From contig OW799237.1 of the NCBI GenBank assembly GCA_941918925.1, positions 76,457,126 through 76,521,125 of the forward strand: DNA of 64,000 bases, read 5' to 3'. The DNA is from Phyto melanocephala. Lineage: Eukaryota > Arthropoda > Insecta > Diptera > Rhinophoridae. The notes below the pieces were generated by a model. That model searched no databases. It was not told where the DNA came from and saw only the letters and a list, made by a program, of their open reading frames with translations. Positions 1 through 64,000 of this stretch are shown one piece after another (the stretch's first letter is position 1; each line of letters begins with the position of its first letter). A program made the translations under genes and the position numbers.

Positions 1-141
1 GAACTCACAGAAATTTTAAGAGAAATACTATCAGTTCCATATTCATCAGCAAGTGTGGAAGAATCTTTTCGTACCAAAATATAATTAAGACCAATGAGAG
101 AAACAGACTACAAACTGCAACGCTTTTTGCCCTAATCTAAA
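1..141 (+). pseudogene. hAT transposase C-terminal remnant
   Basis: Frame 1 from the window edge reads like the last part of a hAT-superfamily transposase. LSVPYSSASVEESF (about residues 10-23 of the visible piece) resembles the conserved C-terminal hAT block, which usually has P-x-SSASVER-x-FS and takes part in dimerisation. An in-frame TAA at 82-84 breaks it, and the same frame continues with RPMRETDYKLQRF, like the following R-x-R-x-L part. The gene is cut at position 142 by the element at 147-2124. Any part upstream of the window is not visible. Inferred to be a dead transposon copy. Confidence 0.55.
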
Positions 142-2129
142 CAACGCACAGAGGAGTATTTGGCCTGAAAAGCTGGACAAAAAGGCAAAACTGAATTTTA
201 AGAAATCTTAAAAACTAAGTACGCAGCTCGACAGACAACAATATTTTACATTATATTGTGAATTTTTAATACTTTTAGTTGCGATTTGTAGCTCTGAGAC
301 CCTGCTAAAGTCAGGAAAGTGAAGAAAATTACATGAAATTTAAATGTTTTTTTCGGCTTCTGGATGTTTATATGAAGAGGTTTTTGAAAGTGAGGTTAGC
401 ATCTCTACGAATTATGTTTGATACCACAATAAAACTTGGAATCTCTAATTTTAGAAACAAAAAAAAGTTTACGCCAAATTGCGCCATTATTTTGGACGCT
501 TTTTTAAATTTTCACATTTCTTTAATTTTTGCTCATCAGGCACTTTTTCTTATACATTTATATCGTCATAAACTTTTATGTATTTTGAATTATTGATTTT
601 AACTGTTATTCACATCACTTTTAACACTTTACAATGTTAATACCTGTCTATAATTATAAATTTGAAAAATTCTTTATTGTCGATAATAGTTATAAGGGAA
701 TGTCCCACGGATCCCCATAAAGGATATTTTTATATACCTGCTCTACAAAAGATTATTTGTTAAAAAAATAAAGATACGTACCTACTAAGAATAATTATTA
801 AAAGCATTAGTCGCAAAAATAAGTTAACAAAAAATAAATACAGGTACATAAAAAATACATGGGCACCCAGGTTTCAGGCTACCATCCTATTAACGCATAA
901 GAGCATGCGCTTGAAAATACTTATAAAGGGTTATTGCACACAATCTTTATCAAAACCGTTTTGTAACTTCGAGAGTCAACATGGAACAAGTTTACACAAG
1001 ATTACAGCTATTCCAAATAGTGATAAAATCTAATGCATACTGAAACCATTGACGAGAAATTGGATTTTTTGGTTAGAAAATTTAGCGAAATTTCAAAATG
1101 TCAAGGGGATGGGGACATATTAGCACTGAAGCAGTGTTTAAAAAATTTCAGAAAGAATCCTCTTTTGGCACAACGAAAAGAGGACCGCTTTTTAAGCACA
1201 AACGCTAAATAGCTGGAAGGAACTGTAACAATACCAGTATTTGGCAGTTCGTCTTCAGGGCGACCACGAAAATAATTTAATGAAGCTAGTGAAAGAACAA
1301 AGCGAAGAAAAATGGAAGAAGTTCCTCACCAATTAATAACAGAGAAGATCACATTTGCTGCTTCCATGAGTCAAAGAGCAGCGGGACATAATGATGCGGC
1401 TAAATTAATAATGGATATAACGAGATCCCCAAGAAAAGTAAGAATTTGTAAGCGATCATTAACAACTTCTGAAGTCAACCCTGTGCATAAACTTTTAGCG
1501 GAAGAAGCTCTAGCACTCTTTCTAAATGCAGAGCTCACGAAAAAGCAATATGAAATTTTATACAATGCCAATGAAAATGTGTATCCATGTTACTCATCCA
1601 TGCCATAACCGTTACTGAAACAGTGGCAGTGAAGCTCCCAAGCTCTTCTCGATCACACAGCAACACATTTATGTATATACTTTGAAGAGGTTTTGCAGCA
1701 GTTTAAACCTTTAAAATCAACATTTGTTAATTGAGTTTTACTATTTATACCGTCTTTTATTCCTTAGGGATGTGGCTTTTGGAAAAATCTTGAAAATTTA
1801 AACTTTTTGGTTATTTAATTTATTTTTGGTAAATATTTATTGCATTTTGAAAACAAAAAATTTGACGAATTTTGCAGGAAAATTGTCTTTTTCGCCATTA
1901 AATCAAAATCCATATAGTCCACATACTTTTATTTCTAGGGTAGACACAATTTTTGTTGTTGCGCAGTATACTTTTATTGCGCAGTGTAATTTTTTCAAAA
2001 TCTGCCACTAGACATTTTATATCATACTAGACCTGAAACTATCAAAAAACTAAAACTTTAAATTCAATTTAAAAAACACGTTTAATAATTTTGGCCAGCT
2101 TTTCAGGCCAAATTCTCCTCTGTGCAACG
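142..2129. mobile_element. Transib-like DNA transposon with 5-bp duplication
   Basis: Two inverted ends of about 32 bp start at 147 and end at 2124 and differ at about two positions; both start CACAGAGGAG and share TTTGGCCTGAAAAGCTGG. Each end is flanked by CAACG (142-146 and 2125-2129), a perfect 5-bp target duplication. The element itself is 147-2124 (1978 bp). Known of the family: Transib elements make 5-bp GC-rich duplications and have termini starting CAC, resembling the RAG recombination heptamer CACAGTG. The decayed coding segment at 1033-1734 fits this. It sits inside a hAT remnant. Superfamily assignment is inference from ends, duplication length and protein. Confidence 0.72.
1033..1734 (+). 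pseudogene. Transib/RAG1-like transposase N-terminal relic
   Basis: From ATG 1033 one frame is readable to 1608 with only two stops inside (TAG 1210-1212, TAA 1273-1275). It contains SGRPRK, a basic SERTKRRKMEE stretch, FAASMSQRAAGHNDAAKLI and LTKKQYEIL followed by YPCYSS. After 1608 the text continues as ITVTET and then, shifted to the frame starting at 1642, ALLDHTATHLCIYFEEVLQ up to TGA 1732. This order (GRP-basic, LTxxQY, YPSY, ITVTET, LLDHT) is one I remember from transposon-encoded proteins of arthropods and cnidarians grouped with Transib/RAG1-like transposases. No catalytic core follows, so only the N-terminal part survives. Recognition is from memory and the exact family needs a profile search. 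Confidence 0.62.
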
Positions 2130-2157
2130 TATTTATTGAATTTACAAAACTGCAAGT

Positions 2158-2960
2158 TGGTATTCTCATTTTGTCATTCCGTTTGTAACACATCGAAATA
2201 TTCATTTCAAAACCCATGAAGTATATATTTTTTGAGTCCTGGTTTCATTTTAGGACCTAGCTATGTTTGTCCGTCTGCTGAAAGCACAATAGAGCCCGAA
2301 CCAAAAAAGTTAGGGCGATCAAATTTTATAATATTTTTTATTGAAAATGGGATAAATCGATACATTAGGAAGAGAGTTATTGCCCGTAATGCAAGAGTAT
2401 GTCAAAAAAACAATGTCTGTCCTACATCGACTAAAATGCGATTGTGTTAAAACTCATTTAACTAGAGCGAGTATTTTCTGAGTAAAAAAATATCTTTCCC
2501 TAAAATTGCTTAGATCTATCCATTACGAAAGGAGTCACAGATCATAATATACAAAAATTTCAACCGCACAGCATCTCTTTCGGTCTTCTTAAAATTTTTT
2601 AAACATAGCTTTTTCGTTAAAAGCCTTGTAACAACGGAAATTAAGGTGTCACTCCCACTTTAAATTCATATAATCTCTCTATGGTCAAAGACTTAAGAAA
2701 ATTAGAAAAAATTGAACAGCTCATAAAATTAACAGAATTATATCTATTAGATGATGAAATTTCGGATATGTTGCTTTTTGGTAAATTTAATTATGCAAAT
2801 ATAAGTACAACTCCAAATAATTAAGCTGACACGACTACTTTAACTACCACCTCCCATATAACGCTTTATCTTAAATTCATATTATTTCTGTATGGACAAA
2901 AATTAAAAAAGAGTCTGTAATGGATTATCTGAGTTCAATTCAAACATTAATTATATAATT
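2158..2960 (+). mobile_element. Degenerate DINE-1-like (Helentron) copy, family A
   Basis: Starts in the family A leader (CATTTTGTCATTCCGTTTG, 2169-2187), followed by a version of the CCCATAAAGTATATAT box, a single decayed GTCCGTCTG and the AAAGCACAATAGAG segment. The 5' TATACCC hairpin and the 3' hairpin are missing, and the body is far more diverged than the copy at 3167. Family assignment rests on alignment by eye with the copies at 3167, 4550 and 23607. The right limit is approximate, since similarity fades after the AACGCTTTATCTTAAATTC stretch. Confidence 0.6.
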
Positions 2961-3166
2961 TTAAAAGTAGGAGGTGCCATGTCCACACAAAGCTTATATT
3001 ATTTTTTAACTACCTCTGGTTACCAGTCTCCGTAAAAAAAAAACAACTTTGTGGTAAAAAATATCACTCCTAATGTAGAAATACTTAAGGTTTTGTTGTA
3101 AGACTTAATTTAAAAAAATAAATTAATAGCAAATCGAAGTTACACAAAGAAAATGATGCATATTTT

Positions 3167-3815
3167 TATACCCGCCACCAAAAAAATGGTGGGGGTATAT
3201 TCATTTTGTCATTCCGTTTGTAACACATCGAAATATCCATTTTAGACCCCATAAAGTATATATATTCTGAATCGGGGTTTGATTTGATGACGATCTAGCT
3301 ATGTCCGTCCGTCTGTCCGTCTGTCCGTCTGTCCGTCTGTCCGTCTGTTGAAAGCACGATAGAGGTCGCACCGAAAAAGCTAAAGGGCTCAAATTTTGCC
3401 AGAATCTTTCTAATAGACAAGGTTTGTTTGGTATTGAAAATGGGCTAAATCGGAATATTAGAAAGAGAGTTATAGCTCGTAAAGCAAGAATAGGTCGAAA
3501 AAACCGTGTCCTTCAAACATCGAAAAAAAAGGAATTGTGTCCAAACGCATAAACGTAGAGTCATGAAACTTCGAATATATATTTCTCGAGTCAAAAGAAT
3601 ATTTCTCCCCAAAAATTGCTTAAATCTATGCATTAGAAAAGGAGTTATAGGTCAAAATGTACGAAAATTTATACCGCTCAGTGTATATTTGAAGTTTAAA
3701 ACGTAATAAAACTGACAAAACTATATGTACGGTTCTGAAATTTTGCAAACATGGTTTTTTGGTCAAAGTCTTCGTTATAACGGAAAATAAATGTTCCACG
3801 CCCACTTTTTTTTTT
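3167..3815 (+). mobile_element. DINE-1-like (Helentron) copy, family A, 3'-truncated
   Basis: Begins with the family's 5' hairpin (TATACCC at 3167, pairing with GGGTATA at about 3193), then the leader, GACCCCATAAAGTATATA, a run of five GTCCGTCTGT units (3305-3348) and a conserved body that ends in a CACGCCCAC motif near 3800. The 3' hairpin is absent. Known: Drosophila INE-1/DINE-1 elements, which are non-autonomous Helentrons, share the TATACCC start, the GTCCGTCTGT microsatellite and CACGCCCAC motifs. The small ORFs over this copy are artefacts of the repeat. Confidence 0.75.
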
Positions 3816-4549
3816 AAATTTTTATAAAAATATATTAGTCATATTCATTAGCATTTATTCATTGCAGATGGCGACATCTGTTGTAGGCGCCACTACATTT
3901 TGCAAACACTGAGGATGATGTCTTTGCTAAACATCACGTAGAACACTAGATGACTCTAGTAACATTTTTTTGCACAAACTACAAAGGAATTTTATAGGGG
4001 TTTGTGAAAACGAAAATGACCGAAGTTTGTTGACAAAAATTAACTAGAGTAATGATTTGTGCCCAACTTTACATATAGTTGTACACACAGTTTTATGAGG
4101 TCATAGACATGCTCAGCATTTTGCTAAAACGGGAAACTTATTAGTAAGATTTTGATTTTTAAAGTTCTATAACATTTTACTTTTAAATGATTTTCAAACG
4201 AAATAAGTTTTGTATAATTTTAAAATTTGTTAGCCATTAGTACATGAAAATAAATAGTTTATAATGTTTAGAAATAATTTTTTTTTATCTTTAGGTCTAA
4301 ATTTTCCTAAATTCCTTTTTTTAATACACCATAACTTCTAGAAAACATAAGATGACAAAAAGAAATTAGCACCATTTAGTAGATAAAACTCTCCTCTATA
4401 CCCCTATACCCCATTGTATACCCGTTACGATCCGACCGTGATTAGCAGACCAATTTTTGTGACACAAGGTCAAATATTTTTTGCAAAATTTTAGTAAAAA
4501 AGCTAAACAAATTTTTTTGTAATGTGCTTTTTTGAAGTATTTGAGTTTT
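3816..4549. other. AT-rich spacer, nothing recognised
   Basis: No ORF with protein-like composition, no inverted ends and no RNA gene were seen. A short piece near 4390-4440 has TATACCC-like words that could be a decayed repeat end. Confidence 0.5.
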
Positions 4550-5438
4550 TATATCCGCCACCAAAAAATGGTATGTATATATTCTTAATCGGGGTTTTAT
4601 TTGATGACGATCTAGCTATGTCCGTCCGTCTGTCCGTCTGTTAAAAGCACGATAGAGGTCCCATCGAAAAAGCTAGTGGGTTCAAATTTTGCCAGAATAT
4701 GTCTTATACACAAGGTTTGTTTGGAATAGAAAATTGGCTAAATCGGAGTATAAGGAAGAAAGAAAAATTGCCTAAATGCATGTATTAGGAAGGGAGTTAG
4801 AGATCAAAATGTACGAAAATTTATACCGCGCAGTGTATTTTCCAATTTGTTAAAAATTTTAAACCTAATAAGAGTGACAAATTTAGATCTACGATTCTGA
4901 AATTTTGCAGGAATTGCTTTTTGGTCAAAGGCTTTCTTCTGACGAAAAATAAATGTGACACGCCAACCTCCCATACAACGTTTTCTCTCAAATTCTTATA
5001 ATTTCTTTATAAATCGAATAATAAAGGACTTTATTGAAATATCTAAGTTGTATTTATTAGCATAAATAACTTCGACACACCTACTATAACGCTCACTTTC
5101 CACGTTATTTACTGTTAATGAAATTTAAAAGCTCATAAAACCGACAAAATTAGAGGTATGATGATAAAATTTGCTACGGAAATCCTTCTAGTCAATGTTA
5201 TTGTTATGCCAGAAAATTTAGGTGACACGCCCACTATTACGCCCACATCCTATATAATGCTTTATTTCAAATTCATATAATTTCTCAATGAATAAATATT
5301 TTGGAAGAATTACGGACTATATTGAAATATCTAAGTTGTATTTATTAGCAGAAATTTTATTGACACGCTTACTTTAACGCCCATTTTCACTGAAACACTT
5401 AATTTACGAAAACATTTTACCAGCATATCCAAGTTATA

Positions 5439-5927
5439 AAGGGTGGTTAAATTTTAAGGGCCGATGTTGATTTTGAATAAAACACAAATTATTTAGGAAA
5501 TTATTATCATTTCTTTTTTAATGAAAATATTTGTATGGTTCAATTATGTATGGAACAAAATATCGGCCAAATGGCCCCGCGACCTCAACGGCACACCTCG
5601 ATCCGATAGTCCAAATTTTAAATAACATTGCTGATGCTCAATTGTTTGGCACGATGATGAGTCGAAGTTGACTGTTTTTTTGCCACACTATCGCGATAAA
5701 CAGCAATGCTTCTCATTTAATGAATTTAGAAGGTATTCATAGATGTTCTAACATTTTATACAGACCTGGGGCCGAATTACGGCATTCGATATCGATCGAA
5801 ATTTTACTCGAACGATCGAGTATGCTGTGCTTTAGGTATATAGATTCTAATAGGAGTTTTCAAATTTCGATCACGTTCGAGTGCCGTAATTCGGCCTCTG
5901 TTTTAAATTTAAAATTTAACCACCCTC
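5439..5927 (-). mobile_element. Mariner-type MITE with TA duplication
   Basis: Inverted ends AAGGGTGGTTAAATTT and the complement of AATTTAACCACCCTC are flanked by TA (5437-5438 and 5928-5929). The interior keeps scraps of a mariner transposase readable on the minus strand, such as the GGCCATTTGGCCGAT box that corresponds to the C-terminal GGHLADI motif at the sister copy 23751-24362. It is internally deleted and cannot encode a transposase. A third MITE lies inside it at 5769-5897. Confidence 0.75.
5769..5897. mobile_element. 129-bp Harbinger-like MITE, CTG duplication
   Basis: A near-palindromic element: left end GGGCCGAATTACGGCATTCG, right end the complement of a sequence differing at two positions. 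It is flanked by CTG at 5766-5768 and 5898-5900. The host mariner-MITE copy at 23751 lacks the insert at this place. CWG 3-bp duplications are known for some PIF/Harbinger elements. The ends resemble those of the larger element at 40252-41462, which encodes a Myb-like protein. Confidence 0.65.
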
Positions 5928-6180
5928 TACAAAGAAAGTGATGTATATTTTATTATAAAGAGATTATTCCAAGCGATTAACAAAATAATAATTATTGTGC
6001 TTTAAATGTACACAAAATTGGTGGTGGGTATAAAAGATTCGGCACAGCCGAATATAGTGCTCTTACTTGTTAATATAAAGAAATTACTGTTAATAACAAA
6101 ATAATACAATTTGTGCTCTAAAAGTCCACCAAAGTTAATGGTGGGTATAAAAAATTCGGCACAGCCGAATATACTTGTTT

Positions 6181-7207
6181 TATATTATAGTGCAAATTAA
6201 ATTGAATTTATCTTTTTATATTCTTAATAAATCTAAATTAAAATAATATAAATAGGAAAAAATGTGTTGTTGTACAATTAAGGTCAAAAACGTCAAATTT
6301 TTCAAGCTATTTGGTACATTTTTAAATCTCCTGATGCCATCCCTGTTCTAGAGCTATAATGTTGAAAATGATAATTTTGATCTTTAAGTTTTTTTTTATA
6401 TCTTAAATGAATATTAAAAATACAACAGTATACAAAGAAATTGTATTTTTAAAATATAATATAAAATCATTCGGTAAATTAACAAGAAGATTTGAAAAGA
6501 ACAAAAAAAAGAAATAAATATAACACATGTGTAGATTTCAAAAATAGATGATGGCGAAGTCTAAAAGAGCTAAAACAAATGAAGTTGAAGAATTCTGACA
6601 ACAAGTTTACAAGACATTTCTAATTTTTTTTATAAGTTTCGGTAAAATATTTATTAAAAAAAACTTAAAAAATTTTTTTTTTATTCAGAAGCTAAACAAT
6701 ATAGAACAATATTGTAACTTAAAGAAAATAAACACAATAATTTTTCTTAAAAAAAGTTTATAAGAAAAGACAATTTTCATAATTTTATATTATTTGATTA
6801 TAAATATTTTATATTTTAATTTACAAAAAACTTATTAAAAAATTTTTGAAAGAATTCCACAGCTATGTTATATGGTTATGTATGCACTTTCTTTTCAAAA
6901 TAATCGTTGTTTTTGTTTTTTTTTTTATTTTTTTTTTAATTTTTATTATTTATGTATCAGGAACATGTTTTACAAAACAGCTATTTAAAAATATTTATGT
7001 TCATGCCAGAAACGAATAGAATATAAATTCCATATTATTTTAAAAATAAATCCTCGCACAATAAATTGCACATCTCGAATTTCCCATATCTTCCTTTCAC
7101 TGTTTTTTGGCCATGTTATTCTGGAGCGACTGTACAAAAAAAAAATTAAATTGGTAACAGTTTTGTATTCGGTTGTACCGAATCGTATACACCCCTTAAA
7201 AAAATAA
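6181..7207. other. AT-rich spacer with a decayed Helentron 3' hairpin
   Basis: Mostly A/T runs without protein-like ORFs. At about 7155-7198 a degenerate family terminus is visible: TATTCGGTTGTACCGAATCG followed by TATACACCCC, the same order as in the intact reversed copies (hairpin, then TATACCC). It marks one more old Helentron-like insertion. Confidence 0.55.
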
Positions 7208-7435
7208 ATGTTTATTAAGCAAGCACGAGTGGTGGATTAGTCAGTAGTGTGCTGGTCTGCTAGTTTGGGGGTTGCGGGTTGCGGGTTCGATTCCCGCCAG
7301 AGACTCTGGTGTTGTCTGCTTCTCTTCTCTCTTTTCTATTCTATTCTTACTTTTCTATTCAGGTATCACAATGGGATCAGTAAAATGGTTCCAAGTCAGC
7401 TGCACAACAGCTGCCTGTTCTACCTAACCTAGGTA
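7208..7435 (+). mobile_element. tRNA-derived SINE
   Basis: A pol III type promoter is visible: A-box-like TAGTCAGTAGTG at 7238-7249 and a perfect B box GGTTCGATTCC at 7284-7294, at tRNA-like spacing with a short duplication of TTGCGGG before the B box. No acceptor stem or clover leaf can be closed, so it is not a functional tRNA. After the tRNA-like head comes an unrelated body (pyrimidine-rich, then CAGCTGCACAACAGCTG) and a tail of AGGTAGGT repeats at about 7428-7447. The tail touches the 3' end of the oppositely oriented LINE at 7436-7921. Confidence 0.65.
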
Positions 7436-7921
7436 GGTAGGTAGGTAAGTAAGGCTGGTGTGAAGCAACCTCCACACCCTCACCCAGAGACCAATACGGT
7501 CCATTGGGGCGCCTTAAAAATAATAAAAGAGATAGAAATCAGAATACGAGAAGAAAAGAATGGAAGAAGAAAGAAAGGAGACAGAAAAGGTGAGAAGTGA
7601 ACAACAAATTAAAGCTAAAAAAGAACCAATACCCTACAAACGACCCATTCCCGGTCTCAAGTCACGAAGCCAGGTCATTCCTATTATGAATCCTACCAGA
7701 TTCTCGAGACATCACCCGATTCGCCAAGAAATCTACTACCTAGCCATCTCAATCTGCCAATCTGCAGTCTGGGACATTGGCACAGAATGTGCTCAACTGT
7801 CTCCAACTCCTCTGGTTCCTCACACAGCCTACACATATCCTAGAGGCTCCGCCCCATTCTTACCGCCATCCTGTCCAACATGCAGTGGCCCGTAATAATC
7901 CCTATCATGGTCCTAACCTAA
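7436..7921 (-). pseudogene. LINE ORF2 3' end (I/R1-type, RNase H class)
   Basis: On the minus strand from 7918 to the stop at 7693-7695 the frame reads MIGIITGHC, then CRLCEEPEELETVEHILC-x-CP and RWLGSRFLGE. This is the C-terminal zinc-knuckle region (CxxC...H...C) that follows the RNase H domain in I/R1-type non-LTR retrotransposons. One early stop breaks it (TAG in SL*DMC). The 3' UTR runs from 7692 to about 7441 and ends in ACCT repeats, a plausible LINE tail. It is a 5'-truncated copy, as is usual for LINE insertions. Confidence 0.65.
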
Positions 7922-8715
7922 CCTAAGTACGGATCAAAGAGAATGAAAAAATAGGAAATATAAGAACTCCTTCCTCCGAAAAGGAAAATTTTCCCTTTTG
8001 ATAAGTAATAGTGTTGACAACCAAAAAATGAACAATTCATATATTTTAATTAAAATTTTCCCTCCTAAACGTGTGAGCTAGCTTTGCGCCTGATATGGAC
8101 GGAGTTTGTGTTTTAAGAGTTTCATTTCTGACGGGGATTAAGCTGTCCCATCTGGCGGCTTTATGACTGCTTTTGCTTAGTTTGTCATGAATACACTAAT
8201 GGTGAATACAAAATGTAGCACTTTTTGCCTTTTATTCAAAAGTGTAACTTTTTGTTTTTTTTTTCTAAAAAAAAGGCACCCGTTTAGAGAGCATGTTAAA
8301 TTTTCTTATAATCTGCCCTTTTTTATGGCAGCAATTATTGAGCCATGTTCCTGAATCATAACTTGTCTTGTTTTCTCTAGAAAAAAAATATAAAGATGTT
8401 ACCATTGAAGCTAATTTTTGGCTCACTGAGCATGTCAATAATATTGGAGAAAAAAGAAATTCTCTATTCGCAAAAAATCACTTTTTTAAAATTTAAACCA
8501 GATGGACACCAGTTGAATAAAATATTTACCGAAAACAAGTCCTTTCAACAATGAAAACAATTCAAGAGTTTACTGTCTCTCCCACTTTGATAATATGTAC
8601 GTGTTATTTTTATTGCGTTGAAGTTTTAGTATTATGCATGAACAAATTAACAGAATTAACAAAGTTGAGCTAAGCAAAATAAAAGTGAAATACATACATG
8701 AAGAAAAACTTAACA
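7922..8715. other. Spacer, nothing recognised
   Basis: Moderately AT-rich sequence without a credible ORF or inverted ends. The short stretch 8080-8200 is slightly richer in G/C but gives no protein-like frame. Confidence 0.5.
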
Positions 8716-8849
8716 CAGGGTGGACAAAAATATATATTGGTTATATATAATACATTTTCAACAGTTTGATCAACTTTACTGCAAATCTGATTATGCGTAA
8801 TGAAGCTCCTTTTGCATTTGATTTTCTTCTTATTAAGTAAAAATTTAGG

Positions 8850-9262
8850 TCCTGGGATTATGAAAATCCAAGAACCATTTTTCGACGCCAATTTCACCCC
8901 ATTAGGTGTACAGTATGGTTTGGCATTACATCTGAAAATATCATTGGGCCTTACTTTTTCAATAATAAGAATGGAAGTGTTGTAACTGTAAATGGAGAGC
9001 AGTATCGGTTTATGATAGAACAGTTTTCGTTCTGCTCTTGAAAACAAACCATTATGATTTTCACAATCGCAATTGTGATTTTAGCAGGATGGAGCCACTG
9101 CCTACACTGATCGAGAGTTAATAATTTCCAGAAATTCTTTAATCATTTGGCCAGTGTTCAGTTCAGTATTCACTTACTTTCCTTGGAGTTTTTTGAAGGA
9201 GCGAGTCAACAAACCTAAGACATTACTTGAACTCAAGGCCAATATTGTTGCACTAACTTGAA
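8850..9262 (+). pseudogene. Mariner transposase relic (catalytic half)
   Basis: Across frameshifts the plus strand reads NPRTIFRRQFHPIRCTVWFG, then IIGPYFFNNKNGSVVTVNGE, then in another frame QDGATAYTDRELI (with the second catalytic Asp) and finally FLKERVNKPKTLLELKANI. The order matches the middle to C-terminal part of Tc1/mariner transposases. The N-terminal HTH and first catalytic Asp are not present. A related, better preserved copy of the same subgroup is on the minus strand at 52130-52870. Confidence 0.7.
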
Positions 9263-9353
9263 CGCTACAAACACAAATTTAAAAGAAGGTGAAAACTGCG
9301 GTTATTTAAGTGAAATTATTTTTCATACTTAGTGTAAAAAATTATGTCTTGTA

Positions 9354-10251
9354 TCGGGTGTCCCAACTAGAACGCAATTTTTAAATTTTAAATAAAACAC
9401 AGATATTTAAAAAAAAAATTGTAAAACTTTATTATATCGTAAAGTAGACAGAATGAGGGTATGTATTGAACAATATATCGTGCAGATGGCCGCCGCGGCT
9501 TTGCTGGCACACACGCGATCTCTTAATGAAATTTTCAATGACCTTTTTGCATAAATGCTGCGGTATTTCATTAATGCAGCGTCCAATTTCCTCTTTTAAG
9601 GCTTGAGTCGTCGTCGGCTTAATCGCATAAACCATCGACTTAAAAAAACCCCAAAGAAAAAAATCTTAAGGTGTTAAATCACACGATCTAGGTGGCCAAT
9701 TCTGGTCTCCAAGACGCGAAATAACACGACCGGGAAATGACTGATGCAGCAATTGAATTGTTTATCTGGCTGTATGACATGTGGCGCCATCTTGTTGAAA
9801 CCACATGCCCTCCACATTAATTTCTTCAATTCTAGGCAAGAAAAAACTGGTTATCATTTCACGATACCGAACACCATTGACTGTTTGCGCTTGACCTGTC
9901 CAATGATTCCTCCAGCACAAAAACCACACCACACAGTGACACTTTGAGGATGCATTTGCTTCTCGTGAATCACTCGAGGATTTTCCTCACCCCAAATGCA
10001 ACAATTCTGCCTATTGACGAAGCCATCAAGATGGAAATGGGATGATCGCAATTTGCGAACTGTAGCCGCAAAACTTTCACCATTTTGGTAAAACAATTTC
10101 ACAATGAGAATGCGTTGTTCATTCGTGTAGCGCTCCATTTTTACTAACCTCGTACCTTCTACTAGCAAACAATAACAATTGTTCAAATGTCAAACAATGA
10201 CACTTCGAATGGCGCCAAATTTAAAAATTGCGTTCTAGTTGGGACACCCTT
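9354..10251 (-). mobile_element. Mariner-type element nested in the outer mariner
   Basis: Inverted ends GGGTGTCCCAACTAGAACGC (left) and its complement (right) extend over about 34 bp with TTTTTAAATTT; TA at 9352-9353 and 10252-10253 is the target duplication. The 898-bp length is shorter than a typical autonomous mariner (about 1.3 kb) because the transposase gene has lost its middle. Inserted into the remnant at 8716-10336. Confidence 0.85.
9432..10138 (-). pseudogene. Mariner transposase, internally deleted
   Basis: ATG at 10138 opens MERYTNEQRILIVKLFYQNG, the mariner N-terminal helix-turn-helix. After KLR the reading jumps to HFHLDGFVNRQNCCIWG, so the segment with the rest of the DNA-binding domain and the first catalytic Asp (usually SDEAHF) is deleted. 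Downstream, across a frameshift near 9856 and stops, come WFQQDGATCHTA (second Asp), NWPPRSCDLTP (third Asp) and C-terminal GGHLHDILFNT, ending at 9432. I count 36 residues between the second and third Asp. Non-functional, but the order of motifs is unmistakable for the family. Confidence 0.85.
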
Positions 10252-10336
10252 TATATTGTATAATCTGCAAAAAAAAATTTAATTTTTAAAACGAAAAAAT
10301 TTGTTTAACCCCATAGTGACTTTTAGCCCACCCTGC

Positions 10337-11426
10337 AGAATAACTTAATTTTTGTAAAAAAAAAACATAATTGAGAGTGGATTTTATTATATTGAATTTT
10401 TGCTCAATTCAGCAATGTCACACTATGACTGACGCCACATACAGATCCATAGGACTTTTGCAAGCCTTCGGTAACTTCAACATAAACATGCACAGACAAC
10501 TATGGCTTTCCTATCTATAACGCTTTAACCTTAACCATTTAGTCAAAGAGGATCATAAATAATATTCACATATAAATATTACAAACGCTGTGACAAACTT
10601 ATATGTGACGACGGTGTGCTTGCTCATGGTAAAGCGAACAAAAAAGTAATGCAGCCATTATTGCTGCTACCCAAGAGGATGATGATGATGATGATGATGA
10701 TGAGTGCTAATTTACTAAGCGTACAGAGTAAAATTTATTTAATTTTATTCAATTGCTGTAAACAGTATATAAATAACTTCAGCATTGAGGGTGGATAAAA
10801 ATAAAGTACAACATGCACGATATTTTCAATATGTTTCAAAAAGATTTCATTCTCTTCGAAACAGTTTCCGAGTAAAAAGTGCGAAAATGCTGTTCTTCTT
10901 GTTGTTCAGTAAAATATCAAAATCTATAATTATCATCAATAATTTGTAAAAATATAAAAATAAACAGATGCTGTGTGTTGGCTGGAAAATATAAATGAAA
11001 AAATATAAAATACAATCATTTTATAGTTTAACAAAATACAAATTTATGGATGCATACATACAGGCATACAAACATGCATACACATGCATATTAAGCGAGG
11101 GGGATTGTAAAACTTTTGAACATTTTTAACTTTATATTTAACAATTTTTTTTATGTTTTAACTAAATATAAGATTTATAGAAAATGTCCTTTTAAGTTTA
11201 ACAGCCACATTCACAATGAATTTTCAACCTTGAAACTTAAAGGTTCATAAAGTTAATTTTGTACGAAAACTATGTTTAATAGACTTAAAAATTTACGATG
11301 AATATAAGGGTTAATTAACATTTATTTGACACTATGCAGGCCCGACGCACGTTGCACGCCTCTTAATTAATAAAAATTCATTTTGAAATTTAATTGAATA
11401 TATTAAAAATTTTATTTTATTGATTT
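10337..11426. other. AT-rich spacer with GAT microsatellite
   Basis: Contains a (GAT)n run of eight or nine units at about 10676-10704, which creates a spurious methionine-rich ORF, and tetranucleotide-like CATACATACA words near 11050-11090. The part next to 11427 is probably the 3' flank of the helicase relic. No other feature seen. Confidence 0.55.
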
Positions 11427-11695
11427 TTATTGAAATGCAAGTGGGTAAACAATATTTGTGGTGTTTCCATTTGCTGTAAAAATGAACAAATTTTTTTTTG
11501 TGGTACCACTCTGGAGCATGCGACGTACAGGTGGCCATGTGAAAAGCATGGATTTTCCAAATTCAATCCTGCAACACGTAGAGATTGTCCTTGTGCTTTG
11601 TTGATGGTATAGCGAAGGCAAAGCGAATTGGAAACTGTAGTCGCTTAAAGTTGAAAGGCAAATCGGTTGGAACCATTGAAATGAGTGGAAATAGC
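11427..11695 (-). pseudogene. Helentron/Helitron Pif1-like helicase, C-terminal end
   Basis: The minus strand reads MVPTDLPFNFKRLQFPIRFAF, then (frameshift) TINKAQGQSLRVAGLNLE and CFSHGHLYVACSRV, then (second frameshift) TKKNLFIFTANGNTTNIVY and a natural stop at 11427. TINKAQGQ and the LYVACSRV block are the late helicase motifs (V and VI) of Pif1-type helicases carried by Helitrons and Helentrons, and the end position fits the protein's C terminus. The copy is cut at about 11695, where DINE-type tandem repeats begin. Likely the remains of an autonomous partner of the non-autonomous elements seen throughout the window; that link is inference. Confidence 0.78.
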
Positions 11696-11709
11696 TAAAT
11701 ATAACTTAT

Positions 11710-12060
11710 TTTTAATAGGAGTGGCACTGCCCACTTTTCTAATCACGAAACTGTAAAGTCATAACAGCTTAATATGTGTGCAAAGTATCAGAAAAATCGG
11801 TAAAGTTCAAGTAGCTAAAAATTATAACTTTTTTGGGCGTGGCACTGCCCACTTTTCTAATCACGAAACTATTAAGTCATGATAGCTCAATATGTGTGCA
11901 AGGTTTCAGAAAAATCGGTCCAGTGCAAGAGTTTATGGGCGTGGCGCTGCCCACTTTTCTAATCACAAAATTATATAGTCATAACAGCTCAATATGTGTG
12001 CAAAGTTTCAGAAAAATCGATTTAGTACAAAAAGCGTGGCCCCACCCACTTTTTACCACT
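11710..12060 (+). repeat. DINE-type tandem repeats, about 95-118 bp
   Basis: Four units start with GTGGCACTGCCCAC or variants at 11721, 11839, 11941 and 12036 (spacings 118, 102 and 95), each followed by TTTTCTAATCACGAAA, CATAACAGCTCAATATGTGTG and CAGAAAAATCG. The CGTGGC...GCCCAC motif is typical of the central repeats of DINE-1-like elements. The ORF over this stretch is repetitive because the DNA is repetitive. Confidence 0.75.
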
Positions 12061-13579
12061 CATAAACACTCTCTGGAATATGTACAACAACTTGCTAAAG
12101 TTTGAGCCCGATTGGCTTTACTTTGATAACTTTTATACTAAACCAAATGCTTGATAACAACTTCGAATAAATGTTCTATGCTTAGGGGTCATCAGAGTGA
12201 ATTCTATAATGTGTAGTAAGTAAATTAGAGACGATATGTTTGGTAAACAACCAACGGAGAAGTGAAATTGTCTGAGAATATTTTCGCTAACAACGAACGT
12301 ATACTGTATAATCCAAGGCGTGCACAAGATCTCGGCTTGGTGGTAGACCTGTATCAGTAACGTTAAGAAGAGGATCATAGTTTTTACTTAAAAATACTCT
12401 TTAGCTTTAAAAACATTTTTAAACTACAAAACATGTAGTTCCACCATCCCTGCATTACATATCAAACAATCTGTTCGAGTGCAAAAGGTGAGGTTCGAAC
12501 CTTTTTTGAGTTTATTTAAAGCTGCCAATTAGATGTAATCGACCGATACTTTCGAAGTCAATATAAGTTATACCTTTAAGTGTCAAATACGTCTCACAGT
12601 GCGAAGCCTCGAAGCTGCCGTTTGAACATTGCTTAATCAATATGTTATACAATAATAAAGGATTTTCAAATCAAATAAAATTAATTAATTCACACAAAGC
12701 TTAATTGTGTTATATTTGAATATCGACATGACCTTATAGGAAAACCTTTTTCTTCCATATACTCTCACACTATCGGCAATTTGTATGTAGTTTTCTGATA
12801 ATCCCATAAGGGATCTTACTCCTACACAAACTATCATTAAATTTGACCCTTATTTAGTGTACGTATTTCCTTACAATACCCAGTTGTAGTAACATTTTTA
12901 TATTTTTTTTTTTTTTTGTTAAAAGATTTATGTAACATAAGCAATAGTAAAAACCAACAACAACAATATCATAAAGAATACTGCCAGATAAATCTAGTTC
13001 TAAAATTTTCGCTTTTTTTTGTTAAAAATGGGAGAAAAACATTATAAATTTTTAGCGTTAGATGTACATATGTATGTATGTATGCATGTATGTATATCAC
13101 GTGCAACATTGTTATGAATTTTTTGTTACTTGCGATATAAATTTATCACATGCTAAGCAAACGTGATGTAGTTTTGTAGAATGAGTTAATTATGTAAATA
13201 AATTAGAAGAAACTATGCTTATAAACGCATACAATTAAATCTGTCCATAAACGATTTTTGAAAAAAATCTTTGTTCGAAATTTTGTTTTTTGTTAAAAAT
13301 TCACTTAAATTTTAAAACGAGTTATGAACATTTTAATACATGCTTGCGTTTAAGGTTTCAAATAATATTTTTGTGTATTAAAACATTTTTCGAAATTAAG
13401 TTCGAATTTTCGAAATTTGAAAAAAATTTTAAATTTTCTTTCTTTTTTTACAATTGAATGAAAAAAGTCAATATTAGTAAATTTGGTTACAAAATTTCAA
13501 TGTTCGAATATGAAAGTTTTAAAAACTTTTTAATTTAAAATTGTATTTTAACTTAAATATGTCAATAATGAAAATTCGT
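12061..13579. other. AT-rich spacer
   Basis: No credible gene. A GGTTCGAACC word at 12492-12501 followed by T6 resembles a lone B box with a pol III stop but there is no A box or tRNA fold. (ATGT)n-like microsatellite at 13063-13095. Confidence 0.5.
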
Positions 13580-13893
13580 AAGCATTTATTTTTGAACTGA
13601 AGCCTGTAGTACACGAAATGTAAAAAGTCAAATACGCATGTGGCTTTGACGTTATTTTGAACTCATCATAAAGCATAAATGTATTCGCTTCGGCCACATG
13701 CGTTTCATTTGCATTTTTGGAGTAAAATACATTTCGTGTAATATTAAAATCTACATGCTGCATGCAGCCACTACGACTATTTTAAAAAATGTAACCAAAG
13801 TGCTGAACATTTTAGTGACGTCAGACCCAAATGTGCATGTGGCTTTTTACATTTCGTGTACTATAGGCTTTAGTTTAAAATAAACAAAATTTA
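13580..13893. repeat. Imperfect inverted repeat, possible MITE
   Basis: Left arm (about 13580-13645) and right arm (about 13836-13893) are complementary over AAGCCTGTAGTACACGAAAT and GTAAAAAG, extending outward imperfectly through TTTATTTT. GCATGTGGCT occurs inside both arms. No clean target duplication was found at either limit. Confidence 0.5.
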
Positions 13894-14293
13894 TGTTTTT
13901 AATTAAGTTTATTTCATTCTAATTTAATAAATTAATTAAATGACAAATAAAAAGACACATATTGTAAAAGTCTCCAAATATCTTTAATCGCCTAAATAAG
14001 CAAATAAATTTACGCAAAGATTTATTTACACATAAAAATACAGACAAAATTGGAATTAAATCAAAGCTTATAATAAAATAAATTTCAATTTATATTAATA
14101 CTTTTATGTATATTATATACAGTGAACTCGCGTTAATATGAACTAATTAAAACCAAGCCAGATGTAAGATTGTCTATATTTGTATATGACATTTTATTTC
14201 TCTTGAAAAACGTTTTTATCATTAAAATAAAAGTTTTGCATGTTAAATTATTAATTTATTTTTATTGGATTTAAAAAAATAGCTTTAATTAAA

Positions 14294-16097
14294 AACAAGT
14301 AAGTGTGCTATATTCGGCAGTGCCGAATCTTGTATACACTTTACAACGTGTAGTCATACAATAAAGCTGAAGTTACATACCATCCGTTCATGCGTTGTTG
14401 CGTTTGATACTTTTTCACCATTTCATACGTTTCTAAATGCAAGTTACACACAATGCGTTTTATGCATCAACTTTTTTGTTTTGATCAGCTGTTGTGTTGT
14501 GTAATAAACAAACAGAGATGACAATCAGCACATAACAGTTAACGATAAATAGAATAAAAATTTTGAAAATGAAAAAACTGTGTTTAAAATTAGTTTTTAT
14601 GTATTTTTTTTTTTTCTTAAAAGTAATTATAAACATATCGTCTAAATTTCTTGATCTTTTTTAATTGATTATATTTGATTTTTATTTAAGCTTGAGATCA
14701 CTTTTTGTTTTTTTATAAAAAAATTTTTATTTACTAATATTTCGCTACCAAACAATGACTATTTGTCATCCATGGCTATCAACTACAGCTGAGATTTGTT
14801 CACCTTTTCTGCGACGGATACAAAAGTAGAAAGTTAAGGTGAATTCACCCATTTGTTCTGAAAAAAATTTTTTCCGGAGAATAACATTTTTTACTGAGAG
14901 TTTTCTGCAGAACGATTCACCCATTTAAGAAAATTTGTACGAAAAAACAAAGCTGCCATATAATATAAAAATGCAAACAGTTGTACAAAATGGCAGCACC
15001 GCTAGCAAACTATGTAAATAAATACAAACGTAAATTATTTCATTAAAATATATGTGAAGAAAAATGTCGGATAGAAGAAAACTAAAATTATTATTTTTAA
15101 TTGAAGTGCATAAAGTCAATTTGTTTGCAAAAGAAATTTATAAAAAAAAATCGAAAATAAAATGAGTCGCAGTGAGAAAAACCCTGTTTCAAATAATTAT
15201 TTTTGTATGCACTATTGCTCATGTCATACAAACATTCTCTTCCTGGTTTTTTTAATTCTTCTATTAATTTTTGAGCAATATTTTAAAATTCCATTTTAAT
15301 TGTAAATTTTCGGCAAAAACAATTTTTGTATAATAAATAAACTGACACTGTGTAATGTGGCAACCAAATTCAATTTTCATGTAAATATAAAACATCAAAC
15401 TCAATATAAAAAAAATTTGTTCTGAACTAAAATTTTATGGTTGAATCCAGCTTTAACCTACTTTGCTGCGTTGATACGTTTATGCATTCTTTGCGTTTTG
15501 CCGTGTAACTTGTCACATACAATTACACTGATTCTACTTTTTGACAGATGCATAAAAAGGAACAACGGATAGCACGCATTGTATGTAACTTCAGCTTAAC
15601 AATTGTTTGTATCATTATTCATCTCATTATTATGCAATACGTACATACATATGTATATGTTTCATTATCTTTATAATGACTTGACCCGCTTAAAAACATC
15701 CCATTGTAAAATAAAAATAAAAATTTGTTTGTCTTCACTGGGATTCGAATCTACGTTCATCCAGTTTGTATTGGTGTGAATAGACGAGGTGGTCTAGGTT
15801 TTTTCATCATCTCCCAGTTGTTTATAGAGCGGTTTTTCTAATTTTCAATACCGATCTGCTTCCGAATATTTCTGATAATTTAATACCTCACCCGGGTCTT
15901 GGAAATGTCTAGGGGATTCAAAAACTTGATTTCAACATACAAACGGACAGGAAGACAGACGGACAATGCTCAATTGACTCCCATACTCAAAAGATTTCAG
16001 AAAATATATACTTTATGGGGTCGGAAAATAAAATTGTAGAAATTTCACACGGAATGACAAACCTATTTCTACCCTTACACTCACTGTGAAGGGTATA
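14294..16097 (-). mobile_element. DINE-1-like (Helentron) copy, family C, with nested MITE
   Basis: Reverse orientation: at 14294 the 3' terminus AACAAGT, then the hairpin TTCGGCAGTGCCGAA and TATACAC; at 16097 the 5' end GGGTATA. Between them lie the body boxes shared by family C: CTGGGATTCGA, GAGGTGGTC, CACCCGGGTC, GGACAG-type microsatellite and CTTTATGGGGTCGG. A 1232-bp MITE (14365-15596) splits it near the 3' end. Confidence 0.75.
14362..15599. mobile_element. PIF/Harbinger-like MITE, TAA duplication
   Basis: Element 14365-15596: both ends are AGCTGAAGTTACATA in inverted orientation, flanked by TAA (14362-14364, 15597-15599). Removing it restores GCAATAACAATTG, the sequence found uninterrupted in sister copies (for example near 58184-58194), so the site pair is proven inside the window. 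A TAA (TWA) duplication is the hallmark of PIF/Harbinger. No coding relic recognised inside. Confidence 0.78.
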
Positions 16098-16384
16098 AAA
16101 AACTTATGCGAACAAATCTTTGGGTTTCTTTTGATGTTTCTTTTGTTTTATCACCTTTAAAACGGCCCGATCTCTTTGCTTTGTTAGTGCATTCAGATCT
16201 CGTTAATGAAGCATTAAATATTCGGTTCATTCAAATTCTTTAATAAAAATTACGACTTACTTGGATTTTCAAGTCCTTTTTGGCACGTTCACATAATCAT
16301 CTGCATCGGCGAGCTATTCCTCTATTTCCTTTCCGTTACATTCTAAATTATTCCCGCCCTTAGCGTTTTATTTTAACATAAGCC

Positions 16385-16672
16385 TGCGAGCAGGAAGGAA
16401 TCAGTTTTCCACCTTCTCTGCGAATGTCCTGCACTGGCGGCTAAAAGACACAGATTTCTGGGCGAACATATACTGGATGGCCTCTCTAAAGTTGGACTGA
16501 ATTATCTACTGAGATACCTCACGGCCACGGGGTGGATCTAGTACCCTTACTCTTGGATTTATTCCGAGATACATTAGGAGCTGACGAGTGATGTGGTCCT
16601 GTCAAAACGGAGTCATATAGACTCTACTTGACTGTTGGCGTGCCGCGAACTACCATGATAACCAACCAACCA
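16385..16672 (+). pseudogene. LINE ORF2 end and 3' UTR (I/R1-type)
   Basis: After a frameshift near 16415 the frame reads LCECPALAAKRHRFLGEHIL, then DGLSKVGLNYLLRYLTATGW and a stop TAG at 16539-16541. This is the C-terminal end of ORF2 in an I/R1-type non-LTR retrotransposon, after the RNase H domain. About 130 bp of 3' UTR follow, ending with ACCAACCAACC. The same 3' end occurs on the minus strand at 63825-64000. Confidence 0.72.
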
Positions 16673-16785
16673 AAATTAGTAACACTTGCACCTTTACATA
16701 AATTTTCTTAAATTTATAATTTTTCTTAGGATTTTGAATTTTTTTAAGTTTTTCTTTTTTAGTTTTCACGCTGATTTTATATTAA

Positions 16786-17476
16786 AACAAGTAAGAGCGC
16801 TATATTCGGCCGTGCCGAATCTTATATACCCTTCACAACGTGTAGTCATGCAATAAAAAATAAATAAAAAATAAAAAAATTTTTAAAAAAAAATTTAAAA
16901 AAAAAATAATTAGCATATATATAAAATTATAAAACAAAAAAAATAAAAAAAAACTAAAAAAAAAATAAAAAAATATTAAAAAAAAAATATAAATAATATA
17001 TTAAATAAAAATTAAAAAAAAATAAAAAAGAAATTTAAAAAAAAACAAATAAAAAATTTTTTTTTGGCTCAGCTGGGATTCGATGCCATGTTTACTCTAA
17101 CCAGTATACACGTTTGTATGTATGTATGTTGTTGTTGTAATGTTGTTTTTGTGAAAAGAAAATCGAGGTGGTCGTGGGTTTTTGCTCATATCTCAGTTGT
17201 TTATATACCGATGTTTCTGATTTTCAATACCGATCTATTCCCGAATATTTCAGATATTTTAATACCTCACCCGGGTCCAAGCAATGTCGGGGGGCTTCAA
17301 AAAGTTGATTTCAACATACACACGGACAGATGGACAGACTGACAGAGCTTAATCGACTCCCCTATTCATAAGCTTTCAGAAAATATATAATTTATGGGGT
17401 CGGAAATGAAAATTGTAGAAATTTCACACGGAATGACAAACCTATATATACCCTTTTTCACTGTGTGAAGGGTATA
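16786..17476 (-). mobile_element. DINE-1-like (Helentron) copy, family C
   Basis: Complete ends in reverse: AACAAGTAAGAGC with hairpin ATTCGGCCGTGCCGAAT at the left, TGTGAAGGGTATA at the right. A long A-rich, low-complexity stretch (about 16850-17060) separates the 3' end from the conserved body. The methionine-started ORF here (17064-17342) is the repeat body, also found at 26594 and 59580, and is not considered a gene. Confidence 0.8.
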
Positions 17477-17752
17477 ATAATGATTTGGAAATTCTAGCTC
17501 AATACGACTATCAAATAAAACGCGTATAAAAGAAGTTTTAATTGACTGCTGAAGACGATTTAAAGTTAATTTGCTAAAATAATCCTAAATTGTTTTGCTG
17601 TTGGTTTAGATATTAACTCTGTTTACTTAAAATGCCTTTAAAAACAACAAAATTTACAACTTTTCCACTAAGTTAATATTTAAGAGTAGTCAATATAAAA
17701 AATAAAATGTGTTCATATTTTCGTGTGTTCGCATTATCGCGAGTGCACTGTA

Positions 17753-18932
17753 TACATATGTTAGGTTATTGTTAAATGTACACAAACTGTGGTAGACAAG
17801 AAACAGCATGTGTGCTTAAGTATTGTTAATAATTAATACACTTAAATAATTACAATATGAAATGCTGGAAAAAAAAGAATCAAAGCAATTCTAATGAATA
17901 ACCATTCTATAAAAAAATACATGTAGGAACATACAACCAAAATGACTCTAATCACACACACACACACATGTGCGTGTGTGCACACGTGTGTTTCCATTAT
18001 TTACAGCCGTAATAAATGTAAACATACTCACCTACTAGTAGTCACCTACTAGGGATGATAACTTGGTAACCGTTTTCTGCCAATATTTAGGTACAATTAA
18101 AAAATGTTATTAAATAAATATTTTTAACCAAAAAAAAAAATTGTTTATGAATTATGTTCAATTTTTTACTTCTTGCTTAAGATCTTATTATTAAATTTTT
18201 GGTAACTAATGGCTGCCTGGTAGGCAAAATTTATTCTTCGTTCATTCACTTCATATTTATGTTCAGTATACAATACATATTTGGTAACGCAACTTATATG
18301 ACGTAAAACTTTAAAAGTAACAAATTGAATTAATTATAAACCTAATTTAGTTTGGCAAATTTTAGGTCTGAAAGTTACAAAACATAAAATTTAGAGATAC
18401 AAAGTCTCTAATATTTATTTTGATGTGGAATTTCAATATTAAAATGTATCTAGTTCCCTTTTTCACATACTGCGCGTTAATGTTCTCTGAGTCGAGCAAT
18501 TAATTAATTCTTTATTGAGCTGCTTAATTATTGAAGTGTAATGCATCACTTTTGTTCACCCACATTAACTAAAATACAGTACTGTGAATATCAAAGCAGC
18601 CATAAACTGCTTTTGCTTATGGTCCCTCCAATTGTTTTAAATAATCACAGCCAGATCCAGCAGTTACGGGCGTTTATTGTGCTGAAATTGGACTGTTAAG
18701 AATCACTTCATAAAAAAAAAGAGTTTTAAACGTTTATTCTCTCATCTCCGTATCTCATATCTCCATTAGTTAAAGCGTGGCTTAAATCGTACATAAATAG
18801 TATAAGCTTTACTTAAGAGAAATTTACGACATTTTAAGCTAAAGAAAACAACTTGTCCTTCCTCCTGTAATATGATACGACATTTTTTTACCTTATCAAT
18901 TAATAAGCATTTTTTAAATTGTTTTTATATAA
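17753..18932. other. AT-rich spacer with CA/GT microsatellite
   Basis: (CA)n at about 17955-17968 followed by a GTGTGTG block to 17990. Nothing else recognised. Confidence 0.5.
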
Positions 18933-19800
18933 AGGGTGATTTTTTTATGAATTAAGTTTTTTCGGGCTGGCAGGACTGGTTGGTAATTGTGTCCAAACTT
19001 CATTTGTGAAAGTGAAAAGTGTTCAGTATACTCTACCATTTCATCATTGAGAAACGAATGGCTTACCAAAACGTCGAACTTTTGGTGAATGGGCCTTACA
19101 ACAGCTCGATGGAAATCCACTGTTTTATCGAAAAATTGTGTTCAGCGATAAGGCTCACTTCTGGCTAAAGGGATACGTAAACAAGCAAAACTGTCGCATC
19201 TGGGGTAAAGAACAGCCACATGCCGATGCATCCCGAAAAAACGACAGCTTGTTGTGGTTTATGGGCTGGTGGCATGATCGTTTCATTTTTTTCAAAGACG
19301 ACCGTGGAAGAAACGTTACCGTCAACGGCGAACGATATGGAGCCATGATATGCGACTTTTTTTTGCCTTAATCGACTGAGTTGGACTTGGTTGACATGTG
19401 GTTTTAACAAGACGGTGCCACATGCCACATAGCTCGTGAAACAACGGACATATTGAATGATGAATTTGGTGAACAGTTCATCTCTCGAATTGGCCATGTA
19501 AATTGGCCGCCAAGATCATGTGATTTGACGCCTTTTGAATATTTCTTGTTGGGTTATGTGAAGTCGTTAGTTTATGTGGACACGACAAACACGATTGAAG
19601 ACTTAGAGTATAACATAACACGTGTTCTTCATGGAATACAGGCCAAAATGTTCGCAAAAGTGGTGCAAAATTGGACCTCACGAATGGAGCATTTGAACCG
19701 GAGCCGCGGGCAACTTTTACATGAAGTTATTTTTAAAAAGTAAATGACAAAGATCAATTTATCGATTCGAATAAAAATTTTGAATACATGATGCAAATTT
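18931..19800 (+). mobile_element. Mariner-type element, right end not found
   Basis: A TA followed by AAGGGTGATTTTTTTATGAA at 18933 looks like a mariner 5' inverted end. The transposase relic follows in the same direction. No matching inverted end was found downstream of the stop at 19743, so the element is probably 3'-truncated. About 400 bp of the N-terminal coding part are deleted near 19060. Confidence 0.6.
19072..19743 (+). pseudogene. Mariner transposase catalytic domain
   Basis: One continuous frame of 224 codons with only two stops (TAA 19369-19371 and TAA 19405-19407). It reads RRTFGEWALQQLDGNPLFY, VFSDKAHFWLKGYVNKQNC, then QDGATCHIARETTDIL, NWPPRSCDLTPFEYFLLGYV and the C-terminal SRGQLLHEVIF. 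Catalytic Asp codons are at 19147, 19411 and 19522, with 36 residues between the second and third. The stop at 19405 replaces the first Gln of the usual QQDG, a single C-to-T change. The N-terminal DNA-binding region is missing. Same subgroup as the nested element at 9354-10251 but a different copy with different ends. Confidence 0.85.
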
Positions 19801-20849
19801 GAGTATTTTATTCGATTTTTAAAAAAACTACGCTTTAGTACACAGAAATCTAAATGTTAGAGACCGAAGACATATGGCCATTCGAGAACCAACCTAGTGA
19901 TTTTGTCATCCCCTATTTGAACAGGCTGCTTAAAATTATAATTCTCTTCAGGGAGCTTCGACATTAAAACCTACACGAAGGGCTCTCAATCCTACTTCAG
20001 AATTAATATAGCGTATTTTAGGCTGAGATATACTTATGCTATATGGAAGGTGTGTAGGATACTAAATGACAAGAATACATACGGAAATATTGCTCCTTTT
20101 TATCAAGAGTCAGACGGCACGCTTGTCACCTAGCTCATACAGCACCACGTCTAACTTAGTCGGTCAATGTAGGATAGAACTGTAAAGGATTGATCAGCCA
20201 GTGGTTTAGTTCTCTGCAAATAGGGACCTCTATGGTAACGAGCGGGCGATTGAGCTAGCCAGGGAGGATTTGCTTCGGATAAAGCCAACGCAAGTGCAGC
20301 CACAATCCCGTTGGGGACTACTAAAAGCAAGATCTCCAAATACTTTCTTGGAAAACCTGAGAACTGTTAGCGTGGACTAGAGGGACCAGGCTGTTTATAT
20401 ACGACTCACTTTGTTCCTCAGCGATTACAAGGATACCGAAAAAGTATCACTGGCCCCACCGAGTCTCGTGCCAAAACATGCATTCGCTCTAGACTATTAT
20501 GACTTCAAATTGTATCGCTCATTACAGAGTCTCTTGCAATCGCCAGCATCTGCCCCAGACTAATTTCCCCCATAGCACTCACATTCAATGTGTGCTTGCC
20601 GGTGGCACTTAGTATGTTGCCAGTCATTGATGTATACTCGCATATCACATACGCTGCCGTCTTAGCAGTCTCAAGGTATATTCTGCAAAGATCACACTAC
20701 ATAATTTTAATCTTGTGCAGGTGATATTTGAAGTTAACTTACCCTGCAACCAGCGCAGTTATCAAGTTCAGTTTAATTTCTGCCAGGGGGCTCTCTGAAC
20801 ATCATACGCTATTGTCTACAAGTGGTTGTCTCAATCCACCTTTTCGGGT
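19801..20849. other. GC-richer segment, probably decayed mobile DNA
   Basis: From about 19900 the base composition is clearly less AT-rich than the surroundings. No frame is free of stops and I recognise no domain. It adjoins the LINE RNase H scrap at 20850-20990 and is probably further LINE sequence, but this is inference. Confidence 0.35.
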
Positions 20850-20990
20850 TCGATTATTTCATCCATTAAAAGACCCTTGCCCGCAACATCTCACTCTAGG
20901 TTCCGATGCACAGAAAGACGTACCAGATCCCTTCTTTGCAAGCTCGTTTGCCGATTCATTCCCGTCCATCCCTCTTGACCCATATTAACG
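20850..20990 (-). pseudogene. LINE RNase H fragment
   Basis: Minus strand from 20969 reads MDGNESANELAKKGSGTSF. The pattern G-N-E-x-A-[DN]-x-L-A-x-x-G is the end of the RNase H domain in I/R1-type LINEs (normally after WVPGH). Just upstream, in another frame, LIWVK corresponds to the preceding strand. Coordinates are approximate limits of recognisable similarity. Confidence 0.6.
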
Positions 20991-21399
20991 GTACCTCATA
21001 CACCTATTGAGCTTCAGAACACATTTAAGAACCAATCTCCAGTCCACATCTGTACGCTGAACGCAAACGAACTACAACGTTTCTTATCTTTTGTAATTGT
21101 TGAAAAGTAATGCCATTTTAGTTTTTTTTAGTGCAATCTAGCGATTTCAGCTTTATTTCTATTTCTTACTGTTCATAACATAACGTTGACGCTCTTTTTT
21201 GGTGTGCCACTTCAGCGTTAGCTCTTAGCACAACGCTTGCCGCTCTGGCTTAGATTTGTTTTTAAGTATTGCTATTATCTATAGGATATATATTTTACAA
21301 TAAAACAAATTTGACGGTACTGTATAAATAAACATGTGTATTAGTATGTATGTCTAATCAATAGCACATTTATTAGGGTGGACACAATTTAATATTTTA
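20991..21399. other. Spacer, nothing recognised
   Basis: No ORF, repeat end or RNA gene supported. A possible short LINE 5' continuation on the minus strand cannot be confirmed. Confidence 0.4.
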
Positions 21400-22345
21400 A
21401 AAGCGATGATTAAAACATTTTTGCAAACTTTCTGTTGCTTTAAAAGAACAATTATTATTATCAATTGGAAAACTCATTTTAAAGCAATTTTGTAATTTAA
21501 AAAGTGGGCAATGCCACGCCCCTACAATTTAAATAATAATATTTTTTAGCTGCTTCTAACTAATTTAATCTTATGAAACTCCGCACACATTAAATTTTTA
21601 GAGAAAACATTTTTGATTAAAATGTGGGCTTTACCACGCCTATATAAAATCAATATTATTTTGCAAGTACTTCTAGCCAGAGTACGAAAACAAACAAAAG
21701 GAAACGTTTCCAATAGTTTTGTTTCGATCATTTCAGAGAGGGAAAACAAAACGAAACAAAACCCAGGATAACGGTACATGCATTTTGTTTTGTATTGTTT
21801 TGTACTATGAGTGCAAACAAAACCAGAATCGAAAAGTACTCAGCTTCAATATGTAACATGCAAAACAATACAGTACAATACTTTCTGCAAACGTTTCAAA
21901 ACGTTTGCTGATTGATTTGCTCCTTACATGAAAAATTCTACATGTTTATTGCTGCTTGTTGTTGGAAATTTTTTAACATTTTACCTACCTACATTAATTT
22001 TATGATCCTAATAACGATATGAAGTCACTGACTATAGTTTGCGAAATGGTAATGGTGCATTGTTATTATGACTGTTATAATCTTTTTGTTCTGCAAACGT
22101 TTGCAAACGTTTCATTCTTGTTTCGTACTCAAACGAAACATACCGTCAAAGCAAAGCCTAAGTACAAAACCCGAATTGTTTTGTTTATGCTCTTTTGCAT
22201 TGAAAAGTTTGTGGTTTTGTTTTGCTCGCAAACAAAACGATTCATGAAAATTTAAAAGTTTCTGACTTAGATGATTTGTACTGTGTTTCGTTTCGTTTCT
22301 TTTCGTTCACTGCTTCTAGCTAATAAATTTTTGCAAAACATTGAC
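21400..22345 (-). repeat. Short DINE-type repeat block split by a hAT MITE
   Basis: Two units with AAAGTGGGCAATGCCACGCC (near 21499) and AATGTGGGCTTTACCACGCC (near 21621) followed by similar AT-rich tails form a small tandem block resembling the one at 11710-12060. The block continues after the MITE at 22313 (TTCTAGCTAATAAATTTTTG). Confidence 0.5.
21670..22320. mobile_element. hAT-type MITE, 8-bp duplication
   Basis: Element 21678-22312 (635 bp): left end CAGAGTACGAAAACAAAC, right end read inward CAGTGAACGAAAAGAAAC. It is flanked by CTTCTAGC at 21670-21677 and 22313-22320, a perfect 8-bp duplication of the nTCTAGAn type favoured by hAT elements. The interior holds many copies of AAACGTTTGC/AAACGAAA-like words, plausible subterminal transposase-binding repeats. 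No transposase. Confidence 0.82.
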
Positions 22346-23477
22346 TTCCATTGATTTCGCGCAAAACAGCAACATAAAAATAAGAAAAGTAGACACTGTC
22401 ATACCGACTGCAGAAATTAAACTTTTTTGAAATATCCTGTTCTTTCCACTACAAATTTGTTGCCATCTAATGTACCTAAATGTGTGCTTAATTATATTTG
22501 TAATTTTTTTTTTCTATTTCTTAAAAACAACATTTAATCAACCACTACACATACATGCATACATTTTCGCAGCCTCGCTAAGGGCTATCAGATAAAAGAA
22601 GAGCTACAGCTCATTAAATTATATGTGTGTATATGTGTGTATGTGTGTTTGAAATTACTCTTATGATTATGTACTCGAATCTACACACACTATTGAACTG
22701 GAAAGATGTGACGAACCATGAATAAATTATTAGGTGAAAAGGAAATTTTTAATGTTGTCAAACTAAACTTTAATCAAATTCAATTCGAAAAGATAAATTT
22801 ATGGATTTTTAATTATCTCAATTTAAAAAAAGGACTTACTTTTACAATAACTTTTCAATGTTTTAAGGCACTACAAAAATACAATTACGAGTAGTAATAA
22901 GCTTTTTGTTGTTAATAACACATCAAACTATTCTTTTAAAACTATTCACAATAAGAGTGTTTTGGGATGTTTCCAAAAAATAAATTGTTATTTAATGGTA
23001 CATGGGACATATACATAGAATGTATGAATTGTTAGCATGTAGCCTTTATTTCAAATGTTAAGGCTTTTAAGTCACACGATTTAGATGACCAATTCTTATC
23101 ACGATTAGGAAATGTTTTTTTAGTTCTTGAACACAAAATGCATGGATACTCACATAATTAGTGATTAAACACTGCAAAATTATCTTTATTTCAATTTGCA
23201 GTTGAGAGGCTTGTTTTTAGGTGACCCATTCTTTTAATAATCAATCTTATATTATTTATACTTAATCAATATTTAGCCAAATATTTGACCTTGGGCGCAA
23301 CATTTTTTGAAACTATTTTTCAATATTCGTGTAACTTTGTGTTTTGACTTACCCTTCAAATTAAAATTTATCCCTAATTTTTGGTCTTTATAGAATTTAA
23401 TATATAAAAAGTATTACGACTTTAATGCAAAAAAAAAGTTATTAAAATATTCTTTTGTTGGGGAAGGTCTGATTAAA
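22346..23477. other. AT-rich spacer with a mariner scrap
   Basis: At 23060-23116 the minus strand reads RDKNWSSKSCDLK, a decayed version of the mariner NWPPRSCDLTP motif containing the third catalytic Asp. The rest of the interval shows a GTGTATATGTGTG microsatellite near 22622-22650 and nothing else. Confidence 0.5.
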
Positions 23478-23748
23478 AACAAGTAAGAGCGCTATATTCG
23501 GCCGTGCCGAATCTTATATACCCTTCACAACGTGTAGTCATGCAATAACAGTAGTTTGTGTCACCATTCATCCCATATGAAATACGTATGTATGTACAAG
23601 CATATAACAAGCAAGAGCACTATATTCGGCTGTGCCGAATCTTTTATACCCACCACCAATTTTATGTACATTTAAAGCACAATATTTATTATTTTGTTAA
23701 TCGCTATGGAATAATCTATTTATAATAAAATATGTATTACTTTCTTTG

Positions 23749-24364
23749 TAGAGGGTGGTTAAATTTTTATGTTGAGGGTGAACTACAGCTAGTCTTTAAA
23801 TTTGTTTTCTGCATTTCATTTGACATTTCTCAATCTCAAACTTACTCAATTTGATCCGTGGAAAGATACGCAAATGAGCAACGCTTTAAAGTTATTCAGG
23901 TTTTTTATGAAAATGGGCGTTCAAATCAAAATGTATTTTGTGCACTTCGTAATTCTGTTGATCAACATAATCGTTCAAATTCGTCCACAATCGGGAAAAT
24001 TGTAAAAAATATTTAAATTTCTGCAAAACGGGTCTGTATAAAATGTTAGAAAATCTGTGAATGCCTTCTTAGTTCGTTGAATGGGAACCATTGCTGTTTT
24101 TTGCGATAGTGTGGCAAAAGAGCAGTCAAGCTCGACTCATCATCGTGCCCAACAATTGAGCATCAACGTTGTCATTGAAAATTTGGACCATCAGATAGAG
24201 GAGTGGCGCCAAGGATGGGGGGGGGGCCATTTGGCCGATATTCTGTTAAATGCATAATTGAACCGTACAAATATTTTCATTACAAAAGAAATAATAATAA
24301 TTTCCTAAATAATTTGTTTTTTATTTAAATTCAACATCAGCCCTTAAAATTTAACCACCCTTTA
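23749..24364 (+). mobile_element. Mariner-type MITE with transposase ends, TA duplication
   Basis: Element 23751-24362 with inverted ends GAGGGTGGTTAAATTT and the complement of TTTAACCACCCTT, flanked by TA. The uninterrupted site CTTTGTATAACTTCG is present in the family A copy at 50010-50024. Across frameshifts the plus strand reads QVFYENGRSNQNVFCALR (mariner HTH) near 23900-23950 and GGHLADILL near the end, so the deletion joined N- and C-terminal coding parts. The sister copy at 5439-5927 sits at the same position of its host element. Confidence 0.8.
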
Positions 24365-24429
24365 TAACTTCGATATGCTACTAAAATGCTTTTGTAAATG
24401 TAGTCTTTCAATGAAAGTGGGCATTAAAG

Positions 24430-25590
24430 TAGGTGTGTCAATAAAGTTTCTGCTAATAAATACAACTTAGATATTTCAATATAGTCCTTATTTTCCAAAA
24501 AACTTTGTCAATAGAAAAATTAAATGAATTTAAGATAAACCTTTATATGGGAGGTACACGTTATAGTGGGCGTGTCACCTAAACTTTTTGGCACAACAAC
24601 TACATTGATTAGAAGGATATATGTAGCAAATTATCTCATCATACCTCTAATTTTGTCGGCTTTATGAGCTTTAACGTTTCATTAGCGGTAGATAACGTGA
24701 AAAGTGGGACAATAATGACACTGCCTAGGGGGATATACGTAGCAAATTTGATCATCATTCATCTAATTTTGGCGGTTTTATGAGCTTTTAAATTTCATTA
24801 ACGGTAGATAACGTGAAAAGTGGGCGTTATAGTAGGCGTGTCACAGTTGTTTTTGCGAATGAGTGCATTTTAGATGTTTCAATATAGCCTTTTATTATTC
24901 CAAAATCGTTTTTAATAGAGAAATTATATGAATTTTAGGTAAAACGTTATATGGGAGGTGAGCGTAAAAGTGGGCGTGGCACCTTAATTTTTTGGCACAA
25001 TAATGACATTGCCTAGGGGGATATACGTAGCAAATTTGATCTTCATTCATCTAATTGTGGCGGTTTTATGAGCTTTTAATTTTCATTAACGGTAGATAAC
25101 GTGAAAAGTGGGCGTTATAGTAGGCGTGTCAAAGTTATTTTTACGAATGAGTACATTTTAGGTGTTTCAATATAGCCCTTTATTATTCCAAAATCTTTAT
25201 TAATAGAGAATTTATATGAATTTTAGCTAAAACGTTATATGGGAGGTGGGCGTAAAAGTGGGCGTGGCACCTTAATTTTCTGGCACAGTAATGACATTGC
25301 CTAGGGGGACTTACTTAGCAAATTTGATCATCATACCTCTAATTTTGGCGGTTTTATGAGCTTTTAAATTTCATTAACGGTAGATAACGTGAAAAGTGGG
25401 CGTTTTAGTAGGCGTGTCAAAGTTATTTTTGTGAATGAGTACAACTTAGGTGTTTCAATATAGCCCTTTATTATTCCAAAATCTTTATTCGTAGAGAGAT
25501 TATATGAATTTTAGGTAAAACGTTATATGGGAGGTGGGCGTTAAAGTGGGCGTGGCACAATGATTTTCGGTTATAACAAAGCCTCTCACC
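24430..25590 (-). repeat. 288-bp tandem repeats inside family A
   Basis: GTAGATAACGTGAAAAGTGG recurs at 24688, 24803, 25092 and 25380; the last three are spaced 289 and 288 bp. Each unit contains GTGGGCGT..GTAGGCGTGTCA, CGTTATATGGGAGGTG and CCTAGGGGGA. Units differ by scattered substitutions, so the array is not very recent. Other family A copies have only one or two such units. Confidence 0.8.
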
Positions 25591-26243
25591 AAAAAACATA
25601 GTGTGCAAAATTTCAGAGTCGTACATCCAATTTTGTTGCTTTTATGACGTTTTTGTTTTTAAATATACCGAAAAATACACTGTGCGGTATAAATTTTCGT
25701 ACATTTTGATCGATAACTCCTTTCCTAATGCATAGATTTAGATAATTTTCGGGGAATACTATTGTTTTGACTCAGAAAACATATATTCGAAGTTTCATGA
25801 GTCTACGTTAATGCGTTTGGACACAATTCCATTTTATTCGATGTTCGAAGGACACGGTTTTTTCGACCTACTCTTGCTTTTCGAGCTATAACTCTCTTCC
25901 AAATATTCCGATTTAGCCCATTTTCAATACCAAACAAACCTTGCTTATAAGAAAGATTCTGGCAAAATTTGAGCCCCCTAGCTTTTTCGGTGCGACCTCT
26001 ATCGTGCTTTCAACAGACGGACAGACGGACAGACGGACGGACGGACATAGCTAGATCGTCATCAAATCAAACCCTGATTCAGAATATATATACTTTATGG
26101 GGTCTAAAATGGATATTTCGATGTGTTACAAACGGAATGACAAAATGAATATACCCCCACCATTTTTTTGGTGGCGGGTATAAAAAACACACATATATAA
26201 AAACATCCCATTGTAAAATTATAAATTTACGTATGTATGTTAA

Positions 26244-27030
26244 AACAAGTAAAAGCGCTATATTCGGCCGTGCCGAATCTTATATACCCTTCACAACGTG
26301 TAGTCATGCAATAACAGTAAATTCACGTATGTATGTTAAAAAAAACAAAAAAAAAATAAAAAATAAAAAAAAAATTTAAAAAAAAAAAATTTAAAAAAAA
26401 AATTAAAAAAAAAAAAATTATTATATACATATATAATATATATAAAACAAAAAAAAAATAAAAAAAAAATTAAAAAAAAAAAATAAAAAAAAATAATAAT
26501 AAAAATATATATAATATATTAAATAAAAAATAAAAAAAAAATTAAAAAAAAAAATTTTAAAAAAATTTAAAAAAAATTTAAAAAAAATTTTTTTTGCCTC
26601 AGCTGGGATTCGATGCCACGTTTTCTCTAACCAGTATACACGTTTGTATGTATGTATGTTGTTGTTGTAATGTTGTTTTTATGAAAAGAAAATCGAGGTG
26701 GTCGTGGGTTTTTGCTCATATCTCAGTTGTTTATGTACCGATGTTTCTGATTTTCAATACCGATCTACTCCCGAATATTTCTGATATTTTAATACCTTAC
26801 CCGGGTCCAACCTATGTCGGGGGGCTTCAAAAAGTTGATTTCAACATACACACGGACAGACGGTCAGACGGACAGACGGACAGACGGACAGACGGTCAGG
26901 GCTTAATCGACTCCTCTATTCATAAGCTTTCAGAAAATATATACTTTATGGGGTCGGAAATGAAAATTGTAGAAATTTCACACGGAATGACAAACCTATA
27001 TATACCCTTTTTCACTGTGTGAAGGGTATA
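26244..27030 (-). mobile_element. DINE-1-like (Helentron) copy, family C
   Basis: Complete ends: AACAAGTAAAAGC with hairpin ATTCGGCCGTGCCGAAT on the left, TGTGAAGGGTATA on the right. Contains a long A-rich tract (26335-26590), GAGGTGGTCGTGGG, CGGACAGACGGACAGACGG units and CTTTATGGGGTCGG. The 142-codon ORF across it is a translation of the repeat, not a supported gene. Confidence 0.8.
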
Positions 27031-28465
27031 AAAAATAAAAAATAAAATTTTTTTAAAAAAATAAAAAAAAAATATAAAAAAAAAAAATTTAAAAAAAATT
27101 AAAAAAAAAAATTTTTTTTTTAAATAATTAATATAAAAAATAAAAATATAAAACAAAAAATAAATACAAAAAAAAATTAAAAAAAATTAAAAAAAAAATT
27201 TTTAAAAAATAATAAAAATATAAATAATATATTAAATAAAAAATAAAAAAAAAATTTTAAAAAAATTTTAAAAAAATATAAAAAAAATTTTTTTTGGCTC
27301 AGCTGGGATTCAATGCCACGGTTACTCCAACCAGTATACACGTTTGTATGTATGTATGTTGTTGTTGTAATGTTGTTTTTGTGAAAAAAAATCGAGGTGG
27401 TCGTGGGTTTTTGCTCATATCTCAGGTGTTTATGTACCGATGTTTCTGATTTTCAATAGCGATCTACTCCCGAATATTTCTGATATTTTAGTACCTCACC
27501 CGGGTCCAAGCGATGTCTGGGGGCTTCAAAAAGTTGATTTCAACATACACACGGACAGACGGTCAGACGGACAGACTGACAGAGCTTAATCGACTCCCCT
27601 ATTCATAAGCTTTCAGAAAATATATACTTTATGGGGTCGGAAATGAAAATTGTAGAAATTTCACACGGAATGACAAACCTATATATACCCTTTTTATACC
27701 CTTCACCTGTGGTGCACAAGGGTATATATAGCTTTGTCATTCCGTTTGTAATTTCTACAATTTTCATTTCCGACCCCATAAAGTATATATTTTCTGAAAG
27801 CTTATGAATAGAGGAGTCGATTAAGCCCTGACCGTCTGTCCGTCTGTCCGTCTATCCGTCTGTCCGTCTGCCCGTCTGTCCGTGTGTTGGTTGAAATCAA
27901 CTTTTAGAAGCAACTATATGTTCCTCAGATCTGTATATGGTATCAATCTCTTGGAAATATCCAGGAATGAATCGCTATTGAAATTCAGCAGAATCGCCCC
28001 ATAACTTTCTGAGATATGAGCAAAAAACCACGACCACCTCGTGTTTTTTCACAATTACAACAACAACATACATACATAGATACATGTAAAAAACATACCA
28101 AACAAAAAAAATTACAAAAAAAAAAAATATTAAAAATAAGAAAAAAATAATAAAAAAAAATACAAAAAAAAATTTTAAAAAAATTTAAAAAAAAATTTAA
28201 AAAAATTTTTTAAAAAAATTTAAAAAAAATATAAAAAAAAATAATAAAATATAAATAATATATTAAATAAAATAAAATAAAATATTTTTGGCTCAGCTGG
28301 GATTCGATGCCACATTTATTCTAACGTGTACGTATGCACGTATTTTATATGGGATGAATGGTGATACAAACAATTGTTATTGCATGACTACACGTTGTGA
28401 AGGGTATATAAGATTCGGCACGGCCGAATATAGCACTGTTACTTGTTCACTGTGTGAAGGGTATA
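27031..28465 (-). mobile_element. Family C copy, 3'-truncated, split by a family B element
   Basis: Body boxes of family C from about 27288 (CTCAGCTGGGATTCAATGCC) to TATATATACCCTTTTT at 27695; the terminal CACTGTGTGAAGGGTATA continues at 28448-28465 after the family B insertion. The left part (27031-27287) is A/T low complexity. The 3' hairpin end is lacking. Confidence 0.7.
27696..28447 (+). mobile_element. DINE-1-like (Helentron) copy, family B, complete
   Basis: Starts ATACCCTTCACCTGTGGTGC pairing with AAGGGTAT (5' hairpin) and ends with hairpin ATTCGGCACGGCCGAAT, ATAGCACTGTTACTTGTT. It carries GTCCGTCTGT units at 27832-27890, ATCTGTATATGG and CCACGACCACCTCG boxes and an A-rich tract. It sits inside the terminal stem of a family C copy with no duplicated bases at the junctions, as expected for Helentrons. 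Confidence 0.82.
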
Positions 28466-28483
28466 AATTTTATTTTTTTTTAT

Positions 28484-29299
28484 TATACCCTTCACCTGTG
28501 GTGCACAAGGGTATATATAGCTTTGTCATTCCGTTTGTAATTTCTACAATTTTCATTTCCGACCCCATAAAGTATATATTTTCTGAAAGCTTATGAATAG
28601 AGGAGTCGATTAAGCCCTGACCGTCTGTCCGTCTGTCCGTCTGTCCGTCTATCCGTCTGTCCGTCTGTCCGTCTGCCCGTCTGTCCGTGTGTTGGTTGAA
28701 ATCAACTTTTAGAAGCAACTATATGTTCCTCAGATCTGTATATGGTATCAATCTCTTGGAAATATCCAGGAATGAATCGCTATTGAAATTCAGCACAATC
28801 GCCCCATAACTTTCTGAGATATGAGCAAAAAACCACGACCACCTCGTTTTTTTTCACAATTACAACAACAACATACATACATACATACATACATACATAC
28901 ATGTAAAAAACATACCAAACAAAAAAAAATTACAAAAAAAAAAATATTAAAAATAAGAAAAAAATAATAAAAAAAACTACAAAAAATAGTTTTAAAAAAA
29001 TTTAAAAAAAAATTTTAAAAAATTTTTTAAAAATTTTTCTAAAAAAATTTTTTAAAAAAATTTAAAAAAAATTTAAAAAAAATAAAAAAAAAATAATAAA
29101 ATATAAATAATATATTAAATAAAATAAAATAAAATTTTTTTGGCTCAGCTGGGATTCGATGCCACATTTATTCTAACGTGTACGTATGCACGTATTTTAT
29201 ATGGGATGAATGGTGATACAAACAATTGTTATTGCATGACTACACGTTGTGAAGGGTATATAAGATTCGGCACGGCCGAATATAGCACTGTTACTTGTT
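28484..29299 (+). mobile_element. DINE-1-like (Helentron) copy, family B, complete
   Basis: Same structure as 27696-28447 and very similar in sequence, with a longer GTCCGTCTGT/GTCCGTCTAT tract (28620-28688), a CATA tetranucleotide tract (28870-28900) and a longer A-rich region. Ends ACTTGTT at 29299. Confidence 0.82.
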
Positions 29300-29396
29300 A
29301 AAAACCAAACGATCGCTTTGAGTGAAAATTTTGCATGTAAATGGTAACCCAAAATTGACACAAGATTTTAATTTAGCGCAATTTGTGCGTAAAGTG

Positions 29397-29575
29397 ATGG
29401 CAACCCCAAAAAAATGGAGAGTTATACGTCTATATTATTGAATAATATTTCAAAATAATGAATGCTTGGTGGCCGCAGTTCGAAAATTTCTTACAAAATA
29501 TGGTCGGAATAGTGTTCGTTAACGGTGAAGAGATTAATTTAAAAATTCAGGGAGACTGGATGCGTTAGAAATGTC
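29397..29575 (+). pseudogene. Mariner transposase N-terminal remnant
   Basis: ATG 29397 opens MATPKKWRVIRLYY, a stop, then IIFQNNECLVAAVRKFLTKYGR. This matches the mariner DNA-binding HTH (FYENG..VAAQRxFRxxYGR). After three further stops the text KNSGRLDALEMS resembles the loop region before the catalytic domain. Nothing catalytic follows. Confidence 0.6.
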
Positions 29576-30174
29576 AAACACACTTGGACACTTTTCGAAA
29601 AAAAAATATTTTTAATACAAAATTATAACTCACCATTGTTATGTAATTTACAATATCTGTAAAGAAATATAGAAAAAGAAAACAATATTAGTCATTGAAA
29701 ATAATTGCATTCAAAATTGTTTATATAAAGATGTGATAGCAGATGTAGTCAACTATATATTACGGTGCCTCTAGTGGTTAAATATTATAACTTTTTGTAT
29801 ATGGTGTTAATAAGAAATGTACCGTTACTTCTTTAAAGTTCTAGGTGTGGGAAATAAGACACAAAGAGAAAATTTGTATTTCCAAGCCCCCTTTGATTCC
29901 ATAAAACACAGCATATAGCGTTTCAACTCTATAGAAAAATTATTTTTAAACAATTCTAACACAATGTTTTTTAAAAAAGCTCATTAAAATTTTCTTTGAC
30001 AGTTTTGTATCTGTACGCAAAGAAACATCAAGGTTGTATGTGATCATAATGTAAGACCAACATAGTATGATTGCATTACATGATTGTAGTTAAAACATAT
30101 AATGGTTGCAAGTCATCATTATTACTGATATCATATTACGACCGCACTTGATCATTAAATAAACCTATATAATC
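29576..30174. other. AT-rich spacer, left flank of the ribozyme array
   Basis: No gene or repeat end recognised; ordinary AT-rich sequence. Confidence 0.5.
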
Positions 30175-30290
30175 ATAATAAAATAATTTAATAAATTGAA
30201 TTTTTATTTTGTCGAACTTTTCTGTTTAAACTATTATTTAAATATTTAATCAGGCTTGAGTTCATATTAATATTCTTTATTTTTACAAAG

Positions 30291-30333
<43 letters not shown>

Positions 30334-30373
30334 GTGATAAATGAAAGAATAAATCTTGAAAAATTATATTTTT

Positions 30374-30444
30374 ACCGACACTAGCCGAGTGGAATGCATT
30401 TTCGAAACCAGCTACGATTTCATCATCAGCACTCTCTGATCGGT
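30374..30444 (-). ncRNA. Hammerhead ribozyme candidate, monomer 1
   Basis: Read on the minus strand: outer stem I ACCGA/TCGGT, internal loop TCAGA/GGCTAGTG, inner stem I GAGTG/CACTC, core CTGATGA, one unpaired T, stem II GAAATC/GGTTTC with loop GTAGCT, core GAA, a very short stem III (AA/TT, loop TGCA), then C as the cleavage-site base before CACTC. Predicted cleavage lies between plus-strand positions 30392 and 30391. The layout is that of a type I hammerhead with a minimal stem III, as in Penelope/retrozyme ribozymes. The extra T before stem II departs from the consensus G-C closing pair and could weaken activity. Confidence 0.6.
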
Positions 30445-30893
30445 GGTTACATGTTGGTTGTAAATATCATCTATTTAACTCACGGGACTTATGTTAATTG
30501 AATTCGGTAACTAATTTTTAGTTTTTCCTATTTCATATATTTTTACCACAATGAGTTAGATTGAAATTTTAACCAAACAGCAACCCTTTTTACTTTTGTT
30601 TGTTAGTATCTTTCATTTATCACTATTTTTGTCCTGCTCTAGCCACCAGTTAGGTAGCGATAAGAACAGATAATTGTTTTTAACAATCAATGTTTATAAT
30701 CATTTGTTTTATTTTCTGTGAGGTCAGTATACAACGAAATGTTGACTGACTAACAGTGAATGAATGATTTTTTGCACCGTGCCCTGTGTTTATATAAATT
30801 GAATTTTTATTTTGTCGAACTTTTCTGTTTAAACTATTATTTAAATATTTAATCAGGCTTGAGTTCATATTAATATTCTTTATTTTTACAAAG

Positions 30894-30928
<35 letters not shown>

Positions 30929-30970
30929 TTTTGATAAATTAAAGAATAAATCTTGAAAAATTATATTTTT

Positions 30971-31041
30971 ACCGACACTAGCCGAGTGGAATGCATTTTC
31001 GAAACCAGCTACGATTTCATCATCAGCACTCTCTGATCGGT
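30971..31041 (-). ncRNA. Hammerhead ribozyme candidate, monomer 2
   Basis: Identical over the 71-nt core region to the copy at 30374-30444; all core and stem bases conserved. This monomer differs elsewhere (TATTTTTGATAAATTAAAG after the T-run), so the motif is kept while flanks vary. Confidence 0.6.
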
Positions 31042-31559
31042 GGTTACATGTTGGTTGTAAATATCATCTATTTAACTCACGGGACTTATGTTAATTGAAT
31101 TCGGTAACTAATTTTTAGTTTTTCCTATTTCATATATTTTTACCACAATGAGTTAGATTGAAATTTTAACCAAACAGCAACCCTTTTTACTTTTGTTTGT
31201 TAGTATCTTTCATTTATCACTATTTTTGTCCTGCTCTAGCCACCAGTTAGGTAGCGATAAGAACAGATAATTGTTTTTAACAATCAATGTTTATAATCAT
31301 TTGTTTTATTTTCTGTGAGGTCAGTATACAACGAAATGTTGACTGACTAACAGTGAATGAATGATTTTTTGCACCGTGCCCTGTGTTTATATAAATTGAA
31401 TTTTTATTTTGTCGAACTTTTCTGTTTAAACTATTATTTAAATATTTAATCAGGCTTGAGTTCATATTAATATTCTTTATTTTTACAAAGAATTTTTTTT
31501 TTTTTTTTTTTTTTTAATTGTGATAAATGAAAGAATAAATCTTGAAAAATTATATTTTT

Positions 31560-31630
31560 ACCGACACTAGCCGAGTGGAATGCATTTTCGAAACCAGCTA
31601 CGATTTCATCATCAGCACTCTCTGATCGGT
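31560..31630 (-). ncRNA. Hammerhead ribozyme candidate, monomer 3
   Basis: Same 71-nt sequence and fold as the copy at 30374-30444, 589 bp after the previous copy. Confidence 0.6.
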
Positions 31631-32148
31631 GGTTACATGTTGGTTGTAAATATCATCTATTTAACTCACGGGACTTATGTTAATTGAATTCGGTAACTAA
31701 TTTTTAGTTTTTCCTATTTCATATATTTTTACCACAATGAGTTAGATTGAAATTTTAACCAAACAGCAACCCTTTTTACTTTTGTTTGTTAGTATCTTTC
31801 ATTTATCACTATTTTTGTCCTGCTCTAGCCACCAGTTAGGTAGCGATAAGAACAGATAATTGTTTTTAACAATCAATGTTTATAATCATTTGTTTTATTT
31901 TCTGTGAGGTCAGTATACAACGAAATGTTGACTGACTAACAGTGAATGAATGATTTTTTGCACCGTGCCCTGTGTTTATATAAATTGAATTTTTATTTTG
32001 TCGAACTTTTCTGTTTAAACTATTATTTAAATATTTAATCAGGCTTGAGTTCATATTAATATTCTTTATTTTTACAAAGAATTTTTTTTTTTTTTTTTTT
32101 TTTTAATTGTGATAAATGAAAGAATAAATCTTGAAAAATTATATTTTT

Positions 32149-32219
32149 ACCGACACTAGCCGAGTGGAATGCATTTTCGAAACCAGCTACGATTTCATCA
32201 TCAGCACTCTCTGATCGGT
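32149..32219 (-). ncRNA. Hammerhead ribozyme candidate, monomer 4
   Basis: Same 71-nt sequence and fold as the copy at 30374-30444, 589 bp after the previous copy. Confidence 0.6.
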
Positions 32220-32737
32220 GGTTACATGTTGGTTGTAAATATCATCTATTTAACTCACGGGACTTATGTTAATTGAATTCGGTAACTAATTTTTAGTTTT
32301 TCCTATTTCATATATTTTTACCACAATGAGTTAGATTGAAATTTTAACCAAACAGCAACCCTTTTTACTTTTGTTTGTTAGTATCTTTCATTTATCACTA
32401 TTTTTGTCCTGCTCTAGCCACCAGTTAGGTAGCGATAAGAACAGATAATTGTTTTTAACAATCAATGTTTATAATCATTTGTTTTATTTTCTGTGAGGTC
32501 AGTATACAACGAAATGTTGACTGACTAACAGTGAATGAATGATTTTTTGCACCGTGCCCTGTGTTTATATAAATTGAATTTTTATTTTGTCGAACTTTTC
32601 TGTTTAAACTATTATTTAAATATTTAATCAGGCTTGAGTTCATATTAATATTCTTTATTTTTACAAATAATTTTTTTTTTTTTTTTTTTTTTTAATTGTG
32701 ATAAATGAAAGAATAAATCTTGAAAAATTATATTTTT

Positions 32738-32808
32738 ACCGACACTAGCCGAGTGGAATGCATTTTCGAAACCAGCTACGATTTCATCATCAGCACTCTC
32801 TGATCGGT
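32738..32808 (-). ncRNA. Hammerhead ribozyme candidate, monomer 5 (truncated unit)
   Basis: Same 71-nt sequence as the other four, in the unit that is cut short at 33050 and joined to the inverted partial copy. Confidence 0.6.
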
Positions 32809-33050
32809 GGTTACATGTTGGTTGTAAATATCATCTATTTAACTCACGGGACTTATGTTAATTGAATTCGGTAACTAATTTTTAGTTTTTCCTATTTCAT
32901 ATATTTTTACCACAATGAGTTAGATTGAAATTTTAACCAAACAGCAACCCTTTTTACTTTTGTTTGTTAGTATCTTTCATTTATCACTATTTTTGTCCTG
33001 CTCTAGCCACCAGTTAGGTAGCGATAAGAACAGATAATTGTTTTTAACAA

Positions 33051-33119
33051 AAAAAAAAATTCTTTGTAAAAATAAAGAATATTAATATGAACTCAAGCCT
33101 GATTAAATATTTAAATAAT
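33051..33119 (+). repeat. Inverted partial monomer closing the array
   Basis: AAAAATTCTTTGTAAAAATA and the following bases to TTTAAATAAT are the reverse complement of the monomer part around 30233-30305 (T-run, AAATAAAGAATATT, CTCAAGCCTGATT). It makes the right end of the element an inverted copy of part of its left end. Confidence 0.8.
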
Positions 33120-33132
33120 AAAATAATTTAAT

Positions 33133-33714
33133 TTTCATATATGTATGTAGAAATCACACGACCACAAAATAGTTAAAAATTATCAAAACGTGATCTTACA
33201 ATTCTAGGTTTGAAAAAACAAAATATATTTGTAATTTTTAATGCTTATTATTTCAATATTATGCTATGTTTGTCCCAATAGTTTTTAAAAACTTTTTTTT
33301 TTAATACAACCCTGCTTTTATAAAACAAAATACTAAATATAAAATTTAAGCAAATACAGCTAAACCTAAACCAGAATAGCAAGCGTTGGGCTAAGCGCTG
33401 ATGGTGAAGTAATAAACCTAAACAAAAGTATCAATAATAATGAACAGTAATGTTCAAATATGTTCTTTTAATAAAATCCCCTACATGGAAATAAGTATAA
33501 AAATGCTCAAATGGCATTACATTTCAATATTTACTTCAATAATTAGCGCATTATCAAAATTGGATGTTTGCTGTTATTAAGGTCTGGCGGTAAGTTGATG
33601 TTAGAAAATTAATGTTTAAAATATATAATAAAATTAACTATAATTTGTTTGCAATAACTTAATATTGCTACAATTTCTTTGAAAACAACTACGAACACAT
33701 ATTTAGATGTACCA
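33133..33714. other. AT-rich spacer
   Basis: Right flank of the array; no gene, repeat end or RNA recognised. Confidence 0.5.
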
Positions 33715-34328
33715 AATTTTACCCATACCGACCACCAATTTTGTGTAGTACTTTTATATCCCACAATTTTGTATTTTGTTAACAATTCTAATAAAATAAT
33801 GGAATAATTTCTTTATACTGAAATATGTATTACTTTCTTTGTTTAAGACCAATTTGCTATTTATTTATTGTATTTTAGTATATTTAATCTCCAACCGCAA
33901 CACCAGAATTTCTACAACAGGAATGATATTACCGACTTCTTATTTATTTATATTTAGACATTAAAACATAGACACTATTATTATTTAAAATCCATGTCCA
34001 TTGAGATGGGCGCGAAAGCAGGCGTGTCACTTTTATTTTCGTTATTACAATAATATTGACAAAATTTCTACATTTGCATTACAAGCTATTACTTTCTTTC
34101 TATTTCTTTCTCTTTATCTGATGTATAGAACTATTTGGGCAGAATTCCATTCCCCTAACTTTTTCTGTACGAGTCTTATCATGCTTCAGACAGAAGGATA
34201 TAACTAGATCGTAAAAAAACATGACACCAGAAATATATTCTTTTTTGGACTTAAAATGAATATTTCGATTAAAAACGTAATGCCAAAATGAATACACTCT
34301 CACACCATTTTTTTTGGTGGTGGGTATA
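33715..34328 (-). mobile_element. Degenerate DINE-1-like copy, family A
   Basis: Left part (CACCAATTTTGTGTAG, then TATACTGAAATATGTATTACT) and right end (GGTGGTGGGTATA at 34328) match the ends of the reversed family A copies at 23607 and 49841. The central repeats are mostly deleted; one GGGCGCGAAAGCAGGCGTGTC motif remains near 34007. Confidence 0.6.
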
Positions 34329-37046
34329 AAAAAGACAAGCTACAACTTTTTTCTGAGTGTCGTAAAAGCTTAAAAATCTTTTTTTTTTTGTTTGAAGGGG
34401 AAAATTTTAAACGGAGATAATTTTATATAAATTATACATATTAAAGAAATTAATATTTTTCAAATTCTAGGGGTCGAAATGCAATGAACGATCTGGTTGC
34501 GCCCATACTGGTTGGCATATAATCGGTTGAGTGTAAGCAATGGCCTGAATTGAAAACAAATTTTAAGGCGAATTTTAAACTATTTTTTTACAACTTTACA
34601 GGAAGTTACCACATACAAACTTATTGCCTATATTTTTTACCGAACGATATCATGTGGAAGAATAACTTAACTTAACTTATAGTTTAACTAAATACATGAA
34701 AACCGATATGCTCTTTAATTAACACATAACGAAATTCATATACATAATAGACTTTATTTAAAAGGAAATTCATCTATAAGAATCAACTCAAAAATTTTAA
34801 AGTGCTTTTCCGAAGAATAATAAAAAGGGACATAAACAGTGTTAACTTATTGGCACACATTTCTATGAAACATCTATATTCGATTTCTTTGATGTTAGCA
34901 AAAAGGTCTTAAGTCAAGAAATTTTAGTTTGAGCTTTTGGCTGAATTTTACTCAATTTTCTCTCTCTTTCGTTTGGTATCAACAATTCAAGGCTTGGTTA
35001 GCCGACTGTTGATAGAATGTAGTCGCAGCGTTTACTTAACGTACGACTTTAGTGTAGTTATAGAAACTTTAAAAACGTGCCATATGATTTTTATATTTAT
35101 AAACAACCAAAACAAAAGGTGTTGTCAACACGGTGCTTTAGAATTTATGGTACAACTCAGGTACAGCTTAAAACTTTTTGTAGGTAAAAAAATTTATTGA
35201 CCGTTTTCTTTATTACATTTTTGAAAACTTTCTACAGATTATTATGTAAATTATTTTTTTATATATACATACATATGTATGTAATTCCGATTTTTTAGAA
35301 AATTTTTAATATTAGTTTCTTCTTTGTTTTTTACAAAGTACTTTCCATTTAACTGACTTTAAGAACCAACAAGTTGACATCACTCTAAATAAATGTCACG
35401 TAAAAACGTAATGATTTTCTATTTTTAACAGGTTCGGACGTTAAAGCTACATCACATTACATTACTATAACTGTTTAAACCGTTGTACACATAACAAAAC
35501 CAATCAGCTGTGCCATTCCATTACAGCAACGGCACCAAGCCTTAAGTCTGGCACAACTGTTTCGAATCGTAATTATATGCTCTTTAGGCAATAATTCAGC
35601 AAAATGCCTATTTTGTTTGGTACTAAGCAAAAATCTTATTTTCTGACTTAAGGCCCTTTTGCATCACTTCAAACAATTAATTTCCCTAATTTTATGATTA
35701 ATTGCCTTCTAAAAATTTAAATTCTTCTTCTTCTTTGCAATTTTTTATAACTTTTAACTGGTTACGAAAGCACCGACTAAATTTTTATTTTTGCTACTGT
35801 TATTGTTAACTTTGCTACTGAAGAGTAAACAGTAAAATGTATATAAAGAAATAAATCTGATTAAGTTGAATGACTAAATAGATGGATTGAATAGTTACCT
35901 ATCAAATTCATTAATATCATCATACACACTATCCTACCACATCATCATTATATGCCACGACACAAAACAACTTTAACTTATTACTCCGCAGCCAATTAAT
36001 ACGCAGCAACATGACGCGGCAAATGTATAGAACAGCATATGACAAACAGCTAAACACGAAAATTTAAATTGTCTTGATGTTTGTGGTTGCTACAACACGT
36101 AGTGTTGGCCAGCAACAGTGCAACCTGGACTTAATGTTGGCGCTGCTTTTTTTCTTTTTCTTTCCTATTTTAATAGTATTTTATTTATTCTTTTGTTTTT
36201 CTTTTCAGGTAATTTACAAATTTCAAGGACATCCGTTTCAAATGCGACGTCAACTGACGTTAAATGACAATCAACATGCCGGTTTATGACCTTAAAGAAC
36301 AATGTACAACAACGTAAAATCAGTAGGTTTTTTTGTTTTTAATTGACGCCAGTGTTGCAGTTCGTCATATAATAAAAAACAAAGAAATTTCAAAATGTAT
36401 AATTATTCGGGAATTTTTAAATAGTTAGACTGATATGCAAAAAAAAAAAGACTTTTTAGTGTTAAAAATGGATAATTTGTCTTGCAGCCTTTGGTATATA
36501 GGCTGCATAAGCATAAGTAAACTACCTTGCAGTATATTTATTCCTCTCTCAGTATAAAATGCATACTCCCAAACATTTTGTTTTGCTTTATAATCAAAAT
36601 ATTAAAGAATATAACAAAACTGCAAGAACAGTTGAAATAAAATAAAACTTATTAGAATAGAGATTGAGTAGAACATTAAAACTGAAATAGAACATTCAAA
36701 GCATGTTTGAATGTTTTGATAGTAGAGCTTGAACAAGAACTTTAACTTTTAATGTTCTGTAATGAGGTTAGTTCTTACATTTTAAAATATCGCTTATAAG
36801 AAAGTGTTTTTTTTTTTTTGTCTTTAAACTGCCCTAAATGTAGTTATTTAGTAACACTGCTGTTCACTACTTTTTACGTTTTTTGTATGTGTTCTATTGT
36901 ACTCGATGGTTTTCGTTATTTTATTATCGGCTTTTGTTTTCATATTCTACTTTGTTGGTGTAAACAGAAACACTAAAGAGCTGTAAAGAAAAACTTTTTT
37001 AAGTGATGATTATTTTATTTTAATGAGAGTAATGTTTTGTTATTAT
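34329..37046. other. 2.7 kb of sequence without recognisable features
   Basis: No transposon ends, coding relics or RNA genes were found. Short ORFs at 34937-35200 and 36074-36289 lack recognisable domains. The second one contains a pyrimidine tract ending TTTTCTTTTCAG at 36208, which would serve as a splice acceptor, but no exon can be supported. This is among the few places in the window that may be unique host DNA. Confidence 0.45.
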
Positions 37047-37450
37047 ACCCGCCACCAAACAAAAATGTTGGGGGTATATTTATTTTGCCATATCCATTTT
37101 AGACCCCATAGAGTATGTATTTTCTGAGTCCTGCAGCCTTATTCTGTAACTCGCTAAAGCTAAATCTCTATCACTAAAACTCTAAAAAATGTATTGAAAG
37201 AATATTCAATCTATTTTTTAGGATTTTAGTGATAGAGATTTAGCCTTAGCGTGTTAAATAATGAGGTTGCAGGGCCGTTTACTTGGAGATTCAGGCTACA
37301 AAAATCTCTAAAAGCTTTAGCGAGTTACAGAACAAGGCTGCTGGTTTCATTTTATGACGAGCTAGCTAGGTCCATCCGTCTGTCCGACCTTGCTCGAACC
37401 GAAAAAGCTAAGAAGCTCAAATTTTTCCCAAATATTCCTTAAACGCAAGG
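37047..37450 (+). mobile_element. DINE-1-like copy, family A, 3'-truncated
   Basis: 5' hairpin TATACCCGCCACC with GGGGGTATA, GACCCCATAGAGTATGTATT, then CTG, a 207-bp MITE, CTG, and GGTTTCATTTTATGACGAGC, a single GTCCGTCTGTCCG-like unit and AAAAGCTAAGAAGCTCAAAT. Ends near 37450. Confidence 0.72.
37131..37343. mobile_element. 207-bp Harbinger-like MITE, CTG duplication
   Basis: Element 37134-37340: ends CAGCCTTATTCTGTAACTCG and its inverted counterpart (complement of CGAGTTACAGAACAAGGCTG). CTG stands on both sides (37131-37133, 37341-37343). The empty site GAGTCCTGGTTTCATTTTA is readable in the family A copy at 2235-2253, so insertion with a 3-bp CTG duplication is shown directly. Confidence 0.82.
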
Positions 37451-37532
37451 TGGCCCAAATTTGGATTTCAGGATGAGAAGTGTCAAGAGTAAGCTGAAGT
37501 GGGCATAGTTCTGAAATCATTTCATACTCAAT

Positions 37533-38751
37533 GTCATTGCTAAGCTGAGTGATATTCCCAGACTTTTTGAAAAAATTTTAACTGATAATTTATACTATAA
37601 AATTTCTTCGTTTTTGTCACCGTGCCAACATGGTTTTTGTAAACATCGCTCTACAACGACTAATATTTTGGAGCTAACTACTATAATAAATGACGGTTTT
37701 ATAAATAATATGCAAACTTATGCTTTCTAAACAGATTTTAATATAGTTTTTGATAAGGTAAACCATGATCTCTTGCTTAACAAATTGTCATTAATGGGAT
37801 TTACGGATATGACAATAAAATGGTTAAGATCATATTTGTCTTTTAGAACTCAACAAGTTAAGTATGGAAGCGCTAAGTCTAATTCTATCAAAGTTCTTTC
37901 TGGTGTTCCGCAAGGTAGCCACCTTGGTCCTATTTTATTTACCTTATTCATAAACGATCTACCTTCAGTTATTCAGCACTCTAAAGTTGTGATGTATGCC
38001 GATGATGTCAAAATTTTTCGTTCTTCTAATAATCCCGAAGATCAACTTTTCCTTCAATCTGATATTGACAAATTGGTCAATTAGTGTGAAATCAACTTAA
38101 TGGAGCTGAATATAAAAAAATGTAAGCATATGTCCTTTTTCAGAATTAAGAAATTGGATCTATTTTATTGCATTAATGATCTTGGTATTTTGCTTGATCA
38201 CCAACTAAAGTTTCGTGACCATATTTCTTTAATTGTTAACAAAGCAAATGGTGTACTTGGATACTTGGTGTACTTATATTACAAAACAATTATATTCATC
38301 GCTAGTTCGACCTATTCTAGGATCATTTATATGGGATCCTTAATATAACATGCATATTGATAGTATCGAGTCTGTACAAAAGAAGTTTTTAATATTTTGT
38401 CTACGTGGCCTTGGATGGAATTCGTTTTTACTACCTTCATACGAAAGCAGACTCTGTGTTATAAAATTACTAACTTTAAAAAGTCGTCGTTCAATGCTGA
38501 GTTTTTCTTTTGTGCTGGGCCTAATTCAAGGCGATGTCGACTCTGAATTCCTGCTAAGTAAAATATCTTTTAATGTTCCAACCAGACCAACTCGAAACTT
38601 CCGTTTTATTAACTTAAAATACTATAGATCCAACTATGCTAATAATGATCCTCTTCGTCGTATATGTGAAAACTTTAATAATTATTATCACCTTATTGGC
38701 CTTAATGAAAGTAAAGAAGTTGTAACAAAAAATATTATTTTATATATTTAA
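37533..38751 (+). pseudogene. LINE reverse transcriptase (Jockey/CR1-like)
   Basis: From about 37533: KLSDIPRLFEKIL, QHGFCKHRSTTTNILEL, a stop at 37728-37730 beside motif A (TDFNIVFDKV), LLNKLSLMGF, SGVPQGSHLGPILFTLFIND, and the catalytic MYADDVKIF. A stop at 38082-38084 and a frameshift near 38348 break it; the frame goes on with LGILLDHQLKFRDHI (thumb) and DSIESVQKKFLIFCLR up to the stop after 38751. Reverse transcriptase motifs 2a to 7 and the C-terminal region are present; the endonuclease domain is missing (5' truncation). The catalytic YADD is intact, but the gene is dead. Downstream the AT-rich 3' end shows AAATTAAATAAATT. Confidence 0.82.
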
Positions 38752-40251
38752 ATCGTTGAATTGAACTTATAGAATATTATTTTATAAATAACCTAAATTT
38801 TGTTTTGTTATTTTACATACATTTGTCTGTAAGGATTTATAATCTATAGACAATAAATTAAATAAATTATTTGATGTTTTTAAATATAAACATTTTTAAT
38901 TCTTAATTTATTATTTTTTAATTTCAAGCTTTATCGAGCTTAAAAGAGCACCTCATTTTTAATTTGTAGATGTTTTGTATTCTAAATGATATCAAGATGT
39001 TAAGAATGGTCATTGCAGTGTTGTTGTTTATTACGCTTCTTTGTCACTTACAAAATGTGCACAAAATCTTTAAAACTTTAAAGTTGTGGTATTGCCGGCT
39101 GTCCGGTCTCATGATATAACATCAAACGGCAGAAACTAACATTGAAATAACATTTGAATTACGGTAGAGTTTAAAACACTGTCCAGCTTAATTTACTTTG
39201 TTTCTTTCAAAAATAAATAAATAATATCTGATAATTTGGTTTCTAAATTTTAAGAAAACTAAACTCATGTATTTGTAAAAAAAATAATTAATTTAAATGC
39301 ACATTTGAATTCAACGCATAATTTCTGTGCGATTTGATCGATTTGTAATAGCAATGGCGATTCAGTAAAATTTTTACTATTTTTGAAAAAATCTGTTACA
39401 ATTAAATAACCAATTTCTGTTATACAGCCCTGGTGTAAGATAAAAAGAGGCATTGAAGTAGTGTTAATACTTTTTGAGGAACCTAAACTGGTAATAAGGA
39501 GTGTTCTTTGTTTTTGTAGGTTGTTGCTATGTTTTGTTTTTCATTTTCTACAAATGGCAACAACAAAAACTGCTAAGAAATAAAATAACTGCATTAAAGA
39601 AAGGAAAGCGAAATTAAACGTGCAAATTTGTAAAATAAAACTAAATGACGACTGACTACTCTGGTGCTACTCGTGACTGTTTATTTTATTTTTTTTTTTT
39701 TGTTTCTGTAAAGCTAGTGAGTAGTTTTATTGCCGTTTTTGTTATAAGAAGCAGAATTACGAAAATATTATAGTAAAATTTATGATAACGATTCTCATAT
39801 ACTTTATGCGGATTTTTATTTTACTCATTTCTTACAAGTCGATGTATACATGTGTGCAAATGTGAGTATGTATATTATTATACAGGAACAGAACAAATTC
39901 ATGTCACGATTTTTTTTTTTTCAGAAGTTGAAAAGTATTACATATTTAAGAAAATGTTAAGATTCCAAAAGTTAAGAACAGCAAGCTGGAATATTATATT
40001 TAGCTGTGCCGAATCTGAAATACCCTCTGTTTTATTAGATGCAATCATAAAACATACAAATAATTTGTTTTTTGTTGTTTTGCTTGACAATTTAAGTAAA
40101 ATAATAAAGTTGTGTTGGTGGGTAGCTAATAAGCTGCTACGGTAAAGAAGTTTCAGAGCATAAAAGTTAAGATAGAAGTTATGTAAAAATACAACAAAAC
40201 AAGAACGATAATGTAACTCAAAGGTATATGGTATGTGCCTGATATAACCAG
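38752..40251. other. AT-rich spacer with one decayed Helentron end
   Basis: At about 39985-40030 GGAATATTATATTTAGCTGTG followed by CCGAATCTGAAATACCCTC looks like a mutated reversed family terminus. Otherwise nothing recognised. Confidence 0.5.
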
Positions 40252-41465
40252 GGGGCTAATTCTCGCATTCGTGATCGAAATAAAACTCGTATCGAAATTA
40301 ATTTCGATAGCGTACAATTTTCTAATGATGTTACTCGATACGAAACGAATCGAGTTTTTAGTTCAGTGTTGTAAAAAAGTTATTTTTTTTTTCATGCTTT
40401 TTGAAACCAAAAAAAGTTAAAGCCTATAAAAATTTTATGTACATAGGGATTTATTGCTATTTTTATTGCATTTCGATACCCATATTAAGTGTTTATAACT
40501 CCTTTCTTCGTATTCGCAACTCTATTTCTTTAATTTGTTTGTCGAAGTATTGCTCCTCTTCCTTAACTTGTAGGCTTTTCTTTTTCATTTCAATTAACTG
40601 AATATTCAGTTTTAATTCGAGGTCTTGTTTTTTTTATAAGGGAATTTTATCTTTTTAGCATCTCCTTCTGGTAGTTCTCTGTAGTCATCATATTTTTTTT
40701 TTTTAGCAAAGTAGTTTTTGTTTCCCTTTTCTTTACGCTATTTTTTTATGTCTCCGTATATTATTCTTTTTTCTGTCACTGATTCTTCTAAATCATCATC
40801 TTCTATACATGAGGAGTGCTTACTGTTTGAGACTAAAGACGAAGAAGTGCATGGCAAGTCATTATTGTGATCTTCAGGTGCTATTACACTTAATTAGTCA
40901 CCTAAAGATTTTAGGTTTGACTTTGCATCTGTTTGTGTTTTTAAGACTGATCCAAAGCTTTGCGCAGTCTTCAAACCCTAACCAGCGACTTCAATGCCAG
41001 CAGCAGCCAAGATTTGTTCCTCTACTTGAGTGAGAGTTTTGTCTTCATACACGGCTAGTTGCTCCAAAAGTTGGTTAGCCCTCGCTTTCCCTTGCAAACT
41101 GTTCGGAAAAAGGCTTTTTGCCAAATCTGTGTGCTTTGCCAAAAAATCCCCAAAGAAAGGGAATAATTTATTTTTGTTAACTTTGACCTAGAAATATAAC
41201 AATTTACTTAAAAAAATTTCATAAATTTTTAACTTACATTTCTTTTCTGTTCACTTTTATACTTTAAAACGTTAACTCGAATGCCTTTTTGCTAACGAGT
41301 TTATACTCGCAAGGTTTCATACGAAATGTAGCTCGTTATCGAATGCCATCATTAGAAATTTCGATAGTCGATGCTCGATATCGAATGAGAGAATCCCAAA
41401 AGTAAGAAAACTCGCACGTTCGAATATAATTTCGCGCGTATACGAATGCGAGAATCTGCCCCCAG
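40249..41465 (-). mobile_element. PIF/Harbinger-like element with a Myb-like gene only, CAG duplication
   Basis: Element 40252-41462 (1211 bp). Left end GGGGCTAATTCTCGCATTCG; right end read inward GGGGCAGATTCTCGCATTCG. CAG flanks both (40249-40251, 41463-41465), a CWG duplication like those at 5769 and 37134. Inside both ends TCGAT-rich subterminal sequence is found. The only coding relic is a Myb/SANT-like accessory protein on the minus strand; no DDE nuclease is present. Confidence 0.75.
40500..41189 (-). pseudogene. Myb/SANT-like accessory protein of a Harbinger element
   Basis: On the minus strand, after an acceptor-like TTTCTAG at 41190, the frame reads KLFPFFGDFLAKHTDLAKS and ARANQLLEQLAVYEDKTLTQ, resembling the helix-rich Myb/SANT-like domain of zeste-type and Harbinger accessory proteins. 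Stops at 40978 and further on break an acidic middle (CIEDDDLEESVTEKR). A C-terminal coiled coil LELKLNIQLIEMKKKSLQ ... EEEQYFDKQIKEIELRIRRK follows at about 40610-40505. Domain order (SANT-like, acidic linker, coiled coil) matches Harbinger accessory proteins. A GTAAGT donor at 41236-41241 suggests a 52-bp intron before it. Assignment is from pattern memory. Confidence 0.55.
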
Positions 41466-41473
41466 ATTTTTTG

Positions 41474-42933
41474 TATACCCTTCACCTGTGGTGTACAAGG
41501 GTATATATAGCTTTGTCATTCCGAATGTAATTTCTACAATTTTCATTTCCGACCCCATAAAGTATATATTTTCTGAAAGCTTATGAATAGAGGAGTCGAT
41601 TAAGCCCTGACCGTCCGTCCATCTGTGTTGATTGAAATCAACTTTTAGAAGCAACTATATGTTTCCCAGATCTGTTTATGGTATAAATTTTTGGAAATAT
41701 CCGGGAATGAATCGCTATTGAAATTCAGCATAATCGCCTTAAAACCTTCTGAAATATGAGCAAATAAACACGACTGTCTCTATTTTTTCCCCATATTTTT
41801 ACCACCAAAATTAAAAATTTTCAGCCATAAAATAATTTGTAGATATCTATGCTACTATTTGTAGATATTCGTGGAAAATTTTGGATAAAGCGGGCTCTAA
41901 TCAGTAAAGTTATAGGCAAAAAAAAATTTTTTTAAATGTTTTCCAAAAACTGGTATCATCTGAAAGGACTAGACTAGCGCAATATAAGCACTATAAAAAC
42001 CAATAAGAGCGCTACATTCGGCCGTGCCGAATCTTAAATACCCTTCACAACGTGTAATCATGCAATATCAATCACAATTCATCTCATATGAAATACGTAC
42101 ATACATATATAAAAACATCCCATTGTAAAACTTTAAATTGAGGTTCAAAAAAAAATTAAAAACAAAATAAGACAATAAAAAAAATTAAAAAAATTAAAAG
42201 AAAAAAATAAAAGAAAATATTTTAAAAATTTTTTAAAAAAAGTTATAGGGCGATTGTGCTGAATTTTAATAGCGATTCATTCAAGGATATTTCCAAGATA
42301 TTGATACTATACACAGATCTGAGGAACATGCAGTTGCTTCTGAAAGTTGATTTCAACCAACACACAGACAGACGGTCAGGGCTTAATCGACTCCCCTATT
42401 CATAAGCTTTTAGAAAATATATACTTTATGGGGTCGGAAATGAAAATTGCAGAAATTACAAACGGAATGACAAGCCATATATACCCTTGTGCACCACAGG
42501 TGAAGTGTATAAAAATTAAAATTCATGTTGGCCGCCACTACAAAATGGCGGAAAATAAATTTATATATGAGCTAAATCTGGTATTTTAAAATGTAACTCC
42601 TTCAACACAATATTTATATCAAATAAAAGGCCTTTACCAGTAGAATACAGTAAATTATTAAAAAATTTACAATTCAAGATGGCGTCTAAAACAAAATGGC
42701 GGAAAAATTTTTTTAACCCCATCAATATGGGTATCAAATGAAAGGGCTTGACTAGTAGAATACAGTTAACTACGTAAAAATTCAAAATCGAGGATGACGT
42801 CGGAAATAATAAGGAAAAAATGGCGTATAACATGAAATATAGGTTAAGCTACGATGTGAGATTATACCTATGTACATGATGGTGAAGGGTATTATCAGAT
42901 TCGGCACGGCGGAATATAGCACTCTTACTTGTT
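41474..42933 (+). mobile_element. DINE-1-like (Helentron) copy, family D, split by a reversed copy
   Basis: 5' end TATACCCTTCACCTGTGGTG (41474) and family boxes to about 41997; continues at 42512 with GTTGGCCGCCACTACAAAAT, repeated AAGATGGCG/AAAATGGCGG words, and the 3' hairpin ATTCGGCACGGCGGAATATAG ending ACTTGTT at 42933. The reversed element at 41998-42511 separates the halves. The 3' half is the inverted counterpart of 44056-44400. Confidence 0.72.
41998..42511 (-). mobile_element. DINE-1-like copy (B/C mosaic) nested in family D
   Basis: Left: AATAAGAGCGCTACATTCGG with the hairpin and TACCCTTCACAACGTG of families B/C. Right: CACCACAGGTGAAGTGTATA, the family B 5' end. Short A-rich centre, a single ACAGACAGACGG unit. 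The left half follows family C wording (AAAACATCCCATTGTAAAA), the right half family B. Confidence 0.7.
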
Positions 42934-44055
42934 TTAATTCTGACTGAACCGCCTAGAAAATGTGTAAACTGTGCGGCAGTATATCGCTGATATTGTTTAA
43001 CCGTTTGCTTTTGTTTAGTAAACTGAAAATGAACAAAAATTATTAAACAAAATCCACAAATATGGCATTCTCTGTTATAAACTAAGTAAGTAACACATAC
43101 ACACAACATTCGTAATAAATTTGCACACATTTCGTGTATTGCAAGGGCAACCGTTTTCCTTGTTAGAGTTTTACTAGCTTTTGTTGTAGTTATAGCTGTT
43201 GTGTGTTTCATGTTTTCTTTTTTTGAAAAGCGGAAATGCCCATGTTCTTTATAACCAAGAACATTTATTGAATTTATAATGCAGTGTGAATTTCATTATT
43301 ACTACTTTTTAAATTCAGCAAACTATTTTAACTAAATGTATTAATGTGTATATGTATGTGTGTATGCATTTTAGTTTTTTTTTTTTTTTTTGCATTGAGC
43401 TGTTAAAGAAAATTATGAAAAAAGTTAAGAACAACTGAACTTTGATTCAGACAAGTGCATGGAAAATCAATGATGAGTCAAGGTTTTAAAGAAAGTAATT
43501 GTCAAGGTAGTGAATTACAATAGCATTTTTAGAGACCAAATATCATATAGAGTTGTGAAATCTATAGTTTTTCAACAATTAATAAATAAATAAATTATAT
43601 TCTTACTTTGTTAGTTTCATAACAATAAATTTTTTTGGTTATTTATCGAAAAACAACCACCGAAAGCGATGTGAATTCTACTACAAATTCTTTTAAAATA
43701 ATGCTCTCAATATGTCTCACTGTCAATTTGCTTCTTTATGACATAGGCTAATATTGACTAAATTAATTTTAATTTAAAAATATTTAACATATTCTTTATA
43801 GTAAATTTAGGTTGTTTTTAAGTGATAAACAATTCTTTCACTAGTTACGCATAACAAGTAAATCGAATTAAAAAATAGCAAAATTATATGCAGATAAGAT
43901 TAGAAATTAAGCTAAGGCCTTATCTTTACAAAATTTTGCCAGTTACTTGTTAAAAAAAATTTACGATATACAACAAAAGATAAGTCGTTACGTGCAGGCA
44001 GCAAATGGAAAATATTTTTTTCTTAAGAACCCCGAAAAATAAACGAAAATTAAAA
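42934..44055. other. AT-rich spacer
   Basis: No feature recognised. The ORF at 42849-43211 (minus) overlaps the end of the Helentron-like copy and has no recognisable domain, so it is not called. Confidence 0.45.
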
Positions 44056-45126
44056 AAATAAGTAAGAGAGATATATTCGGCCATGCCGAATCTGATAATG
44101 CCCTTCACCATCATATACATAATCCCACATCGTAGCTTAACCTATATTTCAAGTTATACGCCATTTTTGTTTATTATTGCCGACGCCATCCTTGATTTTG
44201 AATTTTTACGTAGTTAACTGTATTCTACTAGTCAAGCCCTTTCATTTGATACCCATATTGATGGGGTTAGGAAAAATTCCCTCCTCCATTTTGTTTCAAA
44301 CGCCATCTTGGATTTCATACTTTTAAACAGTTTACTACATGCTAATGGTCAAGTTCTTTTATTTGATACAAATTTTGTGCAAATTTAAGTCATAATTTCG
44401 CCATTTCATCTAGGACGCCATCTTGAATTTTTGTTCTTTTCATATCTAACTATATTTAAGTACTCAATCTCTTTTATTTGATCCCCATATTGGCTCTCTT
44501 GGTTGTATAGAAACTGAAAAATATTTATTCTCGTTTGTTAATTTTAGGAAAAACACCGAAGCAGTTGTACTTTGGTGCTTATATCTCAGTTGGTTTTAAA
44601 ACGATTTGTTAGTTTTTCTTAGAAATAATTTCTGAGATTACGGTTTATTATTTATTATCTTAAGCGTCTTCAAAAATTTTTTAGGAGTTTAACAAATTTT
44701 GATATATTTAAAAAATATTTATTTTTTTTCAAATAATTTTTGCCCATAACTTTGCCAATTAGTTACCAATTTATCCAACATTTTTCATGAATATTTCCAG
44801 ACGCAAGCCTAATTATAAATAGTAACAACTGTTTCTATAAATTATCCTAGGGCTGGAAAATTTTATTTTCTCATATCTCAGATATTTATGAGGCGATTAT
44901 GCAATACCAATCTACGTCCGAATATTTGTGATATTTTGATATCTTACACGGGTCTTGACGATGTAGGGTGGCTTAAAAAATTTGATTTCAATAAACACAC
45001 GGACAGGCGGATAATGCTTTATTGACTCCTTTTATAAGCTTTTAGAAAATATATACTTTATGGGGTCGGAAATTAATATTGTAGGAAAGGGAAGGACAAA
45101 ACTTTGTTTTCGTGTGAAGGATATAC
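44056..45126 (-). mobile_element. DINE-1-like (Helentron) copy, family D
   Basis: Reverse orientation: hairpin ATTCGGCCATGCCGAAT at 44072-44088, CCTTCACCATCA, repeated GCCATC/ACGCCAT words, TATGGGGTCGG at the other side and the 5' end GTGTGAAGGATATA at 45126. Together with 41474-42933 it defines a family with ATGGCG-rich 3' part. Confidence 0.72.
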
Positions 45127-45139
45127 AAATATCGAAAAG

Positions 45140-45458
45140 ATGATTTACTGTCATATTTAAAATTTAAAAAAATCTGAAAACAGAGTGATTTAAAACATCG
45201 GATCGCTAAATTGAAGACATTTGTCACAGTTGCGTCTACAGTAATGGCTACAGTGATGGCTTCATCTGTACACACCACACTGACTCGATTTGGATGAATA
45301 TTATTCAAAAGACAAAATTTAGCCGTTATTTGATCCAAGGTATTACGTATTACATGGCAATCAATTTTTACGGTTTGTAGATGTTGTTTTGGTGTAAGTC
45401 TTTGCATTATGATTTGCCAAAGAATACTGAAAAAGAGTCGAATACACTTCATTAGCAC
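45140..45458 (-). CDS. Unrecognised ORF, possible exon
   Basis: On the minus strand an open frame begins near 45458 and runs about 100 codons before low-complexity repeat sequence from the neighbouring Helentron copy. The middle (VKIDCHVIRNTLDQITAKF, then HPNRVSVVCTDEAITVAITV) has mixed, protein-like composition with no stop. A pyrimidine tract ending TTTTTCAG lies at 45427-45434 on the minus strand just before TATTCTTTGGCAAATC, so an exon starting there is possible. I recognise no domain. It may be a host exon, an old pseudogene, or chance. Confidence 0.25.
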
Positions 45459-46394
45459 GGCAGCTAGTTATACAACTAAAACAAATCGAAAAATATATGC
45501 GTCTACAAAAACACCATAAATACACATACATATGCCTAAAAGTATAAATTAAAACTTAATCTAAATAAATTTATTTGAAAAATATATTTTTGGTGGACTT
45601 GGGTTCTAAATAAAACACTATCGATCAAAACACTTAAGTCACATCAAATGTGATATTGCCTGAACAAGCTGAAGTAAGAAGTTCACGTAAAATATAGAAC
45701 AAATGTCACGGTTAATGTAATTCAAATTCAGTAGTCACAAATCATGACATTTAGCATTTTTGTTGTAATTTTAAAACAAGAAGAAGAAAAACAATGTAAC
45801 ACGCATATTACAAGACTAAAAACCAATGATAAATTGCCTGCGTTCTTAAACAATTTGTATTTGATATGTTCCATTGCCTTATTTAAATGTTTAAACCAAA
45901 AACCTTTTCAGGTTGAAAAGGTCTATTAGAACAATAAGATTTCAAATTTTGAAATTCAATTAAAAATGAAATGTTAAAACTGATGACAGGACACACAGCT
46001 GCATGTTGTTGTTTAATAGAAAAAAAAAATAAATAACCTAAAGTTTAACTTAAAATAAATCTTAATGTTAAAATTGCTGTAGATATAAACAAAGTTTTTC
46101 CATGTACGTTAGTGCCTAACATAAATACAATATTTGTGTTTCAGGTGACTGTTTGCATTTTAGTAAAAACACCATGTGCACATACACTCATCAACATATG
46201 TACACATAAGTATACATACATTCATATAGTAAATATATGATCATAAAAAAGTTGTGTCTGGAAAGGTCATACGTACGTAAACAGCTTTAGTTCCGCTTTT
46301 TTGTTTGATTTAAAAAACGATTTTATTGCTTGCCAGTATAAGTGAAATTAACAAATAAATACGATACTTAACAATATTAAAAGACTTTCTAGAA
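45459..46394. other. AT-rich spacer
   Basis: CATACATA-type words near 46185-46230; nothing else recognised. Confidence 0.5.
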
Positions 46395-46530
46395 TTAACC
46401 CTTCAATTCCCATAGTCAAAATAAAAAGAATTTTTATTTTATTTTTGGCTAAAATAGATTAGATATGTTAAAAAAAATTTAGAAAAATATACTTGATAAA
46501 TAAAACCGCCCAATTTTTTGTTAAAGGGCG

Positions 46531-46576
46531 GTCACCTACAGGTGACACTGGGCATTGTGTAAAGTTAATGGGTTAA
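46531..46576 (+). repeat. Internal copy of the piggyBac right terminus
   Basis: GTCACCTACAGGTGACACTG, GGCATTG and later AATGGG|TTAA (TTAA at 46573-46576) repeat the layout of the true right end (GTCACCTGCAGGTGACACTG, GGAATTG, CCGGG|TTAA at 48574-48609). The 174-bp piece 46399-46572 thus has a piggyBac end at each side and TTAA flanks, like a small MITE joined to a larger element. Confidence 0.55.
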
Positions 46577-46689
46577 AATACCGGTTTTTTTGTTTTAATC
46601 TTTTCATAGATATAAAACATGAATTTTTTTAATAATATATATTTATTTAAAAGAAAAGACTAAAATTTATTTATTGTGGAAGCTGTACC

Positions 46690-47790
46690 AACATTTTATA
46701 TGCAAACCCATATTACACACATTTTTCTAGTGATAGGATCCAATGCATGACAGTTTGATACAATGTTGACAATACTATTATCATGCCACTTAAATAGCTG
46801 CAATAATTTCTTTGGAAAATTTATAACATAGCTTACCCCTTGGTTCTTTTTTCATTTCTTTTGAGCTTGGCATATTGCAATTCTCAGTACAGGTTTCCCT
46901 TATAGTGCCAGTTGCCAAACATTCTGCTCGCGTAAATATTTAATTAATGGTAAACCGGTAAAAAAAAATTATCGAAGTACAAATTGTAATGTCCCATATC
47001 TTGGGGCAATCTGGAGTGGAGCTCTCAAATGACAGCAGCTCCTAGGACTAAATCCGGCTGCAGCTTTAGACTTGGTCCTGACGCATCCTGATATAGTTCA
47101 CAATTCACTAAATATCCACAGCGAGTAGGTGCAGTTGTGCGGCAAGGGCGTACTGTCTGCAAAGTGGTGATATTGTTGGCTTTCATTACTAGGTCATTGT
47201 ACGTGTCACTCTTTACTTCCCAAAACATTCTCATATACTTTGGCGTCAAATATCCTGTAAGCAACAGTATTGCGATGTAAACTCTAATTTCATTAACATT
47301 CACATTCAGTGTAGGATTTCTTTGTAAAGCCTTTTTAGCAAATTACTCATATCAACTATGAGCTCGACAAGATTTTTGCTATAAAGTAATTCAAAAATTC
47401 CACGGCAGTCATCTCTTTCCGTAAGTTGGTAAAAGTTTCTTCGTCACAGTTTCCTTTGCCACAAGAAACAAATGAAGTATTGTAGATAGTGCTTTCCCAG
47501 TTTTTGATAGTGCTGTGATGCTTCCTTTTCTTCTTGGGCAAAGTTTCGATAATTTCATCTTCTCTATCTTCATTATGTACACTGTTTTCTGTGCATATAG
47601 ACGCATTTTGCAGTTCTACTATGGAACAAAGCATGCGACCAGGAAGATGACTAATACTAGCTTCATTTTTATCACCACTGTCTTCATCAGTCACTTCGCC
47701 ATCATCCGGTGGAAATAAAATAATATCATCTACGACTTCACCGGCATTAAAAATATCGCCAATCTAATCATATGTCAACCTATGTTGCAT
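46690..47790 (-). pseudogene. piggyBac transposase (PGBD-type), decayed
   Basis: A start ATG at 47790 opens MQHRLTYD, a stop, then IGDIFNAGEVVDDIILFPPD and DGEVTDEDSGDKNEASI, the acidic N-terminus typical of PGBD-type proteins. It continues with TAVEFLNYFIAKILSS to 47356, then by frameshift LVELIVDMSN and NEIRVYIAILLLTGYLTPKY, MRMFWEVKSDTYNDLV. A deletion follows; the text resumes at CGYLVNCELYQDASG and YFDNFFTGLPLIKYLREQ, and ends with a cysteine pair (CVICG) near 46700. At least one catalytic region is lost, so the protein is non-functional. Confidence 0.82.
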
Positions 47791-47845
47791 ATGAGCCTGC
47801 AAGATATATTTATATTGCAAATAAATTTAGTACTAATAATACCCA

Positions 47846-47865
47846 GTGTCACCTACAAGTGACAC
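47846..47865. repeat. piggyBac subterminal palindrome
   Basis: GTGTCACCTACAAGTGACAC, nearly palindromic, preceded by ACCCA as in an element end. Same motif class as 46531 and 48574; candidate transposase-binding site or internal terminus. Confidence 0.5.
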
Positions 47866-48609
47866 TTGGTATATATTGTTATTTTTTATGAGAACCAAAT
47901 AATTTTTTTTAAAAAACTTCATATTAAATAATTGAAGTGAATATTTCGAAATAATGAAGAATAAAAAAATTTTGAATTCTTACTCTTTTGGTATTTTTAT
48001 AAATTTTTTATCACAAGACACAAGGCGAATTCATAGAGGTGAAATTATCAGCCCAGCTGATGAGGAGACTTTATGTCAAAATTGAACGAATTTGCCTTAT
48101 TAATGCAGGGAAGGGAAATGTGATTTTAAATTCTGTATTAAACAATTAACTTACGTGTACTTTTTTGATAATAAATGTGCTAAATTTATGTATATTTGTT
48201 GCTTTTGCGTCATTAATAATGTGTTTCAAACAATTATATCCTTTTTTTAATCAAATTTTATTATATTTAATATGTTAAAACAACTTTTCCATCCCTGATA
48301 TACGAATTGGCCTTGACATAAAACATCTCATGAAAAGTTGCTTTGTTGTATCAATTCGCCGTTGCATATACCTTATGGATATGCCTTGACAAGACACACT
48401 AGTATGTAAAAATCAAAACCACTGCTTAAAAATACTCAAAAATCAGCTATTTTAAATAGTGGCAGCAATGCCAAAATAAAATCAGATACAAAACAGGGTA
48501 TTGTCTTTATATTATTGATATTTTTATTATTCATTGGTATCTGTATCTATGTTTAAAAATTCCGTTAATCTTTGTCACCTGCAGGTGACACTGGGAATTG
48601 CCGGGTTAA

Positions 48610-49063
48610 GAACAAAAATTTTAAAAAATTAAAAAGCTTTATTCAGTTGTGCCGAATTTTCATTATCCTTTATCATAGGAATCGCAAAATGTTTATACAA
48701 AGTAAGCCAATTCATAACCTCAATTCCACTTCCAAACAACAGCCAAAATTTTACTGCTTTAATGTAAGAAACTTTTCTCCTTGTTTAATATTTGGATAAA
48801 AATTAAATTGTTGTTTAAAGGAAGCAAAACACTATCAAAATAATAAAAATAAAAGTTTAAATTTATTTAATTTATAAAAGTACAATTTAACTTGAGCACT
48901 TAATTGGAGATAAAGAACACAACAAATGATGATACGTGCAACAACAAATATACTGACAACTAACCGATACAATGTATGTATATACAGGGTGGACCAAAAA
49001 TCGCCACGCGATTTAAAAATTTAATAAATTTTTTTTTTAATATTACATTTGAACTTCCTATTT
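48610..49063. other. AT-rich spacer with decayed Helentron end
   Basis: About 48640-48680: TTTATTCAGTTGTGCCGAAT followed by TTATCCTTTATCA resembles a mutated reversed family terminus. ACAGGGTGGACCAAAAATCG at 48985 looks like a lone mariner inverted end. Confidence 0.45.
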
Positions 49064-49186
49064 TTAGGGTCATATTCATAAAAAATATTTTAGGTTTATT
49101 AAAGGCTTATTTAACAGATGTCGTAGAGAAATTTGTCAAATAAGCTTTCAATAAACCTAAAATATTTTTTACGAATACGGCCCTTA
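49064..49186. mobile_element. 117-bp Harbinger-like MITE, TTA duplication
   Basis: Element 49067-49183 is a hairpin: the left arm GGGTCATATTCATAAAAAAT runs through TTTAGGTTTATTAAAGGCTT and the right arm is its near-perfect complement, ending TACGAATACGGCCC. TTA flanks both sides (49064-49066, 49184-49186), a TWA duplication. Arms of about 47 bp leave a small loop. Confidence 0.75.
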
Positions 49187-49214
49187 ATTTTTAAATTTAG
49201 TCTATAAGTTCAAT

Positions 49215-49430
49215 GGAATAATCACAGAATATTCGATACTAGCTAAGTGGAATGCATTTTCGAAACCAGCTACGGTCTCATCACTAGCACTATTTTGATC
49301 AGGACTGCAAGTATTGTGTGTAAAAATCAACTATTTAACTCAGTATTGTATTGAAAAATGAAATAAAGAATTATTTGTCCTAATTGATTTCATGTTTTTT
49401 ATATACATGCCATTGAGTTAGTACGACATT
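49215..49430 (-). repeat. Diverged single monomer of the hammerhead array
   Basis: Matches the array unit over GTGGAATGCATTTTCGAAAC, CAGCTACG, TCATCA-like and TATTTAACTCA, then more loosely through TTTCATGTTTTTTATATACA and CATTGAGTTAG. The ribozyme core is changed (CTAGTGA in place of CTGATGA on the minus strand), but stem II is kept by paired changes (GAGACC with GGTTTC, loop GTAGCT). It is a dispersed relative of the units at 30193-33050. Confidence 0.65.
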
Positions 49431-49840
49431 CACCAACCTCTGTTTTTAATGTATTCTTTTTTTGTAAGTCATTATGTTTGCGTGTAGCTTAGGATGTTGC
49501 TAAAGCAATTTTTGCAATTATGCAGTGCATTATGTCTCACAGGTTTTTTAACAAGATGGTATTAGTTGAACAATGTTTATTTTACACCAAGCCAAGTCTT
49601 TTTTCGTTGTTTTATTTGTTAAAATATTTTTTTTATTTTTTTTTTCAGATTATAAATTACACAAAATTGAAACTTTTTTACACTAATACCCTTATTTTGA
49701 ATTTTGTAATAAAACTAGAGCCACAGCTGATCGTCAAATGTTTAGGCCACATTTGGACAGACGCCATTTGATATAAAATTTATATAAATTGTAGAACAGA
49801 ATTCAAAAAAACAATTTTATTTTAAATAACAAATAAGAGT
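49431..49840. other. AT-rich spacer
   Basis: A T-rich run near 49628-49648; no feature recognised. Confidence 0.5.
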
Positions 49841-50999
49841 AACAAGTAAGAGTACTATATATGCGCTGAATTGTTTATACCCACCACCAATTTAATGTAG
49901 TTTTACAGCACAACATTTATTCATTCATTTATTTACTTAATCGTATTTAAATATACTAAATAATAATAATAAATAATCCCTTTATACTAAAATATGTATG
50001 TATGACCTTCTTTGTATAACTTCGATATGCCAGTGAAATATTTTCGTAAATTTAGTCTTTCAATGAAAATGGGCGTTAAAGTAGGCGTGTCAATATAGTT
50101 TCTGCTAATAAATTAAACTTAGATATTTGAGTGTAGTCCTTTATTCTTCCACAACTTTGTCCATAGAGAAATTATACGAATTTAAGATAAACCGTTATAT
50201 GGGAGGTAGCGAAATTTAAATTTCCTTGACAGTAGGTAACGTGAAAAGTAGGCATTGAAGTTGGCGTGTCAATGTAGTTTTTAATAATAAATTCAAATCC
50301 GATATTTCAATATAAAGTCCTCTATTCTTCAAAAATCTTTATTCATAGAGAATTACAAGAATTTGAAACAAAGCGTTATTTGGGAGGTAAAAGTGGGCGT
50401 GCCACATTTATTAACCGTTTGTACAAAGCCTTTGACTAAAAAGTAATGTTTGCAAGAAAACTTTGCCAGTTTTATTACGTTTTAAACTTTTAATATACCA
50501 AAACATACACTGTGCGGTATAAATTTTCGTACATTTTGATCTATAACTCCTTTCCTAATGCATAGATTTTGGCAATTTTCGGGGGAAAATGTTTTTTTAC
50601 TCAGGAAATATACGTTCGAAGTTTCATGGCTTTACGTTAATGGGTTTGGACACAATTGCACTTTATTCGATGTTGGAAGGACACGGTTTTCTTGACCTAC
50701 TCTTGTATTACGAGCTATAACTCTTTTCCTAATATTCCGGTTTAGCCCATTTTCAATACCAAACAAACCTTGTGTATAAGAAATATTCTGGCAAAATTTG
50801 GGCCCTCTAGCTTCTTCGGTTCGACCTCTATCGTGCTTTCAACAGACGGACAGACAGATGGACCTAGCTAGATCATCATAAAATGAAACCCCGATTTAGA
50901 AAATATATACTTTATGGGGTCTAAAATGAATATTTCGATGTGTTACAAACGGAATAACAAAATAAATACAACCCCACATTTTTTTGGTGGCGGCTATAA
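49841..50999 (-). mobile_element. DINE-1-like (Helentron) copy, family A, without MITE
   Basis: Reverse orientation. Left AACAAGTAAGAGTACTATAT (hairpin decayed), then TTATACCCACCACCAATTT; right GGTGGCGGCTATA at 50999. It contains about two GTGGGCGT/AGGCGTGTCA units and ACAGACGGACAGACAG. It has the uninterrupted target CTTTGTATAACTTCG that the mariner MITE occupies in the copies at 4550 and 23607. Confidence 0.75.
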
Positions 51000-52099
51000 A
51001 AACATTTGGGTGATTCACAAGATCATGTCATGTCATACATGTCATATTCTTCTAAAATTTTACAATGGTTTAAAAATGTTGTTGTTACTTCACAAACAAA
51101 AAGTGTCTTATAATAATAGAACTTTGTACGCTATATTTATTGTGCTGTCGTATTTAATAAGCAGAGACCTGTGCTAAACGGCTCAGCCGACTAAGCCAAG
51201 CTGCAATAGTTTTTGTAAGCTGTCGCCGTTCATTGTATAATTTTATCGGGCCGACATCCAAATTTAAGCGCACCTAATAATTTTTGATAACAAATCACTG
51301 GCGGCGTCAAATAAGATCGGCTAAGGACTCTGCTCTTTTTGTTTATTAAACAAAATTTAATTTATTTGTGATTTGCAGCAAAACTGAAAAATGGAAAATA
51401 TTGTGGTAAGATCTAATTGAATAAATTCATGGATTAGAATTACAAAATATTTTCACTTGTTTTTGGCATTATGAAAGAAAATATTTATTTTAATAATTGT
51501 TTTACATCAGCTGATTTAAATTCAAAATAGCACACTTAATTATGAGGCGTTGTTCACAATTGTCTTAATTTTTCATGCTATTATTATAGGACATATGATT
51601 TTATGACACTACTGTGAATCCCCCAATTGAAATATAAAATTTTATGTGAGTGTGTGTGTGTGTGCTAAAGCAAATGTGAAATGGAAAAACAAAAATTATA
51701 AAGGAAAACTAATACAGGGATAGATAATATTTGATATTTTAAAGTAACGCGGTACTCAGAATCTGGCTCATAAATATGGATTGTTATAAATGTTGAAAAA
51801 AAATTTTACACCTTTAACTAAATTTTCAAAAGAGATAACAATCCATTAAAACTTTTATTTTCCATCTGTGACATATTTCAAAGTAGAGTATAAATATGTG
51901 CTGAAAGGTGCTTTGATGCTTTGTACAAAAACAGATTGCCTACTGTTCTTGTATTTTTGTTGTAGGAACGAGTTAAGCTGGTTTTCTTGTACCGCGACTA
52001 AAACTGACAATTTGAAATTTGTGTATGAGAATTGACACTTGACAAGTCAAATTTGTTACAATTTTAGTTACCGTAATAAAGTTCAAAATAAAGCGTGCT
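51000..52099. other. Spacer, nothing firmly recognised
   Basis: Includes (TG)n near 51650-51663. A CAGAGACCT...AGGACTCTG inverted pair around 51162-51334 was examined but lacks a target duplication. Confidence 0.45.
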
Positions 52100-52129
52100 A
52101 ATATAGAAAATAATTTTATTTAAATAAAC

Positions 52130-52870
52130 TCCGTTCTTAGCTTCGAAATATTTGGACCGTTTAAAGCATTTTACATAAGTCTTTTAAAATTTGTGCCTGT
52201 AGTGCTCGAGTCCAAAGTTGCAGACATTTTCATCAAAACTTACTTCTTCAAATAACCCTAAAGAATAAGACGAGTGCTGACAAATCTGATTAATTAATTT
52301 TCGAATTTCTGGAAACCATTCGTTCTCCAAAAATTTTTATTTAAAAGTGTCAATGTGTCTCAGGCAGTATGGTCAGTAGCTCGATCCCGCTGAAGTCACA
52401 GCTCAGGTCAGTTTTAAGAGAAGGATATAAAAAAGTTTCTACCATAAACGAATACTGCTCTCCATTTACGGTTATAGCACTTCCATCTTCATTTTCGAAG
52501 AATTAAGGCCCAATGATATTTTACACAATTCTTAACACCCATTGAGTTTCAATTCGTGTAGATAATGGCTCTTGGATTTTCAAAAATGCAAATTTTAGAC
52601 GTTGCCGATAATCAGCAGATTTTAATTCTTGCCGCAATTGCACCTTATATGGGAATAACAGTTAAACTTTTTTAAAAGTGCCACAGTGGCTTGTACCATT
52701 CTTAGCTGAGCGAAACGTTTTCTGGCAGACGTTTCCAGTATTTCGTTAACACTATCCTCTACACGTTTTATATTTTTTGCAGTGCGATTTAAACTTAGTT
52801 AGAAGGCAAAATTCTGACGTTTATATTTAAATGATATGTTCTTTGCAGTCAAATAATTGATAGATTGATT
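52130..52870 (-). pseudogene. Mariner transposase relic (NGEQY subgroup)
   Basis: Reading the minus strand across several frameshifts: NIKRVEDSVNEILETSARKR (linker before the second HTH), FAQLRMVQATVALLKK, LFPYKVQLRQELKSADYRQR, then ENPRAI and IIGPYF-like segment, NEDGS followed by TVNGEQYSFMVE. The second and third Asp regions are too decayed to place with confidence. Same subgroup as 8850-9262. No inverted ends could be assigned. Confidence 0.65.
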
Positions 52871-53827
52871 CAAATAAATTCTGGTTTTGTATTCAGTTGT
52901 TAGTCTATCCAGGTGTTATCCATATAATATGAAAAACAGAAACGAGCAACATTTTTTAATTTTCAAACCACTTGGTGACTTAAGTGCCATATCGTCAAAA
53001 ATTTTTACATTAAATCGAATTGAATTTTTATTTAATTTGTCGATCATTTCTCTATAAATAAATTCTGGATTCTTGAACAAATTCTGTTTGCCTTTATGTA
53101 AATAATTCAGAAAGAAAAATGTTTTTTAATATTTTTTAACACAAATAAATATAATTTTTTAATGGTTGCTCTTCAATTTAAATTGTTAAGCCCTTTTTAA
53201 TCGTTAAGAAACTTATTTGGTTTGATTTTTTTCGTTAAACCACTGTTTTTCATTTCAAGGTTAAGGACTATATACTGTATGTCCTTGTTATAATCTTGCG
53301 CGTATAAGTAATATTATTTATGAGCTTAATACGCGTCACATTGGTACGTATACGTTATATTTTCATGTGTGCATTTCCATATAACTCATTCGCATCGTAC
53401 AAATAGCACGAAATATATTACGCATATCAACTCATTTTCATATTAATATGCAAGAAATACAATTCGTACAAATGTAAATTAATTAAGACATGAAATGCAT
53501 TTTCTAAAAACAGAACGAATTACATTTTTGCAAAATTAAAATTTTTTTTAAATAATAGTAGAAACGTAAGTACATACGTAATAACAATAATTACAAAAAA
53601 ATATAATTAAAAATTGTAATATTTTTGCTATATTTGTTTGTATAAAAATAACAATTTGTGTTAAAAAAATTAATGCAGTTAAACAATGAAAAGTGATAAA
53701 TTAAAGAAAAAAATATTATAATTTTAGATTTTAACGACTTTTATTTATTTATTTATTTTATTTTATTTTTTTTTCAACACAGCAATACAAAGCCTTCCAG
53801 GCCAAATTATAAATATATATTACATAC
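52871..53827. other. AT-rich spacer
   Basis: No feature recognised; TTTATTTATTTATTT near 53740-53770. Confidence 0.5.
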
Positions 53828-54348
53828 TTACGGCCTTATTCATAACAAAAAGTTGGCATAAAGTTAGCATTAAGTTTATTCATAACACTCATGCCAAACT
53901 CTGGCTAAACTCTTGTTAACGAGCTGCCAAACGTTTGCCAACTTGTGAAAGACAGCTTTTATGTGTTGTTGTTTTACATTACCAATATTTTTTACCTACC
54001 TTTTCATCCTGTTCCCAATTTACAGATCGTTTGCGTTGCTTTTCCATTTTAATAAAAATTATATTGTTCGTTTATTTTTTAATTTATTTTTCAATTTTAA
54101 AAATTGTTAGTATCGATGGAAACACAAAAACGTCAAAATTAGGGATTATAAACAAAAAATGGTTGCATATTTTAGGGGTATCATGCAATTTCAGAGTTGA
54201 TTTATGAAAAGTTGGCAGACAGAAAAAAGTTTCTTATGAATAAACTCTGTGCTAACGAGCTGCCAAGCTTAATCGGCATTCTAGTTAGCAGCTCGTTGTA
54301 CGTAGTGTATAAACTGTGGCTAACTTTTTGTTATGAATAAGGCCGTTA
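53828..54348. mobile_element. 515-bp Harbinger-like MITE, TTA duplication
   Basis: Element 53831-54345: ends CGGCCTTATTCATAACAAAA and the complement of TTTTGTTATGAATAAGGCCG, continuing imperfectly inward (AGTTGGCATAAAG; GAGCTGCCAA repeated near both ends). TTA flanks both (53828-53830, 54346-54348). It keeps a short first exon of a Myb/SANT-like gene on the minus strand, which ties it to PIF/Harbinger. Confidence 0.78.
54000..54047 (-). pseudogene. First exon of a Myb/SANT-like gene inside the MITE
   Basis: ATG at 54047 reads MEKQRKRSVNWEQDEK and is followed immediately by GTAGGT (donor, 53999-53994). A basic stretch followed by a tryptophan and acidic residues just before an intron fits the start of Myb/SANT-like accessory proteins. 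The rest of the gene is absent. Too short for certainty. Confidence 0.4.
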
Positions 54349-54789
54349 GTAATTAAGAACCAAAGTAATTAGATTTAATTTGTACACAAATTCATATAAA
54401 AATATAAAATACTAAAAAAAAATTATAAAAAAAATATAATTATGAAAGAAAATGTCATATTACTAATTACAAAAGCACAAAATTAGCTCCCCAGCAGTGT
54501 TGCCAATTTAGCTATTTTATGGCTAGATTTAGCAATTTTTAAACACGCTCAGCTAGGAAAATCTGCGTTTAGCTATAAGCAATTTTTTAGCCATTCCTAG
54601 ATATTTTTTAAGCATTTTTTAGCCATTTTTTTGTTTTTAGCTTTTAAGTTTTGTTGTTACAAAACAAAGCAATGCGAACCATTTTAAAATGCAACCGTTT
54701 TGTCTCAATAAGATATATGTATGTTAGATAGATTAGAACTTACAATTTTGACCTTCATTAAAAAAATGGAAATGGGCGATGCACCTGAC
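54349..54789. other. Spacer with AGCNATTTTTAGC-like direct repeats
   Basis: 54500-54650 contains several near-copies of TTTAGCTATTTT/TTTTAGCCATTTTT, a short degenerate tandem. No gene recognised. Confidence 0.45.
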
Positions 54790-55779
54790 TATCTTATAGA
54801 GCAACTGCAATATGTTGGAGATCTTCAACAATATAACCTAAGGAATAACTCGGAAATAAAATACGTTGCAGGCAATCATTGATACTCTGCTCAAAAGCAC
54901 TACACGACGTTTGATCACCATTAAAAAAAAATAAAAATATTATCTGCCAACAGAAGTGTCTCGCACATCTCTGAATTAGTTTGAAGATACAAATCATTCA
55001 CATACAGAATAAACAAGAGACAGGTCCTAACACTGACTTCTGAGGAACGCCAGCAAAGAGAGGACGTAAATTAGACTTTAAAATCTGTGATCTTCCAATA
55101 ACGTATGACAAAAATTAGACTACAAGCAGAGTTAGAAAATTTAAATTTGTTCTTAAGTTTCTTAATCATAGTTGTGTGGCAAATAGAATTGAAAACTTTG
55201 GATAGATCAAGCGAAAATTAAGCAGAAAGTTTACCAATATTACTGTTATCTCTAATAGAATCTGTAAGGCAAAGTAGTAAAGAAGTTACAGTGAAGCCGG
55301 CACGAAAAGTATATTGAGGTTCAAAAATGTTATTTTTCACAAATTGAAGTATCTGCTTCTGTATAAGATATTCAGCTATTTTTGACAGAGCAGGGAGTAT
55401 AGAAATCGGCCAAAAATCATTACCATCATTTACAACTTTAGGTATAAGTACTACACAAGCTGTCTTCCAAAAAGTTGGAAATTTAGATGATGCAAGAACA
55501 AAATTTATTACATCCAACAACAAAGCAGATATAAGTATGAAGAAATATTAAATAAGCGAACTTTAAAGCAATACCGTCAATACCAACTGCTCCAGATTTT
55601 ACTCTATTCAATGACTCAAACAATTCAAACTCATCAACACAGCGAAACGAGAAGGAATTAGGTGAATCAATTAAATTACTAAAGCCACTATCATTGCTGC
55701 TAAGTATCAGAAATATCATGTCCAAAAAAAAAACTATTTCGACAACTAACTTCGCCATCCCAGACAACATCATTATCAT
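54790..55779 (-). pseudogene. LINE reverse transcriptase remnant
   Basis: Minus strand: FSFRCVDEFELFESLNRVKS, GAVGIDGIALKFAYLIF, frameshift, FWKTACVVLIPKV, WPISILPALSKIAEYLI, FRAGFTVTSLLLCLTDSIRD, then broken LLFILYVNDL and a decayed YADD region near 55010-54960. The sequence of RT motifs 0 to 5 is clear (PISILPALSK is motif 2). Closely related to the family of 37533-38751 but a separate copy and strand. Confidence 0.72.
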
Positions 55780-55879
55780 CCTGCATACAACCGAAGTTTT
55801 TTAAAACCTTCCAAAGACCAATTGTATCTACACCCCAAAAAAAATTTTTGAAAAGTGCTTTCTCTTTTCTCTTGACGAT

Positions 55880-56205
55880 TTAAATAACTTTTTTATTTCA
55901 GAGAGTAGTATAATGGTTGGTGGCGATTTTAACTTTGATATTTTCACTGATTCGATTGGTTCTTTTCCGTTCCGTTGTGTTGTCGATTCTAAGGTAATGG
56001 ATGCCATTATTATGAATAAATCAAAATCTGTTGGAATAGATAATACATCTATTCGTTTTACTCAACTTATTTTTCCATTCTTATCGCATGATTTCATTCA
56101 TTTTATAAATTCTATTTTGACTAGATTGATTTTTCCCTGATTTTGGAAAACAGCTAGAGTTGTTCCTTTCCCGAAGTCAGGAGTTATTCATTGTCCCAAA
56201 AATCG
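55880..56205 (+). pseudogene. LINE fragment (endonuclease end joined to RT start)
   Basis: Plus strand from 55913 reads MVGGDFNFDIF (endonuclease GDFN motif), then after an apparent deletion FPFRCVVDSKVMDAI and KSKSVGIDNTSIRF (the same RT start as in 55700-55600, minus), and after a stop at 56138 FWKTARVVPFPKSGVI. Opposite in direction to its neighbours, so it is a separate insertion or an inversion. Confidence 0.6.
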
Positions 56206-56395
56206 TTTTTGTAAAAAAGTAGAAACAAATAATTCAGCAAAAGAATTGACAGTATCTACATTATTGCAATAAGTAACATTTATTTTCATAGTAGTTGAGT
56301 ACGTTGAATTTTTACATTTGGAATTGATAAGATTGTCGAAGATTTTAGGATTTTTTTTAAAGAAAAATTTAATTTTATTAATATACGATGCATAG
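56206..56395 (-). pseudogene. LINE linker segment between endonuclease and RT
   Basis: Minus strand: YINKIKFFFKKNPKIFDNLI, NSKCKNSTYSTTM, then NSFAELFVSTFLQK. The PK-x-[FW]..-[FL]-[VI]-[NK]-SK ... FA-x-[LF]-F pattern lies between the endonuclease and RT in Jockey-like LINEs. It could be the upstream part of 54790-55779, disrupted by the fragment at 55880-56205. Confidence 0.6.
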
Positions 56396-56589
56396 CATGT
56401 TTGGTTTTCATAGATGTAAAAGTACTGAGCTATTAGATAATAACTTCGATCCCCTTATTGATATGGGCAGCCGCCCGCAGGCAAAGCTTACTTGGGTCCT
56501 CCGAGGGTCTCGTTGTGATACCGTAAGCACCAATGCCCGTTTGTCTGCGTCCTCTGGCCATCGTTCCTCAGCCATCCTGCCCTGTCTAT

Positions 56590-57655
56590 AAAGGAGTGGA
56601 TCTTTCCCAGATCACCTGCAGAAAGACAAGTTTTACTTTCAAGTATTGATGACCTAGAACCCGGTGTCTAAGGTCCCCAAATACAGGACAATTACAGAGA
56701 AGATGTTCAGTTGTCTCCTCTTCTTTCTCGTTATCGCAACTTCTGCAGAAGTCGTTTTAAGGGATATTTAGCCTTTTCGCATGTATACATATAGGTCAGT
56801 GTCCGGTAATGACCGCTATGAGGTTCCTAAGGTGGATTCGGGGCATATTCATCGCATAATACGTCCAATGCGCATCCATATCAGGCCAGATTTTTCTGGT
56901 TTCCAAGCAAGTGGGTTCTCTCACCCATATTTCCTTGGCCTCCAAAAAGAATCGATGCGAGATTAGCTGCTTTCCCTTTGATAAGGGAATACCCAGAGCA
57001 CAACTGGATTCAATCGAATCTAAAGTGGTACCGGCTTTTGCAAGTGCATCAGCCCTATTATTACCATCGATATCCCCATGTCCTGGAATCCACACAAGGG
57101 TAACCGTCGAATGTCTCGCTATCTCCTCAAGAGGCACCCGGCATTCCCGGCCAATTTTCGATGTGCTGTACACGCTCTCAAGGGATCTAATAGCAGCCTT
57201 GCTATCAGTAAATATATAAATATCCCTACCAGATATTCCTTGTTTTGAATCTGTTCCGCGGCTGTCTTAATGGCCAATAATTCGGCTTGTATCGCCCTAC
57301 AGTATTCCAAGCCCAACTGAAGCGAAAAGATACCACATCAAGTTCCAGCATGTGATTTCGATTCGTCAGTAAATATCTGGATGGCATTCTTCGGAGGTCG
57401 GAGGCCATTATCGGATTATCAGATATATCCGGTATATTCGTCACGAAACCCGGATCGAATACTGGTTCAGGTACCTTGTAATCAATAGGATAAGCAATAT
57501 TAATCATACCCAAAATCCTTGCATGCCCATAATTAACATACTTCCATGCCCCTGTGGCATTCAGCCTCAGTGCGGTGTCCGCAGCCATCTGCTTAGCCAG
57601 GATGTCTGGTGGTAACCAGTTCAAAATAGTGAAAAGTGCCTTAGATGGGTGGTCC
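56590..57655 (-). pseudogene. LINE ORF2 C-terminal half with RNase H (I/R1-type)
   Basis: Minus strand from about 57650: KALFTILNWLPPDILAKQMA, ADTALRLNATGAWK, GHARIL; after frameshifts the RNase H domain: LEYCRAIQAELLAIKTAAEQ, then STVTLVWIPGHGDIDGNNRA and DALAKAGTTLDS; then HLRNLIAVITGH and the CRSC...ETTEHLLCNCP knuckle near 56720, to about 56590. Only the region after the RT is present. The base composition is richer in G/C than the surroundings. Probably inserted between parts of an older LINE (57700-57969 and 54790-56395). Confidence 0.75.
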
Positions 57656-57699
57656 TAACAGCACCTGTTATTATAATTGTAGCCATTCTCATAATACGT

Positions 57700-57969
57700 T
57701 CTGTCCTGGTAGATTCTCTTCTCCAGCGCCACCCACCTGGCTGGCTGATAAATAACTGAAGAGCATAGTGAAGGATAATTTACAAATACGAGATCCAATA
57801 AACGGTTATTGCTATTAAAAATATTATTTATTTGGAAGATACTTAAAATAGTCAAGCTATGAAAGAAATTCTGAGTCCAGTCTTTTGATGTAACCAGTAT
57901 AAAGAAATCTGATGTAATCCAGGATGTAGTCGGTATATAAAACTCATCGGCAATGACTTTTATCAACAA
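57700..57969 (-). pseudogene. LINE endonuclease C-terminal fragment
   Basis: Minus strand ORF with TSWITSDFFILVTSKDWTQN, FFHSLTILSIFQINNIFNSN and NRLLDLVFVNYPSLCSV. N-x-R-x-LLDLVF is the end of the APE-type endonuclease in Jockey/CR1-like LINEs. Precedes, in the same direction, the other minus LINE pieces. Confidence 0.6.
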
Positions 57970-58113
57970 AATATGTTTTTCATAAATCTTTAGATCAGAC
58001 TTTGGAGGTTTATTGAGCCGGAAATAAAGAGTGATATATTTTTGATGTTAAAAAAAATACAAAAATACAAAAAAATAAAAAGAAATAAAAATAATAAAAA
58101 GAAAATGAAATAA

Positions 58114-58716
58114 AACAAGTAACAGTGCTATATTCGGCCGTGCCGAATCTTATATACCCTTCACAACGTGTAGTCATGCAATAACAATTGTTTGTATCAC
58201 CATTCATCCCATATAAAATACGTGCATACGTACACGTTAGAATAAATGTGGCATCGAATCCCAGCTGAGCCAAAAAAATTTTATTTTATTTTATTTAATA
58301 TATTATTTATATTTTATTATTTTTTTATATTTTTTTTAAATTTTTTTAAAAAATTTTTTTAAAATTGTGTAATTGTGAAAAAAAACGAGGTGGTCGTGGT
58401 TTTTTGCTCATATCTCAGAAAGTTATGGGGCGATTGTGCTGAATTTCAATAGCGATTCATTCCTGGATATTTCCAAGAGATTGATACCATATACAGATCT
58501 AAGGAACATATAGTTGCTTCTAAAAGTTGATTTCAACCAACACACGGACAGACGGGCAGACGGGCAGACGGACAGACGGTCAGGGCTTAATCGACTCCTC
58601 TATTCATAAGCTTTCAGAAAATATATACTTTATGGGGTCGGAAATGAAAATTGTAGAAATTACAAACGGAATGACAAAGCTATATATACCCTTGTGCACC
58701 ACAGGTGAAGGGTATA
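58114..58716 (-). mobile_element. DINE-1-like (Helentron) copy, family B
   Basis: Reverse orientation with both ends: AACAAGTAACAGTGCTATAT and hairpin ATTCGGCCGTGCCGAAT left, GGTGAAGGGTATA right. Shorter A/T tract than in the copy at 58723. CTCAGCTGGGATTCGA and GGACAGACGGGCAGACGG are present. Confidence 0.8.
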
Positions 58717-58722
58717 ATAAAA

Positions 58723-59482
58723 AACAAGTAACAGTGCTATATTCGGCCGTGCCGAATCTTATATACCCTTCACAACGTGTAGTCATGCAATAACAATTGT
58801 TTGTATCACTATTCATCCCATATAAAATACGTGCATACGTACACGTTAGAATAAATGTGGCATCGAATCCCAGCTGAGCCAAAAAAATTTTATTTTATTT
58901 TATTTAATATATTATTTATATTTTATTATTTTTTTTAAATTTTTTTAAAAAATTTTTTTAGAAAAATTTTTAAAAAATTTTTTTAAATTTTTTTTTTAAA
59001 TTTTTTTTTAAATTTTTTTTTTGTAGTTTTTTTTATTATTTTTTTCTTATTTTTAATATTTTTTTTTTTTGTAATTTTTTTTGTTTGGTATGTTTTTTAC
59101 ATGTATCTATGTATGTATGTTGTTGTTGTAATTGTGAAAAAAAACGAGGTGGTCGTGGTTTTTTGCTCATATCTCAGAAAGTTATGGGGCGATTGTGCTG
59201 AATTTCAATAGCGATTCATTCCTGGATATTTCCAAGAGATTGATACCATATACAGATCTGAGGAACATATAGTTGCTTCTAAAAGTTGATTTCAACCAAC
59301 ACACGGACAGACGGACAGACGGACAGACGGATAGACGGACAGACGGTCAGGGCTTAATCGACTCCTCTATTCATAAGCTTTCAGAAAATATATACTTTAT
59401 GGGGTCGGAAATGAAAATTGTAGAAATTACAAACGGAATGACAAAGCTATATATACCCTTGTGCACCACAGGTGAAGGGTAT
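58723..59482 (-). mobile_element. DINE-1-like (Helentron) copy, family B
   Basis: Same family, same orientation, starting six bases after the previous copy ends: a head-to-tail pair. Complete ends, long A/T tract (58890-59090), GTATGTATGT tract and GGACAGACGG units (59305-59345). Confidence 0.8.
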
Positions 59483-59956
59483 AAAAAATTTTTTGGCTCA
59501 GCTGGGATTCGATGACACGTTTTCTCTAACCAGTATACACGTTTGTATGTATGTATGTTGTTGTTGTAATGTTGTTTTTTGTGAAAAAAAAAATCGAGGT
59601 GGTCGTGGGTTTTTGCTCATATCTCAGTTGTTTATGTACCGATGTTTCTGATTTTCAATACCGATCTACTCCCGAATATTTCTGATATTTTAATACCTTA
59701 CCCGGGTCCAACCTATGTCGGGGGGCTTCAAAAAGTTGATTTCAACATACACACGGACAGACGGTCAGACGGACAGACGGACAGACTGACAGAGCTTAAT
59801 CGACTCTCCTATTCAAAAGCTTTCAGAAAATATATACTTTATGGGGTCGGAAATGAAAATTGTAGAAATTTCACACGGAATGACAAACCTATATATACCC
59901 TTTTTCACTGTGTGAAGGGTATAAAAATAAAAACAACTCACTGTGAAGGGTATAAA
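59483..59956 (-). mobile_element. DINE-1-like family C copy, 3'-truncated, with doubled 5' tail
   Basis: From TTTTGGCTCAGCTGGGATTC through GAGGTGGTCGTGGG, CACGGACAGACGG units and TATGGGGTCGG to TGTGAAGGGTATA (59922), then a second ACTCACTGTGAAGGGTATA ending at 59956. The 3' hairpin half is missing; it abuts the family B copy. Confidence 0.72.
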
Positions 59957-62573
59957 AATAAAAAATCCTCGCGAATAAAAAAAATATTTCCATATCCAAT
60001 ACTAACAAATTTAATAGCACTACACTAGCATCTGAGATTGACATTATTTAAATAATAATGCATATGAATCAAATCCACTTACAATCATAATTTTTTCAAA
60101 CAATGAAGTTGTTTTCAAGTTGACTGCTGCATTCAATAAAATATTTTTTTTTTCTGTATTTTCATGACATTTCCATTCACTTGCTCGTTTTGTTAAAAAA
60201 TATTAAAAAAATTGAACACAATAAAAAATATTACATACTATAAGAAGGGATGCACAACAAACATTTGCATAAACCAATCATATTGTTACAGATTTATTTT
60301 AAATAATAGCTTTATTTACATTATAATTTTATTTCAGTTATATTTGCAGTAGTTTAAGTTACAGTAGTTTTGTTTGTATTGGTTTATGTACATTTAACAT
60401 TTCGTTTGGTTCGCTGGTGGTTCGAACATGATGTTAAGTTTTATGCAGCCGTGGTGAGTTATTATGTGCAGCATACTCTTAACTTAACATTAACATTACG
60501 TGTTAATTTAATTGAAACGGCTTTCGAGTAATTAACAGAATGAACTAGTGTGTACATACGAGAACTTTGTCGAATGTTACAGAACACCACTATGTTACTA
60601 TAAATAGCCGAACAACACAGCTAACATGATCAATATTACAGTAGAGCTTATAAAGTGCGTATCAAAGTGACTTTGATAATAAAAGTGTATAATCATAAGT
60701 GAAATAAGTAAAGCGACATAAAAGCAATATCTGAGTGTGTTTAAAGAAATAAAGTGCTCTTAATTTTATAACGAATTTCAACTTTTTTTATTTGCAAAAC
60801 GAAAAGAACTCAAATCTTATTTAAAGGAAATAAGCCAGCGTTTATAAAAGGTATAAACGTAAAAATATAATAAAAGTGGGAAAGGGACACAAAACACAAA
60901 AACAATATTACATGTTATATTTTATCATATGAAAATTCTCACAAATTAAATTCATTCAAATTTAACTCAGCCAAATAGAAACGGAGTAAAGAAGCGATTT
61001 GCATGCATGCTGCTCACTCGGTATAATAGTGCGCTTTTGTTCAACGGAGCTAATATGAACAAGATTTTTTACACATGAATTATACAACGACATCTTCAAA
61101 AATGCCGTTTCTACTCTTTATAAAATTTTATTTATGCGATTTAATGCTATTACCGCAATTGATTTCTGAGTGGAATTTTCTTTAAATAATGGTTGTTTAA
61201 CGAACTATAATTCAGGCTGCTTAAGTTATTTATGATCTCGTATACTTACCATATGTTTATTATATTAAAATTAATTTAAATTTCATTAAGTTTCATTTTA
61301 TAAATAAAAATATTTTGTTTTCCACATTTTTCATGTTAAGGCCAATATGCAGTTCTGCCTGTGTTTTCAATATGTGTATAAAAACAACCAAAAAATTTTT
61401 TGTAAGAAGTGCACACTTATCGTGTTTTATACATGAAAAAAGTTTTTTACATTCGAAAGCGTAACGTAAAATTAATATTTTTTATACTGTATACAGATCC
61501 CTTTTAAGAGGACATAAGCTTAACTGTTGCAATCCCTAGAGATAAGCAAAATACTTATCCAATGATGATGATGGTAGTTTTAAATTGGCATTAAAAATAT
61601 TTTTTTTTTTTTTTAATACTAATGTATGTATTTATTGTAAGTAAATTGATGCTGATATTGGCTCAAGAAACACCCAAACCGGTAAAAGCTTTCCGTATTA
61701 ATTCACACGTTTTAAAATCTATGAAATGTTTGCCATCGTAAAGTTAGTACATAATACAAATATTTACAAATATGCAAAACTTTGTATGTTTTACAACAAT
61801 GGAAAGATTAAAATTTTTGAAATTTACATAAATATTTAATAATAGTTAAAAAAAAACCGGATTTATACTATCTAAAGTATGGCTAGATAAAATCTGTATA
61901 TTTTTAAGAAGGGGTTTGCAAATTCGTTACAGTTATTAGATTTTTATTCAAGTTCCGTTTTAATTCAACAAGTTTGTCTCATTCATAATAGACATCAGTT
62001 AAAGATGAATTTCTATTAAACAAGTTCCGTTCAAAGCATACTTATTCACCAGGTAGTCTTGATTAATCAGTTGTTTTTTCTCCAATTGGAAGTAGTTCAG
62101 CTGTCAAACTTCATTAATAAAAAAAGACAACTTGCTAATTCATATGTAGAAAATTTAAACAGCAAAATTCCAAACTTCTAATTTCTAATCTTGCTTTTGA
62201 TAAATAATTATAAATAAGTTTTTACACTATTATTAAGTGCTATAGCATCACTGCAACTACTCCAACTACAATGCACTTGCGGTAATGTGAACTATTTTAA
62301 ACCAAAGGTGTTCATGTTAGAAAATTTTTCACGTAAGCGATTATCGAATTTCATAAAAAAATACAAAATTTGACGATATACACGCTTGTACTTGCAATTT
62401 TTTTTATTATTATTTGTTCTATCAAAATTTAAAACTAATTTCCTAGATCTCTTTTTTGCAAACTATCTAAACTGTCTACCTTTTCTTTTTAACATTTAGA
62501 TTTTTTAACACTAATGCCGATTAATTCACCACTTCCCATCGGAAAAATACTTCTGATTTCCTTGTCATACAAA
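59957..62573. other. 2.6 kb AT-rich sequence without recognised features
   Basis: No transposon ends, coding relic or RNA gene found. 60600-60780 is purine-rich and stop-rich (AGTGAAATAAGTAAAGCG style) like some fly 5' untranslated leaders, but no promoter or splice structure can be supported. Possibly unique host DNA. Confidence 0.45.
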
Positions 62574-63109
62574 AACAAGTAAGAGTGCTATATTCGGCCG
62601 CGCCTTTCAGATGATATCAATATTAACTACCTCGGTTGTCTAGAAGCTAAAAAAAATTGGTTTTCGTTTGTAAATTTTTGGAATATATATTTTAAAAAAA
62701 AATTACCTATAACCGAAGCATATTATATCTACAAATAATGACAAAGGTACCTATAAATTATTTTATGGATGAAATATTTTAATTTTGGTGGTAAAAATTT
62801 GGGCAAAAACAGAGACAGTCGCGTTTTATTGTTCATATCTCAGAAAGTTATGGGGCGATTTTGCTGAATTTCAATAGCAGTTCAGTCCGGGATATTTCCA
62901 AAATATTGCTACTATACACAGGTCTAAGGAACATGTGGTTGCTTCAAAAAATTGATTTCAACAAGCACTCGGACAGACGGATATGGCTTAATCGAATCCT
63001 CTATTCATAAGCTATACTTTATGGGGTCGAAAATGAAAATTGTAGAAATTACAAACGAAATGACAAATCTATATACATATACCCTTGTGCACCACAGATG
63101 AAGGGTATA
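62574..63109 (-). mobile_element. DINE-1-like (Helentron) copy, family D, internally deleted
   Basis: Left AACAAGTAAGAGTGCTATAT with half of the hairpin (TTCGGCCGCGCC); right AGATGAAGGGTATA at 63109. Interior carries the D-type block AACTACCTCGGTTGTCTAGA and AGAAAGTTATGGGGCGATTT, one GGACAGACGG unit and TATGGGGTCG. Shorter than the other D copies because the ATGGCG-rich part is lost. Confidence 0.7.
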
Positions 63110-63824
63110 AAAATAGAAGACTTAGCCGCAATGCGTATTTTTAATAAATTGTTTAAATATTTTTCGGGACTATGGAACAGCAAAAACCAAAAAATATAAA
63201 AACAAAAATAAATAAAAACATTCCGCTGACATCTTGACTCAAAATTATTTGTTTGTGAAATAAAGTTGTATAGTGAGGTTTAACAGTTCTCACACGCAAA
63301 AATTAAAGTTTTCAAAATCCTTAGCGAAGCATATTCATTTATCAGGTACTATTGATTCATCAGCTGATTATTTTTTTCTTTGACATGCGCAAAGGCAGTT
63401 ACATGTGTATGTCATCATCATTGTAGTGTCACTGTTGTTAATAAAATCTAAACCTAGCGACATTTTACCTTGTACTTTTACCAGCATTGCTAATGAATCT
63501 CGTTGATATATATATTTAATGTGTTGAACTTGTTAATACGCAGAAGCTTAAAAGACAAAATCACGTTTGATTAGTTATGAAAGTCTGGACATTTATTTAA
63601 AAAAAACATCATATATGACGCCAAAAAGAAATCAACATTCGTTATCGATGATTAAACATTTTCTCTCTTCTTACGTCACGGAAAGTTACGATACACATCA
63701 AATAAACAATAAACTATTCTACTAACTGTGCCACAATACTCCATTCTATTCTATACTACAATATTCTACCATTATTAAACACAGGAGATGTTTTATGTAT
63801 ATGATGGTATAGATTGCTTGGTTG
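63110..63824. other. AT-rich spacer
   Basis: No feature recognised. Confidence 0.5.
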
Positions 63825-64000
63825 GTTGGTAATCGTGTTACTTTACTACGCTCAAATTGTCAAGAGGAGTCAGTATGACATCCTTTTGGCAAGACCACAT
63901 CACTCACCAAATATAATTTCTTTTAGAATCAGTCTTAGAGAGGGTAACAGATCCACCTGTAGCAGTGAGATAACTCAGCAGATCGTTCACTCTTACCTCA
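63825..64000 (-). pseudogene. LINE ORF2 end and 3' UTR (same family as 16385-16672)
   Basis: Minus strand from the window edge reads VNDLLSYLTATGG (compare LNYLLRYLTATGW at 16500-16535), followed by a 3' UTR with GAGTGATGTGGTCTTGCCAA that matches 16587-16606, and ends at ACCAACCAACC (about 63820-63830). A 5'-truncated LINE copy running out of the window. Confidence 0.65.

Follow-up and report, generated by a model that had tools for sequence, protein, structure and literature searches.

Several described systems come close to the repeat analysed here, as judged from the portions of their published accounts drawn on for this comparison. Animal non-LTR retrozymes (Cervera and de la Pena 2020, PMC7229834) are non-coding, AT-rich tandem repeats with a type I hammerhead ribozyme and target duplications; they also show a two-pair stem III with a tetraloop, and palindromic loops. 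The enzyme that moves them is left open in print, where LINEs or Penelope-like elements (PLEs) are named; PLEs are preferred because PLEs and retrozymes both carry hammerheads and co-occur, and the repeats themselves are said to show no deciding motif (PMC7229834; PMC7761336; December 2024 review, PMC11722881). The PLEs Poseidon of Anolis (PMC11167929) and Penelope of Adineta vaga (PMC3846280) carry a hammerhead near their start sites and form tandem and head-to-head copies in AT-rich targets, one end bearing a 30-40 nt tail; they also share the TATA/initiator spacing and a stem-loop at the start. A tail of this kind, in which two start sites lie next to each other, has been described as unique to PLEs, and a PLE protein extended both strands in vitro (PMC11167929). 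Palindromic or double hammerhead forms are also found in two insect repeats, those of Aedes aegypti (PMC3088659) and the cave cricket satellite pDo500 (PMC2837043); the parts of those descriptions drawn on here give neither an insertion mechanism nor a PLE hairpin, unlike what we report below.

The unit described here lies in a 64-kb stretch of fly DNA, the whole of which we call the window. Like retrozymes, it belongs to a multi-copy family whose tandem units carry a type I hammerhead, with target duplications longer than 4 bp and a GC content below 50%. As the original prediction had pointed out, it is longer than animal retrozymes, usually ~575 nt (544-603 nt) against 170-400 nt (PMC7229834); although the printed range is descriptive, we do not class it as an ordinary animal retrozyme. 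As in PLEs, there are internal start sites, head-to-head and tandem copies, and one end that bears a tail of 30-40 nt. Unlike PLEs, the unit has no reverse transcriptase or endonuclease, and its duplications measure 13 bp as against 8-10 bp in the rotifer PLE (PMC3846280). Whereas PLEs are the suspected partner of retrozymes (PMC7229834), here the insertion ends and a hairpin provide the link. We consider it highly probable that the unit is an ORF-less, retrozyme-like retroelement, a parasite of the resident PLEs that is moved in trans by their enzyme.

The array and its hammerhead candidates

Positions 30175..33132 comprise four full units and an incomplete fifth, followed by an inverted piece and enclosed by flanking duplications (see table). 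Five units of 589-603 bp had been claimed; this length holds for four of the five, since the fifth is cut short. The inverted partial unit noted at the right end was recovered, and its outer end is at start site B (unit position 40-46; we define site A as unit positions u1-9 and site B as u33-53). The direct flanks are indeed identical over 18 bp, but we put the duplication itself at 13-18 bp, since up to 5-6 of the identical bases could belong to the insert. The long T/A run is a feature of the window's units and not of the family in general: across the genome, 42 of the 53 full units have a run of only 5-7.

Features of the array and of a related module in the window
Feature	Position	Strand	Remarks
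Left target-site duplication	30175..30192	.	13-18 bp, all A/T; identical to 33115-33132
Unit 1	30193..30795	-	603 bp; left edge = RNA 3' end of insertion = start site A
Unit 2	30796..31392	-	597 bp
Unit 3	31393..31981	-	589 bp
Unit 4	31982..32570	-	589 bp
Unit 5	32571..33050	-	480 bp; truncated at RNA 5' side
Inverted head-to-head second arm	33046..33120	+	98.7% to unit positions 40-114
Right target-site duplication	33115..33132	.	identical to 30175-30192
PLE-like start-site hairpin GAACT...AGTTC, unit 1	30214..30263	-	pattern match
Hairpins of units 2-5	30817-30866, 31414-31463, 32003-32052, 32592-32641	-	by unit offset
Expanded A-run, unit 1	30293..30329	-	37 long; other units 31, 23, 23, 23
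Hammerhead candidate, unit 1	30374..30444	-	predicted cut between 30392 and 30391
Hammerhead candidate, unit 2	30971..31041	-	descriptor match
Hammerhead candidate, unit 3	31560..31630	-	descriptor match
Hammerhead candidate, unit 4	32149..32219	-	descriptor match
Hammerhead candidate, unit 5	32738..32808	-	descriptor match
TATA + initiator, TATATAAA + 21 nt + TCATTC	30762..30796	-	TATA at -31, hammerhead strand
TATA + initiator	31359..31393	-	motif match
TATA + initiator	31948..31982	-	motif match
TATA + initiator	32537..32571	-	motif match
Diverged relative of hammerhead module	49234..49342	-	80% over 110 columns

The unit has a GC content of 28%, and no open reading frame for a reverse transcriptase or GIY-YIG endonuclease was found among frames of at least 120 aa over the array. 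Just one stop-to-stop frame of that size touches it (127 aa, with a lysine run). A Pfam scan of nine other window ORFs gave an RNase H fragment above cut-off, a DUF1746 match below it and no PLE.

The family is dispersed: the 39 loci examined (38 genomic ones and the window) lie on six contigs of the 740-Mb genome, these being the best 39 of 2046 first-look candidates and not a random sample. It is young, with 0.6% divergence, and 40 of the 53 full units are 569-576 nt long.

All five units share the same minus-strand hammerhead segment, as originally reported, with cores beginning at 30429, 31026, 31615, 32204 and 32793. The candidate has the CUGANGA and GAAA motifs and the UH cleavage site of a type I hammerhead, and its three helices line up in register. 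A descriptor comprising a 5-bp stem I, CTGANGA, 0-1 extra nucleotides, a stem II of 4-6 bp, GAAA and UH matched these five units and nothing else in the window; the chance value is 0.0033 per window (one match in 300 Markov sequences of window length), for a descriptor composed after the extra nucleotide had been seen. An 8-nt palindrome, AATGCATT, makes up stem III, giving two pairs and a tetraloop in the monomer and eight pairs in a dimer. The single unpaired U between core and stem II (after A9), originally listed as an oddity, is real. It is no longer odd, since the PLE hammerheads of the same genome also have an extra nucleotide after CTGANGA, in 14 of 14 cores (about six distinct sequence groups) that share the layout of the unit's hammerhead. 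Stem II has only 3-4 pairs in two of those cores, and the PLE stem III is ATAT, the unit's palindrome being longer. One unpaired nucleotide after A9 also occurs in a natural self-cleaver, the plus-strand hammerhead of Chrysanthemum chlorotic mottle viroid, although that RNA is a viroid with a sequence unrelated to the unit (PMC3705267, in the part used here).

The Rfam score by which the original prediction had proposed to check the ribozyme did not materialise: no match reached the gathering score over the window, in a search that had no PLE-type hammerhead as positive control, and no hammerhead appeared in 29800-33500 or in two 91-base pieces either, nor with E allowed up to 10. Hammerhead pattern searches of viral and prokaryote contigs likewise gave no matches.

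The relative at 49 kb is probably dead, because core positions G5 and A6 are changed. It keeps stem II (6/6), the loop-loop match (4/4), most of the inner stem I (4/5) and the palindrome. Its right flank scored 53.2 against the unit (control 95% level 50.2, control maximum 60.9), and a longer stretch on that side scored 102.5, compared with 106.7 for the control; on the left side there was no homology to the unit beyond the hammerhead module.

The possible role of the hammerhead

We lean slightly towards an active role, in which the predicted hammerhead would divide transcripts into single units, probably by acting as a dimer via its palindromic stem III; a ligase of the host would then close them. 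The alternative, that the PLE enzyme moves uncut, multimeric read-through RNA and that the hammerhead is a relic without self-cleavage or circles, is quite possible, if short of probable; it concerns the ribozyme step only, and its probability is not to be summed with that of PLE mobilisation. The lack of an Rfam score speaks for a relic, as does the position of the inner ends of the arms, which show no enrichment at the predicted cut: 4 of 62 were within 10 nt of it, versus 2.3 expected. Since there is no such enrichment, cleaved linear templates have left no genomic footprint. Moreover, in the anole PLE, as far as that report was drawn on, hammerhead mutants left in vitro insertion unchanged, and no reads with an end at the cut turned up (PMC11167929).

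Against this, the core and stems are intact, and identical to those in the window, in 92 of 107 full copies, and the 49-kb relative keeps stem II, the loop-loop match and the palindrome while its flanks do not align convincingly. Arms made of several exact units are also what would be expected from a circular template. Conservation within the family is little informative because the family is so young: divergence is 0.49% within the motif and 0.63% outside, 62 of 98 windows along the unit were equally or more conserved, and selection on the hammerhead was not detectable in the unit family. Folding predictions were mixed. For the dimer, a structure other than the double hammerhead is the most stable (-46.2 against -35.7 kcal/mol). 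The predicted unit circle is more stable than 60 shuffles (z -3.6) and 55% paired, below the value of above 70% given for retrozymes (PMC4918200).

Insertion ends and the resident Penelope-like elements

Most of the insertions examined consist of tandem arms paired head-to-head (32 of 39 loci), joined by short overlaps or gaps and holding up to 8 units. Both ends lay at start sites in 31 of the 32 head-to-head loci, and all 31 paired one A with one B end (no AA, no BB), at a spacing of 31-40 nt in 29. Duplications of at least 11 bp flank 27 of the 31, compared with 1.2% when partners were shuffled, and their modal length is 13 bp. Private variants favour neither a circular nor a multimeric template: 12 were present in all units of both arms and one in both arms in some units only; the remainder comprised 62 in one arm only, 23 with single-arm cover and 18 with single cover.

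These ends are placed with respect to a hairpin that the unit has in common with the resident PLE families, pair 3 being A-U in the unit and U-A or C-G in the PLEs. (As a MAFFT alignment put three of the hairpin 3' ends in the wrong place, the arm pairs were read directly from the sequences.) The hairpin lies ~100-130 nt past the predicted cut. In unit 1, site B (30232) is inside its loop and site A (30193) is 21 nt beyond its 3' arm; counted from the hairpin start, B is at +32 (u40) and A at about +71. The chance value of the pattern, 0.002 per 260 nt, is too favourable, since the pattern was composed after these sequences were seen. L071 and L072 were without the hairpin. A TATA box and initiator, such as the rotifer PLE also has according to the part of its description used here (PMC3846280), are present at all four unit junctions (chance 0.003 per unit).

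Long-ORF PLEs are numerous in this genome, with at least 22 open frames of 800-859 aa (a manual count) in a reverse transcriptase query in which the best 150 of 778 candidates were scored. One PLE period gave RVT_1 at E 1.5e-9 and GIY-YIG at 21.6 bits, just under the 22.6 cut-off. A Pfam GIY-YIG search of the genome, with one match that we read as SLX1, is thus no fair test for PLEs, as a known copy scores just below cut-off. Two of three PLE loci had one A and one B end; counted from where the hairpin begins, B was at +31 and +29 and A at +69 and +65. Their duplications measured 13 and 13 bp, whereas flanks paired across different loci gave at most 10 bp, and a length of 13 came up in 0 and 5 of 400 random stretches. 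Blast ends had suggested two equal ends at the C4 locus, with duplications of 9 and 8 bp; this was rejected, as comparison letter by letter gave one B and one A end and 13 bp. The third locus (C3) is complex and has no clean duplication (7 bp).

Together, the insertion ends and the start-site hairpin point to a PLE enzyme as the mover, which is the best reading of these results, and the description of the unit as a non-autonomous, PLE-related retroelement with a candidate hammerhead is well supported by its dispersed copies, duplications, PLE-type start sites and hairpin. The genome search suggested in the original prediction thus turned up both arrays and PLEs, but what unit and PLEs share is limited to the hairpin and the hammerhead layout: when the unit was compared with nine PLE stretches, nothing beyond these was convincing among the matches listed, the best having E 7e-4 and covering 36 nt of A/T-rich sequence. 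We therefore name no particular PLE as partner. Mechanistically, a PLE protein would bind the hairpin of the unit RNA in trans and cut the two strands of the target at points some 13 bp from each other; one strand would then be extended from each start site along circular or multimeric RNA, yielding arms of several units. If this is true, the strict one-A-one-B rule implies an asymmetric enzyme dimer on the two cut strands.

The unit family thereby supplies a deciding motif, as well as insertion ends that coincide, nearly to the position, with those of PLEs in the same genome. By extension, we think it reasonably probable that animal retrozymes at large are PLE satellites that keep the start-site hairpin, each insertion being a two-strand event in which site A of a circular or multimeric RNA always serves one target strand and site B its partner. 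A search for this hairpin and for paired A and B ends makes the question of the mover testable in other animals, and RNA bearing a hairpin of this type is predicted to be a PLE substrate.

Other routes of spread

LINEs also produce target duplications of such length, and 5' inversions, so that mobilisation by a LINE with twin priming and coincidental A and B ends might be considered. Twin priming would not be expected to put the second primer at one constant position. The second outer end nevertheless lay at u33-53 in 31 of 31 loci, by which this explanation is already contradicted, and the hairpin common to unit and PLEs also speaks against it. We regard it as very unlikely, even though the 15-bp duplications of Nematostella retrozymes have been likened to those of LINEs (PMC4918200).

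Spread by unequal exchange as a classical satellite is more improbable still: the head-to-tail units are near-identical and at least one long array exists (C1, 69.21-69.22 Mb), but the dispersed loci, fixed ends and flanking duplications already contradict it, and they bear out the expectation that copies with duplications would extend beyond a single satellite locus.

Dispersed copies of the unit

The window array comprises four full head-to-tail units (603, 597, 589 and 589 bp), a fifth that is truncated to 480 bp and, at its end, an inverted 75-bp piece, all bracketed by two copies of an all-A/T sequence. The original observation of five units of 589-603 bp holds for the four full ones but not for the fifth; its inverted partial unit was borne out, as were both of its 18-bp direct flanks, whose length we place at 13-18 bp. 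Once differences in A-run length are set aside, the aligned units vary at four places: three lie next to the A-run of unit 2 and the fourth is in unit 5. The array is missing from the TRF output since the longest TRF period is 500.

The proposed search for further arrays was productive. When the 740-Mb genome (G000, nine contigs) was queried with the unit, the best 39 of 2046 first-look candidates were scored and the listed matches grouped into 39 loci; 38 were fetched with 600-bp flanks, the window being the other. Twenty-nine loci yielded 53 full units of 544-603 nt (569-576 nt in 40). With one unit taken per locus, divergence amounts to 0.63% when the A-run is excluded, and to 0.49% for the hammerhead; the latter is therefore not specially conserved; 92 of 107 full hammerheads (12 partial matches left out of the count) are identical to the window's. 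A 121-bp query found perfect hammerhead modules in 40 of 40 scored, the best 40 of 997 candidates, and the family is therefore large.

Locations of the repeats and related features
Feature	Location	Strand	Description
Unit array	window 30175-33132		hammerhead candidate on minus strand
Far longer unit array	G000 C1:69210855-69222800		12 kb with 15 perfect hammerhead modules, many of them ~579 bp or multiples thereof apart
PLE cluster	G000 C5:51663663-51683382	2 minus, 4 plus	six RT matches, ~3050 bp apart within strand; head-to-head architecture as in unit copies, at 3-kb scale
Diverged hammerhead module	window 49234-49342		altered relative of the unit hammerhead
Imperfect foldback	window 49063-49187		125 bp, 81.6% to own reverse complement; near diverged module
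Second tandem repeat	window 24414-25568		units ~288 bp, 79-93% alike
Stretches related to second tandem repeat	window 3160-5438 and 50015-51002
RNase H fragment (PF00075)	window 56799-57266	minus

Fixed outer ends and target duplications

Head-to-head arm pairs occur at 32 of the 39 loci. The other seven (L039, L044, L045, L048, L050, L060 and L061) are direct only; L060 and L061, 4 kb apart with identical ends, are probably a single insertion duplicated together with its flanks. Outer ends were classed by unit position (u) as site A (u1-9) or site B (u28-55), the extremes being u9 (L065) and u53 (L032). Both ends could be classed in 31 of the 32 pairs, L041 being left out with one end at u252, and all 31 combine A with B, at a spacing of 31-40 nt in 29. 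A second parsing against a doubled unit gave 31 pairs: L041 and L048, the latter with a 26-nt second arm, have one end elsewhere, L051 and L056 are not classed as pairs, and one A plus one B was found in 29 of 29 (u570-576 counted as A).

Rather than being confined to one satellite locus without target duplications, the copies are dispersed, and duplications of at least 11 bp were present at 27 of 31 loci (13 bp commonest); with partners shuffled, this length was reached in 1.2%. Arms extend up to 4621 nt, or eight units (L049), so the template would have been circular or an uncut multimer. Inner junctions show an overlap or gap of at most 8 nt in 28 of 31, and inner arm ends scatter across the whole unit. 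Arm ends are not enriched at the predicted cut, which argues against cut, linear monomers having been the principal template.

Hairpin and hammerhead layout shared with resident PLEs

Using a reverse transcriptase motif, we scored the best 150 of 778 candidates in the genome, down to E 2.9e-20; open frames of 800-859 aa surround 22 of them, and several neighbouring matches lie head-to-head or in tandem, ~3 kb apart. One PLE period (L073) matched RVT_1 (E 1.5e-9); its GIY-YIG score of 21.6 bits falls just short of the 22.6-bit cut-off. The search for PLEs that the original reading suggested therefore met resident PLEs, which share with the unit a start-site hairpin and a hammerhead layout.

The comparison covered nine PLE stretches (L070-L078) and, from three loci, six outer ones (L079-L084). 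Thirteen of the 15, all except L070 and L075, contain hammerhead cores, 14 in total and of about six distinct sequence groups. Stem II (3 to 7 pairs) closes in each only with one extra nucleotide after CTGANGA, and GAA is followed by ATAT, itself a short palindrome, and next by C or T. The unit's unpaired U, flagged originally as odd, is real and, since all 14 cores need the extra nucleotide, is a trait of the PLE hammerheads in this genome. A self-cleaving viroid hammerhead likewise has an unpaired nucleotide after A9 (PMC3705267).

Downstream of the hammerhead, resident PLEs carry a start-site hairpin with arms GAnCT...AGnTC: GATCT/AGATC in L073, L074 and L080, and GACCT/AGGTC in L076, L077, L078, L081 and L084. 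The unit has GAACT/AGTTC, so that pair 3 is U-A, C-G or A-U; L071 and L072 lack this arm pair. In L079, L082 and L083 the copy departs from the element within the hairpin loop. Measured from the hairpin start, B and A lie at 31 nt (left arm) and 69 nt (right arm) in the C2 locus, 29 and 65 nt in the C4 locus, and +32 (when B is at u40) and +71 in the unit. Both PLE loci have 13-bp duplications, found by a search free over 80 positions; mismatched PLE arms never exceeded 10 bp, and 13 bp was reached by 0/400 random stretches for C2 and by 5/400 for C4. Geometry, spacing and duplication thus agree between the unit and these loci. The C3 locus is complex, with a duplication of only 7 bp.

In the anole study, the PLE protein extends both target strands, initiating at two neighbouring sites within the RNA, with an optional 30-40 bp tail whose signature is called unique to PLEs; no start-site difference between the two strands was seen in vitro (PMC11167929). 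Rotifer PLEs have one repeat copy inverted and a tail of 31 bp on one of the copies, with duplications of 8-10 bp (PMC3846280). The strict A-plus-B pairing goes beyond what the consulted passages of these accounts state. Among the titles and abstract openings listed in searches of an open-licence library, none reports a retrozyme of Diptera with PLE ends; the parts of PMC7229834 consulted refer to insect retrozyme-like repeats but give no particulars. The dispersal, fixed ends, duplications, shared hairpin and shared hammerhead layout are shown directly; beyond them, we regard it as very probable that the unit is a retrozyme-like element that would be moved in trans by a resident PLE protein.

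The candidate ribozyme and promoter

That judgement does not extend to the ribozyme step, for which we lean only slightly towards acceptance. Each unit carries, on the minus strand, stem I (ACCGA/UCGGU and GAGUG/CACUC), CUGAUGA, the extra U, stem II (GAAAUC/GGUUUC), GAA, AAUGCAUU and C at the predicted cut. A motif descriptor matched all five array units and nowhere else in the window (0.0033 expected); Rfam, the check originally suggested, scored neither this hammerhead nor the diverged relative. Of 3000 sampled folds, 68% contain both stem I and stem II, and the best monomer fold has additional pairs within the core. The palindrome permits a double hammerhead at -35.7 kcal/mol; a single monomer folded as a hammerhead has -12.6, and the lowest-energy dimer fold is another structure (-46.2 kcal/mol). 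The hammerhead may act as a dimer, and the unit RNA may form circles.

Loop II (UAGC) and the stem I internal loop (GCUA) are complementary, a match retained in the diverged relative. There, stem II GAAAUC has become GAGACC with no pair lost; since two core bases are changed and inner and outer stem I have each lost one pair, this copy is probably dead.

The hammerhead strand carries TATATAAA at four of four unit junctions, 31 nt ahead of the initiator TCATTC. Chance would give 0.003 such arrangements per unit, and there is one additional match elsewhere in the window. In a rotifer PLE repeat, TATA and initiator are 20 bp apart (PMC3846280). Elsewhere in the window, the second tandem repeat could, as a guess, belong to a Helitron-like (DINE-1) family, and the RNase H fragment probably derives from a retrotransposon.
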